A program made the position numbers and the translations under genes. 33,542 nucleotides of DNA from Deltaproteobacteria bacterium (GTDB lineage: Bacteria; Desulfobacterota; Binatia; Binatales; Binataceae), in assembly GCA_021780225.1 (NCBI GenBank), contig JAJXZF010000106.1, positions 1 to 33,542 of the forward strand, written 5' to 3'. Shown piece by piece: positions 1 through 33,542 of this stretch; the first letter of the stretch is position 1, and the number at the start of each line of letters is the position of its first letter. The notes beneath the pieces are model-generated. The model was not told the DNA's origin and ran no database searches. It saw only the letters and a list, made by a program, of their open reading frames with translations.

Positions 1-933
1 ATGAGTCGCCAGATCGACGCCGACGTGCGGACGATACCGGTGCAAAATCGGATGATAACGATGGAAGGTGAAACCGGACGAGATGTAGTTGAACTTGCAA
101 GGAAAGCGCAGCGATTCAGGCTCCAGCGCGACGCCATTGGCGTCGTACAAATGGGCCTCGCCGTTGGCGTCGCGGAAGGCGAAGGCGCTCAGCGTGCGGT
201 CGCCGAAATGGATTTGTGCGGCTTCGAGCCCGGTTATCTGACGGCTCAAACCGTCGGGGCTCACCCGCTCTTGATAAATCAGCTTGACGTCTGAACCGCG
301 CGGCAGGCGATTCAGCGGATGGCGATCGCCAAAAGCGTTTCTGAGCGTCGCGACGATGGGGGCGGGCAAATCATGCCGGGCCGCATCGCGATTGAAATCG
401 CCGCTCAATCGGAACGAGATCGCGACTGGCCGGACAACGTAGGCGATCAATTCCTGCGAAGCGCGGATTACGCCGTCGCCGTAACTGCGCTCACGAAATG
501 CGATACGGTCGTCGTAGTCGTATTTCAGGCCGCGCAGGCTGCCGTCATCGGGGTCTTTATAGAGAGTGAGCGTATGGCCGCGCCGCATATATCGGCCGTA
601 GCTGACCGATGCGAAGCCCGCCGCCCATCTCTCGGCGTCCGCAGACGCCATTCCCGCCTCCTCCAGATAAGAAGCGATCGGGGCCGTCCGGTCGATAGTC
701 AGGCTGATGACAATCGGCTCCGGCGCCGGTCGAATCTGCATCGGCTCCTGCGCGTAGTCTGGATTTATCTGTCCGGCGGACTGCCCGATCAACCGGCTGG
801 CGGCCAGTTCGGAGTCGCTATTGTGGAGCGCGCCAGCCACGAATAGCCTTACCGAGGCTGCTGTAGCGAGCAGTGCGACCGTCAGGGCGAGGATGACCCG
901 TGGCCACGCACGATGCAGGTTCCCCCAACGCAT
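1..933 (-). CDS. M23 family peptidoglycan endopeptidase, C-terminus cut by window edge
   Basis: The gene reads leftwards from an ATG at 933 with no stop before base 1, giving 311 residues without the end. An in-frame TGA lies a few codons upstream of the ATG, so this start is well bounded. Residues about 9-28 form a hydrophobic membrane anchor or signal segment. The middle (about 60-270) resembles the LysM/OapA-like region of YebA/MepM-type proteins. The end carries the start of the LytM/M23 domain: ISSGF, then RYHPIL, then HVGVD, where H303 and D307 fit the first two zinc ligands (HxxxD). The remaining ligands lie outside the window. The family cleaves peptide cross-links in murein in the periplasm. 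It is divergent from ruvX/mltG, so another cell-wall gene is its neighbour. Translation and family motif are seen directly; the substrate is inferred. Confidence 0.85.
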   Translation of the reverse strand, partial: MRWGNLHRAWPRVILALTVALLATAASVRLFVAGALHNSDSELAASRLIGQSAGQINPDYAQEPMQIRPAPEPIVISLTIDRTAPIASYLEEAGMASADAERWAAGFASVSYGRYMRRGHTLTLYKDPDDGSLRGLKYDYDDRIAFRERSYGDGVIRASQELIAYVVRPVAISFRLSGDFNRDAARHDLPAPIVATLRNAFGDRHPLNRLPRGSDVKLIYQERVSPDGLSRQITGLEAAQIHFGDRTLSAFAFRDANGEAHLYDANGVALEPESLRFPCKFNYISSGFTFHRYHPILHRYRPHVGVDLATH

Positions 934-1008
934 CGCGGCTGAGACTATGCCACGCAGCCGGTTCGATCAACCCCGTCCGGTGAAGATTTCCACAATAAAA
1001 TCGCGGAC

Positions 1009-1036
1009 TTGTAAAGGTACGAAGCGGAGATATCAA
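1009..1036 (+). promoter_or_regulatory. Candidate promoter for the ruvX-mltG-moxR gene run
   Basis: TTGTAA at 1009-1014 and TATCAA at 1031-1036 are separated by 16 bases, in the AT-richer intergenic stretch between the divergent M23 gene and ruvX. The predicted transcription start would be about 35 bases before the ruvX ATG. The match to the sigma-70 consensus is only moderate. Confidence 0.3.
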
Positions 1037-1079
1037 TTGCATGCGATGGTGAGCAACGTGCGCCAGGTTGGAGTATTGG

Positions 1080-1493
1080 ATGGCGATTGCGGCGCTTGAT
1101 CTCGGCCGGCGCCGAATCGGCATCGCGCTTTGCGGCGACGACGGCGCCGCCGTCCTGCCGCTCGACGCGATCGAAAGGCGCGGCGGACAGGCGGATTTGG
1201 CCGCAACGATGCGCCGCCTCGAAAATCTGGGCGTGACGAAAATTATCGTCGGCCTGCCGCTGAACATGGACGGAAGCGCCGGGCCGGCCGCGCGTGCGGC
1301 GGAAGATTTTGCCGCACGCTTGAGCGAGTTTTCAGGCATCGATGTCGAAACGTGCGACGAACGGCTGAGCAGCATCGAGGCGGAAGAGCGATTGCGCGAG
1401 CTTCCCGGCCGCCGCGGCCGGGCCAAACCGAAGATCGATGCGTTGGCCGCGGCGATTATCCTCGAACGCTGGCTGAGCGAACGCGGCCGTTAG
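1080..1493 (+). CDS. ruvX: RuvX/YqgF-family putative pre-16S rRNA nuclease (Holliday-junction-resolvase fold)
   Basis: 137 residues, the usual length for the family. The RNase H-like fold is shown by ALDLGRRRIGIA near the start (acidic active-site residue in the DLG motif), IIVGLPLNMDGS in the middle, DERLSS, and the DALAAAIIL helix near the end with the last acidic residue. The E. coli homologue takes part in 16S rRNA 5' end maturation; a recombination role was the original proposal. A TTG start four codons upstream is possible. I prefer the ATG at 1080 because GGAG at 1070-1073 sits six bases before it and the protein then begins at the first beta strand. It is followed 64 bases later by mltG, a pairing that recurs in many bacteria. 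Confidence 0.9.
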   Translation: MAIAALDLGRRRIGIALCGDDGAAVLPLDAIERRGGQADLAATMRRLENLGVTKIIVGLPLNMDGSAGPAARAAEDFAARLSEFSGIDVETCDERLSSIEAEERLRELPGRRGRAKPKIDALAAAIILERWLSERGR

Positions 1494-1557
1494 CCAACGC
1501 GCGCACTTTTTTTCTTCACGGATTAGCGCCCGCTCCGCTTCTGATAAACTGAACAGG

Positions 1558-2577
1558 ATGGCGCGCAGAGTCGGTATCGGCGTCGCAATGCTCGCCGTCG
1601 CGATCGTTGGCGCGGCAGTCGCAGCCTACTGGATGGTTTTTGCGCCGACGCGCCAATTCACGCCGCCGCGGGCGGTCCGGATCGAGCCCGGCGATTCGAT
1701 GGCGGTTGCGGCGCGGCGACTCGCCGATGCCGGCGTGGTGCGGAATAAATGGGCTTTCGTCGTTTACGCCGAACTGACCGGACGCGCCAACCGGCTGCAA
1801 CCGGGATTCTATGAGTTTCATGGCCGCGAAAACTCGCCGCGGGTGCTCGACCATCTGGTGAATGGCGATTTCGTCGTCGTCACGGTAGCCATCCCGGAGG
1901 GTCTGACGGTCCATCAGATTGGCGAGCGCCTGGAGGCGGCGGGACTGGTCTGCGCCGCGCAATTCGATGCGCTGGCGCGGGATGGCGCGCTGGTCAATGC
2001 CGCCGGTTTGGCGCCGCTTGGCGCCGAAGGCTACCTTTTCCCGGCCACCTACAAATTCCCGCCCGACGCCGGCGTCAACGATATACTGGAGGCGATGCTC
2101 GCGCGGTTTTACGCCAATCTCATGCCGCCGCTCGAACGGCGCATCTTTGCGATGGGCCTGACTGTGCCCGAACTGGTTACGATCGCGTCGATGGTCGAAA
2201 AAGAGGCTAAAACGCCCGGCGAACGTCCGATCATCGCGAGCGTCTTCTATAACCGTCTGCGGCTTGGGATGCCATTGCAATCCGATCCGACCGCGCAATA
2301 CAGTCCGCAAGGCGAAATCGCGCCAGCTCTGCTGGCGGTGCATCGGGCGTCGCCTTTCAACACCTACTCGATTGCGGGATTGCCGCCGGGGCCGATCGCG
2401 AATCCGGGAATGCCGTCGATCGACGCGGCGCTCTATCCCGCCCATACTGATTACCTGTATTTTGTTGCACGCGATGACGGCACGCATATCTTTTCGCGCT
2501 CCTTTGCGGAGCATCAACGAGCGATTGCGGAAGTGAAGCGCAGCAACGCATCGTTAAATCGCGGGCGCGGCGGCTGA
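1558..2577 (+). CDS. mltG: Endolytic murein transglycosylase MltG
   Basis: 339 residues. One N-terminal membrane helix (about 6-28) anchors the protein, followed by a LysM-like subdomain (about 40-105) and the YceG catalytic domain. Diagnostic motifs are ASMVEKEA with the VEKE glutamates (E214/E216, which include the catalytic residue), VFYNRLRLGMPLQSDPT, and the FNTY...GLPPGPIANPG stretch near 290. The family cleaves nascent glycan strands at the inner membrane and sets their length. No strong ribosome-binding site is visible before the ATG. The spacing from ruvX (64 bases) and to the next gene (31 bases) suggests cotranscription. The protein looks complete. Confidence 0.95.
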   Translation: MARRVGIGVAMLAVAIVGAAVAAYWMVFAPTRQFTPPRAVRIEPGDSMAVAARRLADAGVVRNKWAFVVYAELTGRANRLQPGFYEFHGRENSPRVLDHLVNGDFVVVTVAIPEGLTVHQIGERLEAAGLVCAAQFDALARDGALVNAAGLAPLGAEGYLFPATYKFPPDAGVNDILEAMLARFYANLMPPLERRIFAMGLTVPELVTIASMVEKEAKTPGERPIIASVFYNRLRLGMPLQSDPTAQYSPQGEIAPALLAVHRASPFNTYSIAGLPPGPIANPGMPSIDAALYPAHTDYLYFVARDDGTHIFSRSFAEHQRAIAEVKRSNASLNRGRGG

Positions 2578-2608
2578 GCGTGCGGCGCATCTGGAGTCGG
2601 TTCGGCAG

Positions 2609-4129
2609 GTGGTTAATCCCGTCGAGATGATCGGTCTGGCGCGCCGTCGTCTGGCGCGGATGGCGGCGTTGGACGCAGCGCTGTGGCTCACGCTGCCGTT
2701 CGCGCTCACGCTGCTGATGGCCGTTTATATCGAGACGGTCGGCGCGCTCACGTGGGAACATTTCGGCTACATATTGACCGAGCAGGCCGAGGAGCGCGTC
2801 TGCGGGCTTTTGCTCCTCGCCACATTGTTGGAAATCGCGGCGGCGGGTTTGCTGGCGTGGCGCGCGCATCGCACGGCCGACGATTTTATTGGCACGGCCC
2901 GCCGAATCGACAATCATGTCGGCGCGCATCAGGAAGTCCTCACGCTGGCGACCATGGCCGTGCCGGGCGACGAAGGATCGCGCGCCCGCCGCACGCCGCT
3001 TTTTCCGATGCTGTGGCGGCGAGTGGTCGCCTATCTCGACCTGTTTGAGCCGCGTCGCGAATTTCCGTTCGACTGGCTCGCTGCGGCCCGCGGCGCCGCG
3101 CTCGCGGCGCTGGTCACGCTGGCCGCTATGGCCCTGGCGATGACGGTCTTTCTCAAAATTCCCACGCCCGAGGAACTTGCGGCCCATCGTTTGCGAATTG
3201 CGGCCAAAGCGCTGGATGTGCGCGGGGCGCCGCCGGAGGATAAAGCGCTGGCGGGCGCGATGCGCGATCTGGCGCGCGACCTCGAAAATCCCCAGCTTCC
3301 GACCGAGCAAAAATCAGCCGAACTCGCCGCGATGCAGCGCCAGTTGCAGCAACACGAGCAGCAAAAGCAGAGCGGGTCGAGTCTCGCGATGAGCGCGGCC
3401 GGCAGCGGTTCCGGCGGCGGCTCGGGTCAAGGCGCGGGCTCGGGCAGCGGGTCCGGGAAGGGCGCGGGTTCGGGCGCCGGCCAGGGCGCCGGCAAAGGCT
3501 CGGGTCAAGGCGCCGGCGTTGGCTCCGGGTCCGGTTCGGAAGCGGGCGGCAAGAAGGGCAAAGGCGACCTGCAAATCGCCGAATTGAGCAAGGATTTGAG
3601 CAAGGCCCAACAGCAGATTCAGACCGGCGGCGCGCCGCAATCGAAGCAGCCCGGCTCGGGCAAGAGCGACACGGGCACGGGCGCCGCGCCCAAGCAGGGC
3701 AATAATCCGAACGCGTCAGGGCCGGAGAGCAAACCCAATCAGATCGCCAGCGCGTCGATTCCGCAGCCGGGCATGGCCGGCAAGACCAACTTGCCGATGC
3801 CGTCCGGCACGACGCCGAGCGGCCGCAAAAACGACGCCGGCACGCAGGGCGATACGCATCTGGGCGAATTTCCCAAGGCCGGCAATTTCGAACGATTTTA
3901 CAAGCCGGGCGAAGGCCCGCCGCTGATCATCCGCGACGCGCGCTACGTTACGTTCCGCCTGCCGCCGTCGGCGGTGACCAAAGGAGCGGGCGGACGGCTG
4001 GTGGTTGACGCCGAACGTTCAAGGGCGTCCACGCCGTACACCAACGCCCCGCTCAAGGCCGATCAGGCCGTCGATACGCCCGACGAGCGGCAACTGGTGC
4101 CGCCGCGTTATCGCGACTTGATTCGCTAG
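2609..4129 (+). CDS. Membrane protein with Gly/Ser/Lys-rich spacer, first gene of the MoxR/Bat module
   Basis: 506 residues from a GTG at 2609; an ATG at 2627 is the alternative start. Hydrophobic segments lie at about 25-41, 66-85 and 160-182. Between the second and third is the pattern ARRIDNHVG...EVLTLATM, which resembles the RxID..LG..E.L.TA motif in uncharacterised membrane proteins (DUF4175-like) next to moxR genes. Residues 200-255 are charged and Gln-rich and probably coiled. Residues 264-318 are almost pure Gly, Ser, Lys, Gln and Ala. The last 85 residues are more ordered and end in PPRYRDLIR, a tail I associate with such proteins. It ends 12 bases before moxR. The function is not known. 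The position suggests a partner or substrate of the MoxR/VWA complex, with the C-terminal part outside the membrane. The family assignment is tentative. Confidence 0.75.
   Translation: MVNPVEMIGLARRRLARMAALDAALWLTLPFALTLLMAVYIETVGALTWEHFGYILTEQAEERVCGLLLLATLLEIAAAGLLAWRAHRTADDFIGTARRIDNHVGAHQEVLTLATMAVPGDEGSRARRTPLFPMLWRRVVAYLDLFEPRREFPFDWLAAARGAALAALVTLAAMALAMTVFLKIPTPEELAAHRLRIAAKALDVRGAPPEDKALAGAMRDLARDLENPQLPTEQKSAELAAMQRQLQQHEQQKQSGSSLAMSAAGSGSGGGSGQGAGSGSGSGKGAGSGAGQGAGKGSGQGAGVGSGSGSEAGGKKGKGDLQIAELSKDLSKAQQQIQTGGAPQSKQPGSGKSDTGTGAAPKQGNNPNASGPESKPNQIASASIPQPGMAGKTNLPMPSGTTPSGRKNDAGTQGDTHLGEFPKAGNFERFYKPGEGPPLIIRDARYVTFRLPPSAVTKGAGGRLVVDAERSRASTPYTNAPLKADQAVDTPDERQLVPPRYRDLIR
3398..3562 (+). 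repeat. Low-complexity Gly-Ser-Lys codon repeat inside the membrane protein gene
   Basis: Residues 264-318 of the preceding protein are coded by degenerate repeats of the type GGC/TCG/GGT with occasional AAG or CAA, giving GSG, GAG, GQG and GKG units. No exact long tandem unit is kept. It reads as a flexible, slightly basic linker, and a place where replication slippage could change length between strains. Confidence 0.7.
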
Positions 4130-4141
4130 GAAGGAGAGTCA

Positions 4142-5155
4142 ATGGGAGCGGCTCCGCAAATTTCACCCAACGAGCGCGTGGCTGAATTTCGCAAGACTTT
4201 CGCGCGGGCCGAGGCCGAGGTCGGCCGCGTGATCGTCGGCCATCGCGAGGTCGTGCGCAAATTGCTGACCGCGCTGTTCGCCGGCGGCCACGTCTTGATC
4301 GAGGGCGTTCCCGGTATGGGCAAGACGCTGATGGTCAAGACCGCGGCGGAGACGCTCGGACTCAGCTTCAAGCGGATTCAGTTCACGCCCGACCTGATGC
4401 CGTCGGACATCGTCGGCACGCAGGTGCTGACCGAGCGCGACGGCCATCGCGAGTTCGCCTTCAAGGCCGGTCCGATCTTCGCGCATATCGTGCTCGGCGA
4501 CGAAATCAATCGCGCCACGCCGAAGACCCAGTCGGCAGTGCTCGAAGCGATGGAAGAGCGGCAGGTGACGGTGTTCGGCCAGACCTACGCGCTGGAGCCG
4601 CCGTTTTTCGTGCTCGCGACGCAAAACCCGATCGAACTCGAAGGCACCTATCCGTTGCCGGAAGCGCAGATGGATCGCTTCCTGTTCAAGGTCGTGATGG
4701 GCGCGCCGAAGCCGGAAGAGTTGCGGGAAATTCTCAAACGCACCACCGGCGCCGTCGCCGCCCACATCCAGTCGATTTTCGATTCAGGCGGCGCGCCGCG
4801 TAAAATCGAGGAACTGAAAGCGCTGGTTCGGCAAGTGATGGTCGGCGAGCCGCTCGAAGGCTACATCATCTCGATTATCGGCGCCTGCACGCCCGGCGGT
4901 CCGGCCGCGATTCCCGAAGTCTCGCAGTACCTGCGTTTTGGTCCGAGCCCGCGCGGCGCGCAGGCCCTGATCCTGTGCGCCAAGGTCAACGCGCTGCTCG
5001 ACGGCCGCGTGAGCGTGAGTTACGAGGACGTGGACGACGCGATTATTCCCGCGTTGCGCCATCGCCTGCTCCGCAACTTCCAGGCCGAGGCGGAAAACGT
5101 CGGCGCGGAGGCGATTCTCGAACAGGCGATCAAGCGGCTCAAGCGGCCGCGCTAA
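4142..5155 (+). CDS. MoxR-family AAA+ ATPase
   Basis: 337 residues, the typical MoxR length. Walker A is GVPGMGKT (55-62), Walker B is VLGDEIN (117-123) with D120/E121, sensor 1 is in ATQNPIE (N162), and the lid domain follows with the PSPRGAQAL sensor-2 arginine at about 275. A clear AGGAGAG ribosome-binding site lies just before the ATG at 4142. MoxR proteins are ATP-driven chaperones that help VWA-domain partners bind metal or assemble. The DUF58 and VWA genes directly downstream (2-base gap) are the expected clients. The cofactor or complex they mature cannot be read from the sequence. Confidence 0.95.
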   Translation: MGAAPQISPNERVAEFRKTFARAEAEVGRVIVGHREVVRKLLTALFAGGHVLIEGVPGMGKTLMVKTAAETLGLSFKRIQFTPDLMPSDIVGTQVLTERDGHREFAFKAGPIFAHIVLGDEINRATPKTQSAVLEAMEERQVTVFGQTYALEPPFFVLATQNPIELEGTYPLPEAQMDRFLFKVVMGAPKPEELREILKRTTGAVAAHIQSIFDSGGAPRKIEELKALVRQVMVGEPLEGYIISIIGACTPGGPAAIPEVSQYLRFGPSPRGAQALILCAKVNALLDGRVSVSYEDVDDAIIPALRHRLLRNFQAEAENVGAEAILEQAIKRLKRPR

Positions 5156-5157
5156 TC

Positions 5158-6057
5158 ATGCTCGGACTGCCCGAAGAATTCACCGCGGATTTTATCGCGC
5201 GGCTGGAACAGTTGCGGATCAAGACGCGGCGCGAATACGCCGGCGTCGGCAAAGGCACGCATCTTTCGCCCCGGCGCGGCTCCTCGCTCGAATTCAGCGA
5301 CTTCCGCCATTATTCCGAGGGCGACGATTTCCGTTATATCGACTGGGGCCTCTACGGGCGCACGGACAAGCTTTATATCAAGCTGTTCAAGGAGGAAGAG
5401 GATCTCCTGACGTATATCTTCATCGACGCGAGCGCGTCGATGGGATATCCGGAGGGCGACCGCAAATTCGCTTCCGCGATCGCGATTGCGCTGGCGTTCG
5501 CGTATGTGGCGCTGGCGGCGGGCGATCGGGTGATGCTGCGGGTGCTGGGCGGCAAGGGCGCGATGCCGCCGCCGGCCTTCGTTTACGGCCGGCATCGGAT
5601 CGTCGAGCTCGGGAAAACCCTTGCCGGAATCAAGCCCGCGGGCGAGCTCGATTTGACGGCGGCGCTCGCGCAGGAGCTGATTTCAATCCGCCGCGCCGGC
5701 AAGGTTTTCCTGATTTCCGATTTCCTGATGATGCCGAACGCGGCGGAACGCGCGCTGGGCCTGTTCAACGCCGCCAACATGGACGTTACCGCCGTGCAGG
5801 TGCTGGGCGGCGGCGAGCTGGACGGCCAGGGCCTCAACGGCGACGTCGAAGCGGTCGATGCGGAAAGCGGCGAACGGGTGCGTTTGTCGATGGGGCCGCG
5901 GGAACGGGCGCGCTATCGCGAAGCGCTGCTCAGGCTCTCGCGTGAAATCCGCGTCTTCTGTTTTCGCAACGGGCTACATTACGCGCTCTACACCACCAAC
6001 GCCAGTTTTCAGGATTTCTTTTTGCGCGCGGCGTCCGAATTCGGACTCGCGCATTGA
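5158..6057 (+). CDS. DUF58 domain protein with VWA-like fold
   Basis: 299 residues from the ATG at 5158, two bases after the moxR stop. A longer reading frame runs upstream into moxR but is only an overlap. The DUF58 signature is complete: SPRRGSSLEFSDFRHYSEGDD (about 38-57) and FRYIDW, followed by IFIDASASM, where D90, S92 and S94 form an intact MIDAS-type metal site. No signal peptide or membrane helix is evident, so the protein probably works in the cytoplasm with MoxR. In Bat-type operons the DUF58 gene always follows moxR, as here. Its last bases overlap an alternative TTG start of the next gene. Confidence 0.93.
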   Translation: MLGLPEEFTADFIARLEQLRIKTRREYAGVGKGTHLSPRRGSSLEFSDFRHYSEGDDFRYIDWGLYGRTDKLYIKLFKEEEDLLTYIFIDASASMGYPEGDRKFASAIAIALAFAYVALAAGDRVMLRVLGGKGAMPPPAFVYGRHRIVELGKTLAGIKPAGELDLTAALAQELISIRRAGKVFLISDFLMMPNAAERALGLFNAANMDVTAVQVLGGGELDGQGLNGDVEAVDAESGERVRLSMGPRERARYREALLRLSREIRVFCFRNGLHYALYTTNASFQDFFLRAASEFGLAH

Positions 6058-6065
6058 CGAACGCG

Positions 6066-7877
6066 ATGAGCTGGTTCGGATGGTTGGGACTGCTGTCGCC
6101 GGGCGCGCTGTGGGCGTTCGCGATTCTGCCCGCGCTGCTCGGCGCGTATCTGGCGCGCGAACGGCCGCGGCAGGCGACGGTTTCCAACGTGCTCGCGCTG
6201 CGCGCATTGCACGTGATGCGCGGGCAGCGCTTCGGCGGGCGGCCGCGGCTGGCGTGGACGTTTTTTCTCGAACTGTTGGCGCTGGCCTTCGCGGCGCTCG
6301 CGACGGCCGGTCCCTATGCGCTGACGCGCGGCGCGCCGATCGCGGTCGTGCTCGATAATTCGGCGCCGATGGAGGCGCTCACTCCGGCCGGCAAAACGCG
6401 TTTCGAGGCGGCGGTCGCGGCGGTCGACGAAGCGCTCGGCGCAAGCGGCGCCGGCACGGCCACGGTCTATCTGACCGCGCCGCAACCGCGCGCGATCGGC
6501 GGCGCGCTCGACGACGCCGGCGCGGCGCGCGCGGCGCTCGCGCATGCGCATCCGGTGGACGCGCCCGACGATCCGGCGGCGCTCGCCGCGCTCCTCGGCC
6601 AGCTCAGCGCGGATCGTCGTCTCGGGCGAATCATCTACGCCGGCTACCGGCCGATCGCGGCGCCCGTGCCGGCGCGGTTCCAGCAAATCGCGGTCGCCGA
6701 TCCGATTCCCAATTACGCGATTGGCCGATTCACGCTGAGCCGCGAAACCTTCGGCGCGGCCGCGCTTCATGCGTCGCTCACCGTCGCGAATCTTAGCCCG
6801 GCGCCGGCGACGCTGAAGGTCGCACTGGAGGGCGACGGCAGGCCGCTTGGAACTGAACAGGCGGAGGCGGCGGCGGGCGCGGCCGCGACGATCGAATTTC
6901 CGCGGCTGGCGGCGGCGAAAGTCTATCGCGCGGAACTCGCGCCGGCCGACGGTTTCATGCTCGACAACGCCGCCTACGCGACCGGTTCGTCGGTGAAACC
7001 GGTCGCGATTCTGTTCGTCAGTCCGACGCCCGCCGACGGCGCGAGCCTCGCCGGAATTCCGGGACTGGCGGTGACGGCGCGCACGCCCGGCCAATACACG
7101 CCGCGCGACGTCGCCGCGTGCGACGTCGCGATCTTCGAGTATGCGGCGCCGAAAGAGCTGCCGCAGGTCAACACGCTGCTGGTGATGCCGCCGCCGGGCG
7201 ACCCGGTGTTCGCGCTGAGCGCGGCGGCGGCGCCGCAGGTCGAAATCGCCAACTGGCCGCCGGTAAATCCGCTGACCGGCGGCGTCAACTTCCGCCTGCT
7301 CAATATCCGCTCGGGCGAATACTTCGGCGTGCATCCATGGCTCGATCCGATCGTCAATGGACCGGGCGGCGGCTTGCTGCTGAGCGGCGTCCGCGGCGGC
7401 CATCGCTATATCGCCGCAGGCTTCAATCCGTTCCCTTATCTCGGCCGCGGCAATCTGCCGATGTCGATTCTGACGCTCAACCTGCTGAGCGATCTGGCCG
7501 GCCTCGGCGCCCATAGCGGCGGCTACCGCACCGGCGAGGCGTGGATCGTTCCGGCCGGCGTTGAGCGGATCGTCACCCCCGCCGGCGACCGCGCTTCGGT
7601 CACGGCCGGCGCGCTTTACATCGCGGTGGCGCAGGGCGTCTATCAGTTGGCCGGCGCGGCGGGAGCGCCGGCGCTGCGCGCGGTCAATCTTTCCGACCTG
7701 GGCGTTTCAGACCTGCAGAACGTGCCGCCGATCGCGATCGCGCCGGCGCCATTGGCCGCCGCGGCGGGCGAATCGACCGTGCGCCAGCCGCTCGCTCCGT
7801 ATTTGCTGGCGGCGATTCTCGGCTTGATAGTCTTCGAGTCGCTGTTCGTTTACCGGCGCCGGCGGGCGGCGGCATAG
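6066..7877 (+). CDS. BatA-like membrane protein with degenerate VWA domain
   Basis: 603 residues from the ATG at 6066. A TTG at 6054 overlapping the upstream TGA would add four residues. The N-terminus has the BatA aerotolerance layout: a helix at about 12-30, a cytoplasmic linker, a second helix at about 64-82, then a VWA-like domain starting at IAVVLDNSAPM. The MIDAS motif is altered: D97 and S99 are kept but the third position is Pro101 instead of Ser, so metal binding may be weak or lost. The middle (about 200-300) looks like a beta-sandwich, and the end (about 575-596) is a membrane helix followed by RRRR. The domain facing outward is probably periplasmic. It is two bases from the following double-VWA gene. 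BatA-like architecture is clear; the exact role is unknown. Confidence 0.85.
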   Translation: MSWFGWLGLLSPGALWAFAILPALLGAYLARERPRQATVSNVLALRALHVMRGQRFGGRPRLAWTFFLELLALAFAALATAGPYALTRGAPIAVVLDNSAPMEALTPAGKTRFEAAVAAVDEALGASGAGTATVYLTAPQPRAIGGALDDAGAARAALAHAHPVDAPDDPAALAALLGQLSADRRLGRIIYAGYRPIAAPVPARFQQIAVADPIPNYAIGRFTLSRETFGAAALHASLTVANLSPAPATLKVALEGDGRPLGTEQAEAAAGAAATIEFPRLAAAKVYRAELAPADGFMLDNAAYATGSSVKPVAILFVSPTPADGASLAGIPGLAVTARTPGQYTPRDVAACDVAIFEYAAPKELPQVNTLLVMPPPGDPVFALSAAAAPQVEIANWPPVNPLTGGVNFRLLNIRSGEYFGVHPWLDPIVNGPGGGLLLSGVRGGHRYIAAGFNPFPYLGRGNLPMSILTLNLLSDLAGLGAHSGGYRTGEAWIVPAGVERIVTPAGDRASVTAGALYIAVAQGVYQLAGAAGAPALRAVNLSDLGVSDLQNVPPIAIAPAPLAAAAGESTVRQPLAPYLLAAILGLIVFESLFVYRRRRAAA

Positions 7878-7879
7878 CC

Positions 7880-10474
7880 ATGGACGCGACCGTTTTCGCC
7901 CACGCGCTGCATCTGCCGCTGCGCGATCTCACGCTCGGCCGGCCGCAGGCGCTCTATCTGTTGCCGCTGGCTGCGGCGCTGCTGGGATGGTGGCTGTGGC
8001 GGGCGCGCACGCCGATGCGCATGGCGGCGCCGATACTGCGCGCGATCGTGATGGCGCTCTTCTTGGCCGCGCTCGCCGATCCGCGCAGCGTGATGCGCCA
8101 TGAAGGCGCGGCCCGTCCGGTGATGATTGACGCCTCCGCCAGCATCACGCCCACAATGCGCGAGTGGACGATAGGCGTATTGCGCGATCGATTGAAAATG
8201 CGATCGGGCGATCCGGCGATGCTCTTCGCCGGGGCGCCGGTGATGGCCAGTCTCGGCGCCGCCGAGGCGATGCTGGCGGAAAAATCGGGATGCGCCGATT
8301 GCGCGCCCGGCGCCACCAATCTGCAGGCCGCGCTCGAGCGGATCGCGTCCGACCCCGAGGCGCGCGGCGGACCGGTGGTGATGGTGACCGACGGCTGGCA
8401 GAACCATGGCGACGCGGCCGCGGCGCTGAACACGCTGCGCGCCGCCGGAATCACGCTCGAGATCTTCACGCCGCCCGGCGCCGGCGCGGCGCCCAACGTC
8501 GCGATGACCGAGATGCTGCTGCCGCCGGCGCTGGCCAAAGCCGAGCCGTTCGCGCTGGGCGTGTCGCTGCTCAACATGAACGCGGGGGCGGCGGCCGGAA
8601 CGGTCGAAATTTATCGCAACGGCGACCTGATCGATCGCCGGCCGGTTGACCTGCCGCCGGGCCAGAGCCGAATCGATTTTCCGGTGCATACGCAGACCAG
8701 CGGCCTCGTCTCGTATCGCGCCGTCTTCAAACCCGCGGATCCGGCGCAGGATACCTATCCCGAAGACGATTCATTGCAGGGATGGGTGGGAGTCGGCTCG
8801 CGGCGCAAGGTGCTGATCCTGACGGACTCGGCGCGCGACGCGAGCTACCTCGATCAGGTGGTGCGGCGGCTTGGGATGGACCCCGCGACGCAGGTGGCCG
8901 CAGGCGCGTGGGACGGGAGCCTGCAAGGCTACGACGCCGTGGTTCTGAACAACGTTGCGCGCGATCGAATCGCGCCCGCCGCGCAGAACGCGCTCGCGCA
9001 ATACGTCGGCGCGGGCGGCGCGCTCGCGATGGTGGGCGGCGACCGCGGCTTCGGACTCGGCGGATGGCAGGACAGTCCGATCGCGCGCGTGATGCCGGTG
9101 GCGATGCATCCGCCGGAGCATCATGAGCGCTCCCGCGCGCTGGTGCTGATAATCGACAAGTCCGGCTCGATGGGCCGCGACCAGAAACTCGAATACGCGA
9201 AGGCCGCCGCCCTGACCGTCACCAAAACGCTCAAGGACAGCGACACGATGAGCGTGATCGGTTTCGATTCGCAGCCGTTCGTGGTGATTCCGCTCGAACC
9301 GCTCAGCCAAAGCCGCCCCTATTTCACCGAGCTGGTGAATCGGCTCAAGGCGCGCGGCACGACCTATCTCGCGCCCGCCCTGCAGGAGGCGGGCCGGATG
9401 CTCGCGGGCAGCCGCGCCGCGATCAAACACGTCGTGATCTTGACCGACGGCGAAACCGGCGGCACCGCCGCGATGTACTACGACCTGGTCTCGAGCATGC
9501 ATCGCGACGGCGGCGTGACGATCTCGACGATCGCGATCGGCCGCGAAGCCAATCTCGCGCTGCTCCAGGCGATCAGCCGCTACGGCGGCGGCGGTTTCTA
9601 CCAGACCGACAGCGCGCAGAACCTGCCCCAGCTTTTTCTTGCGGACGTGCGGCAGTTCGGCGGCAACGCGACGATGGTCGAAAAAGACTTCACGCCGTAC
9701 ACCACCGCGCCGGATCCGATCCTGAAAAACCTGGCCGGCCGCCAACTGCCGGCGCTCAAGGGTTTCGTCGCGACCTCGCTCAAGCCGGGCGCGGATTTGA
9801 GCGTGTTCGTCAACAGCGGCGGCGTGCGCGCGCCGATCGTCGCGAGCTGGAAGTACGGCTCGGGCCGGGCGATGGCGGTGACCACGGACGCGAGCGGCCG
9901 ATGGTCCGGGCGCTGGATCGAGAACGGCGTCTTCGCGCCGTTGTGGGACAAGCTGATGGCGTGGCTGGCGCCCGGAACGTCGAGCCGCGGCGATTACGGC
10001 GTCGCGCTCGGCTATCGGGCGGGACGCATCGAAATCCGCCTGACCGATTACAGCGCGGGCGCCGCAAGCGCGGACCGTGCGCTCAACGCCTCCGTCACGG
10101 CGCCCGGCGGCGCCAAGTTCGACGCGATGCTCGCGCCGGACGGTCCGGGCGAACTCGCCGGCAGTATCGAAGCCGCCGCGCCGGGAAATTATTTCATCCA
10201 GCTCAAACCGCCGCGCGGCTCGAACGTGAATTATCCGCCGCTGGCGTACACCGTCAGCGCCGCCGTCGGCGCGGAGTTGCCGCGCCCGGCGCCGAATTAC
10301 GGCCTGCTCGAACAACTGGCTTCGGCGACGGGCGGCCGGCTCAATCCCGCCGCCGGCGATCTGGCGGTCGCGCGTCCCGGCTTCGAACGCAGCCAGTCCT
10401 TCGGCGCGTGGCTCATCATCGCGGCGATGTTACTCTTGATCGTGGAGGCGCTGGTCAGGCGCCTGACCTGGTGA
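7880..10474 (+). CDS. Large membrane protein with two VWA domains and a GATase-like domain
   Basis: 864 residues. Membrane helices lie at about 23-40 and 52-66, with one at the C-terminus (845-862). VWA 1 begins VMIDASASI (D84, S86, S88) and has VTDGW at about 169-173. A class-I glutamine-amidotransferase-like region follows (about 308-410: VLILTDSA, then YDAVVLNNV, then GGALAMVGGDRGFG) without an obvious catalytic Cys, as in DUF1355-type proteins. VWA 2 begins LVLIIDKSGSMG (D426, S428, S430) with VVILTDGETGG at about 518-527; both metal sites look intact. A beta-sandwich region follows VWA 2. It lies immediately after the BatA-like gene and is the largest component of the module. Similar proteins are found beside moxR, but their function is not established. 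Confidence 0.88.
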   Translation: MDATVFAHALHLPLRDLTLGRPQALYLLPLAAALLGWWLWRARTPMRMAAPILRAIVMALFLAALADPRSVMRHEGAARPVMIDASASITPTMREWTIGVLRDRLKMRSGDPAMLFAGAPVMASLGAAEAMLAEKSGCADCAPGATNLQAALERIASDPEARGGPVVMVTDGWQNHGDAAAALNTLRAAGITLEIFTPPGAGAAPNVAMTEMLLPPALAKAEPFALGVSLLNMNAGAAAGTVEIYRNGDLIDRRPVDLPPGQSRIDFPVHTQTSGLVSYRAVFKPADPAQDTYPEDDSLQGWVGVGSRRKVLILTDSARDASYLDQVVRRLGMDPATQVAAGAWDGSLQGYDAVVLNNVARDRIAPAAQNALAQYVGAGGALAMVGGDRGFGLGGWQDSPIARVMPVAMHPPEHHERSRALVLIIDKSGSMGRDQKLEYAKAAALTVTKTLKDSDTMSVIGFDSQPFVVIPLEPLSQSRPYFTELVNRLKARGTTYLAPALQEAGRMLAGSRAAIKHVVILTDGETGGTAAMYYDLVSSMHRDGGVTISTIAIGREANLALLQAISRYGGGGFYQTDSAQNLPQLFLADVRQFGGNATMVEKDFTPYTTAPDPILKNLAGRQLPALKGFVATSLKPGADLSVFVNSGGVRAPIVASWKYGSGRAMAVTTDASGRWSGRWIENGVFAPLWDKLMAWLAPGTSSRGDYGVALGYRAGRIEIRLTDYSAGAASADRALNASVTAPGGAKFDAMLAPDGPGELAGSIEAAAPGNYFIQLKPPRGSNVNYPPLAYTVSAAVGAELPRPAPNYGLLEQLASATGGRLNPAAGDLAVARPGFERSQSFGAWLIIAAMLLLIVEALVRRLTW

Positions 10475-10487
10475 GTCGGGCGGCGCG

Positions 10488-11060
10488 ATGGACGACGGCG
10501 GACCGGTCGAACCGAACCATCATTTGCAGCATCGCTGCCCGGCCGAGAGCCGCTACTGCGCGATGTGCGGCGGCGCGCTCAAGCCGCGCATCGTGCTGCC
10601 GGATCGCAAACGGCTCAAAGTATGCGAGCGTTGCGGTTTCGTCGAATTCGTGGGACCGAAGGCGGTCGCCGGATGCCTGGTCGTCGCGGAGCGGCGGATT
10701 CTGCTGCTCAAGCGCGGCAATCCGCCTGCGATCGGGAAATGGACTTTTCCGGGCGGCTATATCGATTTGGGCGAGACGCCGGCCGCCGCGGCGATTCGCG
10801 AGACCGCCGAAGAGGCCGGTCTTGCCGTCGCCATCGATCGCCTGCACGGAGTTTGCGCCGATCCTGCGCGGCCCGACGCGATGGTGGTAGTATATCTGGC
10901 GACGGCCGGGCCGGACGCGCGGCCGTCGCCTTCGGCGGAAGCGCTCGAAGCGGGTTTTTTTGGCGCGGACGAAATTCCTTGGGACGAACTTGCGTTTCGC
11001 ACCACCCGCGACGCGCTTGACGATTGGGCGGTGGCGATGGCCGCGGCGCGCCCGGAATGA
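10488..11060 (+). CDS. Nudix hydrolase with N-terminal zinc ribbon
   Basis: 190 residues. An N-terminal zinc ribbon is given by Cys24/Cys27 and Cys46/Cys49. The Nudix box is complete: G90, E96, R104-E105 and E108-E109, ending in AGL, which matches GX5EX7REUXEEXGU. Zinc-ribbon Nudix enzymes include NADH pyrophosphatase (NudC) and ADP-ribose hydrolases. The short length and lack of the NudC SQPWPFPxS motif argue against NudC itself. The substrate is likely a nucleoside diphosphate derivative, but it cannot be named. It starts 13 bases after the VWA gene and so continues the operon, although its role in that module is unclear. Confidence 0.9.
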   Translation: MDDGGPVEPNHHLQHRCPAESRYCAMCGGALKPRIVLPDRKRLKVCERCGFVEFVGPKAVAGCLVVAERRILLLKRGNPPAIGKWTFPGGYIDLGETPAAAAIRETAEEAGLAVAIDRLHGVCADPARPDAMVVVYLATAGPDARPSPSAEALEAGFFGADEIPWDELAFRTTRDALDDWAVAMAAARPE

Positions 11061-11084
11061 CGCGCCGATGCGGGAGCGAAGATC

Positions 11085-12200
11085 GTGTCCGCGATGGATC
11101 GAGTTTGGGGTTCGCCTCCATGGCGGCGTGAAAATGCGGCCGCCAATCAACTGAAATCATCGGTGTGGCCGGAGGTCGCGATCGTCGGCGGCGGATTCAC
11201 CGGCGCCTCGGCGGCATACCATCTGGCGCGCCGCGGCGTGCGGACGATCCTGCTCGAAGCCGGTTCATTCGGCGACGGCGCGAGCGGCCGCACCGGCGGC
11301 CTTGCGCTTGAAGGCACGGCGGCCGGCGTCGTCGAAGGCGCCGGCGATTGTCTCGCGACGCTCGAAGCGCTGGTGCGCGAGGAGCGGATCGATTGCGGGT
11401 TGAGCCTGCCCGGATGCTGGGAAATCGCGCATCGGGGCGCCGGCGCCGAACTGCCGTGGAACGACGACGGCGCGCGCTTGCGAATCGTGCGCACCGTGGT
11501 CGGCGGCGTGGTCAATCCCGCCGCGCTGCTGTTGGGATTGCTGCGCGCGGCGGCGCGCGCCGGCGCCGAAATTTACGAACGCACGCCGGTGGCCAGAATC
11601 GCGGCGCGGCCGGCGCCTTCGCTCGAAATTCCCGGAGCGACCGTCAATCCCAGGACCGTCGTCGTCGCGGCGAACGCATGGATCGGCGAGTTGATGCCGC
11701 CGCTCAGGGCCGGGATGCGCAGCGCGCTGACCTTCGCGTGCGCCACCGAACGGCTCAGTCCCGAAGCGCTGAAGGCGATCGGACTGGAGCGGGGACTGCC
11801 GTTTTACACCGTGGATACGCCTTACCTGTGGGGCCGGACTTGCGCCGACGGCCGCGTGATCTTCGGATCGGGACTCGTCTATGGACCCGCGGCGCGGCTC
11901 GAACACGTCAGCATCGGCGCCGGCGAAGCGAAGCTCGCGCTGGAGCGGCTAGAAGCGCGGGTGCGCGGTCTCAATCCCACGCTCGCCCGCATCCGTCTGG
12001 CGGCGCGATGGGCCGGGCCGATCGGAATCACCGACGATTTGGTTCCGATTCTATGCCGGATTCCGGGAGCGCTCGGAATCCTGGTCGCCGGCGGTTACTC
12101 GGGACACGGCGTGGCGATGAGCGTGAAGGCGGGCCGGATGCTTGCGGCGGCGATCGCGGACGACGCGCCGTTGCCGGCGTGGGGCGCGCCGCTGGGCTGA
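11085..12200 (+). CDS. FAD-dependent oxidoreductase of the D-amino-acid oxidase (DAO) family
   Basis: 371 residues from a GTG at 11085, with a GGGAG ribosome-binding site at 11071-11075; the ATG at 11094 is too far from it. The Rossmann FAD-binding site is VAIVGGGFTGASAAYHLARR (31-50), followed by ILLEA, whose acidic residue binds the ribose. GASGRTGG resembles the DAO-family motif near the flavin. The end has ILVAGGYSGHGVAMS, the typical C-terminal FAD contact of glycine and sarcosine oxidase-like enzymes. The substrate is probably an amino or N-methyl compound but is not predictable. It is the last gene of the plus-strand run and converges on the DNA ligase, with seven bases between the stops. 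Confidence 0.88.
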   Translation: MSAMDRVWGSPPWRRENAAANQLKSSVWPEVAIVGGGFTGASAAYHLARRGVRTILLEAGSFGDGASGRTGGLALEGTAAGVVEGAGDCLATLEALVREERIDCGLSLPGCWEIAHRGAGAELPWNDDGARLRIVRTVVGGVVNPAALLLGLLRAAARAGAEIYERTPVARIAARPAPSLEIPGATVNPRTVVVAANAWIGELMPPLRAGMRSALTFACATERLSPEALKAIGLERGLPFYTVDTPYLWGRTCADGRVIFGSGLVYGPAARLEHVSIGAGEAKLALERLEARVRGLNPTLARIRLAARWAGPIGITDDLVPILCRIPGALGILVAGGYSGHGVAMSVKAGRMLAAAIADDAPLPAWGAPLG

Positions 12201-12207
12201 CGTTTGC

Positions 12208-13953
12208 CTACGGCGCGCCGAGCGGCTTCAGCGCCTGACGATCGAACGCCGCCGCCACCGCGTCGATAGTGTCGGCTTCGTCGGTCGATTTGTCGGAGCG
12301 GACGCCGACGATGCGGGCGAACCGCAGGGCCATCCCGCCATCATATTGCGGACTGCGCTGGATATCGCTGTAGGCGACCTCGACCACGATTTCGGGCCGC
12401 ACGACAACCACGCCGCGCCGTTCTTCGATCTTCAACGCGAGCAGCCGATCGGTCATCTCGCGAAAGTCCTCGTCGGTCAGCCCCTTGAAGGTTTTGCCGA
12501 CTTCGACGAAGCCGCCGCGATTCGGGTCGCGTGCGGCCAGATGGTAGTTCGAAAGCCATCCGTGGCGCCGGCCGTAGCCCCATTCCGCCGCGACGATCGT
12601 CAAATCGAGCGTGCGCGCCTGTTTGATCTTGAGCCATCCGCGCCCGCGCGCTCCGGGCGTATAAGGACTCGCGAGCGCCTTGGCCATCACGCCCTCGTAA
12701 CCGTCGGCGATCGCGCGGGCGAAGAATTGCGTTCCATCGGCGATCGAATCCGGAATGATTCGGCCAGCCCTTTCGAGACCGGCGGACTCCGCCAGTCCGG
12801 CCAGCGCGGCGTAGCGCCGTTCGTACGGCTCGTCGATCAGCAAATTCCCGTCGAGGCCGATCAGATCGAAGACGAACAATCGCACCGGACGTTCGGCGCG
12901 CATCCGCTCGACCTCGCGCACGCGGCCGAACCGCCGCATCACGTCCTGGAACGCCAGCGGCCGGCCGCCCGGATCGATCGCGATCACTTCGCCGTCGAAA
13001 ATCGCGCGGCGTCCTGCGAGCCGTCCGATCGTTTCGATCACCTCCGGCAGGCTCCGCGTGATTTCGTTGAGCCGGCGCGACCAGATGCGGACGCCAAACG
13101 GCCCGCTGTGGATTTGCACGCGCGCGCCGTCAAGCTTGTGTTCCAGCGCGAACGGCCCGCCCAGTATCCGAAACGCGTCCGCGACATTGGCGGCCGGCTG
13201 CGCGAGCATCGGTTTGAGCGGCCGCGGCGCCGCGTCGGTTGGTAATGCGTGATCGCCACTGGCGTTCGCCGGCGTGGCGGCCTTATCGCCGCCAGCCTCG
13301 TTAATTTCCGCGGTTGACGCGGCAATTGACGAGGCGCCTCCGGTTGCGGTCAAGCGCAGGAGCGTGCGGCCGACGTCGCCTTCGACCATATTGATTCGGC
13401 GCACCTCCGCGATCGGCCGCGCCGCCATCGCCGCCAGCGCCTCGAGCATCAATCCCTCGCTCATTCCGTGGCGCATTTCGCCGATCAGGATTTTCGCGAG
13501 GAACTTGGCCTCGAGCGGCGTCGCGCGGCGCAGCAGGCCGCGCAGCGCGTCGAGCTTGAGGCGGCGGGAATTCCGTCCCTCGATCGACGCAATCGCGGCG
13601 AATTCGCTCTCGACTTCCGCAATCGTCAGCGTCGGTTCCGGAGTATCGGCGCGCCGCTTGAGCGCCATCTCGATCGCTTCGCCGAAATCGGTTGCGGCGG
13701 CGAAGATTTCTTCGCCTTGATCTTCCGCGCCGGCGATTTCAGCGGCGATTTTCCAGATTGCCCGGCCGCTCACGTTCAACGGTTTCTCCGCGCCCTGCGG
13801 CAGCGCCCTTCCGACCATGAACCGGGCGGCGGCGGGCGCCTCGGCGCGGCCGATACGGTTTAGAAATTCCGCGGCCAGCGCCGCGATTTGCAAGCGGCTC
13901 TGAGTCTGCGAAAGCGCGAGGCAAAGATTCGCGAAGTCGTTGAAGGAGGCCAC
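12208..13953 (-). CDS. ATP-dependent DNA ligase, archaeal/LigB type
   Basis: 581 residues from a GTG at 13953. An N-terminal helical DNA-binding domain (about 1-200) is followed by an Ala/Ser/Gly-rich linker (about 203-243). The nucleotidyltransferase core carries EHKLDGAR (K273 is the adenylated lysine), RRLNEIT, FDGEVIA, FDLIGLDG, EGVMAKAL and the motif V stretch WLKIKQ. The C-terminal OB domain ends the protein. All catalytic motifs look intact. This domain order matches archaeal/eukaryotic DNA ligase I-type enzymes found in a minority of bacteria, not the short Ku/LigD type. It seals nicks using ATP. Bacteria with this enzyme usually also have NAD-dependent LigA for replication, so a repair role is likely. 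A GT-methyltransferase gene lies 87 bases upstream. Confidence 0.93.
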   Translation of the reverse strand: MASFNDFANLCLALSQTQSRLQIAALAAEFLNRIGRAEAPAAARFMVGRALPQGAEKPLNVSGRAIWKIAAEIAGAEDQGEEIFAAATDFGEAIEMALKRRADTPEPTLTIAEVESEFAAIASIEGRNSRRLKLDALRGLLRRATPLEAKFLAKILIGEMRHGMSEGLMLEALAAMAARPIAEVRRINMVEGDVGRTLLRLTATGGASSIAASTAEINEAGGDKAATPANASGDHALPTDAAPRPLKPMLAQPAANVADAFRILGGPFALEHKLDGARVQIHSGPFGVRIWSRRLNEITRSLPEVIETIGRLAGRRAIFDGEVIAIDPGGRPLAFQDVMRRFGRVREVERMRAERPVRLFVFDLIGLDGNLLIDEPYERRYAALAGLAESAGLERAGRIIPDSIADGTQFFARAIADGYEGVMAKALASPYTPGARGRGWLKIKQARTLDLTIVAAEWGYGRRHGWLSNYHLAARDPNRGGFVEVGKTFKGLTDEDFREMTDRLLALKIEERRGVVVVRPEIVVEVAYSDIQRSPQYDGGMALRFARIVGVRSDKSTDEADTIDAVAAAFDRQALKPLGAP

Positions 13954-14040
13954 GCCGCCAGCATATTCATGCGCGCCCCGCGCCGCGCAACCCGCGGGAT
14001 TATTGCGTCCGGGCGAGACGCGAAACGGCGCGCGCGAGGC

Positions 14041-15375
14041 TCAGGCCGCGTGCGGAGGCGAGGAGAGCTTGTTCCCGTCCGCTCCGACTTCGTTTGGCGC
14101 CGCGGTATTCGCGGGCAGCTCGACCCGCCGCATCCGCATGATCAGCTCGCTCCGCATCACGTAGGCGGTTTCCTCGTGCGCGAAGCCGTGCTTTTCGAGA
14201 ATCCGGAGCAGGCTTTCGCGGGTGTAGTGCGTGATATGCTCGTCGCGATAGCCGCCTGGCGCGAAAAATCCATAGAGCGGCTCGATCGTGCGCCAGCCGA
14301 TCGTGGCGTAGTCGGGGGTGCCGATGATCAGCGTGCCGTTGGGCGTCAGCACCCGGCGCATCTCGGCGAACAGCGCGTCGTCGAACGGAATATGCTCGAT
14401 CACCTGCGAGCTGATCGCGCAATCGAAAGCGCCGTCGCGGAACGGCAGGGCGAATGCGGAGGCGCGCGCGAGAGGAATTCCGAAGCGCCGCAAGTAGCGC
14501 ACCTTGCCCATGCTGAAATCCATGCCGACGGCGTTGTTGAGGCTCTGGATGATCATGCTCGAGCCGCATCCCGCGTCGAGGATGCGCGTGGCGCCGCGCG
14601 CCCAGAAGGTCGTGATGCGATGGCGGCGGCGCTGCCAGTAGCGCTGCAGCGGAATCACGCTATAGAAGGCGCGCGCGTCGTAATCCGCCGAGGAGACCGA
14701 ATTGCGGAGTCGCCACAGGCGCGCGGCCGCCCACGCCAAATCCAGGCCGAAGCGGATCAGCCGCGCGTGGGAGCGCCCGGCTTCGCGCGGGAAATAGGTG
14801 AACGGCGCTTCATATACGCTGTAGCCCTCCGCCCACGCTTTGACCAGAATTTCCTCCAGCACCTCGAAATTGCGGCTTTCGAGTTTCAGACCGGCGATCG
14901 CTTCGCGCCGGTAGAGGCGAAATCCGCTCGACATGTCCCGCACCGGCATCGAGAGCGCGCGGCGCATCGCGAGGTTCAAAATTCGGCTCAACAGATTGCG
15001 CAACCGGTCGCCGTAGCTGACGCCGCCCTGCGTGTAGCGCGAAGCGACGACGATATCGGCGCGATTGCGCGCACGCCACATCTTGGCGATGAAGGCCGGC
15101 TCGTGCGAAAGGTCGGCGTCGAGCGTGAGCAGATAAGCGCCGCGCGCCTCGGCGAAACCGGTTTCGAGCGCGCCGGCGTAGCCGCGCCTGCGTTCGCGCG
15201 CCACGCGCGCGCCGAGCCGCTCCGCGGCTTCGGCCGTGCCGTCGGACGAGCCGCCGTCGATCACGAGGATTTCGAAGTCGAGCTTTTCGCGCTCCAGCAG
15301 AGCGCGCAGCCGCGGAAGCAAAATTTCGAGGTTGGCGCGCTCGTTTACGACCGGCAGAATAACTGAGAGGTCCAT
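14041..15375 (-). CDS. Fused GT2 glycosyltransferase and class I SAM methyltransferase
   Basis: 444 residues from the ATG at 15375; a TTG at 15390 would add five. Residues 1-225 are a GT-A family 2 domain close to dolichol-phosphate-mannose synthase: SVILPVVNE at the start, ILVIDGGSSDGT, the DAD metal site (D86, D88), and MSSGFRLYRREAI. Residues about 255-420 are a class I methyltransferase: RILDAGCGSS (motif I, 265-273), VGMDFS, and FDCAISSQVIEHIPF. The two domains are in one unbroken frame. The likely job is transfer of a sugar onto a polyprenyl-phosphate plus methylation of a related glycolipid or sugar acceptor, at the membrane face. Acceptor and donor are unknown. No transmembrane helix is clear. 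Confidence 0.9.
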   Translation of the reverse strand: MDLSVILPVVNERANLEILLPRLRALLEREKLDFEILVIDGGSSDGTAEAAERLGARVARERRRGYAGALETGFAEARGAYLLTLDADLSHEPAFIAKMWRARNRADIVVASRYTQGGVSYGDRLRNLLSRILNLAMRRALSMPVRDMSSGFRLYRREAIAGLKLESRNFEVLEEILVKAWAEGYSVYEAPFTYFPREAGRSHARLIRFGLDLAWAAARLWRLRNSVSSADYDARAFYSVIPLQRYWQRRRHRITTFWARGATRILDAGCGSSMIIQSLNNAVGMDFSMGKVRYLRRFGIPLARASAFALPFRDGAFDCAISSQVIEHIPFDDALFAEMRRVLTPNGTLIIGTPDYATIGWRTIEPLYGFFAPGGYRDEHITHYTRESLLRILEKHGFAHEETAYVMRSELIMRMRRVELPANTAAPNEVGADGNKLSSPPHAA

Positions 15376-15511
15376 TGCGGTTGTCCACAATTTTTATTTG
15401 TATTTCGCGGTGAAGAAAACCCGCCGTGAAGCCGGTTTGCTTGCCGCGCGGCGCCGCAGGCCGTAGTCTCATTGGCATTCATGGCAGGCGGCGAGGTGGA
15501 GTGGCCCGGCG

Positions 15512-16777
15512 ATGAGATCCCACTGCGGCGGTTTGGTCTTCCGGATATCGGCGATTCTCGCGATATGCTTGTTAGGCTCAGGTCGGTTGGCCGAAGCGCG
15601 CGCCGCCCGAACGCATCGCGGCGGCGCCGCGATGCGTCGCGCCAAGGCCGAAGCGCCGCCCGCAATCCCGCTCGATCAGATTAAGACCTTCGATAATCTG
15701 CCGGCGCCGTTCGCGCTCGACGCGCACGCCGCGATGATGATCGACGCGCGCAGCGGCGACGTGCTCTACGCCTACAACGAGCACGAGAAGATGCAGCCGG
15801 CGAGTCTGGCGAAGATGATGACGTTTTACTTGACGATGGAGGCGCTCAAGCAAAAACGCATCACCCTCGAAACCGACGTGCCGATCAGCGAAGCGGCGTG
15901 GCGGCTGTCGCTGAACAGCTCGGTTTCCCGGATGTTCCTGCGGGTCGGCCAGACCGTGCCGGTGAAAGAATTGCTGTACGGTTTGATGGTGTCATCGGGG
16001 AACGACGCCGCCGTGGCGCTATCCGAATATCTCGCCGGCAGCCCCGACGCCTTCGCCCAACAGATGAATCAAAAGGCGAAAGAACTTGGTCTTGGCGAGA
16101 CTCATTTCGTCAATCCCGACGGACTGCCCGCGGACGACGAATACACCACCGCCGCCGACATGATTAAGCTTGGCCGCGCGCTGACCGAGAATTTTCCCGA
16201 CGCGGAGCAATTCACCTCGGCCAAGGATTTCACTTTCGACAATATCACGCAGCGCAATTTCAACACGTTGCTGTTTTACGATGCGCGCGTGACCGGAATC
16301 AAAACCGGACACGTGCAGGAAGCCGGATTCCATCTCGTGGCGTCGGCCAAGGCGGGCGACCTTCATCTGATTTCCGCTGTGATGGGCACGCCGAGCATGG
16401 AAAAGCGCCGGGTCGAAACGGAGAAACTGCTGGCGTGGGCGTTCCGCACCTTCACCACCGTCAGTCCGGACTGGCGCCAATCGGCTCCCGCCACGGTCCG
16501 GGTGTACAAGGGCGATATCGTCGAGGTTCCGATCGCTCCGGCGGGCGGCACGCCCTATTTCACCGTGCTGCAAGGACAGGAGCATCGCGTGAAATTGGCG
16601 GCGGCGCTGCAATCCAAACCGCTGGTCGCGCCGGTGCCGAAGGGCGCGGCGGTCGGCGAACTGGCGGTGACGATCGCGGGCAAACCGGTTTCGTCGGCGC
16701 CGATGATCACGCAGGTCGAGGTTAAGCCGGGCGGCCTGATTCACAACGCGATCGATTCGATCCGGCTGCGGCTCTGA
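15512..16777 (+). CDS. D-alanyl-D-alanine carboxypeptidase, PBP5/6-like (S11)
   Basis: 421 residues. A signal segment (about 9-28) is followed by an Arg/Ala-rich stretch to about 50. The S11 catalytic motifs are all present: SxxK as S98-LA-K101, SGN at 162-164 and KTG at 264-266. A PBP5-type C-terminal beta domain follows (about 310-405). The end (GGLIHNAIDSIRLRL) has the form of the amphipathic membrane-anchoring helix of these enzymes. It trims the terminal D-Ala from murein pentapeptides in the periplasm. GGAGTGG about nine bases before the ATG supports the start. The upstream GT-methyltransferase is transcribed divergently. Confidence 0.95.
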   Translation: MRSHCGGLVFRISAILAICLLGSGRLAEARAARTHRGGAAMRRAKAEAPPAIPLDQIKTFDNLPAPFALDAHAAMMIDARSGDVLYAYNEHEKMQPASLAKMMTFYLTMEALKQKRITLETDVPISEAAWRLSLNSSVSRMFLRVGQTVPVKELLYGLMVSSGNDAAVALSEYLAGSPDAFAQQMNQKAKELGLGETHFVNPDGLPADDEYTTAADMIKLGRALTENFPDAEQFTSAKDFTFDNITQRNFNTLLFYDARVTGIKTGHVQEAGFHLVASAKAGDLHLISAVMGTPSMEKRRVETEKLLAWAFRTFTTVSPDWRQSAPATVRVYKGDIVEVPIAPAGGTPYFTVLQGQEHRVKLAAALQSKPLVAPVPKGAAVGELAVTIAGKPVSSAPMITQVEVKPGGLIHNAIDSIRLRL

Positions 16778-16800
16778 GCGCGGCGACGATGAAAAGACAA

Positions 16801-16830
16801 ACGGCGGCAGGCCTTCCGGCCCGCCGCCGT
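16801..16830. terminator. Bidirectional hairpin terminator between convergent genes
   Basis: A 13-base arm at 16801-16813 and its near-perfect complement at 16818-16830 enclose a TTCC loop, with one internal A/C mismatch. On the minus strand it is followed by a T-rich tract (complement of the AAAAGACAAA before the hairpin); on the plus strand GCTTTCTC follows. It lies between the carboxypeptidase stop and the stop of the convergent esterase gene, as expected for a shared terminator. Confidence 0.75.
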
Positions 16831-16856
16831 GCTTTCTCGTACATTCGGCTTTTCGG

Positions 16857-17753
16857 TTATGCGGCGCGCTCGGCAACGAACTTGCCGATTCCCTCGACCG
16901 CCTGCTGACCCTCCGGCAGAAACGCGGCGAACATTTGCCAGACATGGATCATTTCCGGCCATACTTCCAGCTTGACGTTCACGCCGGCGGCCCTGGCCTT
17001 GTCGGCGAGACGGGTCGAATCGTCGAGCAGGGTTTCGTCATTGCCGACCTGAATCAGCAGCGGCGGCAATCCTTTGAGGTCGGCATGAAGCGGCGCGGCC
17101 AAAGGCGTGCGCGGATTTTTTCCGCCAAGATAGGCCGCAGCCATCCCGAGCAGACCCTCGCGCTGCACCACCGGATCGGCCGCCGCGCGCGTTTTCATCG
17201 ATTCGCCGATTGCTTCAAGATCGACCCACGGCGACATGCAGACGCCGGCGGCGGGCATCGGCAGCTTGGCGTCGCGAATCGCGAGCAGCGTGGCGACCGT
17301 GAGTCCGCCGCCCGCCGAATCGCCCGCGACGGCGATCTTATTGGGCTTCAATCCCTGACCGAGCAACCATCGATAGGCCGCGACCGCGTCGTCAACGGCG
17401 GCCGGGAAGGGGTTCTCGGGAGCAAGCCGGTAATCGAGACCCAGTACGCGCGCGCCCGCGGCCCGCGAAATGCGGCTCATCAGGTCGCGATGCGTATTCA
17501 CCGAACCGATGACGTAACCGCCGCCGTGGAGGTAGAGCACGGCGCGGTCGGCGGCGGCGTTGGGCGCGCAGACCCATTCAGCGCTGACGCCGCCGGCGTT
17601 GGCTTTTTCGCACTTGATATCCGGAGCGAGAGGGGTCGCCGAGGCCATTTCCTCGAAGATCCTGCGAAAATCCTGAGGGCTTTTCGCATTTGCGCCCTTC
17701 TTCATCATTTCGCCGAGAGCATCTTTCGCCATCTGCAGCTGCGGACTAGCCAT
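16857..17753 (-). CDS. Alpha/beta hydrolase, hormone-sensitive-lipase (HSL) family esterase
   Basis: 298 residues from the ATG at 17753, with GAGGAG eight bases upstream. The HSL oxyanion motif HGGG is at 76-79, the nucleophile elbow is GDSAGG with S146, and D239 (in GNDE) and H270 complete the likely triad. The cap region is the N-terminal 60 residues, as in this family. No signal peptide is visible, so the enzyme is probably cytoplasmic. It hydrolyses short to medium acyl esters; the physiological substrate is unknown. It shares a strand with the two upstream genes but is separated by 120 bases, so it may have its own promoter. Confidence 0.92.
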   Translation of the reverse strand: MASPQLQMAKDALGEMMKKGANAKSPQDFRRIFEEMASATPLAPDIKCEKANAGGVSAEWVCAPNAAADRAVLYLHGGGYVIGSVNTHRDLMSRISRAAGARVLGLDYRLAPENPFPAAVDDAVAAYRWLLGQGLKPNKIAVAGDSAGGGLTVATLLAIRDAKLPMPAAGVCMSPWVDLEAIGESMKTRAAADPVVQREGLLGMAAAYLGGKNPRTPLAAPLHADLKGLPPLLIQVGNDETLLDDSTRLADKARAAGVNVKLEVWPEMIHVWQMFAAFLPEGQQAVEGIGKFVAERAA

Positions 17754-17873
17754 CGGATAATCTCCTCATAGTGGATGCCGGCCACGCGCCGACCAAGCGT
17801 GCTCCATCGCCGTCAATGACCGGGGATTCGACCGCAGAGTAACCCAGCGCCCGCCGATCCGCCAAATGCCGAA

Positions 17874-19511
17874 TCAGCCATTGCGCAAAAGGCCGCTCAA
17901 TCCGGCGAACAATAGCGGCGTAATCGTCCATCCAGCGAGAATATGCAGCCATAGATACGCTCTGAGCAGCCGGGCGGATCGAATCGCCGAACGTTCGCGG
18001 GCGGCGCCGGCCGCGGTTCCGTCGTTGGCGTCGCGGACTGGATTTGGCCGCCAATAGGTTCCCTGATGCAGGTCCACAACGGGCAGAAAATTCTCCAGCG
18101 AGTAGATGAAGCCGCTGAAGGGTGGATAGTGCGGCGGCGGCGCTCCGGTTTGGCGGAATTTTTCGTAGGCGTCGGCCTCGGTCGGCGTAATCAGGCCGGC
18201 CCGATAGCCCCATCCGAAGAGCATCGCGCCGGATACGACAAATCCCGCAATCCACCAGAGCGCTCGCAGCGGGCGGTATCCGTAACCGATAGTGATGCGC
18301 AGGGTTTCGCGCCACAGGCGATGGCCGAACGACAGTTGACCGTAATTGGTCATCGCGTTCTGCTGAGCCACTTCCACCTCGATGGCGTCTTCTTCGGCGC
18401 CGCTTGCGCGCAGCGCGCGGGCTAATTCGCGATAAGGCTGCGGGTCGGCCCATAGCGATCGCGGCTGCCGGCGCAGCCACGCCAGCCGCATCGAGGCGGT
18501 CTTCGGCCCGCCGCTGAAGTCGCCGTAAACGAATCCCGCCAAATTAAGCTTGCCCGCGGCCGGCCAGCTTGCCGCATCGTCCCACAACGAATCGGCGCGG
18601 GCGTCGTTCAGATCGAGGATGGTCGCCGGCGTGTGCGCGACCTCGACCCAGTAGAGCGCGCCGGCGATCGTCGCGCGCTCTGCGTTGATCCCGTTCGGCG
18701 CGTTGCCGACGAATCGCGCCTGGTGAACGCTCAGCGCGCGGCCGATATGCGCCAGCCGAAAATCGAGCATCCCGCTCGTCGTGAAGCCGTTGTGGAACAG
18801 CGCGTCGCCCCCGATCGAGGCTTCGACCGCCGACAAGGGCGCGTCGCCGCTGAGATTCGCCCCTGAAAAATCAAGGCTGCCGCCGATTTGCGCGCGAAAG
18901 AAATTGACGTTGCCGTAATCGCCGCCATCCAGCAGAACATCTCCGGTCGCGTTCGTCTGCTGTGCGGAGATCGAGCCGACCCGCGATCGGCCGAGATCGA
19001 TGCTGTTCAGATGGGCGAACGAAATATCGACGCCGCTGGCGATCGCGGAAGCGAGAATCGTAAGCGGCGGCGCGACGTTCTGATACGAGAGGTCGAGCGG
19101 TCCGCTGATCCGCGCGCCGGCGATGCCGATGCCGCTTGGATGCACCAGCGCGGAGACTTCATGGTCTGTGACCAGCCAGCAGACGATTGCGGCGCGGATC
19201 GTGCGGTCGGGACCCCACGACGCCGCTTGCGCAGGATCGTTCGAGGGCGCGTTTGGATCGTCGCTTGGTCCAATCCATTGCAACTCCCGCTCCGGCGCCG
19301 ACCGGACCAGCTTGATTTCGGCCGCGCTCAGCGGGCCGAAGCGAGCGCGCGCCGCGCGCTCCAGCCAGTCCGCGGCGGCTATCGCCGGATTGCGCGCGGA
19401 CATGTCGCGGCTGCGCGGCGCGGCCGCGCCGGCGCTCGAAGCGAAGAGCCACGCGAGCGTGAGCGTGGCGAATCGCGCGGCCAGCCGCCGGCGCCGTGCG
19501 CATCCGATCAT
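17874..19511 (-). CDS. Exported membrane protein with pentapeptide-like beta-helix and C-terminal helices
   Basis: 545 residues from the ATG at 19511. A longer frame would overlap the LLM gene upstream and lacks a signal sequence, so I reject it. Residues about 10-31 are a signal peptide ending in ASSAGAAA. Residues about 125-300 contain repeated short strands such as ARISGPLDLS, IGGSLDFSGANL and IGGDALFHN, spaced about 20-22 residues apart, which suggests a right-handed beta-helix. Near the C-terminus are two membrane helices (WWIAGFVVSGAMLFGWGY and the final LHILAGWTITPLLFAGLSGLL). Between them FSGFIYSLENFLPVVDLHQ matches a conserved stretch of uncharacterised pentapeptide-type membrane proteins. 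I do not know a function. It follows the LLM gene by 32 bases. Confidence 0.75.
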   Translation of the reverse strand: MIGCARRRRLAARFATLTLAWLFASSAGAAAPRSRDMSARNPAIAAADWLERAARARFGPLSAAEIKLVRSAPERELQWIGPSDDPNAPSNDPAQAASWGPDRTIRAAIVCWLVTDHEVSALVHPSGIGIAGARISGPLDLSYQNVAPPLTILASAIASGVDISFAHLNSIDLGRSRVGSISAQQTNATGDVLLDGGDYGNVNFFRAQIGGSLDFSGANLSGDAPLSAVEASIGGDALFHNGFTTSGMLDFRLAHIGRALSVHQARFVGNAPNGINAERATIAGALYWVEVAHTPATILDLNDARADSLWDDAASWPAAGKLNLAGFVYGDFSGGPKTASMRLAWLRRQPRSLWADPQPYRELARALRASGAEEDAIEVEVAQQNAMTNYGQLSFGHRLWRETLRITIGYGYRPLRALWWIAGFVVSGAMLFGWGYRAGLITPTEADAYEKFRQTGAPPPHYPPFSGFIYSLENFLPVVDLHQGTYWRPNPVRDANDGTAAGAARERSAIRSARLLRAYLWLHILAGWTITPLLFAGLSGLLRNG

Positions 19512-19543
19512 TGCGCCGCTATCCGCGCCTCGCCCGCCGGCGC

Positions 19544-20458
19544 TTAACGGAACGCGGGCGCAATCTCCTCGGTGAAGAGCTTCATGTTGTCGTCGATGTC
19601 TTCGTGGCGGCAGGCCCAGCTCAGCATCACCGAGCGCGCGCCCGCATCGACGTATTCCTTGAGCCGCTTGCGGCAATCGTCAGCGCCGCCCGAAAGGGTA
19701 TAGCGCGCCGCGATTTGCGAGAAATCCTGCGCGTAGGTGCCGCCCAGCGCCTTGGCCGCCTGCTGCACGGCGAAATCGCGGTCCTTGTAAACTGAAGCGA
19801 AGATGAACAGTCCGGGCCGGAATTGGCTCATGTCGCGGCCGGCTTCTTTGCCGAACCGATGAATCTTCTCAAGGCTCTCGTGCAGCATCTCCGGCGTGTA
19901 CATGTACGGCAGCCAGCCGTCGCCGTAAGTCGCGGCCCGGCGCATCGCCGGTTCCTTGCGGCCCGCGACCCAAATCGGCGGATGCGGCTTCTGCACCGGC
20001 GCGGGGCTGATCGTCACGCCGGAGAATTTGGTGTAGCAGCCGTCGAAGGTGACGTTCTTTTCGGTCCACAGCCGCTTGATTACTTCGAGCGCCTCGTTGG
20101 TGCGCGAGCCGCGCTGTTTGACCGGCACGCCCACCGCCTCGAACTCTTTGGGAAATTCGCCGCCGATGCCGATGCCCATGTGGTAGCGGCCGTTGGACGC
20201 GACGTCGAGCACCGAGGTCAGCTTCGCGACCACCATCGGCGTGTACAGCGGCAGCAGCACCACCGAGCTCATCAGCTTGATCCGGCTGGTCGCGCCGGCC
20301 GCGACCGAAAGCGCGATCAGCGAATTCGCCACCGGCCCATGAAACATCATGTGCTCGCCGCTGGTCAGATAGTCGAAGCCCATCCGCTCGACCTTCTGCG
20401 CATATTCCGGAATGCCCTTGCTGGACGGGATTGCCACGCCGAACTCGACTGACGCCAC
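19544..20458 (-). CDS. LLM-class (luciferase-like) flavin-dependent oxidoreductase, probably F420-dependent
   Basis: 304 residues from a GTG at 20458; a frame extension to 20572 lacks family similarity. Landmarks are SGEHMMF near residue 33, the glycine-rich GIGIGGEFPKEFEAVGVPV and a C-terminal TIM-barrel end with MLSWACRHEDIDDNMKLF. These fit the LLM family (bacterial luciferase, F420-dependent reductases, alkane monooxygenases). Many Rv2161c-like members use F420 rather than FMN, but nothing in the sequence proves the cofactor. The reaction is probably reduction or oxygenation of a small organic molecule. It is divergent from the beta-propeller gene, with 185 bases between the two starts. 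Confidence 0.9.
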   Translation of the reverse strand: MASVEFGVAIPSSKGIPEYAQKVERMGFDYLTSGEHMMFHGPVANSLIALSVAAGATSRIKLMSSVVLLPLYTPMVVAKLTSVLDVASNGRYHMGIGIGGEFPKEFEAVGVPVKQRGSRTNEALEVIKRLWTEKNVTFDGCYTKFSGVTISPAPVQKPHPPIWVAGRKEPAMRRAATYGDGWLPYMYTPEMLHESLEKIHRFGKEAGRDMSQFRPGLFIFASVYKDRDFAVQQAAKALGGTYAQDFSQIAARYTLSGGADDCRKRLKEYVDAGARSVMLSWACRHEDIDDNMKLFTEEIAPAFR

Positions 20459-20465
20459 GATCGTA

Positions 20466-20470
20466 CCTCC
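20466..20470 (-). promoter_or_regulatory. Ribosome-binding site fixing the LLM gene start
   Basis: GGAGG on the minus strand lies seven bases before the GTG at 20458. It is the strongest Shine-Dalgarno match in the area and rules out the upstream frame extension as the main start. Confidence 0.75.
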
Positions 20471-20643
20471 GCTCGATAACCTGTTCGCCGGCCGGATCGG
20501 CCGGTCGTGCGGTCTGTGATTGCGCGCCGGAGCCGCCGGGTCCCGTGCGCGATTGCACTTGCCGTTTAGCATATCTTTGTCGCAAGCTGTAACGGCTTCT
20601 GATTGGATGGAGCGCGATCTTCGGGTCGGCGGGAGGTTGTCCG

Positions 20644-22245
20644 ATGGAACATCAAGCGAGCCGTTTCGTCAGCGATCGGCCGGCTCAGGCCGCGGCGGGA
20701 TGGCGCCTGCGGGCGCTGACGGCGCCCAGCGTGCTCTTCGGCGCCAACGGGATGCGCGTCGGACCGGATGGCCGCCTTTACGTCGCGCAGGCGTTCGGCA
20801 GCCAGGTAAGCGCGGTCGATATCGCGAACGGCGCCGTCGCGACGATTAGCCCGATCGGCGGCGCGATCGTCGCGCCCGACGATCTGGCCTTCGATTCGCG
20901 CGGCGCGCTCTATGTGACCGAAGTGATGAGCGAGCGGGTGTGCGCGCGGGAGCCGAACGGCCAAACACGCATCATCGCCGACCAGGTCCCCTCCGCCAAC
21001 GGCATCACCGTATGGCGCGACCGCCTCTTCATGGACGAATGCCGCCCCGGCGGGCGGCTCTTCGAGCTGTTTCCCGACGGCCGCGCGCCGCGCCAGCTTG
21101 CGGATAACCTGCCGCTGCCGAACGCGCTTTCGGTCGGCCCGGATGAAAATATCTATTTTCCGGCGATCGGCGCCAATGAAATCTGGCGGATTCCGCTCGC
21201 CGGCGGCCGTCCCGAACGCTTCGCCGGCGACCTCGCGGTGCCGACCGCGGTGAAATTCGACAGCAAGGGCTTTCTGCTCTCGACACAGGGACGGAGCGGC
21301 GAAATTCTTCGCATCGATCCGCGAAGCGGCGACCGGCGCGTGGTCGCCAAGGTGCGCCCCGGTCTCGACAACCTTGCGCTGGCGGCCGACGATCGCCTGT
21401 TCGTTTCGCATTTCGTCGACGGCGGCGTGGCCGAAATCATGGCGAACGGCGCCGAGCGGCTGCTCGTTCCCGCCGGATTTCTGGGTCCGATGGGTCTCGC
21501 GTGCGGCGCCGACGGAACGATTTACGCCGCCGACGGAATCAGCATGGCCGCGGTCGCTGCCGACGGCTTGGCGCGCCGGGTGGGGTTGCTCTTCGACGGC
21601 CATTTTCCCGGCTTCGTCCGCGGCCTGACGGCGGGCGCCAACGGCAACCTGGTCGTGACGACCTCGGCCGGCGACGTTACCGTGTACCATCCGGAAACTC
21701 ACGAAATGGCGGTGCTCGCGACCGGCCTGAATGAGCTTTACGGGCTTGCCACTGCGCCGGACGGCGACGTTGTGGTCTGCGAAGGGGGAGAGGGGCGCGT
21801 GCTCGAGGTTTCGGGCGGCGCAATCGGCGTGCTCGCGCGCGGTCTGGCGCGGCCGGCGGGAATCGCGGTCGGCGCCGGCGGCGAGGTTTACGTGAGCGAG
21901 TCGGGAAACGGCCGCGTCGTGCAGTTGAACGGCGGCGTTTCGACCGTGATCGACGGCCTCGTCGAACCGCAGGGACTGGCGATCGCGGGCGATGAATTGC
22001 TCGCGCTCGACGCCGGCGCGCACGCGCTGGTCGGCGTCTCGCTGCGCACCAAACAACGCGCGACGATCGCGACTAATCTTCCGGTCGGGGCGGCGCCCGG
22101 AGTCGTGCCGAAACTGCTGCTCGGTATCGCCGGGCTGCTGCCGGGACCGTTGCGCCCCTTCGCGGACTTGGCGGTCGGCGCCGACGGAACGATCTTTATC
22201 GCCGCCGACGGCGACGGCAGCATCCTCGCGCTATCCCGCGCTTGA
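20644..22245 (+). CDS. Beta-propeller protein of the SMP-30/gluconolactonase/NHL type
   Basis: 533 residues from the ATG at 20644, with GGGAGG eight bases upstream. The protein is built from repeated blades with the form PxGLAxxxDGxxYVxExGxxRV: for example GMRVGPDGRLYVAQA, DLAFDSRGALYVTEV, NALSVGPDENIYFPA and GIAVGAGGEVYVSES. I count at least nine such blades, which suggests more than one propeller or a long single one. No signal peptide is evident, unlike many relatives. The SMP-30 group contains lactonases and metal-dependent hydrolases. Conserved acidic metal ligands cannot be assigned with confidence. It is divergent from the LLM gene and may belong to the same catabolic unit. Confidence 0.82.
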   Translation: MEHQASRFVSDRPAQAAAGWRLRALTAPSVLFGANGMRVGPDGRLYVAQAFGSQVSAVDIANGAVATISPIGGAIVAPDDLAFDSRGALYVTEVMSERVCAREPNGQTRIIADQVPSANGITVWRDRLFMDECRPGGRLFELFPDGRAPRQLADNLPLPNALSVGPDENIYFPAIGANEIWRIPLAGGRPERFAGDLAVPTAVKFDSKGFLLSTQGRSGEILRIDPRSGDRRVVAKVRPGLDNLALAADDRLFVSHFVDGGVAEIMANGAERLLVPAGFLGPMGLACGADGTIYAADGISMAAVAADGLARRVGLLFDGHFPGFVRGLTAGANGNLVVTTSAGDVTVYHPETHEMAVLATGLNELYGLATAPDGDVVVCEGGEGRVLEVSGGAIGVLARGLARPAGIAVGAGGEVYVSESGNGRVVQLNGGVSTVIDGLVEPQGLAIAGDELLALDAGAHALVGVSLRTKQRATIATNLPVGAAPGVVPKLLLGIAGLLPGPLRPFADLAVGADGTIFIAADGDGSILALSRA

Positions 22246-22287
22246 GGCTCGCGCCGCCGGATTCTCCTGGATGCCGCTGAGCGCCAT

Positions 22288-22446
22288 GTGCTCGGGGCGG
22301 ACGATCTGGACGGCGCGGAGGAAATCGTGAGGCTCACGGATACCTACTGGGGCCACGCCATCGTCGATCATCAGACCGGCATGATTGACTGGGGACGCGG
22401 CTTCCGTCCGCGTGGAGAAAACGGCTATGAAGACGACGAGGACTGA
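22288..22446 (+). CDS. Possible small ORF, unknown
   Basis: The reading frame that holds the beta-propeller gene stays open after its TGA to a stop at 22444-22446. GTG codons at 22288 and 22327 could start it, giving 52 or 39 residues. The C-terminal part (YWGHAIVDHQTGMIDWG, then an acidic tail EDDED) is rich in aromatic residues and does not look like random high-GC translation. I recognise no family. It may be a real small gene or the remnant of a longer one. Confidence 0.2.
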   Translation: MLGADDLDGAEEIVRLTDTYWGHAIVDHQTGMIDWGRGFRPRGENGYEDDED

Positions 22447-22453
22447 GGTGCGC

Positions 22454-22588
22454 ATGAACAAGAAGAAATTTCGCGCGTTTCTCGTGCGCGCGTTCGCCGC
22501 ATTCGCGGCGCCCCTCCCCAGCGAGGACGCGCGGTATGCCTCAATGCTATGGCGCACATGGTGCGCGATCTCATTCCCCTCGCGATAA
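22454..22588 (+). CDS. Possible small basic ORF, unknown
   Basis: 44 residues starting MNKKKFRAFLVRAFAAFAAP, with GAGGTG three to eight bases before the ATG. The start is strongly basic and amphipathic; the rest (PLPSEDARYASMLWRTW) is unlike any domain I know. It overlaps no better gene and sits between the tiny ORF at 22288 and the shortened XRE fragment, with short gaps as in phage-type gene strings. Low confidence. Confidence 0.22.
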   Translation: MNKKKFRAFLVRAFAAFAAPLPSEDARYASMLWRTWCAISFPSR

Positions 22589-22601
22589 TCGAGGGTGTCG
22601 C

Positions 22602-22742
22602 ATGACCGCGCAAGAACTTCGCGCCATCCGCGCCGCGCTGCGCACCGTACAGTCGTGGGAGTACGGCGAGCGCCATATCCCGGAGCCGATCGCGCGCCTC
22701 GTCGACACCCTGGTGCGCGCGGATCAATCCCGCAGACAGTGA
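22602..22742 (+). pseudogene. Shortened XRE-type helix-turn-helix regulator
   Basis: A 46-residue ORF with GAGGG seven bases before the ATG. It starts MTAQELRAIRAAL, the usual first helix of small phage-like XRE proteins. It then jumps straight to RTVQSWEYGERHIPEPIARL, the recognition helix and C-terminal helix. In normal members some 12-18 residues (helix 2 and the turn, of the type GLSQxELAxLLGVS) lie between AAL and RTVQ. Here they are missing with the frame kept. The remaining parts match the family well, so an in-frame deletion is the simplest reading. A two-helix product would be unlikely to bind DNA in the normal way. A genuine short protein cannot be excluded. Confidence 0.45.
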
Positions 22743-22748
22743 CAGTTT

Positions 22749-22794
22749 TGGTCTAGTGCCGATGTTCCACCAGACCACTACATATATTGGTCTG
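22749..22794. promoter_or_regulatory. Candidate operator: three TGGTCT half-sites
   Basis: TGGTCT occurs at 22749-22754 (plus), as AGACCA at 22772-22777 (minus) and at 22788-22793 (plus). The last two are the cores of a perfect 7-base inverted repeat, CAGACCA/TGGTCTG, with a 10-base spacer, CTACATATAT. A -10-like TATATT at 22783-22788 overlaps it. Half-sites of the TGGTC/GACCA type are known for FadR/GntR-family regulators, but no such gene lies here. It lies seven bases after the XRE fragment and about 200 bases before the hydrolase ATG. Confidence 0.45.
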
Positions 22795-22811
22795 ATGGAT
22801 AACTCCGATCC

Positions 22812-22843
22812 CGAATTACGCAAAAGATCGATCCGTAATTTCG
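22812..22843. repeat. Imperfect inverted repeat upstream of the hydrolase
   Basis: CGAATTACG at 22812-22820 faces CGTAATTTCG at 22834-22843 across 13 bases; one extra T is the only imperfection. It lies in the AT-richer part of the 5' region of the hydrolase gene and could be a second operator or an RNA hairpin. Confidence 0.3.
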
Positions 22844-22998
22844 CTCGGCCACGCCGTCCGGGATTTCGCCGTCCACCGCCGCGCTCGATCGTGAGAGCTA
22901 GGACCGGCGTTTCGCGCGGTCAAGCGCCGCCGCCGCTTTACAGCGCGGCCGCTGCGGCGCTAATCATGCGGCGAATCCGAATTGCGGAGCGTATGACG

Positions 22999-23733
22999 AT
23001 GGCCGAAACTCATGTACTCGTGCATGGCGCCTGGCATGGCGCGTGGTGCTGGGCGGGCGTGATGCGCCAGCTCGAAGCCGGCGGCGATCGCGCCTATGCG
23101 GTCGATTTGCCGGCGCACGGCGCGAATCATCTCGATCCCGCCAAAGCTACTCGCGCCGGTTACGTCGATAGCGTCGTGCGGTTTATCGAGGAGCGCAATC
23201 TGCGCAAGGTCGTGCTCTCGGGCCACAGTCTGGGCGGAATGACGATCGCGGGCGTCGCCGAACGGATTCCCGAACGGATCAAGCGGGTCGTCTTCGTCAC
23301 CGCGCTGGCGATCTCCGAAAATTCGAGCGCTTTCGAGGCGATGGGGCCGTTGATGCCGGAGAGTATGCCCGGTCATATCCACGGACTTGCCGAAGGCGCG
23401 CCGGCCTTCACGCTCTCGGCCGAACGGTTCCGCGCGGCGTTTATCCAGGACGGCGCGGCGGGGTTGCAGGATTTCGTGCTGTCGGCGCTCGTGCCCGAGC
23501 CTGTCGCGCCCGCCAACGAAAAGGCGCCGCTCAAGGATTTTTACCGCTCCAACATTCCGACCGGCTATCTGTTCTGCGAAAACGATCTTGTGTTCGACGA
23601 TCCCGCCAAATGGCGCGTCTTCGCCGGCAAGCTGCGCAACCCCGCGACCCGATCGATCAAGGCGGGCCATGAGCTGATGTTCACGCATCCGGTGGAGACG
23701 GCCAAAGCGCTTGGCGAACTGGCGCGCGCCTGA
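22999..23733 (+). CDS. Alpha/beta hydrolase, methylesterase/hydroxynitrile-lyase-like
   Basis: 244 residues from the ATG at 22999, with GGAG nine bases upstream. A longer frame back to 22756 gives an Arg/Pro-rich stretch without family character, and I take it as non-coding. The start VLVHGAWHGAWCW is typical of the plant-esterase-like (salicylate methylesterase/hydroxynitrile lyase) branch. The nucleophile elbow is GHSLGG with S77, and the likely triad partners are D196 and H224. The enzyme is cytoplasmic; the substrate is unknown. Its 5' region (22743-22998) holds the TTGGTCT repeats, so it may be under specific control. Confidence 0.88.
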   Translation: MAETHVLVHGAWHGAWCWAGVMRQLEAGGDRAYAVDLPAHGANHLDPAKATRAGYVDSVVRFIEERNLRKVVLSGHSLGGMTIAGVAERIPERIKRVVFVTALAISENSSAFEAMGPLMPESMPGHIHGLAEGAPAFTLSAERFRAAFIQDGAAGLQDFVLSALVPEPVAPANEKAPLKDFYRSNIPTGYLFCENDLVFDDPAKWRVFAGKLRNPATRSIKAGHELMFTHPVETAKALGELARA

Positions 23734-23778
23734 ACCGCGCTTTGGGCCGGCGCGCCGCGATGCTACCTTAATCCTCGC

Positions 23779-24741
23779 GTGCAGCCGCTGCTCGAAGTAA
23801 AAGACCTGCGCACTTCATTCTTCACGCCGCGCGGCGAGGTTCGCGCCGTCGACGGCGTGAGCTTTTCGGTCGCTCCGGGCCGGATGACCGGAATCGTCGG
23901 CGAGTCCGGTTCCGGCAAAACCGTAAGCGCGCTGTCGGTGATGCGCCTGCTGCCCGACAACGCGCGGATCGTCGGCGGCTCGATCAATTTCGACGGGACC
24001 GACCTGGCCGCTCTGCCGGAAGCCAAAATGCGCACGCTGCGCGGCGCTCGAATCGCGATGATCTTCCAGGAGCCGATGACCTCGCTGAATCCCGTCTTCA
24101 CGATCGGCAGCCAGATCAGCGAAGCGATTCGCCTGCATCAGCGCTTGCCGCGGCCCGCCGTGCGCGAACGCGCGATCGAGGCGCTCAGGATGGTCGGGAT
24201 CGCCGACCCTGAACGCCGCCTGCGCGACTACCCGCATCAGTTGTCGGGCGGGATGCGGCAGCGGGTGATGATCGCGATGGCGCTTGCCTGCAATCCGCGC
24301 CTGCTGATCGCGGACGAGCCGACCACCGCGCTCGACGTGACGATTCAGGCGCAAATTCTCGATCTGATCCGCGAATTGCAGGAACGGCTTGGGCTGGCTG
24401 TGGTGCTGGTCACGCACGATCTTGGAATCGTCGCGCAATATGCCGACGACGTCGCGATTCTTTACGCCGCCCGCGTGATGGAGCGCGCGTCGGCGTCCGA
24501 TCTGTTCCGCAATCCGTTGAGTCCCTATACCCGCGGCCTGCTGGCTTCGATTCCCGGAATCAACGGCGAACGGAGCCGCCGCCTGCAGGCGATTCCCGGT
24601 TATATCCCCGGCGCGCTGAATCCGCCTTCCGGATGCCGGTTCCATCCGCGTTGCCCCATCGCGATCGGCGATTGCGCACGGATCGAACCGCCGCTTGAAG
24701 AAAAGGCTCCCGCCCATCATGTCGCCTGCATCCGCGTCTGA
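23779..24741 (+). CDS. Peptide/nickel ABC transporter ATPase, DppD/OppD-like
   Basis: 320 residues from a GTG at 23779. Walker A is GESGSGKT (41-48), the Q-loop glutamine is in IFQEPMTS, the signature is LSGGMRQR, Walker B is LLIADEPT and the H-loop is VTHDLG. The C-terminal oligopeptide-transporter extension contains GCRFHPRCP and further cysteines near the end; in DppD-type proteins such cysteines can hold a 4Fe-4S cluster. It powers uptake of peptides or similar solutes at the inner membrane. No permease or binding-protein gene lies next to it in this window. It overlaps the next ATPase gene by 23 bases. Confidence 0.95.
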
Positions 24742-25729
24742 ACCAGCCATGGCCGCGGCGCCGCTGGTGCGATGCGCCGGCGTGCGCAAGGAATTTCCGG
24801 CCGGTCAGGCGGGGTTGCTTGGCGGCAAGCGCCTTACGGTCAAGGCGGTGGACGGAATCGATCTTGAAATCGCGCCCGGCGAAACGCTCGGACTGGTCGG
24901 CGAATCAGGATCGGGCAAATCGACGCTGGGCAGATTGATCCTGCGATTGATCGAGCCGACCGCCGGCCAGGTTTTTTTCGAGGGGCGCGATCTGGCGGCG
25001 CTCAGCCGCGCCGATCTGCGTCAGATCCGGCGGCAAATGCAGGTCGTTTTTCAGGACCCCTATTCGTCGTTGAATCCGCGGATGCGCGTGCGGGCGATCG
25101 TCGCGGAGGGCATCGAGATCCATCGCCTTGCCCGCGGCCGGGAAAAAGAGGAACGCGTCGTCAAGATGCTGGAGCGGGTCGGGCTGGGTCCGGACGCGCT
25201 CGACCGCCTGCCGCACGAATTTTCCGGCGGCCAGCGCCAGCGCATCGGTATCGCGCGCGCGCTCGCGGTCGAGCCGCGCTTCCTCGTGCTGGACGAGCCG
25301 GTATCGGCGCTGGACGTGTCGATTCAGGCGCAGATCATCAACCTATTGCAGGATTTGCAGGACGACCTGCGGCTGACCTATCTGTTCATCGCTCACGATC
25401 TGCGGGTCGTCGAGCACATCAGCCGGCGGGTCGCGATTATGTACCTGGGGAAAATCGTGGAGCTGGCCGAGCGCGGCGAGATCTACGCCGAACCGCGTCA
25501 TCCGTACACGCGGGCGCTGCTTTCCGCGATTCCCGCGATCGACGCCGCCGCCCGCACCGAGCGTATCAAGCTGCCCGGCGAAGTTCCGAGCCCGCTCGAT
25601 CCGCCTCCCGGATGCGGCTTCCATCCGCGATGCCCCTATGCGAAAGATATCTGCAAGACCGTGACGCCCGCGCTCGTCGCCGGCAAGAACGGACACGCCG
25701 TGGCGTGCCACGTTTTTCCCGCGCTCTGA
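24719..25729 (+). CDS. Peptide/nickel ABC transporter ATPase, DppF/OppF-like
   Basis: 336 residues from the ATG at 24719. A TTG at 24695 and an ATG at 24749 are alternatives. Walker A is GESGSGKST (61-69), then [13 protein letters not shown] (Q-loop), FSGGQRQR (signature), [12 protein letters not shown] (Walker B) and IAHDLRVV. The C-terminus has the transporter extension with [13 protein letters not shown]. It forms the heterodimeric motor with the preceding DppD-like subunit; the overlap suggests coupled translation. The substrate is set by the missing permease and binding protein. It is followed 18 bases later by a bactofilin, which is probably unrelated in function but may be cotranscribed. 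Confidence 0.95.
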
Positions 25730-25747
25730 GCGGATCGGGGCCTGCCG

Positions 25748-26221
25748 ATGCGCCTGACGAATCGCACCGATAATCCGGGGGCCAAGCCGTCCGCGTCCGC
25801 CGCCGGCGCGGAAACCCTCCGCGCTCCGGCGCCGCCGCAGAGCGGCGGCCATGCCTGGATCGACGACCGGATCCGCGTCGCGGTCGGCCACAACATAAAT
25901 ATTTCGGGCAAGCTCGCGTTTACCGGTCCGGCCCGCATCGACGGCCAGTTTCGCGGCGAAATCAGTTCAAACGACCTGGTGGTTATTTCCGAGACCGGCG
26001 CCGTGGACGCGCGCGTGCGCACCCCGCGCATCCTGATATTCGGCGAATTTCACGGCGAAGTGATGGGGGCCAAGGCGGTGATAATCGGTCCGTCGGCGCG
26101 CGTCAGGGGACGCGTCGAGACCGAGAAGCTTACGGTGAACGAGGGCGCCCGCATTGAGGCCGATCTCGTGGTCGGCCATTCCGCGAACGCCGGTCCCGCG
26201 CCTGAAAAATCCGAATCCTGA
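25748..26221 (+). CDS. Bactofilin (polymer-forming cytoskeletal protein)
   Basis: 157 residues. A disordered N-terminal tail (about 1-40) is followed by the bactofilin beta-helix core (about 45-140) with repeats of the type ISGKLAFTGPARIDGQFRGE, LVVISETGAVDA and KAVIIGPSARVRGRVE. Length and layout fit the family: short tails around a right-handed beta-helix that polymerises end to end. Bactofilins form membrane-linked filaments that guide cell-wall enzymes and cell shape. The usual M23 peptidase partner is not adjacent here, although one lies at 1-933. It converges on rplS. Confidence 0.93.
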   Translation: MRLTNRTDNPGAKPSASAAGAETLRAPAPPQSGGHAWIDDRIRVAVGHNINISGKLAFTGPARIDGQFRGEISSNDLVVISETGAVDARVRTPRILIFGEFHGEVMGAKAVIIGPSARVRGRVETEKLTVNEGARIEADLVVGHSANAGPAPEKSES

Positions 26222-26242
26222 CCGCCGGCGTAAGCCCGGCGG
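26222..26242. terminator. Hairpin between the convergent bactofilin and rplS genes
   Basis: CCGCCGG at 26222-26228 pairs with CCGGCGG at 26236-26242 around a seven-base loop. There is no T-run, so it may act with Rho or as a shared hairpin for both strands. Location between two convergent stops is the main support. Confidence 0.4.
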
Positions 26243-26253
26243 CCGTCGCGCCC

Positions 26254-26598
26254 TCAGCCGGCGCTCTGGATGCGCGCCGCTTTGCCCGATAGCTTTCGCA
26301 AGTAATAGAGCTTCGCGCGGCGCACCTTGCCGCGGGTGAGCACCTGAATCTTTTCGATACGCGGCGAATGGAAGGGAAAGATGCGTTCGACGCCGATTCC
26401 GTAGGAGATTTTCCGTACGGTGAAGGTCGCGCGGCTGCCGCCGCGATTCATCTTGATAACCACGCCCTCGAAGGACTGGATTCGCTCTTTTTCGCCTTCG
26501 ACCACCTTGACCTGCAACCGCACCGTATCGCCAACGCGAAACGCGGGGAGGTCGCTGCGCAAGGCGCGCTCTTCGATTTTCTGGATTACGCTGTTCAT
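26254..26598 (-). CDS. rplS: Large ribosomal subunit protein bL19
   Basis: 114 residues, the standard length. [27 protein letters not shown] and the following [24 protein letters not shown] and [13 protein letters not shown] stretches are the conserved L19 core. It sits at the 30S/50S interface. In most relatives it directly follows trmD. Here two small membrane-protein genes and a palindromic repeat lie between, so it is either transcribed through them or has its own promoter in the 73-base gap upstream. Confidence 0.97.
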
Positions 26599-26671
26599 GG
26601 GAGTCCCACCCCCGAAGATGAGCCAGATAATTTAGCTAATTCGCCGGGACGTAACAACGGCCTGCGATTGA

Positions 26672-26998
26672 TTATTCCAGGCTTGGGTAAACAACCCGTT
26701 CCGGCCTGAGGCGCAGCCCGCAGTGTCCGCAACGTCCGGCGAAAAGCTTCGCGACGCTCGGCGCTCCGTTCGTTGAATGGAACAGCCGGCCGCAGCGCGG
26801 ACAGCGCGCGAACATCAGCCGCCCGGCCGCGAGCGCGATTCCGATCGTCCAGACCAGCGCCGTTCCGGCCAAGGCGAATTTACGGTTGGCCGCGCGCGCC
26901 GCGATCCAGAGCGCCGGGCCGAGGGTTATCGCCCATCCGAGCAGCCATAGCCGCCCGCGCCGGATCCGGCCGCGCGCCGCGGTTTCTTCCAAAGTCAT
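26672..26998 (-). CDS. Small membrane protein with zinc ribbon
   Basis: 108 residues. Two hydrophobic helices (about 16-34 and 41-58) are followed by a cytoplasmic zinc ribbon: CPRC near 66-69 and CGHC about 20 residues later, with a short spacer. I know no family with certainty. The layout suggests a membrane-anchored zinc-binding module, perhaps a sensor or partner protein. The position between trmD and rplS is unusual. No strong ribosome-binding site is visible before the ATG. Confidence 0.65.
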   Translation of the reverse strand: MTLEETAARGRIRRGRLWLLGWAITLGPALWIAARAANRKFALAGTALVWTIGIALAAGRLMFARCPRCGRLFHSTNGAPSVAKLFAGRCGHCGLRLRPERVVYPSLE

Positions 26999-27031
26999 CG
27001 CGCGATTAAGCGACGCCCGTGCGGCGCGGCC

Positions 27032-27241
27032 TCACGCTTCCTCGTCGCCGCCGGCGGCGCGATTGCAGCGGCTCAGCAGTCCCGCCGCCAAGAGCGAGAC
27101 GCCGACGATCGACAGCAGCGTACCGAGCAATCCGCCGACGCTCGCCAAGTCCTGCCCGGCGGTTTCGATTACGAGGTCGGAGCCGGCCACGAGCATAATC
27201 GCGCCGAAGAAGATCATCAGATCGGTGATTATTTTCATCAT
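27032..27241 (-). CDS. Small hydrophobic protein, unknown
   Basis: 69 residues from the ATG at 27241 (the next codon is also ATG). Two hydrophobic helices (about 5-21 and 34-58) are separated by IETAGQDLASVGG, and a charged Cys-containing tail CNRAAGGDEEA ends the protein. An earlier TTG at 27271 would add ten Gly/Pro/Ala-rich residues without hydrophobic character, so I prefer the ATG. No family recognised; probably an inner-membrane protein. It lies 33 bases upstream of the zinc-ribbon gene on the same strand. Confidence 0.55.
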   Translation of the reverse strand: MMKIITDLMIFFGAIMLVAGSDLVIETAGQDLASVGGLLGTLLSIVGVSLLAAGLLSRCNRAAGGDEEA

Positions 27242-27387
27242 TATCGCGCCGGGCTCCGCCGCCCGGTTCAAGCTTTAAATTCGCCGCGCCGCATTATCGC
27301 ATCGCACAGGCCGCGCGGCCATGCGCCCGCGTCTAGCGTGGCGTCCCTTGAATAAGTTTGCACTTTGGGTCGATCTTGCGCTCCGTG

Positions 27388-27457
27388 TGGATGCCCGGAT
27401 CAAGTCCGGGCATGACACACTCTATTCGTCATTGCCGGGCCCAGACCCGGCAATCCA
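27388..27457. repeat. Paired REP-like palindromes (inverted units)
   Basis: Two palindromic units face each other. Unit 1 (27388-27416) runs TGGATGCCC...GGGCATGAC with a perfect 9-base stem, ATGCCCGGA/TCCGGGCAT, and a 5-base loop. Unit 2 (27428-27457) runs GTCATTGCC...GGCAATCCA with a 9-base stem, ATTGCCGGG/CCCGGCAAT, and a 6-base loop. The second is close to the reverse complement of the first, with 11 bases between. This matches intergenic palindromes that are common in alphaproteobacteria. The rest of the gap 27242-27536 holds no gene I can support. Confidence 0.75.
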
Positions 27458-27536
27458 TCCCTGGTCGCCCGACAGTGGGCGATCTGCGCGCCGAGCTGAC
27501 AAGGCGTCAGGTGGAAGTTATTTGCGGGACACCACA

Positions 27537-28094
27537 CTAGCGTCCGCACAGTCGATCGAGGATTATTCCCGCCGCCGCGCGCACCGACAAATGGTTGTAA
27601 CCGCCCCCGCCGAGAATCGGCGGCAGGGTCAAATCCGCGCGCTCGGCCAGCGCCGGCGCCATACCAAAACCCGTTCCGAACAGCACCATCAGCGGCGGGC
27701 TATCGGCCCGCTGCAGCATCGCGCGCGCTTCGCTCCAGGCCAGCCCGCCCTCCGCTCGCGCCGACGTGAACGCGACCAGCGGACGCATCCCGCTGATCGC
27801 TTCGATCGCCGCGAGCGCGTCGTCGAACGCGGGGACGATTTGGATCAGGTCGAGCGCCTCGCGCCGGCGCGAATCGAATTGGCGGCCATAGCCGGTTTGC
27901 CAATGTTCGAGCACGCGGGCCGCGAACGCGCGCTGGTCGGGGATGGGATGGATGACGAAAAACGCCTTCGCTCCGTAAGTCCGCGCCGAGCGCGCGAGAT
28001 CGTGCAAATCGAGGCTGGTGATCGCGGAGGTGACGATTTTGCCGGTGCGATCGATCACCGGATAATGCGCGAGCGCGATATGCAGGTCCGCCAC
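27537..28094 (-). CDS. SPOUT-class RNA methyltransferase (PF09936-like), next to trmD
   Basis: 185 residues from a GTG at 28094, starting one base after the trmD stop. The start LHIALAHYPVIDR, the central VAFTSAR and LMVLFGTGFGM, and the end PPILGGGGYNHLSVRAAAGIILDRL form a knot-type SAM-binding region. This fits the RNA methyltransferase family placed beside trmD in Deltaproteobacteria and several thermophile lineages. It probably methylates tRNA or rRNA, but the target base is unknown. The tight junction suggests coupled translation with trmD. Confidence 0.88.
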   Translation of the reverse strand: MADLHIALAHYPVIDRTGKIVTSAITSLDLHDLARSARTYGAKAFFVIHPIPDQRAFAARVLEHWQTGYGRQFDSRRREALDLIQIVPAFDDALAAIEAISGMRPLVAFTSARAEGGLAWSEARAMLQRADSPPLMVLFGTGFGMAPALAERADLTLPPILGGGGYNHLSVRAAAGIILDRLCGR

Positions 28095-28095
28095 G

Positions 28096-28785
28096 TCAGG
28101 CCTTGCGCGGCGCGCCGTTCAAATCGGGCCGCCGCCGTCCGGTGCGCCGCCGCGCCTCGTCGCGCCGCCATTCGCGGATTTTGCCGTGATCGCCGCTCAG
28201 CAACACTTCCGGCACGCGCATCCCGCGAAACTCCTCGGGCCGCGTGTATTGCGGATATTCGAGCAGTTCGCCGCCCGCGAAAGATTCCTCTTCGAGCGAG
28301 GCTGGATTTCCGAGCACGCCGGGCAGCAGCCGCGCGACCGCTTCGATCACGACCATCGCGGGCAGTTCGCCGCCGGTCAGCACGTAATCGCCGATCGAAA
28401 TTTCCCGATCGGCCATCGCGCGCACGCGCTCGTCGAAGCCCTCGTAGCGTCCCGCGATCAGCATCAGGCCGCGCGCCGCCGAGGCGAATTCGCGCGCAAG
28501 GCGCTGGCTGAACGGTTCGCCCTGCGGCGTCAGCAGGATTTTCATCAGGCCGGGAGTGTTGCTTTCGACCGCGTCGATCGCGGCGGCGATCGGCTCCGGC
28601 CGCATCACCATCCCGCTACCGCCGCCGTAAGGCGCGTCGTCCACCTGATGATAGGCGCCGAGACCGTGCTCGCGCAGGTTGTGCGCCGAAATCGCGATCC
28701 GGCCCTGGCCGCGCGCACGGCCGATCAGGCCGGCGTCGAGCGCCGCGAACATCTCGGGAAACAGGGTGATTACGTGGAATTCCAT
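28096..28785 (-). CDS. trmD: tRNA (guanine-N1-)-methyltransferase TrmD
   Basis: 229 residues from the ATG at 28785. An ATG at 28824 would add 13 residues that are not conserved. The SPOUT knot is given by LIAGRYEGFDERV, SIGDYVLTGGELPA and the adjoining EEESF and YPQYTRP segments. The protein begins with FHVITLFPEMF, as nearly all family members do. It methylates G37 next to the anticodon of tRNAs with CNN anticodons, which prevents +1 frameshifting. It is preceded by rimM and followed by the PF09936-like methyltransferase. Confidence 0.97.
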   Translation of the reverse strand: MEFHVITLFPEMFAALDAGLIGRARGQGRIAISAHNLREHGLGAYHQVDDAPYGGGSGMVMRPEPIAAAIDAVESNTPGLMKILLTPQGEPFSQRLAREFASAARGLMLIAGRYEGFDERVRAMADREISIGDYVLTGGELPAMVVIEAVARLLPGVLGNPASLEEESFAGGELLEYPQYTRPEEFRGMRVPEVLLSGDHGKIREWRRDEARRRTGRRRPDLNGAPRKA

Positions 28786-28825
28786 CGCCGAACGGTTTTG
28801 CGCCGGGTCGTTGTGTCCGGACATT

Positions 28826-29389
28826 CTAATCGAGCAGGCCGGGAACCGCTTCGATAACGATCTGGCGCCGCTCGAAATCGAGCGAGCGGATCACGTCGGC
28901 GATCGCCGGAACAAGGATTTCCCGCCCGCCCTCGCGCACCACCAAAACGTCGTTGGCGCCGTTGCTGAAAACTTCCTCCACCACGCCGATTCTTTCGCCC
29001 GTTGCGGTCGTCACCGCGCAGCCGATCGTCTGAAAATAATAGAACTCGCCCGCGGCCAGCGCCGGCAGATCCGCCGCCGCGACCGAGACGATCGCGCCGC
29101 GCATCGCGTCGGCCGCCTCCGGCGTCGCGATTCCTTTGAGCATGATTCGAAACGTCGTCCGATTGATCCGCGCGGCCGCATTCAGCCGGTACTCGCGCGG
29201 CGGCGTTCCGGAGTTCGCAACGAAGAGGCGCCGAAGCGATTCCAGGATCGACGAATCCGCATCGTCCGGCCTGAGCCGAAGCGCGCCCTTCAGCCCGTGG
29301 GCGCCGGCAAGATAGCCGATCCGCACCAACCCGTGCGGCGCGGCCGGATTTGATTGGTTCTGCGTCGAAAGCCTGCCGGCCGCGTCCAT
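28826..29389 (-). CDS. rimM: Ribosome maturation factor RimM
   Basis: 187 residues from the ATG at 29389. The N-terminal RimM domain starts RIGYLAGAHGLKGALRL (about 23-39). The C-terminal PRC-barrel contains GEFYYFQTIGCAV, VEEVFSNGANDVLVV and ILVPAI. It binds S19 in the 30S head and helps 16S maturation. The first 22 residues are an extra Gln/Asn-containing tail. The gene lies six bases after khpA and just before trmD, the classical order. Confidence 0.95.
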   Translation of the reverse strand: MDAAGRLSTQNQSNPAAPHGLVRIGYLAGAHGLKGALRLRPDDADSSILESLRRLFVANSGTPPREYRLNAAARINRTTFRIMLKGIATPEAADAMRGAIVSVAAADLPALAAGEFYYFQTIGCAVTTATGERIGVVEEVFSNGANDVLVVREGGREILVPAIADVIRSLDFERRQIVIEAVPGLLD

Positions 29390-29395
29390 CCCGGC

Positions 29396-29632
29396 CTATT
29401 TGTCTTCGATAATTTCCAGCACGACCTTGCGGTTGGTGCGCGAGGCGACCGCATTGAGGATCGTGCGGATCGACTTGGCGGTCCGTCCCTGCTTGCCGAT
29501 AACGCGGCCGAGGTCTTCCTTCGCCACCCTCAATTCAAGTACCGAGGCGGTGTCGCCCTGGGTCTCCTTGACTTCGACCGCGTCAGGATTATTGACCAAC
29601 TGCTGCGCCAGGAACTGGACTAGCTCCTTCAT
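29396..29632 (-). CDS. khpA: KH-domain RNA-binding protein KhpA
   Basis: 78 residues with a single type II KH domain. The RNA-binding GxxG loop is GKQG in RVIGKQGRTAKSIR. A GGGAG ribosome-binding site precedes the ATG at 29632. KhpA binds RNA, often with KhpB, and affects cell-wall growth and division in Firmicutes. Its place between rpsP and rimM is typical of deltaproteobacteria-like and Firmicute genomes and not of alpha-, beta- or gammaproteobacteria. It is therefore a useful lineage marker. Confidence 0.95.
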   Translation of the reverse strand: MKELVQFLAQQLVNNPDAVEVKETQGDTASVLELRVAKEDLGRVIGKQGRTAKSIRTILNAVASRTNRKVVLEIIEDK

Positions 29633-29652
29633 GGCAGGCTCCCTGGAAGGCG

Positions 29653-29907
29653 TCAGGCTGATTGAGCGGCGCTTGTCGCTTGCTTGAGCAGCTTCCTTAC
29701 GGTGTCGCTGGGCTGTGCTCCCGATTTAAGCCATCGATCCGCCTCTTCGGCTTTGAGCGTGACCTTGGGCGGATTGAAGGCCGGATCGTAGGTGCCGATC
29801 TGGGCGACGAAACGGCCGTCGCGCGGCGAGCTCGAATCGGCCACTACGATACGAAAAAACGGTTTCTTGCGCGCGCCATGACGGCGCAGCCGGATTACCA
29901 GTGCCAT
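29653..29907 (-). CDS. rpsP: Small ribosomal subunit protein bS16
   Basis: 84 residues. MALVIRLRRHGARKKPFFRI, VVADSSSPRDGRF, IGTYDP and the WLKSGAQPSDTVRKLL helix are the conserved S16 sequence. It is needed for early 30S assembly. It lies 28 bases after ffh on the same strand and 20 bases before khpA. Confidence 0.97.
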   Translation of the reverse strand: MALVIRLRRHGARKKPFFRIVVADSSSPRDGRFVAQIGTYDPAFNPPKVTLKAEEADRWLKSGAQPSDTVRKLLKQATSAAQSA

Positions 29908-29935
29908 ACCTGCGGTTATCTCTCCCTCGGATATT

Positions 29936-31276
29936 CTAGCGCCCGAAGCCCAGGCCGCGCATCAGGGGGCGGCCCACGCCCATCCGGGTGATTTTCTTCA
30001 TCATTTTGCGGGTCTGCTCGAATTGCTTGACGAAGCGGTTGACCTCCTGCACGGAGGTGCCGCTGCCGTTCGCGATTCGCGCGCGCCGCGTGCCGTTCAA
30101 TATAAGATGATTCTGCCGTTCCTGCCGGGTCATCGAGTCGATTATAGCCTGCACCCGCTTGAGTTCGGCGCGGGCCTCCTCGGAGTCGGCCTGGCCGGCG
30201 ATTTTCTTCAGCCCCGGAATCATCCCGAGCAGGTCGCCGATCGATCCCATCTTGCGGATCGTGCGGAGTTGATCGGCGAAATCCTCGATCGAAAATTCAT
30301 TCTTCTTGAGCTTGCGCTCGAGTTCCTTGGCCTTGTTCTGATCGTAATTCTGCTGGGTCTTTTCGATCAGGCTGAGCATGTCGCCCATGCCCAGAATCCG
30401 CGAGGCGAGGCGGTCCGGATGGAACACCTCGAAGGCGTCGAGCTTTTCGCCCAGACCGGCGAACAGGATCGGCGCGCCGGTGATCGCGCGCACCGAAAGC
30501 GCGGCGCCGCCGCGCGCGTCGCTGTCGAGCTTGGTCAGGACCAGGCCCGAAATCTTGAGCCGATCGTGAAAGCCCTGCGCGACGTTGACGGCGTCCTGAC
30601 CGGTCATCGCGTCGGCCACCAGAATCGTATGATGGGGATTGGCGGCGACCTTGAGCCGGTCCAGCTCCGCCATCAATTCGTCGTCGATTTGCAGGCGGCC
30701 GGCGGTGTCGATCAGCAGCGCGTCGTGGCCGCCGACCTCGGCCCGCATCAGCGCCCGGCTTACGATCTCGACCGGATCCTCGGTCTCCCGGCTTTCCGCG
30801 ACCGGCACGCCGATTTGCGCGCCCAGAATCCGCAACTGTTCCATCGCGGCCGGCCGCCGCACGTCGGTCGAAACCATCAACGGATGGCGCTTGCGTTCGG
30901 CCTTGAGGAAACGCGCCAGCTTGGCCAGCGAGGTGGTTTTGCCCGAACCCTGCAGGCCGACCACCATGATTTTTACGGGCGGCTTGACCTTGAGGTCGAG
31001 TTCGCGGGCGCTGCCGCCCATCACCTCGCACAGTTCGGCGGCGACGAACTTGATCAGATGCTGCTCGGGGGATAGGGAGCGCAGCACCTCCTGCCCGAGC
31101 GCCTTTTTCTTTACGTGCTCGACGAAATCGCGGACGACCTTGATATTGACGTCAGCCTCGAGCAGGGCGAGGCGGACCTCACGGAGCGCTTCATCGATAT
31201 TGCGCTCGGTGATGCGACCCTGGCCTTTTAACTTCTTAAAGACGCCTTCGAGGCGGTCGCTGAGCGTGTCGAACAT
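29936..31276 (-). CDS. ffh: Signal recognition particle GTPase Ffh (SRP54)
   Basis: 446 residues. The N domain (about 1-95) is followed by the G domain with GLQGSGKTT (107-115), LLIDTAGR and LTKLDSDARGG. The Met-containing M domain (about 325-446) has MIPGL, SMTRQER, RRARIANGSG and the C-terminal MMKK. It binds signal peptides and 4.5S RNA and targets ribosomes to the membrane. The C-terminus GRPLMRGLGFGR is short and complete. It opens the ffh-rpsP-khpA-rimM-trmD cluster. The 4.5S RNA gene is not in the window. Confidence 0.97.
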   Translation of the reverse strand: MFDTLSDRLEGVFKKLKGQGRITERNIDEALREVRLALLEADVNIKVVRDFVEHVKKKALGQEVLRSLSPEQHLIKFVAAELCEVMGGSARELDLKVKPPVKIMVVGLQGSGKTTSLAKLARFLKAERKRHPLMVSTDVRRPAAMEQLRILGAQIGVPVAESRETEDPVEIVSRALMRAEVGGHDALLIDTAGRLQIDDELMAELDRLKVAANPHHTILVADAMTGQDAVNVAQGFHDRLKISGLVLTKLDSDARGGAALSVRAITGAPILFAGLGEKLDAFEVFHPDRLASRILGMGDMLSLIEKTQQNYDQNKAKELERKLKKNEFSIEDFADQLRTIRKMGSIGDLLGMIPGLKKIAGQADSEEARAELKRVQAIIDSMTRQERQNHLILNGTRRARIANGSGTSVQEVNRFVKQFEQTRKMMKKITRMGVGRPLMRGLGFGR

Positions 31277-31366
31277 GATCGGAACTGGATGTAAGAAGAG
31301 ACGACCGGATGGTCCGGATTATTCTGATGCCTCGGAAGTCGGCGCAGGCTTTACTCCAAGCATCAA

Positions 31367-31395
31367 AGCGTAAACCCGCCCGCCCCCGATGTCAA
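31367..31395 (-). promoter_or_regulatory. Candidate sigma-70 promoter for the ffh cluster
   Basis: On the minus strand TTGACA (31395-31390) is a perfect -35 box, followed after 17 bases by TACGCT (31372-31367) as -10. The predicted leader before the ffh ATG is about 85 bases. Position and spacing are ideal; the -10 match is partial (3 of 6). The flanking gap 31277-31464 holds nothing else I can support. Confidence 0.5.
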
Positions 31396-31464
31396 CGCGG
31401 TACTGCCTAGCCCCACCAACGGGGATCGCCTTGGGACGGCCGACCAAAGAACGCACCACGTGGA

Positions 31465-32103
31465 TCATGAAGGCACGCAATCTGCATGCGCGCGTAGCTC
31501 TGGTCTCACCCTTCTTCCGAATGTGACGAGATAGACCTTTAATCCTTCGGTTCGAGCAAATTTCATGACGGGCACGAAATCAGAGTCTCCCGTGACGAGA
31601 ACCAAAATGTCCACCAGCCGGTTCAGCGCAATTCTCGCCATGTCAAGCCCGATACGAATATCGACGCCTTTCTGCTTGAAATCAGGAATTAAATCTTTGG
31701 GTTCGATCGCACGCCTCGTGGAGGCAATCTCTTGGAGCGATCTTTGTTTGATTTTGAATCCTTGGCGAAGCAGCACACCACGACGAACTGCGAAATCTGA
31801 TTCTTGCTCAAGCTCTTCAATTAACCGTTTATTCGCGATACCTAACGGGCTGGTCTTGTAGTTCGTTTGAAAACCGTCCATTGGATTGGTGACGGTTCCG
31901 TCATAAGGCAGCGAATCATAATAGAAAATTCGATAAAGCGATCCGTTAGCCAATCTTTGATGATCGAGAATTCGTTCGCAGACCTGAACGATTTCATCCG
32001 ACGAAACAATTGGTTCTGGTCTTGATTGCGTCAGGGCGCTGCGAACGAAGCCATCGTCCAATAAAAGCGCAATTTTATCATTAGGACGCGATTCTACTCG
32101 CAT
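31465..32103 (-). CDS. NYN-domain (PIN-like) nuclease, lower GC than neighbours
   Basis: 212 residues from the ATG at 32103. The start IALLLDDGFVRSAL (D16/D17), the middle VDIRIGLDMARIAL (D148, D154), and VLVTGDSDFVPVM (D173, D175), then KVYLVTFG, give the acidic sites and beta strands of the NYN/LabA branch of PIN-like nucleases. The acidic set looks complete. NYN proteins cut RNA or act in RNA turnover; some are found in defence or toxin contexts, but no partner is visible here. The gene uses AT-rich codons unlike its neighbours (26 of 60 bases are G or C at 31801-31860, by hand count), so it is likely acquired. It lies upstream of ffh on the same strand. Confidence 0.85.
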   Translation of the reverse strand: MRVESRPNDKIALLLDDGFVRSALTQSRPEPIVSSDEIVQVCERILDHQRLANGSLYRIFYYDSLPYDGTVTNPMDGFQTNYKTSPLGIANKRLIEELEQESDFAVRRGVLLRQGFKIKQRSLQEIASTRRAIEPKDLIPDFKQKGVDIRIGLDMARIALNRLVDILVLVTGDSDFVPVMKFARTEGLKVYLVTFGRRVRPELRAHADCVPS

Positions 32104-32319
32104 GAAATTACATCATAAGCATTTATTCATCTATTCCAAGCATCTTGACGAACGGAATATCGGTGGTTTAAATTAGACACTGAATCGAAAGACGCCCTCC
32201 CTTCGCGTACAATCCAAGTAGGATCGCAAGGACCTCACGCGTTGGGGGGCACGTTTTTAATCCCAATCCCGGTTATTTTTCTTTTCAACTTTGCAACATT
32301 CGTTGACCAATTATTTCTC
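32104..32319. other. AT-rich intergenic stretch between the NYN gene and the ComM stump
   Basis: Apart from the candidate NYN promoter I see no gene, strong inverted repeat or IS end here. The composition is clearly more AT-rich than the flanking chromosome, with runs such as GTTATTTTTCTTTTC. The change to normal GC occurs near 32320, at the stop codon of the ComM remnant. Confidence 0.5.
32112..32139 (-). promoter_or_regulatory. Candidate promoter of the NYN gene
   Basis: On the minus strand TTGGAA (32139-32134) and TATGAT (32117-32112) are separated by 16 bases. The -10 box is only eight bases from the ATG, so the transcript would be nearly leaderless. This agrees with the lack of a ribosome-binding site before the ATG. 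Confidence 0.35.
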
Positions 32320-32505
32320 TCATACCGCCGTGCGGTCGAGCGGGCGGTACTGGATCGCGTCGCTCAGATGGAACGCCGGAATCGGGCCGCCGCCGTCAAG
32401 ATCGGCGATCGTGCGGGCGACTTTTAGCGTGCGGGTGTAGGTGCGCGCGCTCAGGCCCAGCCGGTTTATCGCCAATTCAAGCAGACGCTCGCCGGCGACG
32501 GGACG
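32320..32505 (-). pseudogene. C-terminal stump of a ComM/YifB-family AAA ATPase
   Basis: The minus strand encodes 61 residues followed by TGA at 32320-32322. The stretch [32 protein letters not shown] and [13 protein letters not shown] matches the last part of the Mg-chelatase-like ComM/YifB family, which ends in ARTIADL...HL.EA.QYR.LDR. Full proteins are about 500 residues, so roughly 85-90 percent is missing. No start codon or ribosome-binding site serves it. Its frame is the same as that of the gene upstream, whose TGA stop (32506-32508) lies directly before the first codon. It is too short to be functional. Confidence 0.7.
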
Positions 32506-32943
32506 TCAGATGGTCGGTATGCGCGAGCCAATTTCGCTGGCGATGTTCGAGACCAGCCAGGTTATTCCGGCCGCGTAGGCGAGCCATCTATGAGCGCGGC
32601 GCATGGCGCGCGGCCATCGCCCCGGCCGCTTGCGCAGCCAGAACAACGCGCCGCCGAAAAATGGCATGACCGCCATCAGCGCGAAGTAGATCAGGCCGAC
32701 GTTCTGATGAAAGGTCATGAAGCCGATATGCCGCGGGTTGACAATCGGCGGATGCGGCCGGCTGCCGGCGACGAGCGTGTTCATATAGACCACGAAAACG
32801 CTAAGCGCGAGCGCCGCGGCCCAGCGTCCGACATGTCCGGCGCCGCCCTTGGCGGCGGGATACTGCCACAGCAGCAGGACGCCGGTCAGCAGCGTAAGCC
32901 AGAACGAGATGCGGTAATTCCAGTGGGACAGCAGATAATTCAT
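32506..32943 (-). CDS. Small four-helix membrane protein, unknown
   Basis: 145 residues from the ATG at 32943. Four hydrophobic helices lie at about 11-28, 42-60, 80-101 and 118-137. The loops contain HPPIVNPRHIGFMTFHQNVG and RRAHRWLAY; the several His residues recall heme- or metal-binding membrane proteins, but I cannot assign a family. The start overlaps the stop of the upstream gene as ATGA, so the two are translated together. Its C-terminus (SRIPTI) is followed at once by the ComM stump, so the natural end may have been altered by a rearrangement. Confidence 0.65.
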   Translation of the reverse strand: MNYLLSHWNYRISFWLTLLTGVLLLWQYPAAKGGAGHVGRWAAALALSVFVVYMNTLVAGSRPHPPIVNPRHIGFMTFHQNVGLIYFALMAVMPFFGGALFWLRKRPGRWPRAMRRAHRWLAYAAGITWLVSNIASEIGSRIPTI

Positions 32944-33542
32944 TTCGCGGTTGCGCGGCCGCCGTTCGCCGCGGATCCGGCGGCCATGGTTAAGATGCTC
33001 CGCGCGGATTTCGCCGAGACGGTCTCTTTTTCATTATTACGCCGGCCGTGATCTGTCGATCGCGCCCAGACGGCTATCGTGTTGGATTCGTCGTAGTCGA
33101 AATCTCGAATATGTTGGTAATTTTTCCGGACGAACGCCTGAATCGGTTCGATATGATCGCTGCCGGCCGGACATCCCATGTGGTCTATGGCCGGACTCCA
33201 GAACACAAATCGAACATTGTGCCGTTCGAGAGCGTGAAGCGCCTCGGCCGCCTGCCGCGGCGTGGTGAAATCGCAGGAAGTCAGCCACCAGAGCTTGGTC
33301 GGGTTTCTGAGCGCGAAAAGGAAATAGAGCCCGGTGTGGATGGGCGCCGCATCGAAGACGAATTCTCCGGGAACGGTGTTGTTTTCCAGCCATTGATAAT
33401 AATCGCGGTAATTGCCGCGCGGGTAATCTATGGCGACCGTGCCGGACGGAGTATCAACATGGTTTGCGGCATGTTCATGCGCCCCCCATGTATCCATCAG
33501 CATCAGCGCCGCGATCAACAGCCAAAACAGCGGCAGCGCCGG
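32940..33542 (-). CDS. C-terminal part of a GT39-like membrane glycosyltransferase, 5' end outside window
   Basis: The frame is open to the last base of the window, so the start lies beyond it; 200 residues are visible. The first visible residues PALPLFWLLIAALMLM end a membrane helix. They are followed by a soluble domain: IDYPRGNYRDYYQWLENNTVPGEF, GLYFLFALRNP, RFVFWSP and FDYDESNTIAVWAR. This layout (helices, then a periplasmic domain ending in a short beta strand with xxVWxR) is usual for polyprenyl-phosphate sugar transferases of the GT39/ArnT type. Catalytic residues would be in the missing part. A basic, low-complexity tail of about 35 residues follows. It overlaps the small membrane protein gene by four bases. 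Confidence 0.65.
   Translation of the reverse strand, partial: PALPLFWLLIAALMLMDTWGAHEHAANHVDTPSGTVAIDYPRGNYRDYYQWLENNTVPGEFVFDAAPIHTGLYFLFALRNPTKLWWLTSCDFTTPRQAAEALHALERHNVRFVFWSPAIDHMGCPAGSDHIEPIQAFVRKNYQHIRDFDYDESNTIAVWARSTDHGRRNNEKETVSAKSARSILTMAAGSAANGGRATAK

Follow-up and report, generated by a model that had tools for sequence, protein, structure and literature searches.

A probable comM relic beside an unrelated gene pair in a draft genome of the Binataceae

Results

The end of comM lies behind a complete membrane protein gene

The window analysed here is a whole contig (C25; 33,542 bp, containing no Ns) of a draft assembly of 118 contigs (G000). On its minus strand, translation of positions 32320-32943 gave a 145-residue membrane protein, a TGA (32506-32508), 61 further codons and a second TGA (32320-32322), with one frame throughout. 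The 61 codons and their TGA (32320..32505) form the C-terminal stump of a ComM/YifB gene. We observed that the stump translation matched positions 44-94 of the 94 positions of PF13335 (Mg_chelatase_C; E 2.9e-16, 60.3 bits against a cut-off of 26), which is the second half of the domain only, and positions 452-499 of the 499 positions of the YifB profile TIGR00368 (E 6.2e-12). With 44.9 bits against a TIGR00368 cut-off of 362.4, it is not a full-length ComM/YifB protein having the N-terminal domain and the AAA core. Both matches are significant and agree with a preliminary description of this DNA, in which the 61 residues before the TGA at 32320 were taken for a ComM-like end.

The ComM homology runs from about 32496 down to 32323 and comprises the last ~57 residues of the protein, while the first three codons of the stump (R-P-V) are not ComM-like. 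The junction (32494..32508, minus strand) consists of the stop codon of the membrane protein gene, up to 12 nt of uncertain origin and then comM; only about 9-12 nt separate this TGA from the ComM homology. The stump had been described as following the TGA directly and in frame. The frame was correct, but ComM itself starts later, and as its homology begins about three codons past the stop, the common frame is a 1-in-3 coincidence. Using the flank of the membrane-gene homologue of G001 and the comM of G003 as proxies for the parent sequences, we observed a junction overlap of at most 8 nt with the former and of 5 nt with the latter, upstream of the homology. The joining of the two ends appears to have involved little or no sequence overlap.

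The membrane protein gene (32506..32943, minus strand), earlier read as encoding a four-helix protein, is complete. Its homologues in G001 (contig C223, 81% identity) and G008 (C34, 65%) end at, or within one residue of, the same place ('..RIPPV' and '..RIPLT', respectively), which confirms the usual end of the gene. Since this stop is native, the readthrough fusion that had been considered for the membrane protein and the stump is unlikely; the relaxed evolution of the stump, described below, also argues against it.

The foreign side carries an operon-like gene pair

Only about 1 kb of the foreign side is present in C25. A second gene (32940..33542, minus strand) overlaps the start of the membrane protein gene by 4 nt in an operon-like arrangement and runs off the contig end. 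The C-terminal 200 residues that it encodes are homologous to a 535-residue protein of G004; homologues of 46% identity occur in G003 and G004 and weaker ones in G014 and G022. Among the ten genomes searched for the membrane protein, matches were obtained in G000, G001 and G008, with a weak second place in G001, and the other seven had none. Neither gene was found at any of the 24 comM loci fetched from relatives.

The G001 homologue resides on a 4.9-kb contig together with genes for an RPA replication protein (E 2.8e-65) and a RepB primase (E 6.6e-32). This contig, of coverage 2.4, is identical to JAJXYM010000376.1 from a Deltaproteobacteria MAG, and may represent a plasmid, an element or a stray contig. 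The neighbours of the G008 homologue looked chromosomal, as judged by eye from their translations. We found no match for the membrane gene in plasmids, none in viral contigs in a search sensitive to close relatives only, and none for the second protein in plasmids; a plasmid or viral origin was accordingly set aside. An RPA replicon, prompted by the G001 contig, was also rejected, as the RPA gene was not found in G000 (it was present in 4 of the 29 genomes searched). When the last 200 bases of C25 were used to look for an overlapping contig, 40 of the 62 candidates were scored; apart from C25 itself, these were chance matches no longer than 47 bases.

comM is split in G000 and intact in its congeners

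We searched the assembly with the 518-residue ComM of G003, whose numbering is used here (6 is to be added for the reference numbering of the class-wide comparison), and obtained two strong matches. Residues 460-518 matched the stump with 86% identity, and residues 2-240 matched C72:3-719, at the left tip of another contig, with 96% identity. The remaining seven matches (E 0.006 or worse) were to other proteins, and the missing comM middle of ~660 bp was not found among them. The absence of the rest of comM, as first described, is therefore true of the window but not of the assembly. In a PF13335 search of the whole assembly, the stump (positions 44-94, E 2.7e-15) was the sole match to the end of ComM.

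In five congeners (G001-G005), the genes of C72 lie upstream and those of C25, from ffh onwards, downstream of one intact comM, the aligned blocks sharing 65-92% DNA identity. The conserved downstream neighbour (29936..31276, minus strand, 446 aa) is, judging from its translation, presumably ffh, and the names of the C25 genes beyond it are likewise our assumption. In G003, 661 bp of comM separate the two aligned ends; this stretch is missing in G000, where the N-terminal part stops at the contig end about 220 residues before the stump starts. PF13335 was matched in all 38 genomes searched, the own genome included. Five of the six other genus members matched it over positions 1-94; in the sixth, G006, the gene is cut by a contig end.

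Because a single intact comM lies between the C72 genes and those downstream of the stump in the five congeners, the gene is split in G000, with the ancestral gene order kept on both sides. Since congeners have an unbroken gene at this position, the stump marks a border of recombination, insertion or deletion. The border suggested previously was thus confirmed, whereas the integration site proposed with it gained no support from the searches for large serine recombinases, the comM-associated XRE gene and the RPA gene.

The stump has evolved faster than the N-terminal part

Next, we compared the two comM pieces across 20 family genomes, 19 of which defined the invariant columns; G006 was left out for its cut gene, and G010, G011 and G013 were not in this set. 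The stump departed at 3 of 34 family-invariant columns and the N-terminal part at 0 of 88 (P 0.020). The nearest relatives, G001, G003 and G004, showed no departure, and in a leave-one-out control other genomes reached at most 2 departures in the C-terminal part and up to 3 in the N-terminal part. When derived changes were polarised with G003, G004 and the outgroup G001, the G000 branch had 6 nonsynonymous to 6 synonymous changes in the stump and 1 to 13 in the N-terminal part (P 0.026), in a small sample of 57 and 219 codons from one lineage. The overall change was also greater in the stump (12 of 171 sites versus 14 of 657; P 0.003), a difference not seen for G003 plus G004 (P 0.37). We read the stump as evolving like a relic; the constraint on the N-terminal part may reflect a recent break or a restored gene.

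A real break of comM is the favoured explanation

It is fairly probable (about 0.6) that comM of G000 was broken by a real insertion or rearrangement. In this reading, the 3′ end of the gene never left its ancestral position upstream of ffh; it decays there as a relic and is joined to an operon-like pair of genes from elsewhere, while the C72 tip, with the front of comM, represents the opposite side of the event. We infer that the event was an insertion rather than an inversion, translocation or deletion, and that it would have left the cell without a working ComM; the relic is probably dead. The following points stand against a real break. Both sides of comM are contig ends of a 118-contig draft, known from assembly sequence only, and the foreign side spans just about 1 kb; no recombinase was found among the families searched (large serine recombinases and PF07508); the N-terminal part is still constrained (1:13), which is odd if the whole gene has been dead for as long as the stump; and the samples behind the evolutionary contrast are small, with single genomes of the leave-one-out control showing 2 departures in the C-terminal part and 3 in the N-terminal part.

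The first of these points is what one would expect from an artefact of the assembly or the library, in which a chimeric read or a misjoin attached the last kilobase to the comM end while the gene of the living cell is intact: both pieces lie at or near contig tips, the middle is missing, and contig ends cut comM in other drafts of the class as well (for example G006, G011, G048, G071 and G129). However, an intact gene should not carry relic-type substitutions, the window contains no Ns, and the 8 nt or fewer shared with the G001 flank and the 5 nt shared with G003 comM would seem too little for an assembler to join. We regard an artefact as unlikely.

The constraint on the N-terminal part would also suit an integrative element that inserted into comM and brought a new 3′ end with it; ComM would then still work, and the stump would be the original end, displaced by the element. 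Integrases that restore their target gene usually leave such a displaced 3′ fragment beside foreign genes, and the relaxed stump (6:6) next to the gene pair fits this pattern. But the assembly contains no second ComM C terminus and no recombinase of the families searched, and the N-terminal part stops at its contig end about 220 residues short of the stump. Such a restored comM is improbable.

Class-wide cuts of comM at the NPCPCG codons

PF13335 was matched in at least 134 of the 148 genomes of the class. Loci with short open frames or several matches were picked by eye (32 stretches of 23 genomes), and a further 8 stretches of 6 genomes were also fetched. Seventeen C-terminal fragments had upstream DNA and entered the test for an XRE gene, in which 6 of the 12 positives had themselves supplied the profile. 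We observed that in 13 of the 17 the first residue corresponds to reference residue 353-367, where the AAMNPCPCG codons lie, and that 12 of these 13, from 10 genomes, have the XRE gene (L102, L105, L106, L108, L112, L116, L117, L118, L119, L126, L072 and L070), the thirteenth, of G121, being without it. The gene encodes a two-HTH protein and reads away from the C half of comM. The four later-starting fragments gave one weak match (G082, E 3.2e-10) and three without any. Three of the 10 genomes (G032, G036 and G094) also hold a comM of intact length elsewhere; no N half was found for G137, G108 and G083.

N halves ending at the NPCPCG codons were obtained in G056, G086, G025, G129 and G046. Five class genomes encode a large serine recombinase that shares at least 55% identity with the G056 protein. 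It adjoins the N half in G056, G086, G025 and G046 (L166, L165, L167 and L174), while in G078 it has no adjoining N half; the two proteins tested (G056 and G086) carry PF00239 and PF07508. In G129, by eye, an XRE-like sequence and not the recombinase follows the N half. In G086, a single contig contains both halves; the roughly 40 kb that separate them include a second serine recombinase and two coupling-protein-like genes.

Other arrangements were also seen. G124 (L105, L106, L108, L107) carries C-terminal pieces of comM at five sites, of which three are preceded by an XRE gene, but has a single N half, truncated by a contig end. In G029, an intact comM is followed about 3.5 kb downstream by a short ComM fragment directly beside an HTH gene (L069:12798-12869). 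In G010, the frame of comM changes around the NPCPCG codons (L076:5377-6911).

An element of this type, inserted at the NPCPCG codons of G000 with later deletion of its ends and of adjacent comM, could have produced the stump, given that the element type is present in the class and that the target codons fall within the missing stretch. However, G000 has no large serine recombinase of the family at E 1e-20, no PF07508 match and no comM-associated XRE gene at E 1e-8. Its N half ends at a contig end, the DNA beyond being unseen, and its stump begins about 100 residues past the usual cut. An insertion as in the class-mates is thus unsupported for G000 and very improbable.

The comM-ffh gap holds different genes in each genus member

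In each of the six genus members for which both flanks were available (G000-G005), the interval between comM and ffh is occupied by different genes (window 31277-32319; L044:11500-13494; L045:9294-11103; L046:9870-11648; L047:8406-9831; L048:4201-5978), and the nine main ORFs gave no cross-match below E 0.05 (best 0.062). The gap has a lower GC content than the rest of the fetched locus in 6 of 6 (0.47-0.63 versus 0.62-0.67), the difference being smallest in G005. In G000, the low-GC cargo between stump and ffh is a 212-residue NYN-domain protein (31465..32103, minus strand; PF01936, E 5.2e-13), which also matches phage family phrog_5783 (E 4.9e-50). The gap of G003 encodes an AIPR protein (E 2.8e-22) and that of G001 an AAA_21 ATPase (E 4.8e-16), whose best PADLOC profile is AbiLi (E 8.5e-20). 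At E 0.01, Pfam gave nothing for five of the nine proteins, and for a sixth a single match that fell short of its cut-off. Across the wider set, 14 of 24 loci showed ffh downstream of comM within the fetched stretch. As the gap is only 147-345 bp in G007, G010 and G013, the cargo pattern is a genus-level one.

These data make a defence-cargo site possible. That the interval is a genus-specific island site exchanging cargo, defence-type genes included, and that one such exchange in G000 cut the 3′ end off comM, whose function is maintained by an end that the element supplied, has little probability. We found no literature on comM-ffh as an integration hotspot.

Discussion

A real break of comM, as favoured above, has parallels in print. 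Large-serine-recombinase elements target magnesium chelatase/comM according to Durrant et al. 2022 (PMC10083194). In one account of the Wolbachia prophage sr1WO, integration is mostly into magnesium chelatase, with XRE regulators at the 3′ end (PMC9203015). In Acinetobacter baumannii, AbaR islands interrupt comM, and their removal with repair of comM is reported to have raised transformability (PMC7508600). Breakage of comM by elements is therefore a known kind of event. As in the serine-recombinase cases, foreign DNA splits the gene in G000 and is bordered by its parts; in contrast to them, neither a recombinase of the families searched nor an XRE gene of the comM-associated type was found, and the stump starts later. 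Foreign DNA interrupts comM as in the AbaR islands, with the foreign side of G000 known from 1 kb only. Like ComM/YifB pseudogene fragments, the stump is a piece of the C-terminal Mg_chelatase_C domain; unlike them, it has only the last ~57 residues and is joined to an unrelated gene pair. Our literature search returned nothing relevant on ComM C-terminal fragments or pseudogenes. The stump fits an element-broken comM loosely, and not the serine-recombinase subtype.

comM is normally single-copy, and its breakage by insertion or rearrangement is a common kind of event. The relic of G000 is of an ordinary kind; the cargo site and the class-wide splitting of comM are two modest additions to it. 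ComM acts as a branch-migration helicase during natural transformation; if it is lost in this lineage, less DNA should be taken up. G000 joins the draft lineages that have a breakpoint in comM, and the comM-ffh gap is a place to look for phage-defence genes.
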